A stretch of 64,000 nt of DNA. Source: Bacteroidota bacterium (lineage in GTDB: Bacteria; Bacteroidota; Bacteroidia; Flavobacteriales; Flavobacteriaceae). The stretch lies in NCBI GenBank assembly GCA_003650305.1, contig QMOV01000001.1, forward strand, positions 1-64,000. The letters run 5' to 3'. Under the pieces are notes generated by a model. The model did no database searches and was not told the DNA's origin. It saw only the letters and a program-made list of their open reading frames with translations. Made by a program: the position numbers and the translations under genes. Shown here piece by piece: positions 1 to 64,000 of this stretch; within the stretch, counting starts at the first letter, position 1; every line of letters starts with the position of its first letter.

Positions 1-1176
1 TACTTTCATTGGCTGAATTAACTTCTATTTGATATATCGTTTTGGCAATGTCAATAGCTTTTTCCGGACTTAAGTTGGATTGTTTTTCTTTCAGTTGTCT
101 TTCAAGTTCTTTATATATCTTGTATGCTGCAAAATTAATGGTGATGTGTGCTTCTATTCTATTTTGTAGCCTGTGGTATATCGGCCTTACTTTTAAATCA
201 TGTTTTGATATTCTAAAAGCTTTTTCAATTTTCCATAAATGACCGTAATTCTCAATTATCTCGCCTTTGTTTAAAGAAGTATTAGTTACATATCCTTTTA
301 ATCCATCCCACTTTGCATCAAGTTGATATTTAGTTTTATCAATGCTTATTTTAATATCACCATCCATTTTCAGGTACTTATTATAGCCTCTGTTATTGAT
401 ATTTGATTTGGTGAGCTTGCCTGAGCTAATCTGCTTTTCTAAGCGTTGTAGTCCTCTGTCACGATTGTGCTTACCCTTTTTGGCTCGTTTATCAGAATAG
501 CTGATTATAAGCTTTAATCCATCTGTTCTTTTTATGATTTTACTTTCCCCATTCTTTAATTCTAGTGTGAGTATTTTGTCCTTAAGCTTCTTGGGTTCAT
601 TTTTGATTCTTGCGCCTAAGATAAACTCATATCCCTTTTGTTGGAGGTCTTCTATGTTCTGATTAGACAAGAGCCCTGAATCGGCAACAATAACCAACTT
701 ATTGAGCTTATACTTTTCTTTAAAAGCATCTAATATCGGAAGCATCGTGTGTCCTTCAAATTTGTTACCTTCAAAAATGTCAAACGCTAAAGGGTAGCCA
801 TCAATACTAACCAAGAGCCCTAAAACAATTTGTGGATTTTGATGCTTCCCTTCTTTAGAAAAGCCTCTTTTCCTTATTTGATCTTCATCGTCTATCTGAA
901 AAAAAAGCGTTGTTACATCATAAAAAACAACGTTTATTACTCCGTTCAAAACCTTTAAGGTGTGATCATAACTTATTTGTTGAATAAGCTCTTTTTGTTC
1001 AGAATATAGTTTGTCTAGGTAGCGGTATATTTTCTCAACAGGTATGTTGATGTTTTTATTCTGAAACAAATAATCAGATGTTCTGAGTTTACTCACAGGG
1101 TGATATAGCCGTGCAATTACAACGTGCTTAAAGAGCTCTTCTTCTATTAAAGAAAACCTGACATCATTAAACCCGC
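1..1176 (-). pseudogene. C-terminal part of IS1634-family (IS4-superfamily-like) transposase, runs off the left window edge; separated from its N-terminal part (2529-2817) by an IS1380-like insertion
   Basis: Minus-strand reading is open to the window edge: ...GFNDVRFSLIEEELFKHVVIARLYHPVSKLRTSDYLFQ...VFYDVTTLFFQ...VIVADSGLLS..., typical of IS1634-type transposases. Confidence 0.8.
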
Positions 1177-2528
1177 ATTATGCAATAGAATAATCAAAAG
1201 GAGGGCTAGTATTCTTGATTTGGGAGAAAATTCCGTCTAACCAAGGTCTTCTTTTGGTATGTAAAGAGATTTTCAACACCTGCTTATTGGCATGATTTAT
1301 CTTCCACGCTCCTAATGCAAAGCAATAGACTTTTAGTGTTTTCAAGGTTGCTCTATTATGATGGTTTAAAGCAAAATGCCTAAACAACCTCATTAGGTTG
1401 TAAGCAACCATTATAAACCTAAATGATGCTTCTGTAGCCCAAAAATCTTCTTTTAGTTCTTTTATTCTATTTTCGCAATCTGCACGCGTATTATACATGT
1501 TCCAAATTTGGTCTAAAGGAAGATCTAAATTGGTTACGTAACAACTGTAACGGTAGCCAGGTAAATCTTCAAAAAGCATTTTACCTGCTGCTTTAGGACG
1601 TATTTCTACTTGTTTTCGTACGATAATGTATCTTCTTATTTTACCATTTTCATGTTTAAATTTCATCTCATTCAACTCAATCCCTTTTGCTAGAGTAATC
1701 CAATCTTGCAATCCTCCAATAGAGCTTTTTACGGTTGGATACATTCGTACAGCCATGATATAATTGAGCTTTTCACTTTCTAAATAACTCATTAATTCTT
1801 CAGTGTAAAAACCACTATCAGCACGAACTAATCCTACTTTTTTATCTTTCAAAATTTGATTAAAAGTTTCTTCCATAAATGCCTTACAACCGCTACTATC
1901 TGCTGTATTTCCTGGTCTGAGCCAAGCATTAGCTACCATTCTGGTTTGACTTACAAATGCCATTAATGGATGGTGAGAATTACGACCTTTCTTGTTCGGA
2001 TTGTAGCCTTTAGCACTTCCTTGTTGCTCTCCATAGCGTGTAATGACAGTACTATCAAAGTCAATAGTAATGTTATCAATATTAATTTGGTCAAAAAACC
2101 AATGCTGGAGCTTTGGAAAGACTTCTGTATTTCTTGCTTGTGAAAATTTACCGAAAAAACGGCTATAGGTACTTTGTGATGGCATCTGATCCCAACAAAA
2201 GATCGATTGCAAAACTTTATCATACCTAAGCCAGTCGCAATGAATATAACGTGATGCTCCTGTCCAAATACCTAACCAAAAGGACTCTATAATGTGGTTA
2301 GGAGAATAACCTCTATTTGAACCTGGTTGTGGAAGATTTAATTCATTTAAAAATCTCGAATACCTGTTTTATCTATGAATCTTTTCATTAAACTCACCCC
2401 TCCAAAAGGGGTTACTTGTTTATCTGAATACTCTATCGGAAGATTAACCATTTGGGTTATTATTAAATTAAACCCAAAGATAGTATTAACAAGCGTTTAG
2501 AGAAAAAAAATATATCCTATTGCATAAT
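1177..2528 (-). mobile_element. IS1380-like insertion sequence, about 1.35 kb, nested in an IS1634-like transposase
   Basis: Imperfect inverted repeats ATTATGCAATAGAATA (1177-1192) and TATCCTATTGCATAAT (2513-2528), 15/16 matching, bound the transposase ORF and coincide with the break in the IS1634 reading frame. Confidence 0.8.
1178..2451 (-). pseudogene. IS1380-family transposase with an N-terminal frameshift
   Basis: Main ORF 1178-2212 (...TIDFDSTVITRYGEQQGSAKGYNPNKKGR...VRADSGFY...). N-terminus MVNLPIEYSDKQVTPFGGVSLMKRFIDKTGIRDF* starts at 2451; the homologous reading resumes in another frame as ..NELNLPQPGSNRGYSPNHIIESFWLGIWTGASRYIHCDWLRYDKVLQSIFCWDQ, implying a 1-nt loss near 2346-2355. 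Confidence 0.75.
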
Positions 2529-2817
2529 CACGGTTAAATATTCTCCCGAGTAATAAATCTGTTCCGACTTCTGTATGTGTTGATATACTTTGAAAAGCCG
2601 ATTTTAAAATATTATCTGTTGAGCAGAAATCTAAAATTTGTTGACCAGAGTATGAGTCAATAAATCTTTTTCCTTCTATAACAAGCCGCTCAATCTCATT
2701 AATATCTTTTGCACTTCCAATAGTCTTAACCAATTTAGACTTGCCTTCTAGCTTATTTATTACCTGGATACTAATTATCCCGCTTTTATTTCTCTTTTTA
2801 CGAACGAACACAGCCAA
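2529..2817 (-). pseudogene. N-terminal part of IS1634-family transposase, interrupted by the IS1380-like element
   Basis: MAVFVRKKRNKSGIISIQVINKLEGKSKLVKTIGSAKDINEIERLVIEGKRFIDSYSGQQ...VGTDLLLGRIFN, then the reading enters the IS1380 terminal repeat. Confidence 0.8.
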
Positions 2818-2894
2818 AAATAAAGTAAAAATTAGCTAGGTCACCCATTTAAAGACCATTTAAATCATTAACTCGCTTATAATCTTTTAGTTAG

Positions 2895-3053
2895 AATTTT
2901 TACCTTGAAAAGGTGTCGAAAACAGGAGACAATGACTCTATTGTTACAATAAAAAAAGCGACATTTAAAATTAAAATGATAGAACTAAAAGGAGAGAGTT
3001 TTATTAACACACTCCGCAAGAAACTTCTTTGGGGAGAAGACAAACGAAATTAG
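2895..3053 (+). pseudogene. nadK: 3'-terminal fragment of NAD kinase
   Basis: Unlisted open reading NFYLEKVSKTGDNDSIVTIKKATFKIKMIELKGESFINTLRKKLLWGEDKRN*, resembling NAD kinase C-termini of Bacteroidota; in-frame stop TAG at 2892-2894; lies directly upstream of DUF6089-uppS-bamA, where nadK commonly sits in flavobacteria. Confidence 0.7.
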
Positions 3054-3125
3054 GCAATAATTTAGCTTAATTCCTGTTTACCTTTAATACTATTCAACAA
3101 ATTATAATAGGCAAATCTTATTTAT

Positions 3126-3133
3126 TATATTTG
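3126..3133 (+). promoter_or_regulatory. Candidate Bacteroidota -7 box TATATTTG upstream of the DUF6089-uppS-bamA operon
   Basis: Matches TAnnTTTG 17 nt before the ATG at 3151; no clear -33 TTG. Confidence 0.4.
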
Positions 3134-3150
3134 CAAACTTTTAAAACCCA

Positions 3151-3846
3151 ATGAAGTACGTAACCATTATTATTATGAGTGTTTTATGTTACAATTTTAG
3201 CTACTCACAAATTTATGAAGTAGGAGTGTTTATTGGTGGCAGTAATTTTATTGGAGACGTAGGCGCTACTAACTATATTTCGCCTAACCAACTCGCAGTT
3301 GGTGGTATTCTTAAATGGAATAGAAGCCCAAGACATTCGTATAGAATATCAGTAATTTATGCAAAATTAGAAGGCATAGACCAAAAGTCTGATGATCCAA
3401 GGCGACAACAAAGAGGATATTCTTTTGAAAATAATTTATTAGAAATTTCTGCTGGAATGGAATTTACCTTCTTTGATTTTGATTTACATGCCGAAGAAAA
3501 AAAAATGACACCTTATTTATATTCTGGAATAAGTGCTGCAAATCATGATAACTTTTACTTTAACAATAGTGGAGTAATAATCTCGGAAAATAAAAAAAGT
3601 TGGGCATTTGGTATTCCAATAGTTTTAGGATTTAAAACTACACTTACAAATAGTTTTATCCTTGCACTTGAAGTTGGTGCTAGATATACATTTTCAGACG
3701 AAATAGATGGCAGTATTCCAGATAATAAATCCTTACAAGCTCAATTTAGCTTCGGAAATATAAACAATAATGATTGGTACACATTTTCTGGAATCACATT
3801 AACTTACACCTTTGGTCAAAACCCTTGCTATTGTGGTTACGAATAA
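3151..3846 (+). CDS. DUF6089 family outer-membrane beta-barrel-like protein
   Basis: ORF with signal peptide, glycine/aromatic barrel-like sequence; position immediately upstream of uppS. Confidence 0.75.
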   Translation: MKYVTIIIMSVLCYNFSYSQIYEVGVFIGGSNFIGDVGATNYISPNQLAVGGILKWNRSPRHSYRISVIYAKLEGIDQKSDDPRRQQRGYSFENNLLEISAGMEFTFFDFDLHAEEKKMTPYLYSGISAANHDNFYFNNSGVIISENKKSWAFGIPIVLGFKTTLTNSFILALEVGARYTFSDEIDGSIPDNKSLQAQFSFGNINNNDWYTFSGITLTYTFGQNPCYCGYE

Positions 3847-4586
3847 TGGATTTAAAAAGCAAAATACATACAGACCGTTTACCTAAGCACATTGCAATAA
3901 TTATGGATGGCAATGGTCGTTGGGCTAAACAAAAAGGGAAATTACGAGTATTTGGACATGAAAAAGGAGCAAAAGCTGTAAAGCAAGTTGTTGAAGGTTG
4001 CGCTGAACTTGATGTTAAAAATTTAACACTTTATGCGTTTTCTACTGAAAATTGGAATAGGCCAAAATTAGAAGTTCAAACCTTAATGAAACTTTTAATT
4101 TCATCTCTAAAAAAAGAAATAAAAACACTGCACGATAACCACATTAAACTTAATGCTATTGGAAACCTAAAAGCCTTACCAACAAAGGTGTATAATGAGT
4201 TGTTAGATGTTATTGAAATCACCAAAAATAATAGTAAGAGAACTTTAACATTAGCATTAAGTTATGGTTCAAGAGAAGAACTTACAAACGCCGTTAAACA
4301 AATTAGTATTAAAGTTAAAAATAATATAATTTCGCCAGAAAAAATTGATGAACTCATAATAAATCAGCATCTTTACACGCAAAATTTGCCTGACGTAGAT
4401 TTATTAATCAGAACTGGTGGAGAACAACGAATTAGTAATTTCTTATTATGGCAAATAGCCTATACAGAATTGTATTTTACTAATGTATTTTGGCCGGATT
4501 TTACAAAGCAACATTTGTACGATGCCATAATAAATTATCAAAAAAGAGAAAGACGATTTGGAAAAACAAGTGAACAACTTAGTTAA
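3846..4586 (+). CDS. uppS: Isoprenyl transferase (undecaprenyl diphosphate synthase)
   Basis: MDLKSKIHTDRLPKHIAIIMDGNGRWAKQKG...DLLIRTGGEQRISNFLLWQIAYTELYF; start at 3846 via TAATG overlap with the upstream stop (track start 3774 is too long). Confidence 0.95.
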   Translation: MDLKSKIHTDRLPKHIAIIMDGNGRWAKQKGKLRVFGHEKGAKAVKQVVEGCAELDVKNLTLYAFSTENWNRPKLEVQTLMKLLISSLKKEIKTLHDNHIKLNAIGNLKALPTKVYNELLDVIEITKNNSKRTLTLALSYGSREELTNAVKQISIKVKNNIISPEKIDELIINQHLYTQNLPDVDLLIRTGGEQRISNFLLWQIAYTELYFTNVFWPDFTKQHLYDAIINYQKRERRFGKTSEQLS

Positions 4587-4596
4587 TATTAAACTA

Positions 4597-7158
4597 TTGA
4601 AAACATACATTACGCGACTTCTATTTATAGCATTCTTAATAAGCAGTTTTAACATTGCTGCTCAAAGTAACGAGTTATCAAACGCAAAAAAATACACTAT
4701 CGAAGCTATTACAGTTTCTGGAAACACAAACTTTAGCTCTCAAACCATAGTGACTTACTCTGGACTACGTAAAGGGCAAGAAGTAATGATTCCCGGAGAA
4801 AAAATTAGTGCTGCGATTAAAAAATTATGGGGTTCTAATTTGTTTAGTAGTATTGATGTTTTTATTACAAAGATTGAAGGGAGTTTAGTTTTTTTAGAAT
4901 TACAACTTATAGACTTACCCGAACTTAAGGATGTAAAAATTGAAGGTGTTAAAAAATCTAAATTCGAGGAAATCATAAAAGATAACAAGCTTCAAGCTGG
5001 AGCGAAAGTTACCGAAAACCTTATTACTACAACAAAAAACTATTTAGAAAATAAATACAAAAAGCAAGGGTTTTTAAACGCTAAAGTAAATATTATAACT
5101 ACCGAAGTAATTGACTCTGTTCAAAAAAGTAGAGTTAATATGTTGTTAACTATAAATAAAGACAATAAGATTAAAGTAAAAAATATCGTGTTTAATGGTG
5201 CCGAAAAGCTTAAAAGCAAAAAGCTTCGCAAAGCAATGAAAAACACAAAAAAGAAAAACCCAATACGTGTGCTTAAACGTTCAAAGTACATTGAAGCAGA
5301 TTACAAAGAAGATTTAGTTAGCTTAATAGATAAGTATAAAGAAAAGGGATATAGAGATGCTCGCATTATTTCTGATTCTATTATTAAAAACGATGATAAT
5401 ACAATTACTTTAAGTATTAATCTAGAAGAAGGTGAAAAATATACCTATGGGAAAATTAACTTTTTAGGAAATACTGTCTATACAGATCAACAACTCAATC
5501 AAATTTTAGGAATTAAAGAAGGTGACACTTACAATGGTGTTGAGCTTGATAAACGTATTGCTGACGATTCTAAACCTGACGCAAACGACCTTACAAATCT
5601 TTATCAAGATGTTGGCTATTTGTTCTCATCAATAACTCCAATAGAAGTAAGTGCAGATGGTAATGTTATCGATATGGAAATAAGAGTTATTGAGGGTAAA
5701 CCTGCTTACTTTAATAATGTAACTGTTACAGGAAACGACAAGACAAACGATCATGTCATCTATAGAGAGTTAAGAGTGCGTCCAGGTCAATTATATAGTA
5801 AATCAAATGTTGTACGTACAGTTAGAGAACTTGGACAATTAGGATTCTTTGATGCACAACAAATTGTGCCTAATTTTATTAATCCTAGCCCAACTGATGG
5901 CACTCTGGATATGGAATTTTCTGTTGTAGAACGCGGTTCCAGTCAAATAGAGTTACAAGGTGGTTATGGAGGTGGAGGATTTATTGGTACATTAGGTTTG
6001 TCTTTTAATAATTTTTCTATAAAAGACATCTTTAAAAAAGAGGCTTACAAACCAGTCCCAATGGGAGATGGTCAAAAATTGTCCTTACGCTTACAAGCAA
6101 GTCGTTTTTTTCAAACCTATAGCTTCTCATTTTCTGAACCCTGGTTAGGTGGTAAAAAACCTGTTCAGTTTTCTACATCAATATCGCACACCAAACAATT
6201 CTTATTTAATCCCATTACAAGAAATGCAGATAAAAGTAGGCGGTTTAATATTACTGGTGTCTCGGTTGGTTTAGCAAAACGTTTAACTGTCCCTGACAAT
6301 TACTTTACATTGTCACAAGCTTTAAGCTTTCAGCTTTACGATTTAAAAAATTACAATACAGGTTTATTTACGTTTGGTGATGGTTCTTCAAAAAATTTAG
6401 CTTATACAATTGGCTTAAGTAGAAACAATACTTTTAACGACCCAATATACCCAATTGGTGGATCTAATTTTAATGTGTCTGCCAAATTTTCTTTTCCCTA
6501 TTCGGCTGTCAATGGTGTCGATTATAAAGCTTTAAAAGAAGAAAGAGATGATTTAACCGAAGATTTAGCTAACGACCCAACAAATACAGATGCTTCAGAT
6601 AGAATTGCCGAAATAGATCAAGAACGCTTTAAGTGGTTAGAATTTTATAAAGTTACATTTAATGGTGAATGGTACACGAAAATTGTTGGTGATCTCGTTT
6701 TAAGACCAAAAATAGAATTCGGCTTTTTAGGAGCCTATAATAACGATAGAGGACTAATTCCTTTTGAACGCTATTTTTTAGGTGGCGATGGTTTAGGTAG
6801 TTATAGTTTAGATGGTAGGGAGAGTATAGCTTTAAGAGGTTACCCAAACCAATCTTTATCTTCTCAGGATGGTGGTACTATTTATAATAAATTTTCGTTA
6901 GAATTAAGACACCCAATAACATTGGGAGCACAAGCAAAAATTTATGGTCTTCTCTTTTTAGAAGGAGGTGCTGCTTTTGATAATTTTAAAGATTATAACC
7001 CTTTTAATTTAAATCGATCTGCTGGATTAGGAATTCGTCTCTTTATGCCAGCTTTTGGTTTGTTAGGTATAGATTTTGGACATGGCTTTGACCCATTACC
7101 AGGTCAAACAGTTAAACATGGTTGGGAAACACACTTTATTATTGGACAACAATTTTAA
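4597..7158 (+). CDS. bamA: Outer membrane protein assembly factor BamA (POTRA domains plus Omp85 barrel)
   Basis: Signal peptide, POTRA repeats (ITVSGNTNFSSQTI, VTVTGNDKTNDHVIYRELRVRPGQ), barrel with ...LRGY... motif. Likely TTG start at 4597 (track uses TTG at 4558). Confidence 0.9.
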   Translation: MKTYITRLLFIAFLISSFNIAAQSNELSNAKKYTIEAITVSGNTNFSSQTIVTYSGLRKGQEVMIPGEKISAAIKKLWGSNLFSSIDVFITKIEGSLVFLELQLIDLPELKDVKIEGVKKSKFEEIIKDNKLQAGAKVTENLITTTKNYLENKYKKQGFLNAKVNIITTEVIDSVQKSRVNMLLTINKDNKIKVKNIVFNGAEKLKSKKLRKAMKNTKKKNPIRVLKRSKYIEADYKEDLVSLIDKYKEKGYRDARIISDSIIKNDDNTITLSINLEEGEKYTYGKINFLGNTVYTDQQLNQILGIKEGDTYNGVELDKRIADDSKPDANDLTNLYQDVGYLFSSITPIEVSADGNVIDMEIRVIEGKPAYFNNVTVTGNDKTNDHVIYRELRVRPGQLYSKSNVVRTVRELGQLGFFDAQQIVPNFINPSPTDGTLDMEFSVVERGSSQIELQGGYGGGGFIGTLGLSFNNFSIKDIFKKEAYKPVPMGDGQKLSLRLQASRFFQTYSFSFSEPWLGGKKPVQFSTSISHTKQFLFNPITRNADKSRRFNITGVSVGLAKRLTVPDNYFTLSQALSFQLYDLKNYNTGLFTFGDGSSKNLAYTIGLSRNNTFNDPIYPIGGSNFNVSAKFSFPYSAVNGVDYKALKEERDDLTEDLANDPTNTDASDRIAEIDQERFKWLEFYKVTFNGEWYTKIVGDLVLRPKIEFGFLGAYNNDRGLIPFERYFLGGDGLGSYSLDGRESIALRGYPNQSLSSQDGGTIYNKFSLELRHPITLGAQAKIYGLLFLEGGAAFDNFKDYNPFNLNRSAGLGIRLFMPAFGLLGIDFGHGFDPLPGQTVKHGWETHFIIGQQF

Positions 7159-7301
7159 GTTTGGCACGATATTTTCTATTAACCCAATGACGATTTAATA
7201 CAAGCGTTAAAATTTTTCAAAATATATTTCGTTAATTTGAAGAATATTAACTCTAGCGACGGAATCGTGAATTTTATCCGTCATTTTAATGAATTTATAA
7301 G

Positions 7302-8480
7302 ATGCAATCAATACATTTAAAATACTTTCGGATAAATACTAAAGTTCCTTTTTTACTGGCATTTGTGTTTTTAATAAATTTTAGTTCCTTTGCACAACGT
7401 GGCGTAAGAATTGGGTATATAGATACCGAATATATTTTACAAAACGTACCTGAATACCAAGAAGCATCACAACAATTAGATGCCAAAGTACAAAAATGGA
7501 AAAGTGAAATAGAATTACGTTTAAGCGAAATTGATCAAAAAAAGAAACAGTTAAATAGCGAAAGTGTTTTACTCACTAAAGAACTCATTGAAGAACGGCA
7601 AGAAGAAATAAATATTGAAGAAAGCGAAATATTAGATTACCAGCAAAAACGTTTTGGTCCAAATGGCGATTTAATGATTCAAAAGAAAAATTTGATGCAG
7701 CCAATTCAAGATCAAATATTTACTGCAGTACAAGAAATTGCAGCTAATAGAAAATACGATTTTGTTTTCGATAAATCTGCCGATGTTATCATGTTATATT
7801 CAGCAGATCGATTTGATATAAGTGAGCAAGTATTACGATCTATAACAAGATCTTCTAAAAGAAGACAAGTGCAAAATCGCCAAGAAAGGAAAGCTGCCGA
7901 AGAAGAAGAATTAATTCCAGAAATTAATAAAGAACAAAAAGCTCGTAAAAAAGCTTTGGCAGATAAAAAAGCAGAACGTGCAAAAACTATTGAAGATAAG
8001 CGGAACAAACAACTGTTAGCTCGAGAAGCCAAAAAGAAAGCTGTAGAAGATAAAAAGAAAAAGATTTTAGAAGATAGAGCAAAAGCCAGAGAAGAAAAGC
8101 TTAAAGCTAGAAACAAAGATATTGATGGGAAAGAGGTAATAGAGACTGAAGATGCAAAAGTAAGTGATAGTACCTCAGTACAAGAAAAAGCATTAAGCCC
8201 TAGTGAAGCCAAAAAGAAAGCATTAGAAGACAAAAAGAAAAAAATATTGGCAGACAGAAAAGCTAAACTCGAAGCTAATAAAGGAAAAACTGTAAATGAA
8301 AATGATGTAAAAACAGAAAACGATAGCACAAAAACAGTAGCTCCAAAATTAAGTGATAGAGAAGCTCGTAAAAAAGCTTTAGAAGATAAAAAGAAAAAAA
8401 TATTAGCAGACAGAAAAGCAAGGCTAGAAGCTCGTAAAAAAGTTAATGATTCAATAGCTGCTGCTAAAAAAAATAATTAA
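7302..8480 (+). CDS. OmpH/Skp family periplasmic chaperone with extended Lys/Glu-rich C-terminal repeats
   Basis: RIGYIDTEYILQNVPEYQEASQQLDAKVQKWKSEIE; OmpH family; downstream of bamA. Confidence 0.85.
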   Translation: MQSIHLKYFRINTKVPFLLAFVFLINFSSFAQRGVRIGYIDTEYILQNVPEYQEASQQLDAKVQKWKSEIELRLSEIDQKKKQLNSESVLLTKELIEERQEEINIEESEILDYQQKRFGPNGDLMIQKKNLMQPIQDQIFTAVQEIAANRKYDFVFDKSADVIMLYSADRFDISEQVLRSITRSSKRRQVQNRQERKAAEEEELIPEINKEQKARKKALADKKAERAKTIEDKRNKQLLAREAKKKAVEDKKKKILEDRAKAREEKLKARNKDIDGKEVIETEDAKVSDSTSVQEKALSPSEAKKKALEDKKKKILADRKAKLEANKGKTVNENDVKTENDSTKTVAPKLSDREARKKALEDKKKKILADRKARLEARKKVNDSIAAAKKNN

Positions 8481-8512
8481 TAGTAAACAATTTATAACAT
8501 AATTTATTAAAA

Positions 8513-9025
8513 ATGAAATACCTAAAAACCCTATTATTAGCAACTGCACTTTTTATTGGAAGTACAAGTTATATGAATGCACAAAGTAATGTTGCACATA
8601 TAGATACGCAAGCATTAATTGATGCTATGCCTAAAGCTATAACTGCAAGAGGCGAGTTAGAAAAATTAGCCAAAACTTACGAAAATGATATCAGATCTAT
8701 GGTCACAGAATTAGAGACCAAAGTAAAACAATACGATGCTGAAGCTTCTACTAAAACAGATGAAGAAAACGCTAAAAGAGTACAAGAAGTAGGAGAGTTC
8801 AGAACTAGTATTCAACAATATCAAGGACAAGCGCAACAAGATTTACAAAAGAAAGAACAAGAATTGTTCACGCCTATTTATGAAGAAGTTAAAACTGCGA
8901 TTCAAAAAGTTGGAAAAGCACAAGGCTTTCAATACATATTAGATTCCAGAGAAGGTGCAGGAACACTTTTAATGGCTGAAGGTAAAGACCTTTTGGCAGA
9001 TGTAAAAAAAGAATTAGGATTTTAA
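8513..9025 (+). CDS. OmpH/Skp family outer membrane chaperone
   Basis: NVAHIDTQALIDAMPKAITARGELEKLAKTYENDIRSMVTELETK; second tandem OmpH. Confidence 0.85.
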   Translation: MKYLKTLLLATALFIGSTSYMNAQSNVAHIDTQALIDAMPKAITARGELEKLAKTYENDIRSMVTELETKVKQYDAEASTKTDEENAKRVQEVGEFRTSIQQYQGQAQQDLQKKEQELFTPIYEEVKTAIQKVGKAQGFQYILDSREGAGTLLMAEGKDLLADVKKELGF

Positions 9026-9044
9026 AAATGTCATTTCTGTAAAT

Positions 9045-9075
9045 CCCGATAGCTCCCGATAGCTATCGGGACGGG
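9045..9075. repeat. REP-like palindrome CCCGATAGCTCCCGATAGCTATCGGGACGGG
   Basis: Inverted repeat; same core (CCCGATAGNTATCGGG) recurs at 24013-24028 and 44756-44771. Confidence 0.7.
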
Positions 9076-9098
9076 AAGGAATCTTAAACAATATATCT

Positions 9099-9129
9099 AA
9101 AAAGCTACTTTTAATTAAGTAGCTTTTTT
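9099..9129 (+). terminator. Rho-independent-like terminator after the ompH pair
   Basis: AAAAGCTACTT TTAATT AAGTAGCTTTTTT hairpin with T tract. Confidence 0.7.
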
Positions 9130-9136
9130 ATTTTTG
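9129..9136 (+). promoter_or_regulatory. Candidate -7 box TATTTTTG 4 nt upstream of the murI ATG
   Basis: TAnnTTTG match; spacing suggests a leaderless transcript. Confidence 0.4.
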
Positions 9137-9140
9137 TTAT

Positions 9141-9917
9141 ATGAGACAACCAATAGGTATTTTTGATTCTGGAGTAGGAGGTACTTCAATTTGGAAAGAA
9201 ATTCATACGCTTTTACCAAACGAAAACACCATCTATCTTGCCGATAGTAAACATGCTCCTTATGGTAATAAGTCTAAAGAAAGAATCATTGAATTAAGCA
9301 TAAAAAATACTGAATTACTATTAGAAAAAGACTGTAAACTAATTGTAGTAGCATGCAACACAGCAACCACTAACGCAATTAAAACACTAAGAGAAACCTA
9401 TCCTATTCCATTTATTGGTATTGAACCTGCAATTAAACCAGCAGCATTTCGAACACAAACCAAAACTGTAGGTATCTTAGCTACAAAAGGAACACTTTCA
9501 AGCGAGTTGTTTCATAAAACGACTAATCTGTTTGCAAATAATATTACTGTTGTCGAGCAAATTGGTGAAGGCATTGTTCCATTAATTGAAAGCGGCAAAG
9601 CGCAATCTGATGAGATGAAATCCTTACTTAAAATTTATCTTAAGCCAATGCTAGATGCTAATATCGATTATTTGGTTTTGGGTTGTACACATTATCCTTA
9701 CTTAATCCCATTATTAGTTGAGATGCTCCCTAAACACATAAAAATTATCGATTCTGGTGAAGCAGTAGCATTACAAACTAAAGCTGTTCTGAAGCAATAT
9801 AATATGCTTAACCTCCAAGTTTCAAAAAACAAATCCCAATTCTATTCTAACGAAAATCCTAAAGTAATGTCTTCCCTTTTAAGTGACAGTTATAATGTTG
9901 ATTATTTGGATTTTTAG
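9141..9917 (+). CDS. murI: Glutamate racemase
   Basis: MRQPIGIFDSGVGGTSIWKEI...VVACNTATTNAI...LVLGCTHYPYL. Confidence 0.95.
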   Translation: MRQPIGIFDSGVGGTSIWKEIHTLLPNENTIYLADSKHAPYGNKSKERIIELSIKNTELLLEKDCKLIVVACNTATTNAIKTLRETYPIPFIGIEPAIKPAAFRTQTKTVGILATKGTLSSELFHKTTNLFANNITVVEQIGEGIVPLIESGKAQSDEMKSLLKIYLKPMLDANIDYLVLGCTHYPYLIPLLVEMLPKHIKIIDSGEAVALQTKAVLKQYNMLNLQVSKNKSQFYSNENPKVMSSLLSDSYNVDYLDF

Positions 9918-10009
9918 TGCTTTGTCATTCCTTCGTATCTTACTAATTGTAGTCGAAGTTAAGACTGGAATCTATTATTCTTCTAAAAGACAATAATGGT
10001 TTAACAGAA

Positions 10010-11020
10010 TTAATAATTTATACTTGGACATTCGCAATCCCATTTTTCTCGTTTAACTCCAAAATTGTATCCTAAAGTTAATTGATGAAATCCACCATTG
10101 GTAAACACTACTGAATTTGCTTGATATGAATATGTGTATGCAAAAACAAATTCATTATAGTCAACACCAACTATAGGTGTAAAGTACTGTAATTTTTGAC
10201 TATTCACTCCTGAACCATCTAAAAACTGAGCGCCATCAAAACTTCTTCTATAAGATATTCCGCCCCAAATCTTCCCGAAATCCATTTTTTTATATCCTTT
10301 AAAGTTTGTATCAAGAAAAGATTCTTGAGTTGCATCTCTATATACATACATCAAAGAAGGCTCAAAACTCCATTCACTATTAATTTTATGAAAAACATTT
10401 CCGACAGAAAACAAATAAGTTCTTAAATTAGAGAAACTTAATCCTTGTTCGTTAAAATTAATCCCGTCATTACTTAATAAGTTTTTTACAGTTGCATGTG
10501 CATAAAAATTAATAAAATGATAAGAAAATCCAAAATCGACATTAAAGTTAGTAGCACTTTGCTCTATGCCTCCAATAATAGGATCAAAACCTTGCGCCAA
10601 AAATGAAGTTTCATCTAGTTTATATTGAATCACTCCAGCACTCAACCCAAAAGAAAACATGTTTAAATCTATAGGATTTCTAGAAAACATTAAGTGGTGT
10701 GCATAAGTTAAATATACACCGTTTTGAGAATGAAAACCATTTTTATCACTATAAATAATACCTCCAACACCTGAATTAGAATAGCCAACTCTACCATTTA
10801 CACTTAAAGTTGTTAACTTTGGTGCTTCATTTTGCCCAAACCATTGCTGACGTGTTGTTAACCTAATTTTATTAGCATTACCCACTCCTGCCATAGAAGG
10901 ATGAATTAAGTAATAATTATCGGTTAAATAATCTGAATATATTGGCAAGCCTTCTTGGGCTATGCTAATTTGAGTAAATAAAGCCATAAGACTTATTAAA
11001 CAAAGCTTTATTAATTTCAT
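10010..11020 (-). CDS. Type IX secretion system membrane protein, PorP/SprF family
   Basis: QEGLPIYSDYLTDNYYLIHPSMAGVGNANKIRLTTRQQWFG motif typical of PorP/SprF. Confidence 0.9.
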   Translation of the reverse strand: MKLIKLCLISLMALFTQISIAQEGLPIYSDYLTDNYYLIHPSMAGVGNANKIRLTTRQQWFGQNEAPKLTTLSVNGRVGYSNSGVGGIIYSDKNGFHSQNGVYLTYAHHLMFSRNPIDLNMFSFGLSAGVIQYKLDETSFLAQGFDPIIGGIEQSATNFNVDFGFSYHFINFYAHATVKNLLSNDGINFNEQGLSFSNLRTYLFSVGNVFHKINSEWSFEPSLMYVYRDATQESFLDTNFKGYKKMDFGKIWGGISYRRSFDGAQFLDGSGVNSQKLQYFTPIVGVDYNEFVFAYTYSYQANSVVFTNGGFHQLTLGYNFGVKREKWDCECPSINY

Positions 11021-11436
11021 ATCAATTTATTCAATTCGTAGTAAAATTAGTTTTAAATTTGTTAAATACTCCAATTTGTTTCTTAAAATTCTAACACAAA
11101 TCGCTTAACTGCAATTGTTCTTCGTTTAATAGATTACTCTATCTTTAACTTTCTACAGATACTTTTTACAATATACAATGCTGTCAAATATATAAATTTT
11201 TGATTTAGGTTAGTTATCATACTGTTGATATTCTTCTGGCCAATAAAAGTTAACTATTATCAAAAAAAATATCACTTCAATATGCTACTAACATATTTAC
11301 ATAGAGTTTATTGTCAAACGATAAGATTATTAAACATAACAATAATTCCTAATTAACTGTTAAATTAATTTAGATTTAAGCTACCACTTAATCTAACTCC
11401 ATTTTTCTTTTATTATTTTTGTAAAAAATAGTTGTA

Positions 11437-12339
11437 ATGAATAAAATCAACGTTTCAATACAGGAAACCAGTAATTCATCAATTTTAAAATTTGAAACTA
11501 ATTCTTTTTTAACTAAATATGAAAGTTTTGAATTTAATAACATAGATGACGCAAAAAAATCCCCTTTAGCGCAACAGTTGTTTCATTTACCTTTTGTAAA
11601 AAAGATATATATCTCAGGTAATTTTATTGCAATTGAACGCTACGATATTGTGGAATGGGCAGACGTACAAAATGAAGTCTCTACTCAAATAGAAGACTAC
11701 CTTAATACTGGAGGAATAGTTGTTGAATCCTCTTCTGAAAAGAAAAAAAATCCTGTGACCATATATGCAGAAAGCACTCCAAACCCTTCAGTAATTAAAT
11801 TTGTAGCAAATAAAAATTTAGTGTCTTCAATGTTTGAATTTTCCTCTGTAGATGAATCCAAAGCTTCACCTTTTGCTACAGCATTATTTAACTTCCCTTT
11901 TGTGAAAAGTGTTTTTTTAGACGAAAATTATATTTCTGTAACAAAATATAATGGGACAGATTGGAATGATGTTACAATGGATTTGAGAGAATTTATTAGA
12001 AGTTACATAGAGAATGGTAAAGAATTAGTTTTTGCTAATGCTACAGAAATTACCAAAAAAAATGACGCCTCTAAAGAAGAAGACTTTGAAGCTTTAGACG
12101 ATATATCAAAAGAGATTGTAAATATCCTTGAAGAATATGTGAAACCAGCCGTTGCAAGTGATGGAGGTAATATTCAATTTGAATCGTATAATGCAGATAC
12201 CAAAACCGTAAAAGTAATTCTACAAGGAGCATGTAGCGGTTGCCCTTCTTCAACATTTACCTTAAAAAATGGTATAGAGAACATGCTTAAAGAATTGCTT
12301 AAAGACAAAGTTGAAACTGTTGAGGCTATAAATGGGTAG
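11437..12339 (+). CDS. NifU family Fe-S scaffold protein with two Nfu N-terminal domains and a C-terminal NifU (CxxC) domain
   Basis: C-terminal VKPAVASDGGNIQFESY...VILQGACSGCPSSTFTLKNGIENML; two N-terminal Nfu-like repeats (SILKFETNSFL / SVIKFVANKNL). Confidence 0.9.
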   Translation: MNKINVSIQETSNSSILKFETNSFLTKYESFEFNNIDDAKKSPLAQQLFHLPFVKKIYISGNFIAIERYDIVEWADVQNEVSTQIEDYLNTGGIVVESSSEKKKNPVTIYAESTPNPSVIKFVANKNLVSSMFEFSSVDESKASPFATALFNFPFVKSVFLDENYISVTKYNGTDWNDVTMDLREFIRSYIENGKELVFANATEITKKNDASKEEDFEALDDISKEIVNILEEYVKPAVASDGGNIQFESYNADTKTVKVILQGACSGCPSSTFTLKNGIENMLKELLKDKVETVEAING

Positions 12340-12412
12340 CTTTAAAATTCTATAAAAAAAGCATATAAATCATGAGCGCTTTTGTATACTATAATTTCCC
12401 TAATTTAGTACT

Positions 12413-14515
12413 ATGAAAAACATCCCATTATTATTAATTATTGTTTTAATAAGTTGTAAAGGTCAAAACACTGAGCCTATGAAACATAAATATTCCAATG
12501 ACCTCATTAACGAAACAAGCCCTTACCTTTTACAACATGCGCATAATCCAGTAAACTGGAAAGCTTGGAACGATAACACTTTAGAGCAAGCGAAAAGCGA
12601 AAATAAACTCATAATAATTAGTATTGGCTATGCAGCTTGCCATTGGTGTCACGTAATGGAAAGAGAAAGTTTTGAAGACAGTCTTGTTGCTCAAACCATG
12701 AACACAAATTTTATCAGCATTAAAGTTGACAGGGAGGAACGTCCAGACATAGATCAAGTGTATATGAATGCCGTCCAACTTATGATTGGTCGTGGCGGCT
12801 GGCCTTTAAATGTTATTGCTTTACCTGACGGAAGACCAATTTGGGGAGGAACTTATTTTAAAAAAGAGCAATGGATAAGTGCATTAAATCAAATTTCTAA
12901 AGCATATAAAGAGTCTCCTAAAAAACTTTACGAATATGCCGACAAACTAGAACAAGGTATAAAATCTATAGACATTGTATCTCTTAATAAAGATGAAGCT
13001 ATATTTAAGAATGAATTTATTGATAAGACTATAAAAAAATGGACAAAGCAATTTGATAATAAAGAAGGTGGTATGAATCGTGCTCCAAAATTTATGATGC
13101 CTAATAACCTACACTTTTTTTTGCGACATGCATATCAAAATAACGATTTAGAGCTTCAGGAATACGTAAACTTAACACTAACTAAAATAGCTTATGGAGG
13201 TGTTTATGATCAAATAGGAGGTGGTTTTTCTCGATATTCAGTAGATTACAAATGGCATATTCCACATTTTGAAAAAATGCTTTACGATAATGCTCAACTT
13301 GTAAGTTTGTATAGCGATGCATATGTAATCACTAAAAATAAATTATACAAAGATGTTGTTTATGAAACTCTCGAATTTGTTGAACGTGAGCTTACAGATA
13401 AAGAAGGTACTTTCTATTCTTCTTTAGACGCAGATAGCACTACGCCAAATGGCGAATTAGAAGAAGGGGCTTATTATGTTTGGACAAAAGAAGAGCTAAA
13501 ACCATTATTGGGAAATGATTACGATATTTTTGCTGATTATTATAATGTTAACAACTATGGTTTTTGGGAACATAAAAACTATGTATTGATTAGAAAAGAT
13601 AGTGACAAAGATGTAGCTAAAAAGCATAACATTTCTTATGAAGAATTATCTAGTAAATTAATTGTATGGAAATCTTTACTTTTTTTAGAAAGAGAAAAAC
13701 GAAATCGTCCCAGATTAGATGATAAAATACTTACCTCATGGAATGCGCTTATGCTTAAAGGCTATGTAGATGCTTATCGTGTCTTTGAAGAACCAAAATT
13801 TTTAGCTTCAGCAATAAAAAATGCTGAATTTATTTTGGCTAAGCAATTAAATAAAAATGGTCGATTAAACCATAGTTATAAAGAAGGGAAGAGTACTATA
13901 AATGGTTATTTAGAAGATTACGCTGCAACGATTGAAGCTTTTATTACACTTTATGAAAGTACTTTAGAGGAAAAATGGCTTCGTACAGCTAGAGATTTAA
14001 CCAATTATACTTTTAATCACTTTTTTGATGACCAAAACAAAATGTTCTATTTCACCTCTAATGAAGATCCATCATTAGTAACTAGAAATATTGAATATAG
14101 AGATAATGTTATTCCTGCGAGTAGCTCCATAATGGCAAAAAACCTATTCAAACTTTCACACTATTTCGATAATGAAGCTTATCTTAAAACAGCAACTACA
14201 ATGCTTAATAATGTTAAACCTGAAATTGAAGCCCATCCTACAGGATTTTCTAATTGGTTAGATTTAATGCTCAATTTTACTAATAAATATTACGAAGTAG
14301 CAATAGTTGGTAAAGATGTATTCGAAAAAATTAATGACTTAAACAAAATATATATTCCAAATAAGCTTATAATTGGAAGTCAAAATGAAAACGATTTGCC
14401 TCTACTAAAAAATAAATATACTGAAGGCAAAACCCTCAATTATGTTTGTGTAAACAAAGTATGTAAGTTCCCAGTTGAACAAGTAAATCATGCTATAAAA
14501 CAAATTAAAAACTAA
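12413..14515 (+). CDS. Thioredoxin domain-containing protein (DUF255/YyaL-SSP411 type), lipoprotein signal
   Basis: NDLINETSPYLLQHAHNPVNWKAW...GYAACHWCHVMERESFED...; N-terminal lipobox LISC. Confidence 0.92.
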   Translation: MKNIPLLLIIVLISCKGQNTEPMKHKYSNDLINETSPYLLQHAHNPVNWKAWNDNTLEQAKSENKLIIISIGYAACHWCHVMERESFEDSLVAQTMNTNFISIKVDREERPDIDQVYMNAVQLMIGRGGWPLNVIALPDGRPIWGGTYFKKEQWISALNQISKAYKESPKKLYEYADKLEQGIKSIDIVSLNKDEAIFKNEFIDKTIKKWTKQFDNKEGGMNRAPKFMMPNNLHFFLRHAYQNNDLELQEYVNLTLTKIAYGGVYDQIGGGFSRYSVDYKWHIPHFEKMLYDNAQLVSLYSDAYVITKNKLYKDVVYETLEFVERELTDKEGTFYSSLDADSTTPNGELEEGAYYVWTKEELKPLLGNDYDIFADYYNVNNYGFWEHKNYVLIRKDSDKDVAKKHNISYEELSSKLIVWKSLLFLEREKRNRPRLDDKILTSWNALMLKGYVDAYRVFEEPKFLASAIKNAEFILAKQLNKNGRLNHSYKEGKSTINGYLEDYAATIEAFITLYESTLEEKWLRTARDLTNYTFNHFFDDQNKMFYFTSNEDPSLVTRNIEYRDNVIPASSSIMAKNLFKLSHYFDNEAYLKTATTMLNNVKPEIEAHPTGFSNWLDLMLNFTNKYYEVAIVGKDVFEKINDLNKIYIPNKLIIGSQNENDLPLLKNKYTEGKTLNYVCVNKVCKFPVEQVNHAIKQIKN

Positions 14516-14519
14516 AATT

Positions 14520-14873
14520 ATGAACTTATTACTTACTATCTTGATTGCATTTGTAGCTTTAGAACATATCTATTTTCTAGTTTTAGAAATGTTTTTTTGG
14601 ACAAAACCAATAGGCTTAAAAACATTTGGTCTAAAAAAAGAATATGCCGAACAATCTAAAGTGTTAGCTGCTAATCAAGGATTATATAATGGCTTTTTAG
14701 CGGCTGGTTTGGTTTGGTCTATTGTTGAAAAAAATACTGAAATTGCCTTTTTCTTTTTAAGTTGTGTAATAATAGCTGGTGTTTATGGAGCGTATTCAAC
14801 TAAAAATATAAAATTGTTTTTTTTACAATCCGTACCAGCGCTTTTAGCCTTACTCTTGATGTGTTTGAATTAG
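14520..14873 (+). CDS. DUF1304 family membrane protein
   Basis: FVALEHIYFLVLEMFFWTKP...VLAANQGLYNGFLAAGL. Confidence 0.85.
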   Translation: MNLLLTILIAFVALEHIYFLVLEMFFWTKPIGLKTFGLKKEYAEQSKVLAANQGLYNGFLAAGLVWSIVEKNTEIAFFFLSCVIIAGVYGAYSTKNIKLFFLQSVPALLALLLMCLN

Positions 14874-14891
14874 CTTAATTCAAATTTTTAG

Positions 14892-14978
14892 TGTTATAAA
14901 AACTGTGATGAATCTTTAAATATTTATGGTATAGAAATTCCTTATCCGCATCAAGTAGAAATACATAAAAATGCTTAA
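14892..14978 (+). pseudogene. C-terminal remnant resembling an MscS-type mechanosensitive channel
   Basis: CYKNCDESLNIYGIEIPYPHQVEIHKNA*, like the ...IEIPFP... terminus of small MscS proteins; no upstream gene body. Confidence 0.5.
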
Positions 14979-15646
14979 GCCTTTGGTTTTATAGCAATAA
15001 AATCTTTTAAATAATATGGTTCAAAATAAGCGATATCTTCAGTATCGTTTTTTTTGTATTTGGTATAAGCTAACAAGCCCATTTCTTTTGCTGAAGGTAA
15101 TTTGTTATCCACAAAAACCGCATTAGGATGGTCGATTAATCCTTTCGTTTTTTCAACTCCATTACCAATAAAATATACTTTTCCTTTTTCAAGATATTCA
15201 GCAAACGAGCTTTTATCTAAAATTTGGGCTTGTGTTTCTCGTATTTGTTGATGTTCAGAATTAAAAATAGCCGAATACACTTCCATACGTCTGGCATCTA
15301 ACATAGAAACAATAACTCTATCTTCTACATTGATTTGGTGTGCTAACGATTCTAATGTAAAAACTGAAACAAAAGGTATATCTAAAGCATAACATAATCC
15401 TTTTGCTGCCGAAACACCTATACGCAATCCTGTATAAGATCCTGGACCTTTACTTATAGCAATTGCATTTAGGTTTGAAAGTTCAAGATTAGCTTCCTTT
15501 AAAACCTCATCTATATAAACATGCAATCGCTCTGCATGAGAAAAATTATCGTTATAATCTTCCTTTAAAACCAAAGTCTCTCCACCTTTAGAAAGAGAGA
15601 CTGAACAATTGGTTGTACTTGTTTCTATGTTTAATAGTATTGTCAA
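14975..15646 (-). CDS. tsaB: tRNA threonylcarbamoyladenosine biosynthesis protein TsaB
   Basis: ILLNIETSTTNCSVSLSKGG...SHAERLH...AIAISKGPGSYTGLRIGVSAAKGLCYAL. Confidence 0.93.
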   Translation of the reverse strand: MTILLNIETSTTNCSVSLSKGGETLVLKEDYNDNFSHAERLHVYIDEVLKEANLELSNLNAIAISKGPGSYTGLRIGVSAAKGLCYALDIPFVSVFTLESLAHQINVEDRVIVSMLDARRMEVYSAIFNSEHQQIRETQAQILDKSSFAEYLEKGKVYFIGNGVEKTKGLIDHPNAVFVDNKLPSAKEMGLLAYTKYKKNDTEDIAYFEPYYLKDFIAIKPKA

Positions 15647-16975
15647 TTAATCTAATGTAATTGTTTTTCCGAGGTAAAAGTCTAAAACTTTTGTTTTAAA
15701 AACAAAATCGTATTTCGCATTTATTAAAGACGATTGTGCATTTATTAATCGAATTCTTGCTTGTTCTAATTCAAACGAGTTCATAGAACCAAGTGTATAA
15801 CGCTCTTGAGAATTATTAAATGCTAATTCTTGAGAAGACAAAGATTTTTTTGCAGCTTCAAAAGTTTTTAAAGCAGCCTGAGCTTCTGTAAATGCACGTT
15901 GTATATTCGTTTCTAAATTAAGTTTAGCCTGTATTAAATCTAATTTACTATTCTCTTTCTGAATCTTAGATTTTGCTACAGCCGTTTTATTTTGAAATCT
16001 TGAAAATATTGGAATACTAACATTTAGACTAAAATTGTGTCCTTTATTTAAGTCTAACTCTCTAAAAAATGCTTGTTTAATAAAATCGTTTTTAGATTCA
16101 CTCCAAACAGAGCCAAAGCCATAACTAACACTTACTGAAGGATAGTATCCAGATTTAGATATTTCCGTGCTCAATTCTGAATTTTCAATATCTTTTTGAG
16201 CCACTTTAATTTCGTGTCTGTTTTCAAAAGCATAGTTTAATATTGGATTTATATCATTATACATTAAAGCAGCCGATGGATTATCTACCTCAATAATCGC
16301 TACGTTAAACCCTTCAAAAGGCACCTGCAAAAGTTGTGACAATGATAATAAAGATAATGTATAGTTATTTTCAGCAACTGTTACACTTTGTGCATCGCTA
16401 CTTAAAGTTGCTTCAGCATCAAAAATATTGGCTCTTGGTTGTACTCCTGCATCAACTAAGTCTTTTACTTGTTGTAATTGTTTGTTAGAGAAATTATATT
16501 GTGCTTGGGCAGTTTCTAATCGTTCTTTATTAAACAAAACATTTAAATAAGAGTTTGCTACATTTAGCGATATATCATCTTTAATTCTATTAAGCTCTAA
16601 CTGATTTGTTTCGAAATTTAATTGTGACTGCTTATATAAATTGGTTGTTCTAAAGCCGTTAAAAACGTTTTGGTTTACACTAAAATTATAATTAAATGAA
16701 TGTGTTGTTTGACTATTAATTCTTTGATTAGAAACTGGATCAAAACCTGAACCAATACTCATGCGTTCTCCTAGACTACCACTTACTGATGGTAAAAAAT
16801 TACCTTTTGCTCCTATTATATCTTGTTCATTTATAAGTAATGTATTTTCACTTTTTTTGATAGTTATATTATTTTCTAACGCATAATTAACACACTCTTG
16901 TAAAGTCCATATCTTATTTTGTGCAGATAAAGAAATGCATACTGTAAGTAATAATGCGGTGAAATAATACTTCAT
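15647..16975 (-). CDS. TolC family outer membrane efflux protein
   Basis: KIWTLQECVNYALENNITIKKSENTLLINEQDIIGAKGNFLPSVSGS; start trimmed to MKYYFTALLL. Confidence 0.92.
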   Translation of the reverse strand: MKYYFTALLLTVCISLSAQNKIWTLQECVNYALENNITIKKSENTLLINEQDIIGAKGNFLPSVSGSLGERMSIGSGFDPVSNQRINSQTTHSFNYNFSVNQNVFNGFRTTNLYKQSQLNFETNQLELNRIKDDISLNVANSYLNVLFNKERLETAQAQYNFSNKQLQQVKDLVDAGVQPRANIFDAEATLSSDAQSVTVAENNYTLSLLSLSQLLQVPFEGFNVAIIEVDNPSAALMYNDINPILNYAFENRHEIKVAQKDIENSELSTEISKSGYYPSVSVSYGFGSVWSESKNDFIKQAFFRELDLNKGHNFSLNVSIPIFSRFQNKTAVAKSKIQKENSKLDLIQAKLNLETNIQRAFTEAQAALKTFEAAKKSLSSQELAFNNSQERYTLGSMNSFELEQARIRLINAQSSLINAKYDFVFKTKVLDFYLGKTITLD

Positions 16976-16991
16976 ATTAACGTTATTAAAA

Positions 16992-18113
16992 TTAATTATC
17001 CTCGTCTTCATCTTCATCGTCTTTTGATGCTTTGTTCCAAACTTTAATCTTATTGCCTTCTTCTACGCCTTCAAGAATTTCGATATTAATTCCATCCGAT
17101 ATACCAAGTTCAACATCTTTCTTTTCGAACTTACCGTCTTCTTTTAGAATTTCAACAAAAGGTGCTTCTGTTATTCTATTAAATTGAAGGAGTGCTTCTT
17201 TTATAGCCAAAATACTATCCTTACTTTCGATTTGAATTTCAGCATTTGCGCTATAGCCTGCTCTTATTTTGGTTGAAGGATCTATTTCTACATCAGCCTT
17301 AATTGTAAACTGTACAGCACCATTTTCTTCTACACCTTTTGGTGCTATAAATGTGAGTTTCGCCGGAAATTCTTTAGCGTTAATGGCTCCAAGAATAACT
17401 GTTATTTCTTTACCTTCTTCAAGTTTTCCTACTTCTGCCTCATCTACCTTGCCTTCAAAAATCATAATGCTCATGTCTGCAATAGTTGCAATAGTAGTGC
17501 CTGCATTAAAGTTATTACTCTGAATAACTTGATAGCCTTCGCGAACTGGAATTTCTAAAACAGTTCCAGAAATTTGCGCTATGATATTAGTATTGGCTGA
17601 ACTACCTCCCATTATTGATCCACGCTTTATGATTTGATAATCATTTTGAGCCTGATCAAGAGATTCCTTTGTTTGATTTAATGATAAATCGCTGTTTTCA
17701 AAATCTTGTTTAGAGATTACTCCTTTTTCAAAAAGTGCTTTGTTTCTATCAAATAAAATTTTGGCGTTATCGTAAGAAAATCTGGCAGATTTAATTCTAC
17801 TACTTGCACTTACTAGAGCTTGTTCATTGGGTACGACTCTAATTTTAGCAATAAGGTCTCCCTTTTTTACTAGATCTCCTTCTTCAACAAATATTTTATC
17901 TACAATTCCTGAAATTTGTGGCTTTACTTCTATCTCTTCTTCAGGAATTAATTTTCCAGTAGCCACAGCCTTTGTGTCTATTGAAGTATAGAACGGTTCT
18001 TCGGTTTTATAATCTACGATGTCTTTGGAATTTGCATCTTTAAAGTATTTTAATACTATGACTAATAGTACTAAAACAACTATTCCTAAAATAATCTTTA
18101 CAGTTTTATTCAT
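16992..18113 (-). CDS. Efflux transporter periplasmic adaptor subunit (HlyD/MacA-like)
   Basis: ATGKLIPEEEIEVKPQISGIVDKIFVEEGDLVKKGDLIAKI...; membrane-fusion protein fold. Confidence 0.9.
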   Translation of the reverse strand: MNKTVKIILGIVVLVLLVIVLKYFKDANSKDIVDYKTEEPFYTSIDTKAVATGKLIPEEEIEVKPQISGIVDKIFVEEGDLVKKGDLIAKIRVVPNEQALVSASSRIKSARFSYDNAKILFDRNKALFEKGVISKQDFENSDLSLNQTKESLDQAQNDYQIIKRGSIMGGSSANTNIIAQISGTVLEIPVREGYQVIQSNNFNAGTTIATIADMSIMIFEGKVDEAEVGKLEEGKEITVILGAINAKEFPAKLTFIAPKGVEENGAVQFTIKADVEIDPSTKIRAGYSANAEIQIESKDSILAIKEALLQFNRITEAPFVEILKEDGKFEKKDVELGISDGINIEILEGVEEGNKIKVWNKASKDDEDEDEDN

Positions 18114-18126
18114 TTTTTTTGATTGT

Positions 18127-19365
18127 TTATTCTTCTCTTAATGCTTCTATTGGTTTTATGCTTGTAGCTTTAGTTGCAGGTATTAACCCTATTAATGTTC
18201 CTAATATTACTAATATTACCAATGCTATAAATACGACAGAAATTGATACTGATGCGTTTACAAAAACGGCATCATCGCCTTGACCTAAATATTTATCCAT
18301 CGCAATAAGTATCCATCCTCCAGATATAATCCCGAAGAGTCCTGCTACTAAGGTTAAAAACACTGCTTCTACTACAATTTGTCGTTTAATTTCAAATGGT
18401 GTTGCGCCCAAAGCACGTCGTACACCAATTTCTTTGGTACGTTCTTTTACAGTAATTAGTAATATGTTGCCAATGGCAAATACACCTGCAATAAGCGTAG
18501 CGATACCTACAAACCATGTTAAAAATTGCATTCCTGTTAAAAAGCCTGTCATCTGACCAAACATTTTGCCTAAGTTAAAACTCCCAAAAGCGCGCTTGTC
18601 TTCAGGATGAATTCTATGTATATTTTTTAGCAATAGTTTTGTGTCTAACTCAATTTGTTTAATATCAAATTCTGGTTTCCCAGTAATCATCATCCAGCCA
18701 ATTTTATTTCCTTGATTATATATTTGCTGAAAGGTTGTAAAAGGGATATGAATGTCGGTTGAAGGTCCTCCAAATGGATTCGCTTCAAACACTCCAATAA
18801 CCTGAAAATTAATGTTGTTTATTCTTATGTACTCACCAATAGCTTCCTCGTCCTTTTCAAATAGTTGTTTGTAAATATCTTCAGAAATAACTACAGATTT
18901 TTTATTCTCATTAATATCATTTTGATTAAGGAAACGTCCATGAACTAAATTCTTTTTTTCAACTTTATCTAGTAATGGATAATCTCCTGTAATGTTAAAA
19001 GTTCCTGAAAGAAGATTTCTAACGACAAAACTTCTACTTTGATTTCTTGGAACTACAAACTCTATGCCTTCAATATTTTCTTCTATTTTTTTTACGTCAG
19101 TTAAGGTTAATCTAACTCGTCTTCCTTCTTGAAATCCTTTAAAAGGTTTGCTTGTACTCTGGCTCCAAACAAATACACTATTGGTTGCAAAATCACCGAA
19201 TATGCGATTGAATGAGTTTTCGATACCTCTTGCTGAACCTAAAAGACCTATTAACAATAAAATTCCCCACCAAACGCCAACCATAGTAAGTATAGATCTT
19301 ACTTTGTTCTTGCTAATACTATCGTACAATTCTTGCCAAGTATCTCTATCGAATAAAAATTTCAT
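18127..19365 (-). CDS. ABC transporter permease (MacB/FtsX type)
   Basis: MacB_PCD plus FtsX: KERTKEIGVRRALGATPFEIKRQIVVEAVFLTLVAG. Confidence 0.9.
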   Translation of the reverse strand: MKFLFDRDTWQELYDSISKNKVRSILTMVGVWWGILLLIGLLGSARGIENSFNRIFGDFATNSVFVWSQSTSKPFKGFQEGRRVRLTLTDVKKIEENIEGIEFVVPRNQSRSFVVRNLLSGTFNITGDYPLLDKVEKKNLVHGRFLNQNDINENKKSVVISEDIYKQLFEKDEEAIGEYIRINNINFQVIGVFEANPFGGPSTDIHIPFTTFQQIYNQGNKIGWMMITGKPEFDIKQIELDTKLLLKNIHRIHPEDKRAFGSFNLGKMFGQMTGFLTGMQFLTWFVGIATLIAGVFAIGNILLITVKERTKEIGVRRALGATPFEIKRQIVVEAVFLTLVAGLFGIISGGWILIAMDKYLGQGDDAVFVNASVSISVVFIALVILVILGTLIGLIPATKATSIKPIEALREE

Positions 19366-19460
19366 TCTTTAATTTTTATTGTTTTTTATAGGTCGAATGT
19401 GTTCGCCTTTACTCTTATTACACCTAATGTATATTTCACAATTGGCTCGGTTAAACATAA

Positions 19461-20690
19461 TTAATCATTTCTTAGTGCTACAATTGGTTTAATTTTAGAT
19501 GCTTTCTTTGCAGGCAAATATCCAGCGAGGGTTCCTGCTACTATTAATGTTATGGTCGCACCGATTACAAGGGTATTACTTACGCCTGGATCTTTAATAA
19601 AATAGTCCTTTAGAACAGGAGTTGCTAACTCAATAACACCAACTCCTATTAATAAACCTACATATCCTGAAATTGTAGTAATAATAATAGATTCTAATAA
19701 AATAATAGACACAATCTGTTTTGGCTGTGCTCCCAATGCTTTTCGAATGCCTATTTCTTTAGTGCGTTCTTTAACAATAAAAATCATGATGTTACTAATC
19801 CCGACTATTCCTGCAATTAAAGTTCCAAATCCAATGACTAAAACCATAAGTCCTAAACCAAAAGAAGTTTGATTTACTGCTTTAGCACCTAGAGCATTAT
19901 TTTGTACTCTAATGCCTCGTTGATCGGTTGGTGCAATAGAAAAACGATTCTTTAATTTTTTTTCCATTAAAACTCCAAAAGCTAGTGCTTTGTCATAATC
20001 CATTTCAGGATTATAGGTTAGATACATCATATCTACATAGTCATTATTGCCGTATAATGATTGAGCGGTTGTAATTGGTATGTACAACATACGCTCTTCG
20101 TCGTCTCCTCCATCGTCTGTATATACGCCTACAACTTTATATTGAATCCCACTTAAATTAAGATACTTGCCAACTGCTTTTGTTTTTGTAAATAAATCTT
20201 CTTCAACCAACCTTCCAATTATGACTACTTTGGTTTTATTGTCTATGTCGAGTTGGTTAATATAACGTCCTTCTTTTATTTTGTTTTGTTCTATAAAAAG
20301 ATTGTCTGGGTGAATTGCTCTAACGGTATAATTATTTTTTTCATTTCTAAATGATGCGTTTACATTTATCATGACTCTTGAAGTCATAAACTCAACCTTA
20401 TTGCCAAATTCATCTAAAATATAATCGTGATCTTCATTTTTGAGTTGAATTTGTCTTCCTGCCTGAAGCCCTTTATATGCTTTTGCAGTTTTGCCTGGCC
20501 ATATCACTATATTATTCATGGCATCATCTTTAAAACCCTCTTCAAAAGTATTAATTAAACCATTGGTAATCCCAAAAAGTATTGCAAATAATGATATAGC
20601 AAAAGCTACAGTAAATCCAGACAATAAACTTCTTGTCTTGTTCATTTTAATACTCTGAAATATTTCTCGCCAAAGATCTATATCAAACAT
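19461..20690 (-). CDS. ABC transporter permease (MacB/FtsX type)
   Basis: KERTKEIGIRKALGAQPKQIVSIILLESIIITTISG; paralogue of the downstream gene. Confidence 0.9.
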   Translation of the reverse strand: MFDIDLWREIFQSIKMNKTRSLLSGFTVAFAISLFAILFGITNGLINTFEEGFKDDAMNNIVIWPGKTAKAYKGLQAGRQIQLKNEDHDYILDEFGNKVEFMTSRVMINVNASFRNEKNNYTVRAIHPDNLFIEQNKIKEGRYINQLDIDNKTKVVIIGRLVEEDLFTKTKAVGKYLNLSGIQYKVVGVYTDDGGDDEERMLYIPITTAQSLYGNNDYVDMMYLTYNPEMDYDKALAFGVLMEKKLKNRFSIAPTDQRGIRVQNNALGAKAVNQTSFGLGLMVLVIGFGTLIAGIVGISNIMIFIVKERTKEIGIRKALGAQPKQIVSIILLESIIITTISGYVGLLIGVGVIELATPVLKDYFIKDPGVSNTLVIGATITLIVAGTLAGYLPAKKASKIKPIVALRND

Positions 20691-21384
20691 TTTGCTTAGT
20701 TCTTATTTGGTTAACAAAAGTATCTTCCATAATAATACCATCTCGTAAACGTACAATACGCTTACACATATTAGCGATGTCTACTTCGTGAGTCACTATT
20801 AAAATGGTTTTTCCTTCGTCGTTTAATTGTTGAATGAATTCCATAATTTCATAAGATGTTCCTGTATCTAATGCTCCAGTTGGCTCATCCGCCAATAATA
20901 ATTTTGGGTTTGCTGCTAAAGCCCTTGCAATAGCAACGCGTTGGTTTTCACCTCCTGAAAGTTCTTTTGGCAAATGGTAAGCTCTATCTGTTAAACCCAC
21001 TTTCTCTAAATGAAACATGGCTTGTTTTTGACGCTCTTTACGTTTCATACCTTGATAATACAAAGGTAAAGCGACATTCTCTAGAGCATTCTTGTAATTA
21101 ATAAGATTAAAAGATTGAAAGATAAATCCTAAGAATTTATTTCTATAAACTGCCGCCTTTTTTTCAGTGAGATTTTTAATTGGCAATCCATCGAGTATAT
21201 AGCCTCCAGAATCTGCTTCGTCTAACATACCTATAATATTAAGCAATGTGGATTTTCCAGAACCTGAAGAACCCATAATTGCTACCATTTCGCCATCTTC
21301 AATATCTAAATTTATTCCTTTAAGTACATGTAAACTGGATTCTCCTATAGGATAGGACTTGTGCAGGTTGCTTATTTTGAGCAT
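20683..21384 (-). CDS. ABC transporter ATP-binding protein (MacB/LolD type)
   Basis: Walker A GSSGSGKST, signature LSGGENQRVAIARAL, Walker B LLLADEPTG. Confidence 0.95.
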   Translation of the reverse strand: MLKISNLHKSYPIGESSLHVLKGINLDIEDGEMVAIMGSSGSGKSTLLNIIGMLDEADSGGYILDGLPIKNLTEKKAAVYRNKFLGFIFQSFNLINYKNALENVALPLYYQGMKRKERQKQAMFHLEKVGLTDRAYHLPKELSGGENQRVAIARALAANPKLLLADEPTGALDTGTSYEIMEFIQQLNDEGKTILIVTHEVDIANMCKRIVRLRDGIIMEDTFVNQIRTKQNV

Positions 21385-21499
21385 AGTTAGTGTTATTTAT
21401 AGAACATCTAAGCAATAATTTTTAGATGGTTTAATAGTTAGACTGCAAAAAAAATATTTTGTTACAAATTATTCCTTTAATAAAATGTTAAAAAAATAA

Positions 21500-21715
21500 T
21501 TATTTGGATTTCAGCTTTCTATAAATAAAATAACCTAATCCTCCAATAAGTATATATGGAATTACCATTAAGTAAACAATCCCATTATTTATTCCTTTGG
21601 CTGTGTTTTGTCCCTCTTCACTTTCAAGAACTGCACGACACATGGCGCATTGCGCATTTGTTTGAAGAAAAAAGAAAAAAGAAAAAAGAAAAAAGAAAAT
21701 CTTGCGCTTCATCAT
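21500..21715 (-). CDS. Small membrane protein with signal peptide and CxxC motif
   Basis: MMKRKIFFFLFSFFFFLQTNAQCAMCRAVLESEEGQNTAKGINNGIVYLMVIPYILIGGLGYFIYRKLKSK; start at TAATG overlap with DUF420. Confidence 0.7.
   Translation of the reverse strand: MMKRKIFFFLFSFFFFLQTNAQCAMCRAVLESEEGQNTAKGINNGIVYLMVIPYILIGGLGYFIYRKLKSK
21667..21699. repeat. Heptanucleotide tandem repeat (GAAAAAA)x4 plus a partial unit
   Basis: gaaaaaa gaaaaaa gaaaaaa gaaaaaa gaaaa, inside the signal-peptide coding region. Confidence 0.95.
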
Positions 21716-22251
21716 TAAGTATAATAAGGTAAAATCATTATATAAACCACAACGCCAGAAACCGCAACATATAACCATAACGGAAAAGTAATTCTGGCTA
21801 TTTTTTTATGACGCTCAAAATTTTTAGTTATTGCTCTTACATAAGTAATTAGCACAAATGGAATGACAACTATTGATAGTAAAATATGTGAAATTAATAT
21901 AAAAAAATATACATATTTAATAGTCCCTTCTCCTCCAAACTTTGTAGAATCGCTGGTCATATGGTAAGCTACATACATTACTAAAAAGAGTATGGAAAGT
22001 ACTATGGCAAACTTCATTAAATTTTCATGAAACTTTACTTTCTTATTTTTTATTGCCCAAAATGCTGTTATTAGCAATAATGCTGTAAAGCCATTTATTG
22101 AAGCGTAAATTGGAGGTAAAAAAGTTAAAGGTTTGACATTTGGAATTTTAATACCAAAAAGAACAGCAACCACTAATGGAATGGTAATGGTTAGCACAAC
22201 TATCCATTTGTTATATTTTTTTTCTTCGGAAGTATTTTCAATTTTATTCAT
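21715..22251 (-). CDS. DUF420 domain-containing membrane protein (cytochrome oxidase assembly cluster)
   Basis: FLPPIYASINGFTALLLITAFWAIKNKKVKFHENLMKFAIVLSILFLVMYVAYH. Confidence 0.85.
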   Translation of the reverse strand: MNKIENTSEEKKYNKWIVVLTITIPLVVAVLFGIKIPNVKPLTFLPPIYASINGFTALLLITAFWAIKNKKVKFHENLMKFAIVLSILFLVMYVAYHMTSDSTKFGGEGTIKYVYFFILISHILLSIVVIPFVLITYVRAITKNFERHKKIARITFPLWLYVAVSGVVVYIMILPYYT

Positions 22252-22282
22252 TAATAATCTAGCATTAAATAATTCCTTTTAC

Positions 22283-22305
22283 TTCTCGACTCCGCTCGAA
22301 GTGAC
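22283..22305. repeat. Dispersed intergenic repeat TTCTCGACTCCGCTCGAAGTGAC
   Basis: Palindromic GAG-C/T-CGA type sequence; related sequence at 30378-30397. Confidence 0.5.
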
Positions 22306-22338
22306 AGTTCAAGGTGTTATTTTTTTAACTGTCAATAA

Positions 22339-23079
22339 CTACTCCTTAAGTAGTTTTTTTATGTCTTCTTTTAACATGGTAATCTCTTCTTTGTATCCGT
22401 CATCATCCATCTTTTCTTCTTCAGAAATAATTCCATTATAATATATTAAAGGATTTCCAGATTCAGTTATTCTGGAACGGATAAATCCGTTTTTATCTAT
22501 TAACGCAAAATTTCCAGAATGTTCAAAACCACCTTCAACCTCATCATCTTTAGCTGTATATAAATTGAAACCTTCGTTAGCTAATTTGTAAATAGTATCA
22601 ATATCTCCAGTCATTAAATGCCAATTTGGGTTTGTAATTCCGTATTGCTTTGTATATTGTTTTAAAACTTCTGGTGTGTCATACTTTGGATTTATAGTAA
22701 ACGATGCAACTCCAAAATTTTCAACATCTTTAAAGCTATTTTGAATTTGCACCAAGTTTCTATTCATTTTTGGACAAATAGTAGGACATGTTGTAAAAAA
22801 AAATTCTACAACATACACTTTGCCTTCAAAATTATCATTAGTAATTGTTTTTCCGTCTTGATTAGTAAAACTAAATGCTGGTACTTTTTTTGGTTCTCCA
22901 TTAATATTTAAAAACATTAAATCTGAAACATACTCTTTCTTATTAGTTTGGTCGCTTCTATTTTCAGTACGCATAATATCGTCATTGGTAATTCTGTCAA
23001 CAATTCTTGGAATGAAAATAATACCAAACACTAAAATAATTAGTGCTATCCCAACGTATGAATAATTAGTTTTTTTCAT
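22339..23079 (-). CDS. SCO family copper chaperone
   Basis: GKVYVVEFFFTTCPTICPKMNRNLVQIQ (CxxxC) and ...GGFEHSGNFALIDKNGFIR. Confidence 0.93.
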   Translation of the reverse strand: MKKTNYSYVGIALIILVFGIIFIPRIVDRITNDDIMRTENRSDQTNKKEYVSDLMFLNINGEPKKVPAFSFTNQDGKTITNDNFEGKVYVVEFFFTTCPTICPKMNRNLVQIQNSFKDVENFGVASFTINPKYDTPEVLKQYTKQYGITNPNWHLMTGDIDTIYKLANEGFNLYTAKDDEVEGGFEHSGNFALIDKNGFIRSRITESGNPLIYYNGIISEEEKMDDDGYKEEITMLKEDIKKLLKE

Positions 23080-23216
23080 CTGTTTAAAATTTTTTAGCAG
23101 TAAATAATATGCAAAAAATTTCTACACATTCAGGAACTGCTTTGCTCTCACATAAATTTATTATAATCATATCCCTTTGATTATTTTTGATGAAAAAAAT
23201 TCATGTTCGTTTCATC

Positions 23217-23918
23217 TTATTTTTTTAAATCGTCTGCTCTTCTTGTGGTGGAATCAAACTTACCCTTTCGTTTTTGTCTATATTCTGTAAATAAAATACG
23301 CATGTCATCTCCCATTTTATTTTTAATTTCTGCAATTTGAATACAATTATAAGAGTTTAGCCCATAAACTGGAGTGTTCTTTTCTTTCTCTCTATCTGTT
23401 CTATCGTCCAGTCTCCCTCTTTGGTTTAAATCTTTATCTATAATGAATACATTATTGGTCGATAAGTTTACATCTAATCCTTGTTTTGAAGATAAACTAT
23501 TATATACTTTTTTTATCTGATTTTCATTAGCATAAACAAAATGCCAATACTTAAGTTCATCGTGTTGATATAGCTCTTTTTTTAAAAGTTTTATTTGTTC
23601 TTGAGTATCTTCTGAAACTAACATTAAAACCTGAAACCGTTTGAATCCTTTAAACTTATCGTAGATTAATTCCTTTAAGTTTAACGCCATAATAGTATTT
23701 TCTATTGGCTTTATTCCTAAAAATCCTATTACTGTTAAATTTCCCTCTAGTTGTATTTCAGAACTTTTGTCAAAACCAGAAATATCTAACACATTCTCTT
23801 TAACAATATCTAATGCGTTATAATTATGGCTTGATGGATATAAAAACAATAAAAAAAGAACAGGGAGGAAGAATAATAATCCTAGAATTAATGGCTTTTT
23901 AAAGCTTCTTTTTTTCAT
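23217..23918 (-). CDS. Membrane-anchored SCO/thioredoxin-like protein lacking the CxxxC motif
   Basis: N-terminal TM; LEGNLTVIGFLGIKPIENTIMALNLKELIYDKFKGFKRFQVLMLVSED...; upstream neighbour of the SCO gene. Confidence 0.55.
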   Translation of the reverse strand: MKKRSFKKPLILGLLFFLPVLFLLFLYPSSHNYNALDIVKENVLDISGFDKSSEIQLEGNLTVIGFLGIKPIENTIMALNLKELIYDKFKGFKRFQVLMLVSEDTQEQIKLLKKELYQHDELKYWHFVYANENQIKKVYNSLSSKQGLDVNLSTNNVFIIDKDLNQRGRLDDRTDREKEKNTPVYGLNSYNCIQIAEIKNKMGDDMRILFTEYRQKRKGKFDSTTRRADDLKK

Positions 23919-23922
23919 GTTA

Positions 23923-23930
23923 CAAAGGTA
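23923..23930 (-). promoter_or_regulatory. Candidate -7 box TACCTTTG 4 nt upstream of the ATG at 23918
   Basis: TAnnTTTG match on the minus strand. Confidence 0.4.
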
Positions 23931-24012
23931 AATATCTTTGGGATATGCTTACGTGGTATTCAGCACTTTTTTTTAAATTGCAAAACAAGCTTCGATGTAT
24001 CAAACTTGATAT

Positions 24013-24028
24013 CCCAATAGCTATTGGG
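24013..24028. repeat. REP-like perfect palindrome CCCAATAGCTATTGGG
   Basis: Perfect 16-nt palindrome, compensatory variant of CCCGATAGCTATCGGG. Confidence 0.7.
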
Positions 24029-24137
24029 ACGACTATGTTATTTTAAATTTATCTTCCTTTGGCGAATTCTTCAAAATAGAGTTTCAAAAATAAAAAAGAC
24101 GATTAAAAAAACCGCCTTAAAATATTATTTAATGTGC

Positions 24138-24521
24138 TTAAAAGTCACGTTTCATGTAACCTGTATCATACACATCGAAAACATAACCACCTTCTAGTAA
24201 AACAATAAACAATAGATAACAAACTAAAAATATTGCTGTCCAAACCACTAAACGACGCAAAGTTTTAGTTTCGTCTCTCATATGCATAAAGTCCCATGTA
24301 ATATAGTATGCTTTTACTAAAGTTAGAATGATAAATATCCAATTAAGGATTTTCAGTCCTAAAAATTTAGACAACAAAGCTTCTGGCTTAGATAACCCTA
24401 AAGCAACCTCTACTGTTGTTACAATTGACAATAAAATTAATACTCCCCAAATTTTTTGAGTGTTGGATTTAAACTTTATTAAACCTCTTAATATTTCTAA
24501 TTTATGTGTATTCTCTGCCAT
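24138..24521 (-). CDS. Cytochrome c oxidase subunit IV family protein
   Basis: Three TM helices, IFIILTLVKAYYITWDFMHMRDETKTLRRLV. Confidence 0.85.
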   Translation of the reverse strand: MAENTHKLEILRGLIKFKSNTQKIWGVLILLSIVTTVEVALGLSKPEALLSKFLGLKILNWIFIILTLVKAYYITWDFMHMRDETKTLRRLVVWTAIFLVCYLLFIVLLEGGYVFDVYDTGYMKRDF

Positions 24522-24539
24522 TTTAAATTAAATTATTTA

Positions 24540-25520
24540 TTAAACCAAATAGAAGAATGTAAATATGAATACCCAAACCAAATCTACAAAGTGCCAGTAA
24601 AGTCCAACCTTTTCTACCATTTCGTAGCTTTTTCTGCGTTCGTATGTTCCAAGAATTACATTGAAGAGAATGATAATATTAATCATTACTCCAGAAAACA
24701 CGTGAAATCCGTGAAATCCTGTAATAAAGAAGAAAAAATCTGCAAATAATGGTGTGCCATATTCATTTACATGCAAATTAGCTCCTTCTACAACAATTTT
24801 ACCGTTATCCTTAAGCTGTTTTAAAGATTCTTCTCTGGAAAGGATTGTTTTTTCACCTTCTTCATTTATAATTTGAGTTCTAACTAACACATTATCATGC
24901 GACTCTAATCCTTTTATAACTTCCTCAATAGTATATGTTGGCTGTGTATCTTCACTTTGATACCATAATCCATTTTTACCTTCGTGAGCAATCCTTCCAT
25001 CGTGGTCGGCTACTACAAAATCTCTTAATGCTACTTGGTGTTCATCTTCAGCATTTACAAATTGTAAAATATTACCTCCATTAGTCTGTACTGCTCCATA
25101 ATCGCCTTTAATAAATGTTGACCATTCCCATGCTTGTGAGCCAACAAACACAGCACCAAATATAATTGTAAGAAGCAAGTAAAAAGTTACTTTGGCTTTT
25201 TTCATTTCATGTCCTGCATCGACTGCTAATACCATCGTTACAGAAGATATAATTAAAACAAAGGTCATGAATGCCACATAAACCATTGGTAATTCCCCAT
25301 GATAAAAAGGAACATGCGTAAATACTTCGTCGGCAATTGGCCAGGAATCTATAAACTTAAATCTAGAAAAACCATAAGCTGCTAAAAATCCTGAAAAGGT
25401 TAATGCATCTGAAACAATAAAAAACCACATCATCATTTTACCATAACTTGCATTAAGAGGTTTATTGCCTCCTCCCCAAGTTTTACCTTCTGTTTCAGTA
25501 CTTACAACAGTATTATCCAT
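24540..25520 (-). CDS. Cytochrome c oxidase subunit III with a long hydrophilic insert
   Basis: FFFFITGFHGFHVFSGVMINIIILFNV...VGLYWHFVDLVWVFIFTFFYLV; roughly 100-aa soluble insert. Confidence 0.9.
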   Translation of the reverse strand: MDNTVVSTETEGKTWGGGNKPLNASYGKMMMWFFIVSDALTFSGFLAAYGFSRFKFIDSWPIADEVFTHVPFYHGELPMVYVAFMTFVLIISSVTMVLAVDAGHEMKKAKVTFYLLLTIIFGAVFVGSQAWEWSTFIKGDYGAVQTNGGNILQFVNAEDEHQVALRDFVVADHDGRIAHEGKNGLWYQSEDTQPTYTIEEVIKGLESHDNVLVRTQIINEEGEKTILSREESLKQLKDNGKIVVEGANLHVNEYGTPLFADFFFFITGFHGFHVFSGVMINIIILFNVILGTYERRKSYEMVEKVGLYWHFVDLVWVFIFTFFYLV

Positions 25521-25647
25521 AAATGAAATTTATTTAAAAAAAGTTGAACAAAAATAATCAAATTATTTATCTAAAGAAATATCCGTGTCTAAATTTTGGA
25601 TAGGCTAACAAATGCACTATTTAGATACGCAATGAGCCTTTTAAAAA

Positions 25648-26229
25648 CTAACCTATAAAATATAAAAATAAAAACAGGTATATCCACAGTATATCTACAA
25701 AATGCCAATAGGTTGCAGCCAGTTCAAAACCAAGCATTTTTTTAACACTATATTTTTGTTTGAAATGATTATAAATTACTACTAACAAGCAAATTAAGCC
25801 TACTGCAACATGCAAAATATGTACAAATGCAATAACAAAAATAAATGTCATTGTAATATTACTTGTCGGTCCTGTAAAATTATATCCTGATTCTATAATT
25901 TGATTAAATCCTGAAAATTGATTGTAAATAAATACAAGACCTAATACTAAAGTAATCCACAACCAAACAGTCGTTGCTTGTCTCTTATTATCTTTTAATG
26001 CTCTCTTTGCCATAATAAAAGTAAGACTGCTAATAATAATTACGATTACGCTTATTGCAAAAGCATTAGGTAAATGAAAATCTGCTAACCAATCTTCTCT
26101 TGAGCGACTAACCACAAATGCACTTGTCCAACCTGCAAAAGACATAATTAGTGATACGATACCAAACCAAAGCATCATTTTTTTTGCACGATTCTTTTTC
26201 TCTTCTAAAGTTCCTTCTGTTAAATCCAT
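25648..26229 (-). CDS. Cytochrome c oxidase subunit III (heme-copper oxidase subunit III)
   Basis: VIAFVHILHVAVGLICLLVV...ELAATYWHFVDILWIYLFLFLYFIG. Confidence 0.9.
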   Translation of the reverse strand: MDLTEGTLEEKKNRAKKMMLWFGIVSLIMSFAGWTSAFVVSRSREDWLADFHLPNAFAISVIVIIISSLTFIMAKRALKDNKRQATTVWLWITLVLGLVFIYNQFSGFNQIIESGYNFTGPTSNITMTFIFVIAFVHILHVAVGLICLLVVIYNHFKQKYSVKKMLGFELAATYWHFVDILWIYLFLFLYFIG

Positions 26230-26230
26230 C

Positions 26231-27127
26231 TTATCTTATAAATTTATCTAAAACATAAACTATTTGCACAAGTGTAATATATATAACACTTGCTAACATT
26301 AATTGTCTTGCTGCTGTTTCAGTCATTTTTTTAAATAACTGAAAGGCATAATACAACATCATCAATCCTATTAAAAATACAATTATAGCTCCAACGATGC
26401 TTAAATGCAACTTCCCTGTAAACCCAAAAACCGGAATTATAGACACTATAATTGTCCAAACGGTGTATAAAATAGTTTGAACTGCTGTCCCTTTATCTTG
26501 TTTCCCAGTAGGCAGCATATTAAATCCTGCTTTTTGGTAATCCTTATGCAAAAACCACCCAATTGCCCAAAAATGTGGAAATTGCCAAAAGAATTGTAGC
26601 ATGAATAAAATGCCAGGTTCTATACCAAAATCATCTGTTGCTGCAACCCAACCCAACATAAAAGGAATAGCTCCAGGAATAGCACCAACAAAAACAGATA
26701 ATGGTGTTTTTGTTTTTAATGGTGTATAAGCACTCGTATATATAAAAATTGAAATCGCGCCAAACATTGCTGTTTGTGGATTAATAATGTATAAAATGAT
26801 AATTCCAAAAGCAGTAAAAACCGAAGCAATAATAAATGCTGTATTTACAGACATTCTTCCAGCAGGAATTGGTCTGTTTTTGGTGCGTTCCATTAATGCA
26901 TCTAAATCTCTTTCTATAATTTGATTGAAGGCATTAGATGCTCCTACCATAAAATAACCTCCGAAAGCTAGTAATATTAAGGTGTAAAAACTTACTGTAT
27001 CTGCTCCTAATAAATAACCAGCGAGTGATGAAAACACAACGCTTAAAGACAGTCTTATTTTAGTAATTTCTTTAAAATCAGAAATTATAGACCCTATTGA
27101 AAAAGAAGCATTGGTTGAGCTCGACAT
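26231..27127 (-). CDS. ctaB: Protoheme IX farnesyltransferase (heme O synthase)
   Basis: NAFNQIIERDLDALMERTKNRPIPAGRMS...YTPLKTKTPLSVFVGAIPGAIPFMLGWVAA. Confidence 0.95.
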   Translation of the reverse strand: MSSSTNASFSIGSIISDFKEITKIRLSLSVVFSSLAGYLLGADTVSFYTLILLAFGGYFMVGASNAFNQIIERDLDALMERTKNRPIPAGRMSVNTAFIIASVFTAFGIIILYIINPQTAMFGAISIFIYTSAYTPLKTKTPLSVFVGAIPGAIPFMLGWVAATDDFGIEPGILFMLQFFWQFPHFWAIGWFLHKDYQKAGFNMLPTGKQDKGTAVQTILYTVWTIIVSIIPVFGFTGKLHLSIVGAIIVFLIGLMMLYYAFQLFKKMTETAARQLMLASVIYITLVQIVYVLDKFIR

Positions 27128-27273
27128 GAATTATACTGCACTATTATATTGCGATGCCAAATATACTTTGAAAAAAAATTATGAGCAATTTAAAACAAAA
27201 GTAAATAAGCGTTTTACATCTTCTCTTTATAAGTTTTGTATATTTAATGAATCCAACTGATAATTCATAACGT

Positions 27274-28158
27274 ATGAAATCTTTACAAAAACTAATGTTG
27301 CCCTTTTTTTGCTTTTTTGGTGTATTAATTTATGCCCAAAATTTTGATGATGTAACTATCGAAACTATTAAACTTTCAGATAAGGTGTATATGCTTACTG
27401 GTTATGGAGGAAATATTGGTGTTTCGGTAGGCGATGATGGCGTTTTTGTTATCGACGACCAGTTTGCGACATTAACACCAAAAATTGTAGCTGCAATAAA
27501 AACATTAAGTGATAAGCCTATTCAATTTTTAGTAAATACACATTGGCATGGAGATCATTCTGGAGGAAACGAAAACTTTAACAAGCTAGGAGTCACTATT
27601 ATTGCACATGATAATGTTAGAAAGCGTTTGGCTGAAACTCCAAATCGTGATAATACGATGCGCCCAAATGAAGCACTTCCTGTAATTACGTTTAACGATA
27701 AATTAAGCATACATATAAATGGTGAAAAGGTCAAAATTTTTCATGTTCACGATGCACATACAGATGGTGATGCACTACTCTATTTTACCAAAAGTAATGT
27801 TTTACATACTGGAGACCTTTATTTTAATGGTATATATCCTTATATAGATTTAGGTTCTGGCGGAAGTGTTAATGGATATATTGATGCTGTAAAGCAAACT
27901 TTAAAGCTCATTAACGAAGACACTAAAATTATTCCTGGACATGGAAAAACATCTAATAAAGCAGAGTATAATGATTTCTTAACTATGTTAAAATCTTTGA
28001 AAGCTAAAGTTTTAACTGAAATTGAAAACGGTAAAACAGAAGAAGACATTGCAGCAAATACTGCAATTACCAAAACTTATGACGATTTAGGTTATAGCTG
28101 GAATTTTATTTCTTCCAAAAAAATAAGACGTGCTTTTTATAAAAGTTTGAAGGAGTAA
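27274..28158 (+). CDS. MBL fold metallo-hydrolase (secreted)
   Basis: Signal peptide; VNTHWHGDHSGGNENF, HDAHTDGDALLYF, IIPGHGKTS. Confidence 0.92.
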   Translation: MKSLQKLMLPFFCFFGVLIYAQNFDDVTIETIKLSDKVYMLTGYGGNIGVSVGDDGVFVIDDQFATLTPKIVAAIKTLSDKPIQFLVNTHWHGDHSGGNENFNKLGVTIIAHDNVRKRLAETPNRDNTMRPNEALPVITFNDKLSIHINGEKVKIFHVHDAHTDGDALLYFTKSNVLHTGDLYFNGIYPYIDLGSGGSVNGYIDAVKQTLKLINEDTKIIPGHGKTSNKAEYNDFLTMLKSLKAKVLTEIENGKTEEDIAANTAITKTYDDLGYSWNFISSKKIRRAFYKSLKE

Positions 28159-28162
28159 TAAT

Positions 28163-30265
28163 TTAAAAATCGAAATACCAATTAAATAAATCTGTTCTTA
28201 TTCCTAAACTAAACCAAACTGTACTATTCTTAAAAGTATTAATGGTTTCGGCTTCTGGGTTAAAGTTTCTGTAACTTATATTGGCAAACAGCTTTAAATT
28301 TGTTGCAGGATTAATTAAATACCCTGTATGCAATTCGGCATGAAACACATTAGCCTTTAATCCTTGTCCAACTGTTACTCCAGCATCAAAAGGTCTATCG
28401 TTATAATCTCTATAGATATCGCCACCATAACTAAAATTATCTGTACCATCATTAACATCGAAACCTTTAACTCCAAACACCAATTTAGCGTCAGCAAACC
28501 ATCTGTTGTAATGGTATCGTCCAATTATTATAGCTTCACTAAAATTGGAACCCCAAAGATGAGCCATCGATTGATTGTTGTGCCCATAATTTAATACAAT
28601 AGTATTGTGTGAATAAGTATAAGGTCTCACACGATTGTACTCTACTTGTAACATTAAATTATTAACCATAAAAGCATTAAAATATTTTGCTCCAATTTGA
28701 TATCCGAATTTATTCTTCCAGCTTTTTTCGCCACCTTTAATATCACCTAAAGAAAACTCGTCTAAAATAAACTGGCTATATATATTTATGTTATCATTCC
28801 ATTTATACTTGGCTGAAGCTCCTACAATAGCATTCCCAGCGTCTGATCCTGTATCAAACTCAATGGCACGTAAAAAAATAATCGGATTTAAATAATTTAT
28901 ATCAAAACCTCTATCGTTTGAATTTGTCCAAATAACTGATTCAAACAATCCTAAATTAAACCTTTTTGAAACATTCCAACTCAAATAATGATTTGCCATA
29001 TATTTGGTCAAAAAAGCGCCATCTTCTTCAACTTCTGGTCTAATATCCTTTAACACCAGCCATATATTAGTGTATTTAATTTTCCAGAAATTTGTGTTCA
29101 ATTTTAAAAATGGTGAAGGAATTGCTACATCACTTAAAAATAAAGAACGATACCCATCTCCTATGAAATTTTTACCATGTCCAAATTGAATATTTAAAAA
29201 CGATGTTGGTGAATACGACAAATAAGCTTCTGCTACAGGATAATCATAGGCATCTTTTTTAAAACTTTTTGCTATACTTCGCCCTGGAATAATTGTAGGC
29301 CCTGAAGTGTTTATAAACTTTGAAAACTCATTATAATATTGTGCAAAACGTCCTTGGCTTTCATAAACTGAAGCCGAAAAACTAAACTTTTTTCCTAAGC
29401 CTCCTTGCACATAAATACCACGTGTGTTATTAAAGGTTGTGTTAAAATCCGAATCGGTATCTTTCCCGACTTGCAAATCAAAAATTGGATCTATAGTAAA
29501 CCAATAGTTTTTACTTTGTACTTGAACCAAATGTTCATTAAACAGTTTGCGCCCAGACCAAGTTGATACATTTTTATTTAGTTTTCCATTTTCAGCTTCA
29601 AAATCGTAATAATTAGAGACTTCTTGATACACAAATGGTTTTGAAGCTGTATGGCTATTAGTCCCAACTAAATTCAGATTTCTATCAAACCTTGAATACG
29701 CTTGATGCGTAAACGGAATATTTAACTGGCTTTTATATTCTAAATCTTTATAAGGCACAAGAGATTTATTAACACTATCGTATTCTTTTTTGGCTTGCCT
29801 TTCTATTTCTGAAATTGGATTAGCTCCTTTCAGATTATTTTCATTGAGTTTTGTTAAATCTGGATCTACTAACGGAATATTAATTTGAAAAGAATATTGC
29901 TTATAGGTTGCCCTCCCATTATAAGTGGCTGGTTTTATTTTTGTTAGCTTACCAAACACGCGTTTAGCTTCGGTTTTAAGCTCATCGTAAATGGCATCCA
30001 CATATAAAACGACAAAATTGCCTTTTGCATCGACCTCGAACAAAACAACAATATCGCCTTTATAGTTTTCGTCTGTTACAATTTGTGGGATTTTAAAATT
30101 GTTAAATACAAATTGAGACACCTTTTGATTAAAACAAGACTTAAGAGATTCTATTTTTTGAGTTTCACATTCAGGAAAAACTGGTGGTTTTTCGTAATTA
30201 GCAATGTCTTGTGCAAACACATTTATTTGTATAGCGCATAAAATAAGTAGGAAGAATTTCTTCAT
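28163..30265 (-). CDS. RemB-like gliding motility / Wzi-type outer membrane protein with an N-terminal TonB_C-like domain
   Basis: N-terminal FPECETQKIESLKSCFNQKVSQFVFNNFK...GDIVVLFEVDAKGNFVVL (TonB_C-like), then long barrel-like region ending ...FSLGIRTDLFNWYFDF. Confidence 0.65.
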   Translation of the reverse strand: MKKFFLLILCAIQINVFAQDIANYEKPPVFPECETQKIESLKSCFNQKVSQFVFNNFKIPQIVTDENYKGDIVVLFEVDAKGNFVVLYVDAIYDELKTEAKRVFGKLTKIKPATYNGRATYKQYSFQINIPLVDPDLTKLNENNLKGANPISEIERQAKKEYDSVNKSLVPYKDLEYKSQLNIPFTHQAYSRFDRNLNLVGTNSHTASKPFVYQEVSNYYDFEAENGKLNKNVSTWSGRKLFNEHLVQVQSKNYWFTIDPIFDLQVGKDTDSDFNTTFNNTRGIYVQGGLGKKFSFSASVYESQGRFAQYYNEFSKFINTSGPTIIPGRSIAKSFKKDAYDYPVAEAYLSYSPTSFLNIQFGHGKNFIGDGYRSLFLSDVAIPSPFLKLNTNFWKIKYTNIWLVLKDIRPEVEEDGAFLTKYMANHYLSWNVSKRFNLGLFESVIWTNSNDRGFDINYLNPIIFLRAIEFDTGSDAGNAIVGASAKYKWNDNINIYSQFILDEFSLGDIKGGEKSWKNKFGYQIGAKYFNAFMVNNLMLQVEYNRVRPYTYSHNTIVLNYGHNNQSMAHLWGSNFSEAIIIGRYHYNRWFADAKLVFGVKGFDVNDGTDNFSYGGDIYRDYNDRPFDAGVTVGQGLKANVFHAELHTGYLINPATNLKLFANISYRNFNPEAETINTFKNSTVWFSLGIRTDLFNWYFDF

Positions 30266-30321
30266 CTTCTATTGAAAAAATTTTGTTTGACGAAAGATAC
30301 TGCTTTTTGATTATATGTAGC

Positions 30322-30355
30322 AAAAAAAACCGTTACCAAATGGTAACGGGATTTT
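30322..30355 (-). terminator. Terminator after tonB
   Basis: Minus-strand CCGTTACCA TT TGGTAACGG followed by T8. Confidence 0.75.
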
Positions 30356-30377
30356 GAATATATTGATTTCTATCTTC

Positions 30378-30397
30378 ACTTCGACTGCGCTCAGTGA
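30378..30397. repeat. Dispersed intergenic repeat CACTTCGACTGCGCTCAGTG
   Basis: Related to the 22283-22305 sequence. Confidence 0.45.
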
Positions 30398-30406
30398 GAC
30401 AAAAAA

Positions 30407-31126
30407 TTAATCTTGAACTTGAAATATAATTGGTAAAGAGTATGGTACATTTACTGCTTTTCCTCTTTGCTTACCAGGTTTCATTTTTGGGAGTAAATTA
30501 ATTACGCGTGCTGCTTCTTTTTCTAGTCTTGGATGAGGTGCTCTAGAGCGAACTCCAGTAACATTTCCGTATTTATCTATTTTAAAAACAACGTTTATAC
30601 GCTGTCTTCCTGTGAGTCCTAAATCTCCAGCTAAATCTGTATTAAACTTCTTTTGCACAAATTTATTTATCTTATCAGACATACATTTTCTTTTTGCATC
30701 GTTATTTCCTTTTTCGCAACCTGGATAAATTGGAACATTCTCGATAACATGAAAAGGTACGTCTATATCCTCTTCTACTTCTTCTACTTCTACTTCTTCT
30801 ATTTCAATAATTTCTTCTTCTTCAGAAGTTTCTGTAGATTCTATTACGGTTTCCTCTATCTCTTCTTCATCTTCTACAATTTCAATAACTTCTGGAGCTG
30901 CTGGAGGAGGAGGAGGAGGAGGAGGAGTTTTAATTTGTTCAGTAATTGGCACCTCTTCATCATCTAATTCGTCCATGTTCAACTGACCTATATCAATAGC
31001 GTCCTTATCGTAAGTTTTGTGATTAATAGCAAAGTTTGTTATAAACAACATTAGTGCTAGACCTACAGCAAAATAAATTGATCCATTTCGCCTTACATCT
31101 GCTTTTGGATTTTTTTTAAGTTCCAT
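30407..31126 (-). CDS. Energy transducer TonB
   Basis: MELKKNPKADVRRNGSIYFAVGLALMLF TM anchor, PPPPPPPP linker, acidic stretch, C-terminal VPIYPGCEKGNNDAKRKCMSDKINKFVQKKFN...INVVFKIDKYGNVTGVRSRAPHPRLEKEAARVI. Start trimmed from 31162. Confidence 0.93.
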   Translation of the reverse strand: MELKKNPKADVRRNGSIYFAVGLALMLFITNFAINHKTYDKDAIDIGQLNMDELDDEEVPITEQIKTPPPPPPPPAAPEVIEIVEDEEEIEETVIESTETSEEEEIIEIEEVEVEEVEEDIDVPFHVIENVPIYPGCEKGNNDAKRKCMSDKINKFVQKKFNTDLAGDLGLTGRQRINVVFKIDKYGNVTGVRSRAPHPRLEKEAARVINLLPKMKPGKQRGKAVNVPYSLPIIFQVQD

Positions 31127-31185
31127 AATTTGTTTTGTTTTCGAGATTGGTAAAATAACCAATAATTTACTAAAAAAGCAAGGGT

Positions 31186-31554
31186 TTATAAATTTTTAAC
31201 GATTGTCCTGTTTCTTATAACAAGAAAAAGTGATGCTATAATAACTCCAATGCAGTTTGCAAAAACATCTAAAATGTCAAAATTCCTTACCATTGTTAAC
31301 TGTCCTTGTAATACTTCAATAATTATACCATAAATAATTGAGCATAGTGCTGCAATAAAAATTGGCTTTACTTTTTTAAAACTATTAAGTGTAAAATACC
31401 ATAACAAAACTAGCAGTCCATAAGCTAATGCATGAAAGATCTTATCGTCGTAATTAGTGCCTAATTTAGGTAGCGATTTAATAGCTATTAAACTAAAAAC
31501 TGTTAAAACAATTGTGTAACCAATTGCCAGTAATAATATTACTTTTTTAGGCAC
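31186..31554 (-). CDS. VanZ family protein
   Basis: [19 protein letters not shown]...[14 protein letters not shown]...[18 protein letters not shown]. Confidence 0.85.
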
Positions 31555-31927
31555 TTATAATTGCTTTATAATCTTCGGCTGAAAGTAAATCGTCTAATTG
31601 AGAAACATCCGAACATTTCACTTTAATCATCCATCCTTCTCCATAAGGATCACTATTTACTTTTTCCGGTTCGTCTTCTAGTGTTTCATTAAATGCTATA
31701 ATCTCTCCAGATACAGGCAAAAATAAATCGGAAACCGTTTTTACTGCTTCAACAGTTCCAAACACTTCTTCTATTTCTAAAGTTTCGTCTAAAGTTTCGA
31801 CTTCAACATAAACAATATCTCCTAATTCGCTTTGGGCAAAATCAGTAATTCCTATTGTAATTGTATCTCCTTCTACTTTAATCCATTCATGATCTTTTGT
31901 ATATTTTAATTCTGACGGAATGTTCAT
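31547..31927 (-). CDS. gcvH: Glycine cleavage system H protein
   Basis: [35 protein letters not shown]...[20 protein letters not shown]. Confidence 0.96.
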
Positions 31928-31959
31928 AATTTATTTTTTTACTGTAAATATGTTAGTTG

Positions 31960-34900
31960 TTAATTTCCAAAATTATAGCGTAAGGTAAGTCCTGAACGTA
32001 TTGTTGTTTGTGGGAATGCGGTTGATATTGCGTACTCTGAAAATGAATAATCAAAATAGAAAATACCTGTTAATGCTTTACTAAACGCATAATCTGCCGA
32101 ATATTTAAAACTCCAAATAGTTTGTCCTGAAGTTACTTGATTATTGTCTAAATCTAAATATCTAATAATCGTTTTATTCTCTCTTACAGAAATATCTGCT
32201 TTCATGTTTAAATCGCTTTTAACTATTTGTCTTGGTCCTGCAATTTGTGATCTAATTTTAACATCTTTTATTCTGTAACCTAAACCTATAATATATTCGT
32301 AACCTTGAATTTCGGTCAATAAATTATTATCGAAACTTAATGATAATAAACGATCTTTTTTAATTTCTGCTAGAATTTTAAGAGAGTTTTTCATTTCAAA
32401 ATCAATCTTAATTAATGGGCTGAACTGCTCCATAAGATTAATATTACTAAACAAAGTTTCGTTCTTATAATTTCCAGCCTGATCTAACACATTAGTATTT
32501 TGCGCTGTATAATCTAAACTTTTATTTGCTGCATTAAAATCTAGATTTGTTCTAAACTGATTTATTGTGTAAGTAGAATTATAACCATGAGTTACAGAAA
32601 AACGTTTAAAATGCTTTTTAAACCATTTAAACTGCATAAATCCTGTGTATTTTAATGTCCAATTTGGTATTGGTACATCTCTAAATGCACTTAATTTTAC
32701 CTTATTTGCATCTTGTCCAGAATATGCTGCTAATAATGCAGGTAGCAATACTGCCTGATTGGTCTTTCCGTAACCTAAAGGAAAGCTATTTAAGTCGTCA
32801 TCTTCAAAGTTATTTGGATTAGAAAAATCTACTCCAGCATTTTGTGCCAATCGCCGTGCAATTACTAATCTATTTGCTCTAAAATCTTCAAATGCTGCTG
32901 AACCATTCTCATCACTGCTACTAAATGCTGTTTTAATTAACGCTGTTGAAATATTGAAATTTCCAAAAGTGTTTTGAATTAATGAATTGAATTCATTACT
33001 AAAACCATCTCCATTTGTATCTAAAGCATTAAAGGTTTCAGTAAAATTTTCGGCATAAGTTCTTCCTCCTGTAAGGTCTATTTTTAAATTTCTAACAGGT
33101 TCTATATTTACTGAAAAATTTAAATTTTTAGTTTGATTTTCGGTGTATTGTTGATTAAAGTCTGGAAATACAGTTAACCAACCATTTCTAGCTGCAAGAT
33201 GCCTTATGTCTCTTTGGCTTCCCAACGTATAACCAAAAGTTGGCTTAAGAGTACCTATAAATCCAGGTGTTTGCAAATAACCAGGTAAATATGTTCCGTT
33301 ATTTTCTGAATAGTTAAGTTGAATTCTCTTTACACTTGTTACTATGCCTATTGCAGTATTATAAAGTGCATTATTTTTAGTTTTTGTTGTTTGGCTATTA
33401 TTTGAAGCTTTAGGATTTGGCAAACCTTTATTAGCTCCAGGGCTTCCAGGTGTTAATCTTCTTCTCGTAGTTTTCTTTTTAAGCCCTAAATAATTATAGA
33501 GCTTTCTCATATCTAAAGTTGCATTTAGATTATGTGTGTTTGCATTAGAAATTGAATTTCCTAAATCGAAGGTTTGCCCATCAATAGTAAGGTCGCCAAA
33601 CAAGTCTGATCCTTTATTCCATTGAAAATCTCCAGTATAAGCATAGGTTGCTCTTAAGAAACTTAAGGTAGGTATTTTATGCAATGGTATCTCATAATTT
33701 ATACCTAGTTGTTGATATTGTCTATTAGGATCTCCTACATCGAAGAATCCATCCCAAACATCTAATGTTGGGTCTTGTTCTCCATTTATAATATCGTCTA
33801 TAAAATAATTACGCACAATATTATTGTTTGCTGCTGTAAAGTTTAAACGCAATGCATCTGTTATATCGTAATTTACAGTGTATTGAAAATCGAAGGTGTA
33901 GTTTCTTCTAAACAATTCTTCTAAACCAATATTAGCGCCTCCCAAATCTGCCTCTCTAAATTTTTGTTTATTAAATTGTCTTATAAAATCTGTATTAAAT
34001 GAAAAACTTGTAGGTAGTAAATTAAAATTAAAGTCTTTTAATATTTTCCAATATTTCCCTTTAAATAAAGAGTCATTCTTTTTAAATGGTTCAATCTTTA
34101 TTGGATTAAAATTAAAATTATAATTAGCTCCTACTCTTACAGATTGATCTAAAGCATTTTCGATCTCAAAATCCCGATGTTCTGTTTGATTAAAGGAATA
34201 GTTAAATGTTAAATTCTCAACATCGTAAAATCTTGGTGTTCCTTCTCCTGTTCTTTGTTTTCGAACTCCTATAAAATTGATGCTTTGTCGTTTTGTATAA
34301 TCTTCCGATTGTTTTAAAATAGTTTTTCTTTCTGCACTTGTTTGTGCTGCGTCTAAACGATTTTGCAATTTTATATCTTTATATTGTTGGTCGTATTCTG
34401 GTGTAATAAGTGCTTCGCTTTGTCCATAATTAAAAGGAATTTGAATTCCCCATTTTTTTGGCAATAACAGTCCAATATTAATATTTGTTACCACATCGTA
34501 TTGTTTTACATCTTCTCTACTTCTTTCGTTTGGTCCTTGTTCTAAAGTTCCAAAACCAGCAGTACTTTGCCTTCCTGTTGCACTAATATTCACAAAATCT
34601 GCAATATTAGTATCCATACTTACCACAGCTGCCCAACCGCCTTTATTGTCCATATCTGACAGTCGAAGCTCATTAAACCAAGCTTCAACACAAATATCTA
34701 TATTGTCTTGCCTAGAATTTTTAATGCCAACCATTAAAACTCTTACATCCCCAAAATTTGGATTTCCTTTAATAGCAACACGATGTTGACTGATTTGATA
34801 AGGAGAGAACTCTGGTACTGGAGCTTCATCCAACACTCCATCTATAACATCGTAAAACGTTGCGTTAACATTACCCAATGTTCCTGTTGAAATTCCTAAA

Positions 34901-37900
34901 GATTTTATTTTTTCTAGAACTTCTATTGGAAGATTAATTTCGTTTGCCAAAGGCCATACCTCTCTTGGGTCTTGAGAATTACCTCCTGATACTTGTAAAG
35001 GCACTTCAATTTGATAGTAATTTTGTGTAAAGTCGTTACCCATTCTAATAAACCCAATAGCTTCGCCATCTGTTAATCCTGGAGTGTCTCCTTCTTCGGC
35101 ATGAATAAACATTCGCAGCTTTTTAAACTGACGCATATCAATATTAATATTTTTAAATACTGCTCTTGAATCTTCTGCCTCTAACTCACAAGCATTTACT
35201 ACTAAAGACTGTTCATTTTGTCTAACTATGGTATTATTATTGTTAAACTGTTCTAGCTCAACTCCTGGAGGAATAACATAATTTCCGTCATTTTCTTGTA
35301 ACCCAATAACACCAACGTTAAATTCTGTACCATCATCGTCAACATTAGGGTCATCACTATCTAGACTCAATTTATAACGTCTCCAATCACTTCTTACCAA
35401 ATCTAAAGTGGCGAAACGCAATACTGTTTTTTCAGAAAAATCTTTTAAAAACAAACGTGTAAAACGAATGGATCTAAAATCTTTAATGCTTCCTACTGTA
35501 TTCGTTGGTCCTGTTAATGGAATTCTAAATTGATACCATCTAATGTCTGCAGTATTGCCATTTGGTAAGGTTACGTTTTCAGTTTTTCTATCTACAATAA
35601 ATTGGTTATTTACATCACCAAGACTTGTTGGTGTAATATCCATTTCATATTCAAAATAACTATCTATGGTGTTCATGGTATTGTCACGATTAATATCCTC
35701 AACATCTGGCTGTGTTGTAGAACCACGATTGGTATTTGTAAACGTATCTGGCGAATTTCCTTGTTGACCATTATAAAGCTTATAACGATCAAAAATATTT
35801 CCATCTGTATTTAAGAAATAGGTGTAATTATCGTTTGCTGGATCTGCTCCAAATACTGCTCCAAAAATAGAAGTTTCCTCTGCATCATCGTAACCATCCA
35901 GCCCAACATCTTGGTTTGTACGTTCTTGACCCAATGAAGAAAAGGCATAAATTAAAGATTGGTTTTGAGGTACTACAGTTTGCCAAGACAGAATTTGAGG
36001 CAGTAAACTAATATCACCATCTTCTGGCAATCCATTTTCATATTGTTTTTTCCCATCCTTTAATATATCTTCTGAAATGTTACCGAGATTAAACGTTAAT
36101 TTACCTCCAGTATTTGTTAGATTATCCAAAAACGGATCTTGTAGCCAAAACTCAATGTATTCTACATTGGCTTGTTCAAAATCGGTTGATGTTAATTGTC
36201 TTGTAATTCCAGCCCAAGCTGCATTAGGATTTACGCCATTTTGAGAACCTGAACGAAAATTATAAGGTCCTCTTTCGGTTGGATAATACGCTAAATCTAG
36301 TGTAGGAATAATAGTGATTTGTCCTTGTACTAAATCTCTTTGTGGAAAAATTTCATCTATAAAAACACGTCTTGTATATAAATCTGAAACATCATTGTCA
36401 CTCATTCCTCCTGGTCTTTGGCTACTATAAAAAATAGGATCTACTGTGTACCAATTTAATAGTGCACGATCGTAACCATTTTGAATACCATTATCATCCT
36501 CATTTGCATCAACTCCAAGTCCTATAGGACGACTAGATAAAAACCATGATTGTGGCGATAAAAGATCTATAGCGTTTTGAGTGCCTTCAAAATCATCGAC
36601 ATAAGACGTAGATTCACCAGCAAAATCGGATCCTTTTGGTGAGCCTGGAAGTAGGTAAGCAAATTCTCCTCTTACAGATAAATTTGAAGGGACATCAGTA
36701 TCTATATTTGGTAATTTATTCGCTAAACGTGTTAAAAAAGGAACTTCGGTAGAAAAGTTACCATTAATTCCAAAAATAGAATTGTTTATAGGTTCTGTTC
36801 CTAAATTTGCTTTTTGAGTAATTGGTCTTTCATTTAAGTTCAAGTAAGTTGCGCCTAAAACAAAATTTTCGTTAAATTGATGTTCGATATTTAATCCTGT
36901 AAAACGCCTAGTTTGTTGACCAAATACTGCATTATTTTCTACAGATACTTGTATAGGTGTATTTGAAGCTTGTAAGGCTGGATCTAATATTTGAACAGTT
37001 CCAAACTGATAATTTACTGTGTAATCTACACCTTCTATTAAAACTCTTCCTCCAGCAGTTACTTTAACAGAACCTCTTGGCACATTAAATGCTCCTATAG
37101 GAATTCCAGAACCTCCTGAAGATTTATAACGTCCTTTAATTTGAAACTTATTCTTTTCGCCATCTTCTAAAGCTGCTGTTTTGGTTTCTTTATAAAGTGT
37201 TCTATAAACGTATTTTTTTTGATTTGCATTATAATCGGTCGAAACGTTTTCATCTCCTTCATAATTTTCACTAATATTTAACCTTAACTTCTCAAATAAA
37301 TAATTCCCAAATGGTTCTACGTTTGTAAAAATAATTTTTCCGTTTTGTTGAATTACTGTAATGCCAGGAACAAAATCGAAAAAACCATCACCATTTGTTT
37401 GCGGATCGTTATTAAAATTTAACTTGTCTAAGTTAAACACTCTCAATAATGGTGTTTCATCTATCGCATCTTGATTAGGTGCAGGTGTTGGAAATGGTGT
37501 GCCATCTACTGGAGTAATAAAGTTTAGTGGTGAGGTTTCGGTATAGAAAATATTTAATTTAAAATCTTCTTTGCTTAATTGAAAAGAGCCTGTGTTATAA
37601 ATGTTCTTCATCATTAAATCCCAAATCGGTTCATCTACATCTGTAACTGTACTTTTAAGCATTTTAAGCACTAGGCTTTTAGTATTAATAATTGGGTTTC
37701 CAGTATTAATATCTTCGGTTATATTTGTTGCATCAACACCATCGTTTGCAAATTCTCCTACTTGATATACTTGGTCTCCAACGGTAAACTGAAATGCTAC
37801 TGCTAAAATTTCATCGTTTTGTAGACGTTGATTTAAAGATATATATCCTAATTGCGTATTTAGGGTATATTCGTTGCCCTGAATTAATTTTTTTGCACTT

Positions 37901-39180
37901 TCCAATTTACCATAATCGAATCCCTCGTTTACTCCAGCAACTAAAATTCCTGCTTGTACAGTGGAAACATCTCTTATCGCTTCTGTAATTTGTGATCCTG
38001 CTCCACCAATGTTTGTTGGATCGTAAGCATTATTAGGGTTATCTGGAAAAGCATTAGGGTTGGGATTTAATATGTTTACCGCAGAACCAACAATATTAGT
38101 TTCTCCTAAATCTTGAAGTGCTACAATGTTTCTTACATTTTCAGTTTGCGTAGTTCGATTAGTTACCCAAACTTCAATTCTTGTAATTTGCAACCCTTGA
38201 TTATTTATATAAGGGTATGTTTCTAAAGCTTCATCGTACTTCTCTCTAAAATATTGGGATAGGAAAAAATGTCGATTCTCGTCATAATCTAATCCAAAGA
38301 AATCAAATTCTTCAAGAGTGCCTCCGCCTTGAGAAACCACAGTACGTGTTTCAGATTTTTGTTCAGAAAAGACTCCTGTTATCTTTGTTTTTCCAAATTG
38401 AAATTGGGTTTTTACTCCAAAAAGGCTTTGTGCTCCAGAAATTAAAGAACTGTTTAGCGGCATACTTACATTACCTACTTCAATTTTTTGAAGAATATCA
38501 TCTTCGGTTGGTGTGTATTCTAGCTTAAATAAATTTTGAAAATCGAATGTTGATTGGGTGTCGTAATTAGTTGTAATTTGTAAACGTGTACCTACTTTAC
38601 CTAACAAACTTAAACTGATTCGCTGATCGAAATCGAAAGTAAAATTATTTCTGTTTCTTGGTGAAAATGACGGATTGTCTTGTTTGGTGAATAAAACACC
38701 TAAATCCATTTCTACCGATCCTTGAGGTATAACTTCAATAGTATTGCCTCCAAAAATACTTTCAAAAAAATTGGAGTTTACATAGAGTTCTGGGATAAGA
38801 TTTTTTTGTAATTCTTCCGATCCTTCTTTTTTTCCATCAAAAGCATCAATTTTTTGTTTATAATAATTTCTTAAATTTTCTTGAGCAAGTAACTTATAAT
38901 ATTCGGCTGGCGACAATATTAATGGATAGTTAATATTAAAATTTCCTATGCTTTCTGTATATATATATCTATCAGTTTTTGGGTCGTAAGTATATTTTGA
39001 TACTATACTGTTTGGATTAGGCATTAACAAGTTACTAAAAGAAAATCCTGTACTTGTTGAATCTTTTACAGTTGCATTTGGTGTTTGTTGTGCAAAAATT
39101 ATCACACAAGAAAACAACATAAGACAAGTAAGCACATATTGTATGGCAGATTTATAAAATGTGTGATTGGTAGTCTTCAA
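31960..39180 (-). CDS. sprA: Cell surface protein SprA (type IX secretion translocon)
   Basis: 2406-aa ORF, signal peptide, SprA-type barrel; sits between gcvH and ruvA. Confidence 0.95.
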   Translation of the reverse strand: MKTTNHTFYKSAIQYVLTCLMLFSCVIIFAQQTPNATVKDSTSTGFSFSNLLMPNPNSIVSKYTYDPKTDRYIYTESIGNFNINYPLILSPAEYYKLLAQENLRNYYKQKIDAFDGKKEGSEELQKNLIPELYVNSNFFESIFGGNTIEVIPQGSVEMDLGVLFTKQDNPSFSPRNRNNFTFDFDQRISLSLLGKVGTRLQITTNYDTQSTFDFQNLFKLEYTPTEDDILQKIEVGNVSMPLNSSLISGAQSLFGVKTQFQFGKTKITGVFSEQKSETRTVVSQGGGTLEEFDFFGLDYDENRHFFLSQYFREKYDEALETYPYINNQGLQITRIEVWVTNRTTQTENVRNIVALQDLGETNIVGSAVNILNPNPNAFPDNPNNAYDPTNIGGAGSQITEAIRDVSTVQAGILVAGVNEGFDYGKLESAKKLIQGNEYTLNTQLGYISLNQRLQNDEILAVAFQFTVGDQVYQVGEFANDGVDATNITEDINTGNPIINTKSLVLKMLKSTVTDVDEPIWDLMMKNIYNTGSFQLSKEDFKLNIFYTETSPLNFITPVDGTPFPTPAPNQDAIDETPLLRVFNLDKLNFNNDPQTNGDGFFDFVPGITVIQQNGKIIFTNVEPFGNYLFEKLRLNISENYEGDENVSTDYNANQKKYVYRTLYKETKTAALEDGEKNKFQIKGRYKSSGGSGIPIGAFNVPRGSVKVTAGGRVLIEGVDYTVNYQFGTVQILDPALQASNTPIQVSVENNAVFGQQTRRFTGLNIEHQFNENFVLGATYLNLNERPITQKANLGTEPINNSIFGINGNFSTEVPFLTRLANKLPNIDTDVPSNLSVRGEFAYLLPGSPKGSDFAGESTSYVDDFEGTQNAIDLLSPQSWFLSSRPIGLGVDANEDDNGIQNGYDRALLNWYTVDPIFYSSQRPGGMSDNDVSDLYTRRVFIDEIFPQRDLVQGQITIIPTLDLAYYPTERGPYNFRSGSQNGVNPNAAWAGITRQLTSTDFEQANVEYIEFWLQDPFLDNLTNTGGKLTFNLGNISEDILKDGKKQYENGLPEDGDISLLPQILSWQTVVPQNQSLIYAFSSLGQERTNQDVGLDGYDDAEETSIFGAVFGADPANDNYTYFLNTDGNIFDRYKLYNGQQGNSPDTFTNTNRGSTTQPDVEDINRDNTMNTIDSYFEYEMDITPTSLGDVNNQFIVDRKTENVTLPNGNTADIRWYQFRIPLTGPTNTVGSIKDFRSIRFTRLFLKDFSEKTVLRFATLDLVRSDWRRYKLSLDSDDPNVDDDGTEFNVGVIGLQENDGNYVIPPGVELEQFNNNNTIVRQNEQSLVVNACELEAEDSRAVFKNINIDMRQFKKLRMFIHAEEGDTPGLTDGEAIGFIRMGNDFTQNYYQIEVPLQVSGGNSQDPREVWPLANEINLPIEVLEKIKSLGISTGTLGNVNATFYDVIDGVLDEAPVPEFSPYQISQHRVAIKGNPNFGDVRVLMVGIKNSRQDNIDICVEAWFNELRLSDMDNKGGWAAVVSMDTNIADFVNISATGRQSTAGFGTLEQGPNERSREDVKQYDVVTNINIGLLLPKKWGIQIPFNYGQSEALITPEYDQQYKDIKLQNRLDAAQTSAERKTILKQSEDYTKRQSINFIGVRKQRTGEGTPRFYDVENLTFNYSFNQTEHRDFEIENALDQSVRVGANYNFNFNPIKIEPFKKNDSLFKGKYWKILKDFNFNLLPTSFSFNTDFIRQFNKQKFREADLGGANIGLEELFRRNYTFDFQYTVNYDITDALRLNFTAANNNIVRNYFIDDIINGEQDPTLDVWDGFFDVGDPNRQYQQLGINYEIPLHKIPTLSFLRATYAYTGDFQWNKGSDLFGDLTIDGQTFDLGNSISNANTHNLNATLDMRKLYNYLGLKKKTTRRRLTPGSPGANKGLPNPKASNNSQTTKTKNNALYNTAIGIVTSVKRIQLNYSENNGTYLPGYLQTPGFIGTLKPTFGYTLGSQRDIRHLAARNGWLTVFPDFNQQYTENQTKNLNFSVNIEPVRNLKIDLTGGRTYAENFTETFNALDTNGDGFSNEFNSLIQNTFGNFNISTALIKTAFSSSDENGSAAFEDFRANRLVIARRLAQNAGVDFSNPNNFEDDDLNSFPLGYGKTNQAVLLPALLAAYSGQDANKVKLSAFRDVPIPNWTLKYTGFMQFKWFKKHFKRFSVTHGYNSTYTINQFRTNLDFNAANKSLDYTAQNTNVLDQAGNYKNETLFSNINLMEQFSPLIKIDFEMKNSLKILAEIKKDRLLSLSFDNNLLTEIQGYEYIIGLGYRIKDVKIRSQIAGPRQIVKSDLNMKADISVRENKTIIRYLDLDNNQVTSGQTIWSFKYSADYAFSKALTGIFYFDYSFSEYAISTAFPQTTIRSGLTLRYNFGN

Positions 39181-39186
39181 TATTAA

Positions 39187-39768
39187 TTATAATTTTTTTA
39201 AAGCTTCTTTTATTATAGTTTCAACATTAGCGTCCTGATTTGCAGCAATTATTTTATCTACAACGTGATCGGATTGTTTCTTAGTAAAGCCAAGAACTTC
39301 TAAAGCAGATAACGCTTCTTCTTTATTAGTATTGCTCTGCGAAATTGAACCTTCATCTATATCGTAAATCTTTAAAACTTTATCTTTTAATTCTATTATT
39401 ACACGTTGCGCTGTTTTTAATCCAATTCCTTTTACAGATTGTATTAATGCAACGTCTTCTATAGCAATACCTTCTCTAACTTGTTTAGGAGTTAAAGAAG
39501 ATAACATAGTGCGTGCAATATTAGTTCCTATGCCACTAACAGAAATCAGCAAACGAAAAATTTCTCTTTCCGAAATTGAAGAGAAGCCATATAATGTATG
39601 AGAATCTTCCTTTACGTGCAAATGCGTATAAAGTCGTAAATTTTCTTGATTAGAAATTTGAGAATATGTATGCAAAGAAATGTTTAAATAATAACCAACT
39701 CCATTACAATCTATCACAACATTTGTAGGATTTTTTTCTGTGAGCTTTCCTTGTATATGAGTAATCAT
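39187..39768 (-). CDS. ruvA: Holliday junction branch migration protein RuvA
   Basis: MITHIQGKLTEKNPTNVVIDCNGVGYYLNIS...LISVSGIGTNIARTMLSSL...VKGIGLKTAQRVIIELKDK. Confidence 0.95.
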   Translation of the reverse strand: MITHIQGKLTEKNPTNVVIDCNGVGYYLNISLHTYSQISNQENLRLYTHLHVKEDSHTLYGFSSISEREIFRLLISVSGIGTNIARTMLSSLTPKQVREGIAIEDVALIQSVKGIGLKTAQRVIIELKDKVLKIYDIDEGSISQSNTNKEEALSALEVLGFTKKQSDHVVDKIIAANQDANVETIIKEALKKL

Positions 39769-40098
39769 TAATAGCGTTTTGTTATCGTCTCAAATGTAAT
39801 AAAATTATTATACATAATTATACCTATTAAACATGAAAATAGTGAGGTAATTAAAGGGTGTTTATTATTCTAAACCTATTGTTCTATTTAAGATACTAGA
39901 CCGCTTCGCTTTCAGAACAAAAAATAAAGACTGAATTGTATTTAATTGACAATCATTTCAGTTTTTTAATTTATTTTTTCAGAACAAATATAATTTCTAA
40001 AATAGAAAAGCAAGATGTACAGAATGTAATACTTTCTGTAAGCTGTAGTATCATTATCAATAATGAGTATTCTAACTTTATTAATCGAAAACTAATGT

Positions 40099-42378
40099 TT
40101 ATTTTTCTCTTTTCTGTTTCTTTTGTGCGTCGATTACAGCAATGGCTGTCATGTTTACAATTTCATCTACACTAGCGTCTAATTGCAAAATATGAACAGG
40201 TTTTTTCATTCCCATCATAATTGGACCAATATTTTCGGATTGGTTGAGTTCTTTAAGAAGTTTGTATGTAATATTTGCCGCATCTAAATTAGGAAATATA
40301 AGCGTGTTTACTTTTTTATCGGCTAGTTTAGAAAATGGAAAACGCTCTCGACGCATTTTTCTATTTAAAGCAAAATCTGTTTGCAACTCACCATCTACAA
40401 TTAGGTTTGGTGAATAACGATGTAAATAGGATACTGCATCTCTAACTTTTGAAGCCTTTTCATTGCCTGATGATCCAAAATTAGAATACGATATCATTGC
40501 TACAATAGGCTCAATTCCAAACATCTTTACAGTTGTAGCTGTCATTTGAGCTATTTTTGCCAAATCTTTTGCTGTTGGGTCTATATTAATTGAAGTATCA
40601 CTTAAAAACAGAGGTCCGCTTTGAGTCATTAAAACGTTTGTTGTTGCAATTCTTGTAGCTCCTTTTTCTAGGCCTATTAATTCTAACATTGGTTTTACAA
40701 CTGATGGATAATTTCTAGAATAACCAGAAATTAAAGCGTCTGCATCACCTTCATTAACCATCATTGCAGCATAATAGTTGCGTTCTCTCAATAACTTTCT
40801 AGCAGAATGCTGTGTAATACCCCGTCTTTTACGTTGTTTCCAATATATCTCTGCGTAATCATTTTTATGCTCTTTTTCAGCATCGCTTTTAGGATCAATT
40901 ATAGTTACTTCAGCATCAAATTCTAGTTCTTTTTTTAAGTTTTCAATTTTCTCTCGCCGACCTAATAATATAGGAATTGCAATACCTTCTTCATAAACTA
41001 TTTGAGCAGCTTTTAAAACTTGTAATTGATCTGCTTCTGCAAAAACTACACGTTTAGGTTCTAACTTAGCTCTGTTATGCAATAGCCTAACTAACTTATT
41101 ATCGCTTCCTAACCTCTCAAGAAGTGACTCTTCATATTCCTTCCAATCTTCAATTGGTTCTTTAGCAACACCACTATCCATAGCTGCTTTAGCTACTGCT
41201 AGAGGCACAACAGCTATTAGTCTAGGATCGAAAGGTTTAGGTATAATATAATCTTTCCCAAAAGTTAGTCTTGTTTCTCTATAGGCAACATTTACTTGCT
41301 CTGGAACAGGCTCTTTTGCTAAATTTGAAAGTGCTATTACAGCAGCTTTTTTCATAGCTTCATTAATTCCTGTTGCACGAACATCAAGAGCTCCTCTAAA
41401 AATAAACGGAAATCCTAAAACATTATTTACTTGGTTTGGATGATCACTACGACCAGTTGCCATAATTATATCATCGCGAGTATCGATCGCAAGTTGGTAT
41501 GGAATTTCTGGATCTGGATTAGCCATGGCAAAAACAATTGAATCTTTAGCCATTGCTTTTATCATTTTAGGAGTTACTATGTTTGCAATTGATAGACCAA
41601 TAAACACATCGGCATCTTTCATTGCTTCATCTAGCGTACTAATTTTTCTATCTGTTGCAAATTCGGCTTTTTGTGAGCTTAAGTTTTCTCGATCTTTTCT
41701 AATTACACCTTTACTGTCTAACATCACAATATTATCTTTCTTTGCTCCAAAAGATTTATATAATCGTGTGCATGAAATGGCTGCTGCTCCAGCTCCACTT
41801 ACTACTATTTTTACATCTTCAATCTTTTTTTCTGAAATCTCTAAAGCATTTAACAATGCTGCTGCCGATATTATTGCTGTGCCATGTTGGTCGTCGTGCA
41901 TGACAGGAATATCCAGTTCTTCTTTTAACCTTCTTTCAATTTCAAAAGCTTCAGGAGCTTTAATATCTTCTAAATTAATTCCTCCAAAAGTTGGTGCAAT
42001 ATGTTTTACTGTTTGAACAAATTCTTCAATATTTTCAGTATCTATTTCAATATCAAAAACATCTATATCTGCAAAAATTTTGAATAATAATCCTTTCCCT
42101 TCCATTACAGGTTTAGAGGCTTCAGGACCAATATTGCCAAGCCCTAAAACTGCTGTTCCGTTAGAAATTACAGCAACCAAATTACCTTTTGCAGTATATT
42201 TATAAGCATTGCTTTTATCTTTTTCGATTTCCAGACAAGGTTCTGCTACTCCTGGAGAATATGCTAAAGACAAATCTCTTTGCGTTGCATATTTTTTTGT
42301 TGGTACGACTTTAATTTTCCCTGGAGTTGGTTTGGCGTGATAGTTTAGGGCTTCGAGACGTTTACTTTGCTTACTCAT
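40099..42378 (-). CDS. NADP-dependent malic enzyme (malic domain plus phosphotransacetylase-like domain)
   Basis: [26 protein letters not shown]...[21 protein letters not shown]...; PTA-like C-terminus. Confidence 0.95.
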
Positions 42379-42401
42379 AAAACTGGATTAATATGAATTT
42401 A

Positions 42402-42409
42402 CAAATGTA
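42402..42409 (-). promoter_or_regulatory. Candidate -7 box TACATTTG upstream of malic enzyme
   Basis: TAnnTTTG match 23 nt upstream of the ATG on the minus strand. Confidence 0.4.
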
Positions 42410-42633
42410 AGTGTTTTAAGAGAATGGAGAATAGAAAAAAGAAAATAGACTTAATTATTCTGTGTCTAAAGTTAAAAGTATTTAAAGTGAATGCTCTTTA
42501 ACTAAAATTAAACTTTAGAATTTCTTTATTATTTTTTAGTTAGCTCAACTTGATTGGACACACCGAATAATCTGTTAGTGTCTGGATTTTTTCATAATTG
42601 AATATCTTTAAGTACTAATTAGTTACATAAATT

Positions 42634-43557
42634 TCAACTTTTCAAAAATTCAATATTTCTCCTTAATCCCGAAAATTTAGTCCGTTTTACTGCTGAATCT
42701 TTAAATAGTTTTTTGAATATATCTTCGGTAATTTCTTCCCAATCTTTTTTCGTCATTGAAAGTAACTCTGGATGCGGATTAAAAAGTGGTTCCTGATGTG
42801 GTTTTGAAAAACGATTCCAAGGGCAAACGTCCTGACATATATCGCAACCAAACATCCAATCGTCAAATTGTCCTTTAAATTCTGTTGGAATATTGTCTTT
42901 TAGTTCTATTGTAAAATATGAAATACATTTGCTGCCATCTACCACATAAGGTTCAGTTATTGCTTGTGTTGGGCATGCTTCTATACAGGCTGTACATGTC
43001 CCACAATGGTCTGTTACAGTCATATCATATTCTAGTTCTAAATCAATAATTAATTCTGCAATAAAATAAAATGAGCCTACTTGCTCAGTTAATAAATTAC
43101 TATGCTTCCCGATCCATCCTAAACCTGATTTTGCTGCCCAAGCTTTATCAAGAACTGGAGCAGAATCTACAAAAGCTCTTCCATACACCTCACCAATTTC
43201 ATCTTGAATGAATTGCAATAATTGTTTGAGTTTATCTTTAATTACAAAATGATAATCGATTCCGTAAGCGTATTTTGACAATTTAAAACTGTTTATATTT
43301 TGCTCTTCTTGTGGATAATAATTTAATAATAAGGAAATAACGCTTTTTGAATCCTGTACCAATTTTGTTGGATCTAAACGTTTGTCGAAATGATTTTCCA
43401 TATACTGCATTTTGCCATGCATATTATGGTTTAACCAGTTTTCCAAACGTGGTGCTTCTTCCTCTAAAAAGGCTGCTTTACTAATGCCACAAGACAAAAA
43501 ACCGAGGCGTTTGGCTTCGGTTTTTATGAGATTGGTATGATTTTGATTGGAGATCAT
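42634..43557 (-). CDS. queG: Epoxyqueuosine reductase QueG
   Basis: [16 protein letters not shown]...[14 protein letters not shown], two [4Fe-4S] motifs. Confidence 0.95.
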
Positions 43558-43566
43558 ATTAATGAA

Positions 43567-43586
43567 ATTCCTGCCTTCGCAGGAAT
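43567..43586. repeat. Palindromic repeat ATTCCTGCCTTCGCAGGAAT, copy 1
   Basis: Perfect 8-bp stem with CTTC loop; identical to 44799-44818. Confidence 0.85.
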
Positions 43587-43597
43587 GACAAATGAAA

Positions 43598-44626
43598 CTA
43601 AAACAATCCGCCTTGGGTTGCTCCTTTAGTTCTTCCTAAGTGTTTGTAAGCTAGTTCTGTGACTTCTCTTCCGCGAGGTGTTCGCATAATAAAGCCTTGC
43701 TGAATTAAAAAAGGTTCGTAAACTTCTTCAATGGTTTCTACACTTTCGCTTACTGCAGTTGCAATGGTTGTAATACCAACAGGACCGCCTTTAAACTTAT
43801 CGATAATAGTTGTTAAGATTTTATTATCCATTTCATCCAAACCATGAGCATCTACATTTAGAGCTTCGAGAGCAAACTTGGCTATTTTAATATCTATATT
43901 CCCATCGCCTTTTATTTGTGCAAAATCACGAACTCGACGTAACAATGCATTAGAAATTCTAGGTGTACCTCTACTTCTTCCTGCAATTTCAATCGCTGCT
44001 TCTATAGAAATAGGGACTTCCAAAATATGTGCGCTACGTTGTACTATTGATGTTAATATTTCGGTATTATAATATTGTAATCTGCTTGTAATCCCGAAAC
44101 GCGCTCTCATAGGTGCTGTAAGTAATCCCGAACGCGTTGTTGCACCAACTAAAGTAAATGGGTTTAAGTTGATTTGTACCGTTCTGGCATTTGGTCCAGA
44201 CTCAATCATTATATCGATTTTGTAGTCTTCCATAGCCGAATATAAATACTCTTCTACAATTGGACTTAAACGATGTATTTCATCTATAAACAACACATCT
44301 CGTTCTTCAAGATTTGTAAGTAATCCTGCCAAATCTCCCGGTTTATCTATAACAGGTCCAGAAGTTACTTTAATTCCAACGTTTAACTCATTAGCCAAAA
44401 TATGTGCCAAAGTAGTTTTACCTAATCCTGGTGGACCATGAAATAAAGTATGGTCTAAAGCATCACCTCTTAAGTTTGATGCTTCAACAAATATTTTTAA
44501 GTTTTCTAAAATCTGATCTTGACCAGCAAAATCATCGAAAGAAAGTGGTCTTAATGCTCTTTCTATTTCGTTTTCTTCTGGAGAAATATTTTCGCTTGAA
44601 GGATTAAGATTTTCGTTCATACTCAT
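43598..44626 (-). CDS. ruvB: Holliday junction branch migration helicase RuvB
   Basis: [25 protein letters not shown]...[21 protein letters not shown]...; second Met at 44620 is a likely alternative start. Confidence 0.96.
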
Positions 44627-44645
44627 TCCCCACGAAAGTGGGAAT
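44625..44645. repeat. Palindromic repeat ATTCCCCACGAAAGTGGGAAT overlapping the annotated ruvB start
   Basis: Inverted repeat around a GAAA loop. Confidence 0.65.
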
Positions 44646-44739
44646 CCCGTTTAATTAGTTCTTTTATTTTAATTGCATTTAATTATATAAGATTTCCACC
44701 TTTGCGGAAAAGATAAAAAGCTACTCATCAAATATAAAC

Positions 44740-44784
44740 AAAAAGCCTTTCTAATCCCGATAGTTATCGGGAGAAAGGCTTTTT
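44740..44784. terminator. Bidirectional terminator with nested REP-like palindrome
   Basis: AAAAAGCCTTTCT-AAT-[CCCGATAGTTATCGGG]-AGAAAGGCTTTTT. Confidence 0.8.
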
Positions 44785-44798
44785 ATATCGATTTTGAG

Positions 44799-44818
44799 AT
44801 TCCTGCCTTCGCAGGAAT
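44799..44818. repeat. Palindromic repeat ATTCCTGCCTTCGCAGGAAT, copy 2
   Basis: Identical 20-mer to 43567-43586, 3 nt beyond the coxI stop. Confidence 0.85.
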
Positions 44819-44821
44819 TTA

Positions 44822-46612
44822 TTAGTGCTGAAGTTCTTCTTCTCCTTCTTTCAATGGAACATTTTGAGGTACAAAATCTTCATCATGTCCTGGTTTACTA
44901 TAATCGTAAGCCCAACGATGCACATGTGGAATCTCGCCTTCCCAGTTGCCATGAATATGTTTTATTGGTGCTGTCCACTCTAAAGTTGTAGATTTCCAAG
45001 GATTTTGCACTGTTTTCTTTCCGTAGAAAATACTGTAGAAGAAATTCCATAAAAACACCAATTGTGCAACGCCTCCTATTAAAGCAAATATAGTAATGAT
45101 GACATTCACATCAGATAAATCATCAAATAGAGGGAAATTACTATTCGTATAATAACGTCTTGGTAATCCAGCCATTCCTATAAAATGCATGGGGAAAAAT
45201 ACACCATAAGCACAAATTGCAGTAATCCAAAAATGGACATAGCCTAAATTTTTATTAAGCATACGTTTAAACATTTTAGGATACCAATGATAGATGCCTG
45301 CAAACATGCCATACAATGCAGAAATGCCCATCACTAAGTGGAAGTGAGCTACTACAAAGTAAGTATCATGAACGTTAATGTCTAAAGCACTATCTCCAAG
45401 AATAATTCCTGTTAAACCTCCTGAAATAAATGTAGAAACCAAACCAATAGAAAACAACATTGCAGGATTAAACTGAATATTGCCTTTCCATATCGTGGTA
45501 ATCCAGTTAAAGGCTTTAATAGCTGAAGGAATTGCAATTAATAAGGTAGTAAATGTAAATACAGAACCTAAAAATGGATTCATTCCTGAAACGAACATAT
45601 GGTGTCCCCAAACAATTGTAGATAAAAATGCAATTGCTAATATTGCAGCAATCATTGCACGATACCCAAAGATAGGCTTACGAGAATTGGTAGCAATAAC
45701 TTCTGAAACAATACCCATTGCAGGTAGAATTACAATGTAAACTTCTGGATGTCCTAAAAACCAAAATAGATGCTCGAATAATACAGGAGATCCTCCTTGA
45801 TAGTGTAAGACTTCACCTTGAATAAATATATCAGACAAGAAGAATGATGTTCCAAAACTTCTATCCATTATTAATAATAATGCTGCAGATAATAAAACTG
45901 GGAAAGATACTACGCCTATAATTGCAGTTACCAAAAATGCCCAAATGGTTAATGGCAAACGTGTCATAGACATTCCTTTTGTGCGTAAATTTATAATGGT
46001 AACAATATAATTTAACGAAGCTAATAATGAGGATGCTATAAATATTGCCATAGAAACCAACCATAAAGTCATACCCATTCCAGAACCTGCTTGTGCTAAT
46101 GGTAATGCGCTTAAAGGCGGATAAATAGTCCAACCTGCTGATGCTGGTCCAGCTTCAACAAATAGCGAAATTATCATAACTACACTAGATAAGAAAAACA
46201 TCCAATACGAAATCATATTAAGAAGTCCTGATGCCATATCTCTTGCACCAATTTGCAGTGGAATTAATAAATTACTAAACGTTCCGCTTAATCCAGCAGT
46301 AAGTACAAAGAATACCATGATTGTACCATGTATGGTTACTAATGCTAAATAAATATCGGCATCCATAACGCCATCTGGTGCCCATTTACCCAATAGTGCT
46401 TCAAAGATTACATTAGGTTCTTCAGGCCATGCAATTTGCATACGAATCATAAGTGACATTATTACACCAATAACTCCCATAATTGTACCTGTAATAAGGT
46501 ACTGTTTTGCAATCATTTTATGATCTTGACTAAATATATATTTAGTAACAAAGGTCTCTTTATGATGATGTCCACAATCGTCGTGTGCGTGAGTATCTGC
46601 GTGTTCTGACAT
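44822..46612 (-). CDS. Cytochrome c oxidase subunit I
   Basis: WFLGHPEVYIVILPAMGIVSEVI...HDTYFVVAHFHLVMG heme-copper motifs. Confidence 0.97.
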   Translation of the reverse strand: MSEHADTHAHDDCGHHHKETFVTKYIFSQDHKMIAKQYLITGTIMGVIGVIMSLMIRMQIAWPEEPNVIFEALLGKWAPDGVMDADIYLALVTIHGTIMVFFVLTAGLSGTFSNLLIPLQIGARDMASGLLNMISYWMFFLSSVVMIISLFVEAGPASAGWTIYPPLSALPLAQAGSGMGMTLWLVSMAIFIASSLLASLNYIVTIINLRTKGMSMTRLPLTIWAFLVTAIIGVVSFPVLLSAALLLIMDRSFGTSFFLSDIFIQGEVLHYQGGSPVLFEHLFWFLGHPEVYIVILPAMGIVSEVIATNSRKPIFGYRAMIAAILAIAFLSTIVWGHHMFVSGMNPFLGSVFTFTTLLIAIPSAIKAFNWITTIWKGNIQFNPAMLFSIGLVSTFISGGLTGIILGDSALDINVHDTYFVVAHFHLVMGISALYGMFAGIYHWYPKMFKRMLNKNLGYVHFWITAICAYGVFFPMHFIGMAGLPRRYYTNSNFPLFDDLSDVNVIITIFALIGGVAQLVFLWNFFYSIFYGKKTVQNPWKSTTLEWTAPIKHIHGNWEGEIPHVHRWAYDYSKPGHDEDFVPQNVPLKEGEEELQH

Positions 46613-46646
46613 AATCTATATTTGTTTTATAATCTTAAGTTATCTT

Positions 46647-47717
46647 TTAATTTTGAACCAACGAATTTTTAAATAATTTTTGCTCCTTTATCCAAGCATC
46701 ATACTCCTCTTGTGTTTCCACAATAATTTTCATTTGCATATTGTAATGCGACTTACCACAAATTTTATTACACAATAACAAGTAATCAAATTCGTAAGGC
46801 TCTAAAGGTTCTTCTCCTTTTTCGACTAAAGCTTTGCTGTTTTCTATTCGTATTCTATTAATATTAGCAACTTTGTCAATCATTTCAGGAGTTTGTCTCA
46901 TCTCTGCAGTAGTTACTGTTGGTGTAAAACCAAATTGAGTAATCATGCCTGGAACACAATTCATCTGTGCTCTAAAATGAGGCATATATGCAGAGTGTAA
47001 AACATCTTGCGAACGCATTTTAAATAGGACTAACTTACCAACTGGCAAGTGAACTTCTGTAGTAATTATATCATCTTGAGCATTAGGATCGGACTCATCT
47101 ACACCTAAAATATTAGCTCTATTGATATCTATTAATCTAACATTTGCCATTCCTAAAGTATTGTCTGTGCCAGCGTAACGAGCTTTCCAGTTAAACTGTT
47201 GAGCATATAATTCAATAACTAAAGGATCGTCTTCTTCGCTTACATTCATAATTTCATTCCATGTAAATAATCCATAAATAATTAATCCTGCTAAAGTAAT
47301 TGTTGGAATAATAGTCCAAATAAATTCTAACTTATCATTATCTGCATAAAACAATGCCTTTCTTCCTTTTTCTCCTTTATACTTAAACGCAAAATAATGT
47401 AATAGAAACTGTGTAATAGTTTGCACGAAAAAAATGAGTGACATTGAGATAATCATTAAATTATCTACTTTCACACCATGTTCTGATGCTGCATTAGACA
47501 TTAATGGTAAGTCTCCCCATTTTACAAAACATACAATTGTAATGATGTAAATGAAGGCTAAAAAGACCATCATTAAATAACCATTTATTCTATTGTCTTT
47601 ATCATTAGCCACTTGAGTATTCTCATTATTAGCATTTGCCAAATCAAAGATTTTGACCATTTGCCAAATTGCAACTGTAATAAATATTAAAACTATAATT
47701 GTTAATAAAGCAGTCAT
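46647..47717 (-). CDS. Cytochrome c oxidase subunit II
   Basis: QQFNWKARYAG...DVLHSAYMPHFRAQMNCVPGM...CNKICGKSHYNMQMKI CuA ligands. Confidence 0.94.
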   Translation of the reverse strand: MTALLTIIVLIFITVAIWQMVKIFDLANANNENTQVANDKDNRINGYLMMVFLAFIYIITIVCFVKWGDLPLMSNAASEHGVKVDNLMIISMSLIFFVQTITQFLLHYFAFKYKGEKGRKALFYADNDKLEFIWTIIPTITLAGLIIYGLFTWNEIMNVSEEDDPLVIELYAQQFNWKARYAGTDNTLGMANVRLIDINRANILGVDESDPNAQDDIITTEVHLPVGKLVLFKMRSQDVLHSAYMPHFRAQMNCVPGMITQFGFTPTVTTAEMRQTPEMIDKVANINRIRIENSKALVEKGEEPLEPYEFDYLLLCNKICGKSHYNMQMKIIVETQEEYDAWIKEQKLFKNSLVQN

Positions 47718-47745
47718 TTTTGTGTTTCGTCTTTATTTAATTTAA

Positions 47746-49059
47746 TTAATAATGGAAATTTTCACTTTCTTTAATAAACGGGTTTCTTTTTGCAAGAAGT
47801 GGTGCTTTTGTTAAAGCTATAAATACTATAAAAAGAAATAATCCTGCAAATAATAATACTGAACTTATCTCTGGAATTCCAATATACCATCTATCTCCAA
47901 CTGTTGCTGGCATAATCATATTGAATATATCTATATAATGACCTAATAATACTATAATACCAGTTAAAACTATAAACCAAGGAACTCGTTTAAAATCGCT
48001 ATTCATTAATAGTAAAAATGGAAAAATAAAGTTTAGAATAAGCATACCAAAAAATGGTAAATTATAATCTTCTATTCGTGTTACAAAATAAGTAACTTCT
48101 TCGGGAATATTAGCATACCAAATTAACATAAATTGAGAGAACCATAAATAGGTCCAGAAGATACTAAACCCAAACATATACTTGGCTAAATCATGTAAAT
48201 GGCTATCGTTAACAAACTCTAAATATCCTTTAGCTTTTAAGAAAATTGCTAATAAGGCAATTACTGTAATACCACTTACAATCATACTTGCAAATACATA
48301 CCAACCAAACAATGTGCTAAACCAATGCGGATCTACACTCATTATCCAATCCCAAGACATCATTGACGATGTATAAATATAGAACACTAAAAATGCTGCC
48401 GAAATACGGAATAATTTTTTAAAGTTTCTATTATCTTCGGCAGTATCTTGTGCTATCGAAAACTTACGTGCAAAATATCTATACAAGCTCCATCCTCCAA
48501 TAAATATTAATCCTCGAATAATGAAACCAGTCATGTTTAAAAATCCTGATTTATTTTGAATTAATTTATCATGTTCTACAACTTCAGGATCCATCCAAAC
48601 AAATAGGTTGTAATGTCCTATTGTACCAGAAGCAACTGCAATACCTAAAACGATTAATGCTCCAGGAAGTAAATATGCTGTAATGCCTTCCATGACTCTA
48701 AAAAGTACTGGAGACCAACCTGCTTGTGATGCAATTTGAATGGCGTAAAAAGCTAATACTCCAAGCGCAATCATCATAAAAAAGAAAGCCGACACATAAA
48801 GTGCAGACCAAGGTCTGTTAGCTATTTGATGCTGAACATGTTTAGCATGCTCATCTGCTTTTTGTGCTTCTGTGTGCTCATCAATACTTGTTACAGTTGT
48901 TGTTTCTTCAGCATGATCACTACCATGTTCTTCTGCAAGTATTATTTTTACTTCATCTAAAGATTTATGAGATGTCATGAAACCATACCCAACTCCTAAA
49001 AATCCTAATACCACTAAGATGATAGAAAATGTCTTTAATTTATTTGAAAACGTGTACAT
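47746..49059 (-). CDS. actF: Alternative complex III subunit ActF (quinol:cytochrome c oxidoreductase membrane subunit)
   Basis: Multi-TM protein, operon position after actE. Confidence 0.85.
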   Translation of the reverse strand: MYTFSNKLKTFSIILVVLGFLGVGYGFMTSHKSLDEVKIILAEEHGSDHAEETTTVTSIDEHTEAQKADEHAKHVQHQIANRPWSALYVSAFFFMMIALGVLAFYAIQIASQAGWSPVLFRVMEGITAYLLPGALIVLGIAVASGTIGHYNLFVWMDPEVVEHDKLIQNKSGFLNMTGFIIRGLIFIGGWSLYRYFARKFSIAQDTAEDNRNFKKLFRISAAFLVFYIYTSSMMSWDWIMSVDPHWFSTLFGWYVFASMIVSGITVIALLAIFLKAKGYLEFVNDSHLHDLAKYMFGFSIFWTYLWFSQFMLIWYANIPEEVTYFVTRIEDYNLPFFGMLILNFIFPFLLLMNSDFKRVPWFIVLTGIIVLLGHYIDIFNMIMPATVGDRWYIGIPEISSVLLFAGLFLFIVFIALTKAPLLAKRNPFIKESENFHY

Positions 49060-49087
49060 ATTGATATATAAACTTTATCTAAACTTA

Positions 49088-49642
49088 TTATTGTAAATCT
49101 TCTTTTAATTTTAACACATATTCTACAACTTGCCAACGTTCTTCTTCATTAATTTGATTGGCATGAGAACCCATTGCATTTTTGCCATAATATATTACAT
49201 GATAAATACTGCCTGCTGTAATTGCTCTTGCAGCATCGTTATAACTTGGTATTCCGAGAATTTTTTCTCGCTTTACTAAATTACCTTGACCATCACCTTT
49301 AATACCATGACAAATACCGCAGTAGATGTTATATAATTCTTTTCCTTTTACTAAATCTACTTGTGTAGAATCTAAAGGACTCATCAATTCTAATTTTGCT
49401 CTTTCATAGTCTTCATTAGTATTTACATAATCAAATAATGAATATCCTCTTGCAATTGTTCTTTCGGCAGTTAACATTGCCGATTGTTCTTCAGTAAAAA
49501 CTTCGTATTCGCCATAGGTTTCATATCCTTCAGATTCATACATATCAGGAAAGAATTGATAATTAGGTCTTGTGTCTTTTTTACAAGAAAAAACCGAACT
49601 AATCATTACTCCCAATACAAATATTTTAATTAAGCTCTCCAT
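49088..49642 (-). CDS. actE: Alternative complex III monoheme cytochrome c ActE
   Basis: Lipobox VFSC; ELYNIYCGICHGIKGDGQG heme motif. Confidence 0.9.
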   Translation of the reverse strand: MESLIKIFVLGVMISSVFSCKKDTRPNYQFFPDMYESEGYETYGEYEVFTEEQSAMLTAERTIARGYSLFDYVNTNEDYERAKLELMSPLDSTQVDLVKGKELYNIYCGICHGIKGDGQGNLVKREKILGIPSYNDAARAITAGSIYHVIYYGKNAMGSHANQINEEERWQVVEYVLKLKEDLQ

Positions 49643-49648
49643 AATATA

Positions 49649-50182
49649 TTAATGTGCTTCTTTATCTACTATATTAATTTCAACTGCACCAGTTTCTTTA
49701 AGCAGGTTTTCTAACTCCTTTTCATTTCCATGAACAGCTAATTCCATCAAAAAATGATCGTCTGTAGTTCTTGGGTCAGGATTTTCAGCTTTTTTAAATG
49801 GCCACATTTTGCTTCGTAAATAAAATGTAATAACCATTAAATGAGCAGCAAAAAAAACGGTTAGCTCAAACATAATTGGTACAAAAGCCGGCATGTTTTC
49901 AATATAACTAAAACTAGGTTTTCCTCCTATGTTTTGAGGCCAATCTGTAATCATCATATAGTTCATCATCAAAACGGATATGATTAACCCTATACAACCA
50001 TAAATAAATGATGTAATTGCAATTCTTGTTGGTGCTAATCCCATTGCTTTGTCAAGCCCATGAATATGGAATGGTGTATATATTTCTTCTATATGATGTC
50101 TTTTTGCCTTAACCTTTTTAACAGCAGCCATTAGCACATCATCGTCGTTATAAATAGCCTGAATTACTTTTGAAGATTCCAT
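49649..50182 (-). CDS. actD: DUF3341 family alternative complex III subunit ActD
   Basis: EEIYTPFHIHGLDKAMGLAPTRIAI...FIYGCIGLI. Confidence 0.92.
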   Translation of the reverse strand: MESSKVIQAIYNDDDVLMAAVKKVKAKRHHIEEIYTPFHIHGLDKAMGLAPTRIAITSFIYGCIGLIISVLMMNYMMITDWPQNIGGKPSFSYIENMPAFVPIMFELTVFFAAHLMVITFYLRSKMWPFKKAENPDPRTTDDHFLMELAVHGNEKELENLLKETGAVEINIVDKEAH

Positions 50183-50188
50183 ACTATC

Positions 50189-51649
50189 TTAGTTTTTTAA
50201 ATTTTTAGAATTATCATCAACAATGTTTGATGTTCTCTTATCAACTCCAGTTCCTACTAAACTTTGTCCTGCATCTCTAATCTTTTTATAACGTTCGCCA
50301 GAAGATTTTAAAATTGTTTTTACTTCTGCTTGAGCAATTACTGGGAATGTTCTTGCATAAACTAAAAACAACAAAAAGAAAAATCCTATAGTTCCTATAA
50401 AAATTCCTATGTCAACAAATGTAGGTGAGAACTTTGTCCAAGATGATGGTAAATAATCTCTTGTTAATGAGACTGTTATAATCACAAAACGTTCAAACCA
50501 CATTCCAACATTTACTACAATTGAAATAACGAACGAAAACATAATACTTGTTCTTAACCTTTTAAACCACATTAACTGTGGAGAAAACACGTTACACGTC
50601 ATCATCATCCAGTATGCCCAAGCATAAGGTCCAGTTGCTCTGTTTAAGAACGCATATTGTTCGTATTCTACTCCCGAATACCAAGCAATAAATAACTCTG
50701 TCATATAAGCTACACCAACAATAGAACCTGTAATCATTATTACAATATTCATTAATTCGATGTGCTGCACTGTAATATAGTTTTCCAAATTACACACTTT
50801 TCTCATTATAATAAGCAGCGTGTTTACCATAGCAAAACCAGAGAATACTGCTCCAGCTACAAAATAAGGAGGGAAAATTGTTGTATGCCATCCTGGAATT
50901 ACAGAAGTGGCAAAATCATAAGATACAATAGTATGTACTGAAAGTACGAGTGGAGTTGCTAAACCAGCTAGGACTAAAGATACTTCTTCAAAACGTTGCC
51001 AATCTTTAGCTCTACCAGACCATCCAAAACTTAATAAACTATATATTTTCTTTTGAAAAGGTTTTACTGCTCTATCGCGAATCATTGCAAAATCTGGTAA
51101 TAATCCTGTCCACCAGAATACTAATGATACAGATAAATATGTTGAAATTGCAAATACATCCCAAAGCAATGGTGAGTTAAAATTAACCCAAAGCGATCCA
51201 AATTGGTTTGGAATTGGTAATACCCAATATCCTAACCAAGGTCGTCCCATGTGTATTATTGGAAATAAACCCGCTTGAATTACAGAGAAAATTGTCATTG
51301 CTTCTGCAGAACGGTTAATTCCCATTCTCCATTTTTGACGAAAAAGCAATAATACTGCCGAAATAAGTGTCCCTGCATGACCTATACCAATCCACCATAC
51401 AAAATTAGTAATATCCCAAGCCCAGCCAACGGTTTTGTTCAATCCCCAAGTACCAATACCAGTAGATATTGTATAAATTATACAACCAATTCCCCAAATA
51501 AAAGCTGCAAGTGCAATAGAAAAAACAATCCACCAATGCTTATTTGCTTTCCCTTCAATAGGTCTAGCTACATCAACTGAAACATCGTGGTACGATTTTT
51601 CTCCTGTAACTAAAGGTCTTCTAATAGGTGCTTCGTAATGAGACGCCAT
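50189..51649 (-). CDS. actC: Alternative complex III NrfD-like subunit ActC
   Basis: NrfD/PsrC multi-TM sequence; GWAWDITNFVWWIGIGHAGTLISAVL. Confidence 0.93.
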   Translation of the reverse strand: MASHYEAPIRRPLVTGEKSYHDVSVDVARPIEGKANKHWWIVFSIALAAFIWGIGCIIYTISTGIGTWGLNKTVGWAWDITNFVWWIGIGHAGTLISAVLLLFRQKWRMGINRSAEAMTIFSVIQAGLFPIIHMGRPWLGYWVLPIPNQFGSLWVNFNSPLLWDVFAISTYLSVSLVFWWTGLLPDFAMIRDRAVKPFQKKIYSLLSFGWSGRAKDWQRFEEVSLVLAGLATPLVLSVHTIVSYDFATSVIPGWHTTIFPPYFVAGAVFSGFAMVNTLLIIMRKVCNLENYITVQHIELMNIVIMITGSIVGVAYMTELFIAWYSGVEYEQYAFLNRATGPYAWAYWMMMTCNVFSPQLMWFKRLRTSIMFSFVISIVVNVGMWFERFVIITVSLTRDYLPSSWTKFSPTFVDIGIFIGTIGFFFLLFLVYARTFPVIAQAEVKTILKSSGERYKKIRDAGQSLVGTGVDKRTSNIVDDNSKNLKN

Positions 51650-51677
51650 AATTTTTTATAATTGTTACTTAATTAAT

Positions 51678-54600
51678 TTATGCTTCGTTTGTATTTCTAA
51701 CTTTCGTTTGATATACTACATTTGGTTTTGTTCCCACGCTTTCCAATAAATGATAGGCTCTATCATCATCTTTCAACGCAACAATATCGTCATGTTTATT
51801 ATTTATATCTCCAAACATCATTGCACCAGAGCTACATGCTGCTGAACATGCTGTTGAAAATTCGTTTGGTTTTACTTCTCTTCCATCGCGTTTGGCATCA
51901 AGAATAGTTTTTTGTGTCATTTGAATACACATTGAACATTTTTCCATCACACCTCGAGAACGCACTACAACGTCTGGATTAATTACCATACGTCCTAAAT
52001 CATCATTCATATGGAAATCGAATTCATTATTCCCACTATATAAGAACCAGTTAAAACGACGTACTTTATAAGGACAGTTATTAGCACAATATCTTGTTCC
52101 TACACAACGGTTATATGCCATATGGTTTTGTCCTTGTCTTCCATGCGATGTTGCAGCAACTGGGCAAACTGTTTCACAAGGTGCATGATTACAATGCTGA
52201 CACATTATTGGTTGGAAAGCCACTTGAGGGTTTGCTGAAGGATTTTCCAATTCATCGAAAGCACTTAAAGTACTACTTAATCCTTTACTGTTATCTTGCT
52301 TCTCATCATCTTTACCAAAGGTGTCTTCAGATGAATAATATCTATCAATACGCAACCAGTGCAGATCACGACTACGACGTATTTCTTCTTTACCTACTAC
52401 TGGAACATTGTTTTCTGCATGGCATGCTATTACACATGATCCACATCCTGTACAAGCATTTAAATCTATCGATAAATTAAAATGGTGACCTATTGAACGA
52501 TCAAACTCATCCCAAAGATTCGCATCTGGTGAAGTTGCATCAATCATCTTATGATCTTTAGATACTTGTGGCATAGGATTCCACTCTCTGTGATCTTCTG
52601 TGTTAAATACTTCTAGTGTTGTTTCGTGAATAATATCTCCACGACCCATTAACGTATTGTGTAACTGTACGCAAGCAAATTCATGTTTGCCAGAAGTAGC
52701 TTCAATCGTTACATTTTGTACAGTATTAAAATTTGTGTATAAAGGATATGCATTAACACCTGTTTGCATTTCGGTTTTTAACCCTTCGGTTCTTCCATAA
52801 CCAAACGATAATCCTGCAGAACCTTTAGCTTGTCCTGGCTGAATCATTACAGGAACTTTTATGGTAACTCCATTAACAGTAATATTTGCATATTTACCGT
52901 TTAGTCCTCCTGTAGCGTCATGTCTGTTTTCTGAAAAGAATGTGCTTTCTTCAAAATACAATCCTAATTCTTTAGCATCTGCTTCAGAAATGGTTAAATA
53001 GTTGTCCCAAGTTGCTCTTGTTAAAGGATCTGGAAATTCTTGTAACCAAGGGTTATTTGCTTGTTGTCCGTCTCCCATTCCTGTTTTAGGATATAGCGTA
53101 AGTTCAAATCCATTTGAAGCTGTAGAGGCTAATGCTCTTGCTGCTACTCCAACATTTACTATTGCATCAGATTCCGTAGAATCTTCAGCAAAACCTTGTG
53201 TGTTTTCATCAACTGAAGCGCTTCCAACAAATACACCATCGTGCAAAGCTTGATTCCAAGAACTACCATTTAAAATATTTGTATTCCAGTTTTCTTTTAT
53301 ATAATCATGATAAGAAATGTCATTACCTATAATTGCCAATAACCCTTCTTGAAATTGTCTTGTATCAAATAAAGAACGTATAGCTGGTTGCATTAAGCCA
53401 TAATTACCTTTAGTCATTTCAATATCTCCCCAAGATTCTAGATAATGAGGTGTAGCACCAACATATTGAACACTTAATGCTGTCTCATCAGCTTTCATAG
53501 TGAAAGTAACAGTTACATCTGTTTTTTCTAATCCAGAAGCAAAACTTGATGCATTTGGCAATGTGTACAATGGATTAACTCCACTCATAATTACAGCACC
53601 AACAGTTCCAGCATTCATATCTGAAACTAACTTTGAGACTTCATTATCATTACCTTGTCTTGTTTTGATTACTGAAGCATTATTAAAAGCTTTACTGCCA
53701 AGAGTTTCATTAATAGCAAGCACAACACTTTGTGCATTTATATCTTGAATTCCTGTTATAACAACGGCATTGCTTCCAGCTTTAATTAATTGGGATGCAG
53801 CTTTATCGATTGCATCTTCAACATTAGCAGGAAGATTTCCTGAAACAGAACTGCCTGTAATTTTTTCATATAATTTTGCTAAAGCAACTTTTTGTTCGGT
53901 TGGTTTTAAAGGCACACGCTTATCTGCATTTGCTCCTGTTAAAGTCATGTTTGATTCAAACTGAATATGTCTTGACATTTTTCCGTTGGTAGGAACACGC
54001 CCTTTTGCGTAACCTGAATCAAATCCACCACCTTGCCAATCTCCTAAAAAGTCTGCTCCAACAGAAACAATAGTACTTGCTTTAGAAAAATCGTAATTTA
54101 CTAAACCACGCTCACCATATTTATTTTGGTAAGCTTCAACAGCTGAAGATTCTGAAATAGCATCATAAACTACATGACGAACATTACCATATCTTTCTGC
54201 AAATTCTGAAATTAACTTTGATGTAGATGGACTTGCAAAAGTTTGAGTTAATAAAACAATATCTTTTCCACTATCCTTTAGCACGCTTAATTTTTGAGCT
54301 ATTTCAGCATCGAAATCATCCCATGAAATAGCTTCGCCATCTTTTAAAGGACCTGCTACTCTAGTGCTATCATACAAATCTAAAACCGAAGCTTGTACTC
54401 TAGCATTAGCGTTACTAGTTGCTAAGTCGTTATTTTTAATTTTTATTGGGCGACCTTCACGTGTTTTAACTAAAATATTTGCAAAATCAAATCCGTTAGA
54501 AATTGCTGTTGCATAGTAATTTGCAACACCAGGAACAATTTGATCTGGTTGAACAACGTAAGGAATAGACTTAATTACTGGTCCTTCGCAGGCTGCTAAT

Positions 54601-54803
54601 GTTGCAGCTGCTGTGCTAAACCCAACATACTTTAAGAAATCACGACGTGAAGTAGAAGATGATTCTAAAGTATTTTTATCGCCTAAAAATTCATCTACTG
54701 GAATCTCTTGCACAAATTCTTTATGCTTAAAAGCCTCAACCATTGAGCTGCTGCTTTCGTTTAGCTCTTCAACACTTTTCCAGTATTTCTTGTTTGATGA
54801 CAT
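51678..54803 (-). CDS. actB: Alternative complex III molybdopterin-oxidoreductase-like/Fe-S subunit ActB
   Basis: TSRRDFLKYVGFSTAAATLAAC Tat/lipobox; ferredoxin motifs NACTGCGSCVIACHAENN, CQHCNHAPCETVCP. Confidence 0.95.
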   Translation of the reverse strand: MSSNKKYWKSVEELNESSSSMVEAFKHKEFVQEIPVDEFLGDKNTLESSSTSRRDFLKYVGFSTAAATLAACEGPVIKSIPYVVQPDQIVPGVANYYATAISNGFDFANILVKTREGRPIKIKNNDLATSNANARVQASVLDLYDSTRVAGPLKDGEAISWDDFDAEIAQKLSVLKDSGKDIVLLTQTFASPSTSKLISEFAERYGNVRHVVYDAISESSAVEAYQNKYGERGLVNYDFSKASTIVSVGADFLGDWQGGGFDSGYAKGRVPTNGKMSRHIQFESNMTLTGANADKRVPLKPTEQKVALAKLYEKITGSSVSGNLPANVEDAIDKAASQLIKAGSNAVVITGIQDINAQSVVLAINETLGSKAFNNASVIKTRQGNDNEVSKLVSDMNAGTVGAVIMSGVNPLYTLPNASSFASGLEKTDVTVTFTMKADETALSVQYVGATPHYLESWGDIEMTKGNYGLMQPAIRSLFDTRQFQEGLLAIIGNDISYHDYIKENWNTNILNGSSWNQALHDGVFVGSASVDENTQGFAEDSTESDAIVNVGVAARALASTASNGFELTLYPKTGMGDGQQANNPWLQEFPDPLTRATWDNYLTISEADAKELGLYFEESTFFSENRHDATGGLNGKYANITVNGVTIKVPVMIQPGQAKGSAGLSFGYGRTEGLKTEMQTGVNAYPLYTNFNTVQNVTIEATSGKHEFACVQLHNTLMGRGDIIHETTLEVFNTEDHREWNPMPQVSKDHKMIDATSPDANLWDEFDRSIGHHFNLSIDLNACTGCGSCVIACHAENNVPVVGKEEIRRSRDLHWLRIDRYYSSEDTFGKDDEKQDNSKGLSSTLSAFDELENPSANPQVAFQPIMCQHCNHAPCETVCPVAATSHGRQGQNHMAYNRCVGTRYCANNCPYKVRRFNWFLYSGNNEFDFHMNDDLGRMVINPDVVVRSRGVMEKCSMCIQMTQKTILDAKRDGREVKPNEFSTACSAACSSGAMMFGDINNKHDDIVALKDDDRAYHLLESVGTKPNVVYQTKVRNTNEA

Positions 54804-54829
54804 ATATAATTAAATTAACTTCTTTATTA

Positions 54830-56206
54830 TTAATAATGACATTTTCCGCATTCTAGTCCTCCCATTTGGGCAACAGACAGCTGGTCAACACCATATTTTT
54901 TTGATAACTCTTCGTGTATTTTAGCATAATACTCGTTCCCTTGAACATTCACATTTGTTTTTTTGTGACAATCAAGACACCAAGCCATAGTTAAAGGGGA
55001 ATATTGATATACTTCTTCCATTTCTTCTACTGGTCCATGACAAGTTTGGCATTCTAATCCTGCAACTGAAACGTGCTGCGAATGATTATAGTAAACAAAA
55101 TCTGGAAGGTTATGCACTCTAATCCATTTTACAGGTTGGGTTTCTCCAGTATATCTTTGATCCGCGTCATCCCAACCTACAGCTGCGTACAATCTATTTA
55201 TTTCTCCATCGTAAAACTCTTTTGAGTATTCTGCTGTAGCAGTTTCAGGAGAAACTTCATAAATAGACTTATGACAGTTCATACATACATTTAATGAAGG
55301 AATTCCTGAAGTTTTACTAACTCGTGCAGATGAGTGACAATATTTACAATCTATTTTATTATCTCCAGTATGTATTTTGTGAGAAAAATGAATAGGTTGT
55401 ACAGGTTGGTATCCTTGATCGACACCTAGCTGCATAAAATACCCAAACGCAAAATAAGCACTTGCCAATAAAAAGAATATAGATACGACTAAAATTAAAA
55501 ATTGATTTTTTACAAAAGCCTTCCATAGTGGTATTCGGTTTTCAGTAATAGGAACATTGACATTATTAGCTGCTGCAAAACGACGAAGTGTTTTATTAAC
55601 TAAATACAATCCTATAGCTAATAGCATGAATAGAATAGCTAAAGCACCTAGAATAATTTCATTAGACAAACCAGATGTGGATTGTTCATCGGTTTGTGTT
55701 GTTGCTTCGCCTCCTGCTTGAGGAGCAGCTTTTGGCTGTGCAGTGTATGCCAGAATATTATTTATATCTTCGTCTGACAGCTGTGGCATTGGAGTCATTG
55801 CAGCATTATTGTATTCTGCATAAATCTTAACTGCATAAGCATCTCCAGATTTAATAACTGCTGAACTGTTTCTTATCCAAGCATCAATCCACTCTCTATC
55901 TAAACCTTGCTCATCGCTTAATCTTGTTTCGAAATTTCGAAGCGCAGGTCCTGTTAGTTTTTTATCAAGCGAATGACATGCAGCGCAATTTGTATTAAAC
56001 AATGCCTTTCCTGTTACAGGATCACCATCTTGAGCATATGAAGACGTTGAAAATAGTATTAAAAAAAATAAACTTAAAAGTTGAAATCTTGAGTTTAACT
56101 TACGGTTTGTCACCTGTGTCATGTGCTGATACCTATTTTTTTTAACGGTCGGATGGAATTCGCAATTAATTGTTTCTTTAAGCATTAAAGTATTGTTATT
56201 GCGCAT
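54830..56206 (-). CDS. actA: Alternative complex III multiheme cytochrome c ActA
   Basis: Six CxxCH motifs: CAACH, CKYCH, CMNCH, CQTCH, CLDCH, CGKCH. Start may be at the internal Met (MTQVTNRK). Confidence 0.92.
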   Translation of the reverse strand: MRNNNTLMLKETINCEFHPTVKKNRYQHMTQVTNRKLNSRFQLLSLFFLILFSTSSYAQDGDPVTGKALFNTNCAACHSLDKKLTGPALRNFETRLSDEQGLDREWIDAWIRNSSAVIKSGDAYAVKIYAEYNNAAMTPMPQLSDEDINNILAYTAQPKAAPQAGGEATTQTDEQSTSGLSNEIILGALAILFMLLAIGLYLVNKTLRRFAAANNVNVPITENRIPLWKAFVKNQFLILVVSIFFLLASAYFAFGYFMQLGVDQGYQPVQPIHFSHKIHTGDNKIDCKYCHSSARVSKTSGIPSLNVCMNCHKSIYEVSPETATAEYSKEFYDGEINRLYAAVGWDDADQRYTGETQPVKWIRVHNLPDFVYYNHSQHVSVAGLECQTCHGPVEEMEEVYQYSPLTMAWCLDCHKKTNVNVQGNEYYAKIHEELSKKYGVDQLSVAQMGGLECGKCHY

Positions 56207-56425
56207 TTCAAATCGTTAGTAGAATTGTCTTCTAAACTTTGGTATGATTATTTCATACACTATAGAAAAATATTCGGTTATAAAAATCTCGGACAAAAAT
56301 AACATTTAATGTCGATTTTGAAAATGTTAGAATACTGTTAGAGTCTAATTTATAAACGTTCTAAATAATAAAATTGTACTTGTTTAAGTTTATATACTTT
56401 ACATTTACACCAAATTTAATTTGTT

Positions 56426-56821
56426 ATGATAAAAAGACAAGCTAATTTCCTTTTATTTTTCTCTATACTATTCTCGTTAAGTGTATGCAATTTACAAGCT
56501 CAAAATGCTATTGTAACTGTTAATCAGGATAGACAAATAGATAAACTCTTAAGTTTAAAAAAAGAGGTTAACAGAACTGAATCCAAATATAAAATTCAAA
56601 TATATAATGGTAATAGATCTGGTGCCGAAGAAGCAAGATTAGAATTTAGAAAGTCGTTTACTGATTGGTCAACTGATATGAAATATGAAACGCCAAACTA
56701 TAAAATTTGGATTGGTAATTTTAAAACCCGTTTAGAAGCAGATCGTACTTTATTAAAAGTTAAAAAGAAATTTGGTAGTGCTTTTATTTTTAAGCCAAAA
56801 AAGGAAAAAAGGAATCCCTGA
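56426..56821 (+). CDS. SPOR domain-containing protein
   Basis: KYKIQIYNGNRSGAEEARLEFRKSFTDW...YKIWIGNFKTRLEADRTLLKVKKKFGSAFIFKPK. Confidence 0.85.
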   Translation: MIKRQANFLLFFSILFSLSVCNLQAQNAIVTVNQDRQIDKLLSLKKEVNRTESKYKIQIYNGNRSGAEEARLEFRKSFTDWSTDMKYETPNYKIWIGNFKTRLEADRTLLKVKKKFGSAFIFKPKKEKRNP

Positions 56822-56883
56822 AAGTATTTAACTTTGTAAACAAAAAACTATAATGTTGCCCTTTAAGATTTGATCTTATTGTT

Positions 56884-57459
56884 TTATTGCTTCCATTTTA
56901 AGGTTTCCATAATGTGCTGTATATCATTCCTAATATAATTTGCAGCAGGAAGAATAGAATCATAATTAGGTTTTACATAAAAATACAATGCTCCAGTTAA
57001 AAAATGATTGATGCTGTCGGTTACATAAAATTGAGATTGCGATGCTGCATTACCATCTACTTCGTATAGCATTCCATAAACCCTATTTTCGAAATTTATA
57101 AAAGGTTGCTTTGTAATTGCATCTGCTCTGGTGGCATGGGTTTGAGTAATATTTTGAGCATCAACAATATATCTTTGTAAGCTAGCACTATCAATTTTTT
57201 TATAGGTTAAATATATTGTTCCTTTAATAGTAGGATAGGTAATTTCTACACCTAAAGTTTTTTGGTTTGCTGAAGTTTTAATTTTTCCGATATTGTTAGC
57301 GAGACTGTTCTTCTCGAAAGTAAAAGGCAGGTTATTGTTAACTTCTATATATTGTGGTTTCGGATAGTCTAATCTTAAAAACGCTTTAGGCTTTGGAACT
57401 GGATCACTACCACAAGAAATACATAAGACTATAACTAGAAGAAGTAATAAATTTTTCAT
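56884..57459 (-). CDS. gldD: Gliding motility lipoprotein GldD
   Basis: CISCGSDPVPKPKAFLRLDYPKPQYIEV; downstream of gldE. Confidence 0.93.
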   Translation of the reverse strand: MKNLLLLLVIVLCISCGSDPVPKPKAFLRLDYPKPQYIEVNNNLPFTFEKNSLANNIGKIKTSANQKTLGVEITYPTIKGTIYLTYKKIDSASLQRYIVDAQNITQTHATRADAITKQPFINFENRVYGMLYEVDGNAASQSQFYVTDSINHFLTGALYFYVKPNYDSILPAANYIRNDIQHIMETLKWKQ

Positions 57460-57510
57460 CTGTTTAAAATTTTAAGCAAAGAAAAAATGTGAAAAATTTC
57501 ATGCGTTTCA

Positions 57511-58842
57511 TTAGTTTTTAATTGTAACTTTTATTTGTTTTATGCGTTTTTTATCTAACACTTCTATAGTAAAAACGTAATTTTCAAAATTTATTTTACT
57601 TCCTATTTTAGGAAAACTCCCTGACACTTCAAGTATAAATCCAGCAATAGTTTCTGCTTCTCCTTTTCTTGTCTCAAAAATAGCCTCATCTTCTAGCTTA
57701 ATTATTTTATAAAAATCTTTTAATGTTGTCTTCCCTTCAAACACAAAATTGTAGTCGTCGAGTTTAGAATACACAAGATCATCTACATCAAACTCATCGC
57801 TAATGTCGCCTACAATTTCTTCAATAACATCTTCAAGAGATACTAGTCCTGAAGTTCCACCATACTCATCAACTACAACAGCTAGATGAACTTTTTTTTC
57901 TTGAAACTCTACCATTAAATCGTCTAGCTTTTTATTTTCAGGAACAAAAAAAGGTTCGCGAAGTAAACTCATCCAATCAAAATGTTCTTTATCTAAATGA
58001 GGCAGTAAATCCTTTATATATAAAATGCCTAAAATTGTATCAACATTATCTTTATAAATAGGAATCCTAGAATAGCCATGTTTAATTATTTCAGGAATAA
58101 TCTCACTATATTTTAAACTTTCATCTAAAGCAAAAATATCAATTCGTGGTCGCATAACTTGTTTAGTATCTGTGTTACCAAAAGATACAATTCCTTTCAA
58201 TATTTTATGTTCTTCTTTAGTTGTTTCGTCTTCACTGGTTAATTCTAGAGCTTGTGATAGTTGATCTACACTTAAATTAGATTTTTGTTTTCCTAATTTA
58301 TTGTTAATAGTTTGTGTAAACACTTGCATTGGTAAACTTAAAGGTGAAAAAATAGTGTCTAATATTTTTAAGGGATACGCCATAAATTTAGAAAACTTTA
58401 GATTGTTTCTGCTGGCATAAATTTTAGGTAATATCTCGCCAAAAAGCAGAATTAAAAATGTGGCAATTATTAACTTTAAAAAGAATACAATTTTTACTTC
58501 AAAAAAATAAAAATTAAGAATAGTATTAACATTTTTAAATAAAATATCACTTATTGAAGCAAACAAAATAACGATAGCAATGTTTATAAAATTATTAGCA
58601 ACTAATATTGTAGCTAATAGTTTTTGAGGCATTTGCAACAATTTAGAAACAATCTTCATTTGTTTAGATTGTTCTTCTAACTCATTATCAATATCTACTT
58701 GTGTAAGCGAAAACAAAGCAACTTCGGCTCCAGAAATTAAAGCAGAACACAATAAGAGCAAAAACAAAACCACAAAACCAGATACAATTGAAATGTCAAT
58801 CGTATCAACGTAAACCATTAAACTAATGGGATCAGGATCCAA
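57511..58842 (-). CDS. gldE: Gliding motility-associated protein GldE (DUF21/CBS/CorC domains)
   Basis: LISGAEVALFSLTQVDIDNEL...VMRPRIDIFALDE...VDEYGGTSGLVSLEDVIEEIVGDISDEFD. Confidence 0.93.
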   Translation of the reverse strand: MDPDPISLMVYVDTIDISIVSGFVVLFLLLLCSALISGAEVALFSLTQVDIDNELEEQSKQMKIVSKLLQMPQKLLATILVANNFINIAIVILFASISDILFKNVNTILNFYFFEVKIVFFLKLIIATFLILLFGEILPKIYASRNNLKFSKFMAYPLKILDTIFSPLSLPMQVFTQTINNKLGKQKSNLSVDQLSQALELTSEDETTKEEHKILKGIVSFGNTDTKQVMRPRIDIFALDESLKYSEIIPEIIKHGYSRIPIYKDNVDTILGILYIKDLLPHLDKEHFDWMSLLREPFFVPENKKLDDLMVEFQEKKVHLAVVVDEYGGTSGLVSLEDVIEEIVGDISDEFDVDDLVYSKLDDYNFVFEGKTTLKDFYKIIKLEDEAIFETRKGEAETIAGFILEVSGSFPKIGSKINFENYVFTIEVLDKKRIKQIKVTIKN

Positions 58843-58865
58843 ATGTTATTGTATTAATTAAACAA

Positions 58866-59312
58866 TTAAAATGGTAAATCGTCATCTTCACCAGAAGGCT
58901 CGCTTACAACATCTTGCTTTTTCTGTACAGGCGATTGCACTTCTTGAGGAGCAACTCCTGCTGAAGCGCTTTCAGCTTTGGTAGTTAAAAATGTAAAATC
59001 TTTACATTGTATTTCGGTAGAAAAACGATCCATCCCTTTATCGTCTTGCCACTTACGTGTTTTTATTCGACCTTCGATATAAACCTTGTCTCCTTTGCTT
59101 AAATACTTTTCGCATATTTCTGCAGCTTTATTTCTAACTACTATATTATGCCATTCTGTATTAGAAACGCGTTCGTTAGTTTGTTTGTTTACATACGTTT
59201 CGTTAGTTGCAATAGGGAAACGACCAATACAACTACCATCTTCAAAATAATGCATTTTTACTTCGTCTCCTAAATGCCCAATTAGCATTACTTTATTTAA
59301 TGTTCCTGACAT
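58866..59312 (-). CDS. ssb: Single-stranded DNA-binding protein
   Basis: MSGTLNKVMLIGHLGDEVKMHYFEDG...NTEWHNIVVRNKAAEICEKYLSKGDKVYIEGRIKTRKWQD; acidic tail DDDLPF. Confidence 0.96.
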   Translation of the reverse strand: MSGTLNKVMLIGHLGDEVKMHYFEDGSCIGRFPIATNETYVNKQTNERVSNTEWHNIVVRNKAAEICEKYLSKGDKVYIEGRIKTRKWQDDKGMDRFSTEIQCKDFTFLTTKAESASAGVAPQEVQSPVQKKQDVVSEPSGEDDDLPF

Positions 59313-59405
59313 AATTATTTAATTTATTTTATAGTACAAATTTAATCGTTTTATAATAGACTTTTTTTAAAAGTAATAAAAAAATATAAACTTTTTGAAA
59401 AAGCT

Positions 59406-60446
59406 TTAAAAGTTAAACTCATCTATAAACCTACTTATTAAAATAGGAACTGGATAAGACTCTATCTTTAAAATATCTATTCCTTTTTGAGGTAACTCCT
59501 TAACTGTAATAATCCAAAACTTTGTATATAAATGTTGATGCGAAAGTTTATGAACGATTTCCTTTTCATTATACAAACTAAAACTAAATTCTCTTCCATT
59601 TAAAAATAATTTTAAATCTTGATTTCGCTTGAAATTTTCTTCTGTTAAACTTTCATTTGTTTCAATTAAAGGAAACTGATATAAGTTTTGCCAAATGCCT
59701 TTTTTAATTCTCTGTTCTAAAATAGTTTTATTATTTTCTGAAATAAAAACTAAAAAATTAAAATATTTTTTCGAAACTTTTATTTTATTACTTTTTACAG
59801 GAAGCTCTGCTATTTTGTTAAGTTGAAATGCTATACATTTCATTTTTAAAGGACAGACTTCGCAATTAGGCGACTTTGGCTTGCATAGTGTTGCACCAAA
59901 TTCCATCACAGCTTGGTTATGTTCTCCAATATTGTTTTCTGGTAATAAATTTTGAGCTAATACTTTAAACGCTTTTATACCCTGATATGAATTAATAGGT
60001 GTCTTATTTCCAAAATATCGCGACAATACTCTATACACATTACCATCTACAACAGCTGTTTGTTCATTATAACAAATTGAAGCAATTGCACTCGCAGTAT
60101 AGTCGCCAACACCTTTAAGTTTTAATAAGTCTTTATAGGTGTTTGGAAACTCTCCCTTTAAAGTATCAACAATATATTTAGCTGAATAATGTAAATTTCT
60201 AGCTCTGGAGTAATAACCCAATCCTTGCCATAGTTTTAAAACCTCACTTTCTTTGGCTTTTGCAAGATCAAAAACAGTAGGGAAATTAGCAACAAAATCT
60301 TCATAATATGGCAAGCCTTGCTTAATTTGAGTTTGCTGCATTATGATTTCAGAGAGCCATATTAAGTATGGATTTTGTGTTTTCCTCCAAGGGAGATCTC
60401 TCTTGTGTTCTGAATACCAATGTTTTAAAGTTTTTGTAAAATTCAT
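59406..60446 (-). CDS. mutY: A/G-specific adenine glycosylase
   Basis: RDLPWRKTQNPYLIWLSEIIMQQTQIKQGLPYYEDFVANFPT...LKGVGDYTASAIASICYNE; C-terminal 4Fe-4S CKPKSPNCEVCPLKMKC. Confidence 0.96.
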   Translation of the reverse strand: MNFTKTLKHWYSEHKRDLPWRKTQNPYLIWLSEIIMQQTQIKQGLPYYEDFVANFPTVFDLAKAKESEVLKLWQGLGYYSRARNLHYSAKYIVDTLKGEFPNTYKDLLKLKGVGDYTASAIASICYNEQTAVVDGNVYRVLSRYFGNKTPINSYQGIKAFKVLAQNLLPENNIGEHNQAVMEFGATLCKPKSPNCEVCPLKMKCIAFQLNKIAELPVKSNKIKVSKKYFNFLVFISENNKTILEQRIKKGIWQNLYQFPLIETNESLTEENFKRNQDLKLFLNGREFSFSLYNEKEIVHKLSHQHLYTKFWIITVKELPQKGIDILKIESYPVPILISRFIDEFNF

Positions 60447-60508
60447 TTTAATAAGTCTATGAATGGCAAAAATAAACGTTTATTAGGTTAAATTTTAATG
60501 AATTAGGC

Positions 60509-60540
60509 TTGAAATATTGAATATAAAATACATATATTTG
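60509..60540 (+). promoter_or_regulatory. Bacteroidota-type promoter (-33 TTG, -7 TATATTTG) for the HU gene
   Basis: TTG at 60509-60511, 21-nt spacer, TATATTTG at 60533-60540, 42 nt before the ATG. Confidence 0.65.
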
Positions 60541-60582
60541 CAACCCTAATAACTAATTAATAACCCTAAAAATTAACAAACA

Positions 60583-60873
60583 ATGACTAAAGCTGATATA
60601 GTAGCAAAAATTTCTGAAAAACTAGGAATAGAAAAAGGCGATGTTCAAGCAACAGTAGAAACATTTATGAGTGAAGTTAAAACATCTCTAGAAAGTGGCG
60701 ACAATGTATATCTTAGAGGTTTCGGTAGTTTCATCATCAAAGCAAGAGCAGAGAAAACAGGTAGAAATATTTCAAAAAATACAACTATTAAAATCCCAGC
60801 TCACAATATACCAGCATTTAAACCAGCAAAAGTTTTTGTAGAAAGTGTAAAAGCTAATGTTGAGATTAAATAA
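60583..60873 (+). CDS. HU family DNA-binding protein
   Basis: MTKADIVAKISEKLGIEKGDVQATVETFMSEVKTSLESGDNVYLRGFGSFIIKARAEKTGRN. Confidence 0.95.
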   Translation: MTKADIVAKISEKLGIEKGDVQATVETFMSEVKTSLESGDNVYLRGFGSFIIKARAEKTGRNISKNTTIKIPAHNIPAFKPAKVFVESVKANVEIK

Positions 60874-60902
60874 AATATTAATTTAAAAAAAAGTATTAAT
60901 TT

Positions 60903-60992
60903 ATGCCAAGTGGTAAAAAACGAAAAAGACACAAGGTTGCAACGCATAAGCGTAAAAAAAGACGAAGAGCTAATCGTCACAAGAAAAAATAA
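60903..60992 (+). CDS. 29-aa highly basic small protein, AURKAIP1/COX24 (mS38-like) type; not in the supplied ORF track
   Basis: ATG...TAA translates as MPSGKKRKRHKVATHKRKKRRRANRHKKK*. Confidence 0.8.
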   Translation: MPSGKKRKRHKVATHKRKKRRRANRHKKK

Positions 60993-60995
60993 TAC

Positions 60996-61023
60996 GAAAA
61001 AGTAGTTGTTACACTACTTTTTC
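60996..61023 (+). terminator. Terminator-like hairpin after the 29-aa ORF
   Basis: GAAAAAGTAG TTGTTACA CTACTTTTTC. Confidence 0.6.
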
Positions 61024-61051
61024 AGTTTTATTAAAATCGTTCTTTGATATT

Positions 61052-61181
61052 AAATTTATAATTATTATACGCTTTTACCTTAGCGTAGTTATAAATTTTA
61101 CAGATTAATTCCGATTAATTATCGGAACCTGTGATCAAATAAAAATGTATAATCCATCTGTCACGCTAAAATGTGATAGAT
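61052..61181 (+). promoter_or_regulatory. Structured leader upstream of rng: three successive hairpins
   Basis: Stems: AAATTTATAA..TACGC/GCGTA.TTATAAATTT; TTCCGAT/ATCGGAA; ATCTGTCAC/GTGATAGAT. Confidence 0.55.
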
Positions 61182-61194
61182 AAAAATTAACTAA

Positions 61195-62742
61195 ATGAAT
61201 AAAGAATTAATAATTCGTTCTAGTTCTAACAATGTTGATTTTGCCTTATTAAAAGATGGAAAACTTATTGAATTACAAAAAGATGAAAATGGCAGTAATT
61301 TTTCGGTTGGCGATGTGTTTATGGCCAAAATTAGAAAATCTGTAGCAGGTTTAAATGCCGCATTTGTAAATGTTGGTTATGAAAAAGATGCATTTTTGCA
61401 TTATCATGATTTAGGCCCAAAACTCCCTTCTCTTTTAAAATTCGTAAAACGTGTAAGCACAGGTAAACTTAAAGATTATTCTTTAAAAAATTTCCCATTT
61501 GAAAAAGATATTGATAAAAACGGAAGCATTGCTGACGCTATAAAATCAAATCAATCTGTATTGGTACAAATAGTAAAAGAACCAATATCTACAAAAGGAC
61601 CAAGAATCAGTTCGGAGCTTTCAATAGCTGGTAGATATTTAGTTTTAGTCCCTTTTTCTAATCGAATTTCAATTTCTCAAAAAATTGAAAGCAAAGAAGA
61701 GAAAGATAGACTTAAACGTTTACTTAAAAGCATTACTCCAAAAGGATTTGGAGTAATAGTACGTACTGTTGCAGAAGGCAAAAAAGTAGCTGAACTAGAC
61801 AGAGATTTACTAAATTTGTATGGTCGTTGGACCGCAATGTGTAAAAAGCTACATAGAGCTCATCATCCAAGTAAAGTTTTAGGAGAAATGAATAAAGCCT
61901 CTTCTATTTTAAGAGATATATTTAATGACTCTTTTACTTCAATAATAGTAGATGATGAAGCACTTTACATTCAAATAAAAGATTATGTGCAAGAAATTGC
62001 ACCTAAAAAAGAATCAATAGTTAAGTTGTATCAATCTAATGTTCCAATTTTTGAAAAATATGGAATAGAGAGACAAATTAAAACATCCTTTGGTAAAACC
62101 GTATCTATGGCAAAAGGTGCTTATCTTATAATAGAACATACAGAAGCACTTCATGTAATAGACGTAAACAGCGGAAATCGCTCTAATAAGGCGAAAAACC
62201 AAGAGGATACAGCACTTGAAGTTAATTTAATTTCTGCTACAGAACTTGCTCGACAGTTACGTTTACGTGATATGGGCGGAATAATTGTAGTCGATTTTAT
62301 TGATTTAGCAAAAGCTGAACATAGAAAAAAGCTCTTTAATCACCTTCGTGAAGAAATGAAAGATGATAGAGCAAAACACAAAATTTTGCCTCCAAGTAAA
62401 TTTGGATTGATACAAATAACCAGGCAAAGAGTAAGACCAGAAATGAATATTAAAACCAGCGAGGACGACCCTAATGGTATTAATGGTCAAGAAGTTGAAG
62501 CTCCTATTGGCATCGTGCAAAAGATTTCGCATGATCTGGAACAACTATTAAAAAAAGACTATAAAAAGATAACTTTAAACACACATCCTTTTATAGCAGC
62601 CTATTTAACAAAAGGCTTTCCATCTATGCGTTCAAAATGGTTTTTTGAACACAAAAAATGGGTAAATATATTACCAAGAGATGCTTACACATATCTAGAA
62701 TATCATTTTTTTGATAAAAATGGTAAAGAAATTAAACTATAA
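61195..62742 (+). CDS. rng: Rne/Rng family ribonuclease
   Basis: VFMAKIRKSVAGLNAAFVNVGYEKDAFLHYHDL...LHVIDVNSGNRS...LRDMGGIIVVDFIDL...LGLIQ-like FGLIQITRQRVRP. Confidence 0.95.
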   Translation: MNKELIIRSSSNNVDFALLKDGKLIELQKDENGSNFSVGDVFMAKIRKSVAGLNAAFVNVGYEKDAFLHYHDLGPKLPSLLKFVKRVSTGKLKDYSLKNFPFEKDIDKNGSIADAIKSNQSVLVQIVKEPISTKGPRISSELSIAGRYLVLVPFSNRISISQKIESKEEKDRLKRLLKSITPKGFGVIVRTVAEGKKVAELDRDLLNLYGRWTAMCKKLHRAHHPSKVLGEMNKASSILRDIFNDSFTSIIVDDEALYIQIKDYVQEIAPKKESIVKLYQSNVPIFEKYGIERQIKTSFGKTVSMAKGAYLIIEHTEALHVIDVNSGNRSNKAKNQEDTALEVNLISATELARQLRLRDMGGIIVVDFIDLAKAEHRKKLFNHLREEMKDDRAKHKILPPSKFGLIQITRQRVRPEMNIKTSEDDPNGINGQEVEAPIGIVQKISHDLEQLLKKDYKKITLNTHPFIAAYLTKGFPSMRSKWFFEHKKWVNILPRDAYTYLEYHFFDKNGKEIKL

Positions 62743-62778
62743 AAAATCCTTACTCTTTAGAGTAAGGATTTTTTTTTG
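62741..62778 (+). terminator. Rho-independent terminator after rng
   Basis: AAAAAATCCTTACTCTTTAGAGTAAGGATTTTTTTTT. Confidence 0.85.
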
Positions 62779-62853
62779 TTTATCTTGTCTCGTCCTAAAA
62801 TAAATCGACACAATATACTTATCTATTAAACAAGTAGCAAAATGATATACTAA

Positions 62854-63135
62854 TCATTCTACTCTTGTTTTACTTTTAATCTTTTGGTTCATTCCTTCTA
62901 GCCATTTAAATTGCCGCTTAATTTCCTTACGTCTCAACTCTATAAACCATGCTTTCTCTTCTCTATTTTTTTGCAACCTTATTTTTTTCTTTCTAAATTC
63001 ATCTTCTCTTATAAGTTTTGCTTTTCTAATTTTATTTCGTTTTGCTGCTTTTATGTATCTATGTGAAATTGAAAAAAGGTATATTCCACTAAACATTAAT
63101 GCTAACACTAATAACATTTTTATTCCGTTTCCCAT
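62854..63135 (-). CDS. Small membrane-anchored protein with basic C-terminal tail, unknown function
   Basis: MGNGIKMLLVLALMFSGIYLFSISHRYIKAAKRNKIRKAKLIRED...; single N-terminal TM. Confidence 0.5.
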   Translation of the reverse strand: MGNGIKMLLVLALMFSGIYLFSISHRYIKAAKRNKIRKAKLIREDEFRKKKIRLQKNREEKAWFIELRRKEIKRQFKWLEGMNQKIKSKTRVE

Positions 63136-63263
63136 GGCCTACAAAAGTTTAAATTTACTAAATATAAGAATTTCTGTTAAATATGAAAAATTTCTCATGC
63201 GAAAAACAAATATCTTATTGGGTTTTCTTTTTTTTAAAACAATAATCTTAAAATAACATTAAC

Positions 63264-63441
63264 ATGGGAAAATTTGAAATTAGAACTGATAAATCTGAAA
63301 AATACAGATTTAATTTAAAGGTGAGTAATGGTCAAATGATTGGGAATAGCGAGATGTATTCATCAAGCTATGCTATGGAAAATGGGATAGCCTCAATTAA
63401 GAAGTAATGCGCCTAAAGCTTCAGTTGTTGATAATTCTTAA
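63264..63441 (+). pseudogene. DUF1508 (YegP-like) protein, frameshifted near the C-terminus
   Basis: MGKFEIRTDKSEKYRFNLKVSNGQMIGNSEMYSSSYAMENGIASIKK* (stop at 63405); removing one T gives ...KKNAPKASVVDNS* ending at 63441. Confidence 0.7.
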
Positions 63442-63458
63442 TAATCTTTTAGTTAAAT

Positions 63459-63492
63459 AAAAAAAGCTCTGGAAAAACCAGAGCTTTTTTTT
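63459..63492. terminator. Bidirectional terminator between convergent genes
   Basis: AAAAAAAGCTCTGGAAAAACCAGAGCTTTTTTTT. Confidence 0.85.
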
Positions 63493-63509
63493 AACTAGAT
63501 AATTTTTTA

Positions 63510-63791
63510 TTAATTATCTTTCTTTAGTTTAGTAGCCGCTTTTTCTAACTCGTCTGCAGCTTTTTCTTTAGCATCGTCAACAACTTATTCAGCTGTTTCT
63601 TTAGCATCATCAATTGCACCTTCAACAGTACCTGTTGAATCAGTAGTAACCTCTTCGGGAGCCTCTGTTGTTTCTTCTACAGCAGCCTCTGTGGCATCTT
63701 CAGCTTTATCAGCTTCTTTCTTTTCTCTACAAGATGTAAATGACAAACATAATGCCAATACTAATGCAGAGCTTAAAATTAGTTTTTTCAT
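63510..63791 (-). pseudogene. Small Ala/Glu/Lys-rich lipoprotein interrupted by an in-frame TAA
   Basis: MKKLILSSALVLALCLSFTSCREKKEAD...AIDDAKETAE*VVDDAKEKAADELEKAATKLKKDN*; same frame continues past the stop at 63585-63587. Confidence 0.65.
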
Positions 63792-63900
63792 TTTTAGTAT
63801 TTTAAAGTTAATTTTTATGCAATTAATAACATCTATTGTTTTTTAACAAAATATTGTTAACATTTTTTTAAGATATTGTTAAAAGCTTGTGTTTTTATAT

Positions 63901-64000
63901 CTATTTACGAATAAAATCTACGATTTGGATTACAGCACCACGATTTATTGATATATATAATGAGTTTGCTTTGCCAGACTGAACTCTTTTTTCAGTATTT
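63901..64000 (-). CDS. C-terminal end of an unidentified CDS, truncated by the window edge
   Basis: Minus-strand open reading NTEKRVQSGKANSLYISINRGAVIQIVDFIRK* (stop 63901-63903). Confidence 0.45.
   Translation of the reverse strand, partial: NTEKRVQSGKANSLYISINRGAVIQIVDFIRK

Follow-up and report, generated by a model that had tools for sequence, protein, structure and literature searches.

Two members of the IS1634 family of insertion sequences (IS), IS1549 and IS1634, make direct repeats of 8-514 bp, for which a mechanism was not proposed, and other members of the family make duplications of 5-6 bp (PMC2266710). The elements of this family are 1500-2000 bp long, and their terminal inverted repeats begin with C (PMC2266710). 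For ISGka5, one of these other members, a duplication of 6 bp was reported (PMC8024623). Our further search of the literature found no mechanism for the long duplications of IS1634 and IS1549. The locus described here belongs to the long-duplication type. That is, variable repeats abut the element on both sides, and their length is 215-217 bp at this locus and 42-618 bp in 23 relatives.

The window, that is, the whole stretch of 64,000 nucleotides that was analyzed, begins within an IS because its contig (C1) itself begins there. The frame at 2895-3053 translates to NFYLEKVSKTGDNDSIVTIKKATFKIKMIELKGESFINTLRKKLLWGEDKRN* and has an in-frame stop codon directly upstream. A sequence-only reading of the window had taken these 52 amino acids for the C-terminus of NAD kinase (NadK) lying beside an IS1634-like element, and this juxtaposition was borne out. 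The fragment matched the NadK of the same genome with 75% identity in a tblastn search (E 2e-16; match at C1:2907-3050), and the transposase part in the window, taken alone, matched the IS1634 model NF033559 with 325 bits (cut-off 100, E 1e-96). The peptide and its upstream stop were also as described, but the extent assigned to NadK was too large: positions 2895-2926 are the terminal sequence of the IS1634-family element and not NadK, the nadK-derived DNA starts at 2927, and the NadK residues in the fragment number about 42, not 52. The nadK 3' fragment, consisting of about 42 codons and a stop, thus occupies 2927-3053 on the plus strand and lies inside the duplication. A Pfam search with the 52-aa fragment returned only a chance match to DUF2513. 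Because a piece of such length is too short for recognition by Pfam, we identified the fragment by the tblastn hit to the NadK of the same genome.

The 3' (C-terminal) part of the IS1634-family transposase gene lies at 1-1176 on the minus strand, and shows 67% identity over 386 aa to an intact relative from Terrimonas. The last 38 bases of another contig, C123 (5973-6010), are the same as window positions 1-38, and the element's final 83 bp are found on C123:5890-5972. The 5' part of the element, containing the N-terminal transposase codons (ORF from 2817) and the left end, lies at 2529-2926 on the minus strand, where the intact transposase from Terrimonas detected it in a tblastn search (E 4e-17). 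Its terminal inverted repeat, CCTGTTTTCGACAC, at 2913-2926 on the minus strand, is identical at 14 of 14 positions to C123:5890-5903. Taken together, C123:5890-5972 and window positions 1-2926 make 3009 bases with perfect 14-bp terminal repeats. When about 1350 bases of a nested IS1380 element are subtracted, the length becomes about 1.65 kb, and close intact relatives are 1635-1660 bp long. Both this length and the CCTGTTTTCGACAC ends agree with membership in the IS1634 family.

The sequence-only reading had placed a single IS1634-like element 5' of the fragment. Such an element is indeed present, but there are two elements, the second being nested within the first. The second is an IS1380-family element at about 1177-2528 on the minus strand, inside the IS1634 transposase gene, and was recognized from its match to NF033539 (195 bits, cut-off 180), its junctions and its frames. 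Inverted repeats of 12 bp, ATTATGCAATAG, stand at 1177-1188 and 2517-2528. The IS1380 transposase frame is broken near 2355, and the element occurs as a single copy in the genome. It would have landed within the IS1634 transposase after the insertion of IS1634. Relatives of the IS1634 element possess a single intact transposase frame; the present copy does not, and it cannot make a whole transposase because the IS1380 element splits the gene. The split transposase is the decay of a member of the IS1634 family, not a defining absence.

When the element was sought in 100 genomes (its own and 99 relatives), the only match beyond its own genome was a decayed one in another genus of the family. The four congeners gave no match, and therefore no congener shares the insertion. 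A second IS1634 remnant was observed on contig C129 of the same genome (L008, G000:C129, 5087-5814), where 123 bp are identical to window positions 1-123. This remnant is cut by an IS3-family element and adjoins adenylation-domain and ketoacyl-synthase-like genes. Past the IS3 element on C129, no IS1634 sequence is left.

The gene nadK, encoding NAD kinase, is an essential gene. A family search of the whole genome found one NAD kinase above the cut-off, and it is located on C123. This nadK (C123:4915-5799) is complete, encodes 294 aa, and matches the PRK01911 NAD kinase equivalog with 432 bits (cut-off 309). On the 3' side of its stop codon, C123 continues with normal intergenic DNA, then CCTGTTTTCGACACTGGGTCACCC and 121 bases of the IS, and there the contig ends. 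In the window, an intact DUF6089 gene, the usual right-hand neighbour of nadK, follows at 3151-3846 on the plus strand (PF19573, E 1.7e-92). In all 29 relatives examined, nadK and DUF6089 are adjacent in this order on the same strand, and the gap between them is usually about 100 bp. In one congener, G001, about 220 bp of extra sequence lies between the two genes (L011, about 1250-1470; G001:C404:8850-9060). This insert resembles a small interspersed (MITE-like) repeat, and pieces related to it are many in G001 and G003 and few in the remaining three genomes of the genus.

The segment C123:5673-5889 is identical to window positions 2927-3143 (plus strand) at 202 of 217 positions. The left copy stops where the IS starts, and the right copy begins where the IS ends. 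We give the length of the repeat as 215-217 bp because one base at each border can be assigned to either side. The IS terminus on C123 occurs once in the genome, even in a search that allowed three mismatches. A point against a join is that the 38-base overlap of C123 with the window lies in IS sequence that is also present on C129. We infer that the IS physically links C123 to C1. In the congeners G002, G003 and G004, the segment is single-copy and the element is absent; such an empty site is consistent with repeats that may have arisen at transposition. We therefore consider it very probable that the locus represents a single insertion of an IS1634-family element at the nadK-DUF6089 junction, with a target-site duplication of 215-217 bp that leaves an intact nadK on the left and a scrap on the right.

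The course of this insertion can be considered as follows. The IS1634-family element (about 1.65 kb without its passenger) would have transposed into the nadK-DUF6089 junction. One end would have joined inside nadK, about 42 codons before the stop, and the other about 90 bp past the nadK stop, just before the start of DUF6089. Repair of these widely spaced joints would then have duplicated the intervening 215-217 bp, so that the left copy, on C123, completes nadK and the right copy, at 2927-3143, became a stranded scrap. Joints at these two positions spare both nadK and DUF6089, and the scrap remains as a remnant.

The two copies of the repeat are not uniformly similar. Over its first 44 bp (2928-2971), the window copy shows no difference from the sister species G002 and 12 differences from the genome's own nadK, and the other 171 bp show 2 differences from the own nadK. 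In the DNA around the repeat, most positions are closest to G002; the exception is the 3' half of the C123 nadK, which resembles G001 and G003 (mosaic at C123:5401-5888, L007). The base adjoining the IS on C123 is also shared with G002. This uneven similarity is not explained by a simple duplication alone. It agrees with an element that first entered a G002-like allele, after which G001/G003-like sequence was imported or the repeat copies exchanged sequence; mixing of strains in the assembly is a possible alternative. That is, recombination or strain mixing after the insertion may have made part of the repeat copies differ. We also considered that a single event, in which the donor strand looped out the IS, produced the mosaic, and rejected it because the left copy is also of the donor type past the switch point.

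The mosaic also bears on whether C1 and C123 derive from separate strains or loci, so that the structure would be an assembly artefact or a mixture and not one insertion. The assembly is fragmented (219 contigs, with 2.66% contamination), C1 and C123 both end in IS sequence, C129 carries 123 bp of the same IS, and over the 44 bp the window copy does not differ from G002. Against this, the repeat abuts both ends of the IS within a base or two, the 14-bp terminal repeats and the length of the element are right, and nadK and DUF6089 lie side by side in 29 of 29 relatives. These points likewise disfavour the joining of unrelated segments at a repeat, which the sequence-only reading had raised. Even a mixture of strains still requires an IS with such a long duplication in at least one strain. 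We therefore regard an artefact or mixture as very improbable.

Long duplications are widespread in the Bacteroidota relatives of IS1634. A survey of relatives of the transposase gave 41 Bacteroidota elements with candidate ends and flanks of 90 bp or more on both sides, and direct repeats abutting both ends were found in 23 of them. Their lengths were 42, 45, 46, 56, 72, 75, 75, 79, 89, 90, 91, 108, 131, 155, 173, 191, 242, 260, 309, 326, 412, 434 and 618 bp, the longest being that of L059. A further element outside these 23, L076, has a repeat of 488 bp. As a control, the positions were shifted outward, and a repeat of at least 12 bp was then seen in 4 of 258 tests. No abutting repeat was found in the remaining 18 of the 41 elements, several of which have weak ends or short flanks, and 23 of 41 is probably a lower bound.

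The finished, single-contig genome G200 contains four copies of its element that are at least 99.9% identical, and two of them have repeats of 325 and 131 bp. The other two, L138 and L139 (C1:2011015-2017076 and 2054491-2060552 of that genome), lie in opposite orientation about 43 kb apart and have no repeat of their own. We considered them as repeat-free counter-examples, and this was rejected, because their repeats were found swapped by inversion: the 281 bp that flank one copy on its left read as the reverse complement of those that flank the other copy on its left, and the same holds for 156 bp on the right. Ordinary repeat pairs take on just this arrangement after an inversion between L138 and L139.

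We also counted how often the entire duplicated segment falls within one ORF of 80 codons or more. This was so in 7 of the 23 insertions, whereas segments placed at random in the same DNA would give 13.2 (simulated P 0.0017), the ORFs being mechanical ones and not genes, and the sample being small. This lower number is consistent with the survival of insertions that leave genes whole.

We analyzed the target sequence at both joints of 24 repeat-bearing elements, using the uninterrupted copy and orienting each joint outward from the IS end. The base at +1 was A in 42 of 48 joints, and that at +2 was a purine, also in 42 of 48; A was more weakly favoured at +3 to +6. In the IS-adjacent copies, with the two ends taken apart, A occurred at +1 in 19 of 24 (p 9e-7) and 22 of 24 (p 4e-10). 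The present insertion fits this A-purine (^AR) motif at both joints, AGACAATG and AAAAAGTT. An apparent avoidance of G at -1 (0 of 48) proved to be an artefact, in which the repeat boundaries slide into the terminal G of the IS; in the uninterrupted copies, G stands there in 11 of 48.

The repeat might also have come from ordinary recombination or a tandem duplication, before or after the insertion, with the IS merely lying at its border. The unequal histories of the copies, partly G002-like and partly G001/G003-like, agree with such an origin. In 23 relatives, however, repeats of random length stop at the ends of the IS, with the A-purine motif at both joints. Since unrelated duplications would not end at an IS each time, we consider this origin highly improbable indeed. 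Extremely improbable is a disruption of nadK by the IS that left the cell to survive on a truncated or relocated NadK: the 3' end of nadK does abut the IS and no nadK body adjoins it in the window, but the genome's only nadK lies across the element and has its full length, with this C-terminus included, which refutes the disruption unless C123 stems from another organism.

Thus, of what had been proposed from the window, the insertion of the IS at nadK stands and the disruption of the essential gene does not, because the intact C123 gene lies on the other side. An intact copy elsewhere, one of three options offered, was found in the form of this complete nadK. It is not a relocated or duplicated gene; it borders the same insertion on the left, and the fragment belongs to the right-hand copy of the duplication. 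A nadK body lacking its C-terminus (the last about 50 aa), expected beyond the IS, was sought across the genome and was not found. No essential gene is disrupted, relocated or separately duplicated here, and the alarm was unfounded.

Returning to the insertion with a long duplication, the joints suggest that each IS end may pick an ^AR target site independently. That is, like motifs that face each other at variable spacing point to ends that were joined independently, and an independent choice by each end would explain the variable length of the repeats. We tentatively propose, with less than even confidence, that the two ends of Bacteroidota IS1634 elements are joined independently to the target, at distinct ^AR-type sites that face each other across tens to hundreds of bases, and not at one fixed-width staggered cut. 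If this is true, long and variable duplications that often spare the neighbouring genes would follow, and the geometry would be unlike that of ordinary DDE insertion sequences. A motif common to both joints across many elements makes the question of the duplication mechanism testable.

These results remove a false alarm over an essential gene and show the origin of such scraps, which gene callers will misread as paralogues or truncated genes. By way of a long duplication, an IS can land within an essential gene and yet leave that gene unbroken. In addition, the swapped repeats in G200 indicate that long duplications can mark past inversions.

This locus adds a further, well-explained case of a known behaviour that is mechanistically unexplained. 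IS1634 of Mycoplasma mycoides subsp. mycoides SC and IS1549 of Mycobacterium smegmatis have the same transposase family and the same long, variable repeats as the element studied here. The present element differs from them in belonging to a Bacteroidota clade, in which the longest repeat is 618 bp as against the published 514, and in that the copy was inactivated by a nested IS1380 element; it is from our survey that we describe an A-purine motif at the two joints. The IS1634 members with short duplications are of the same family, but their duplications are nearly fixed at 5-6 bp, whereas those described here extend over tens to hundreds of bases. As for the IS1380 family, the nested transposase matches NF033539 above the cut-off and its frame is broken, and this element is a passenger only.
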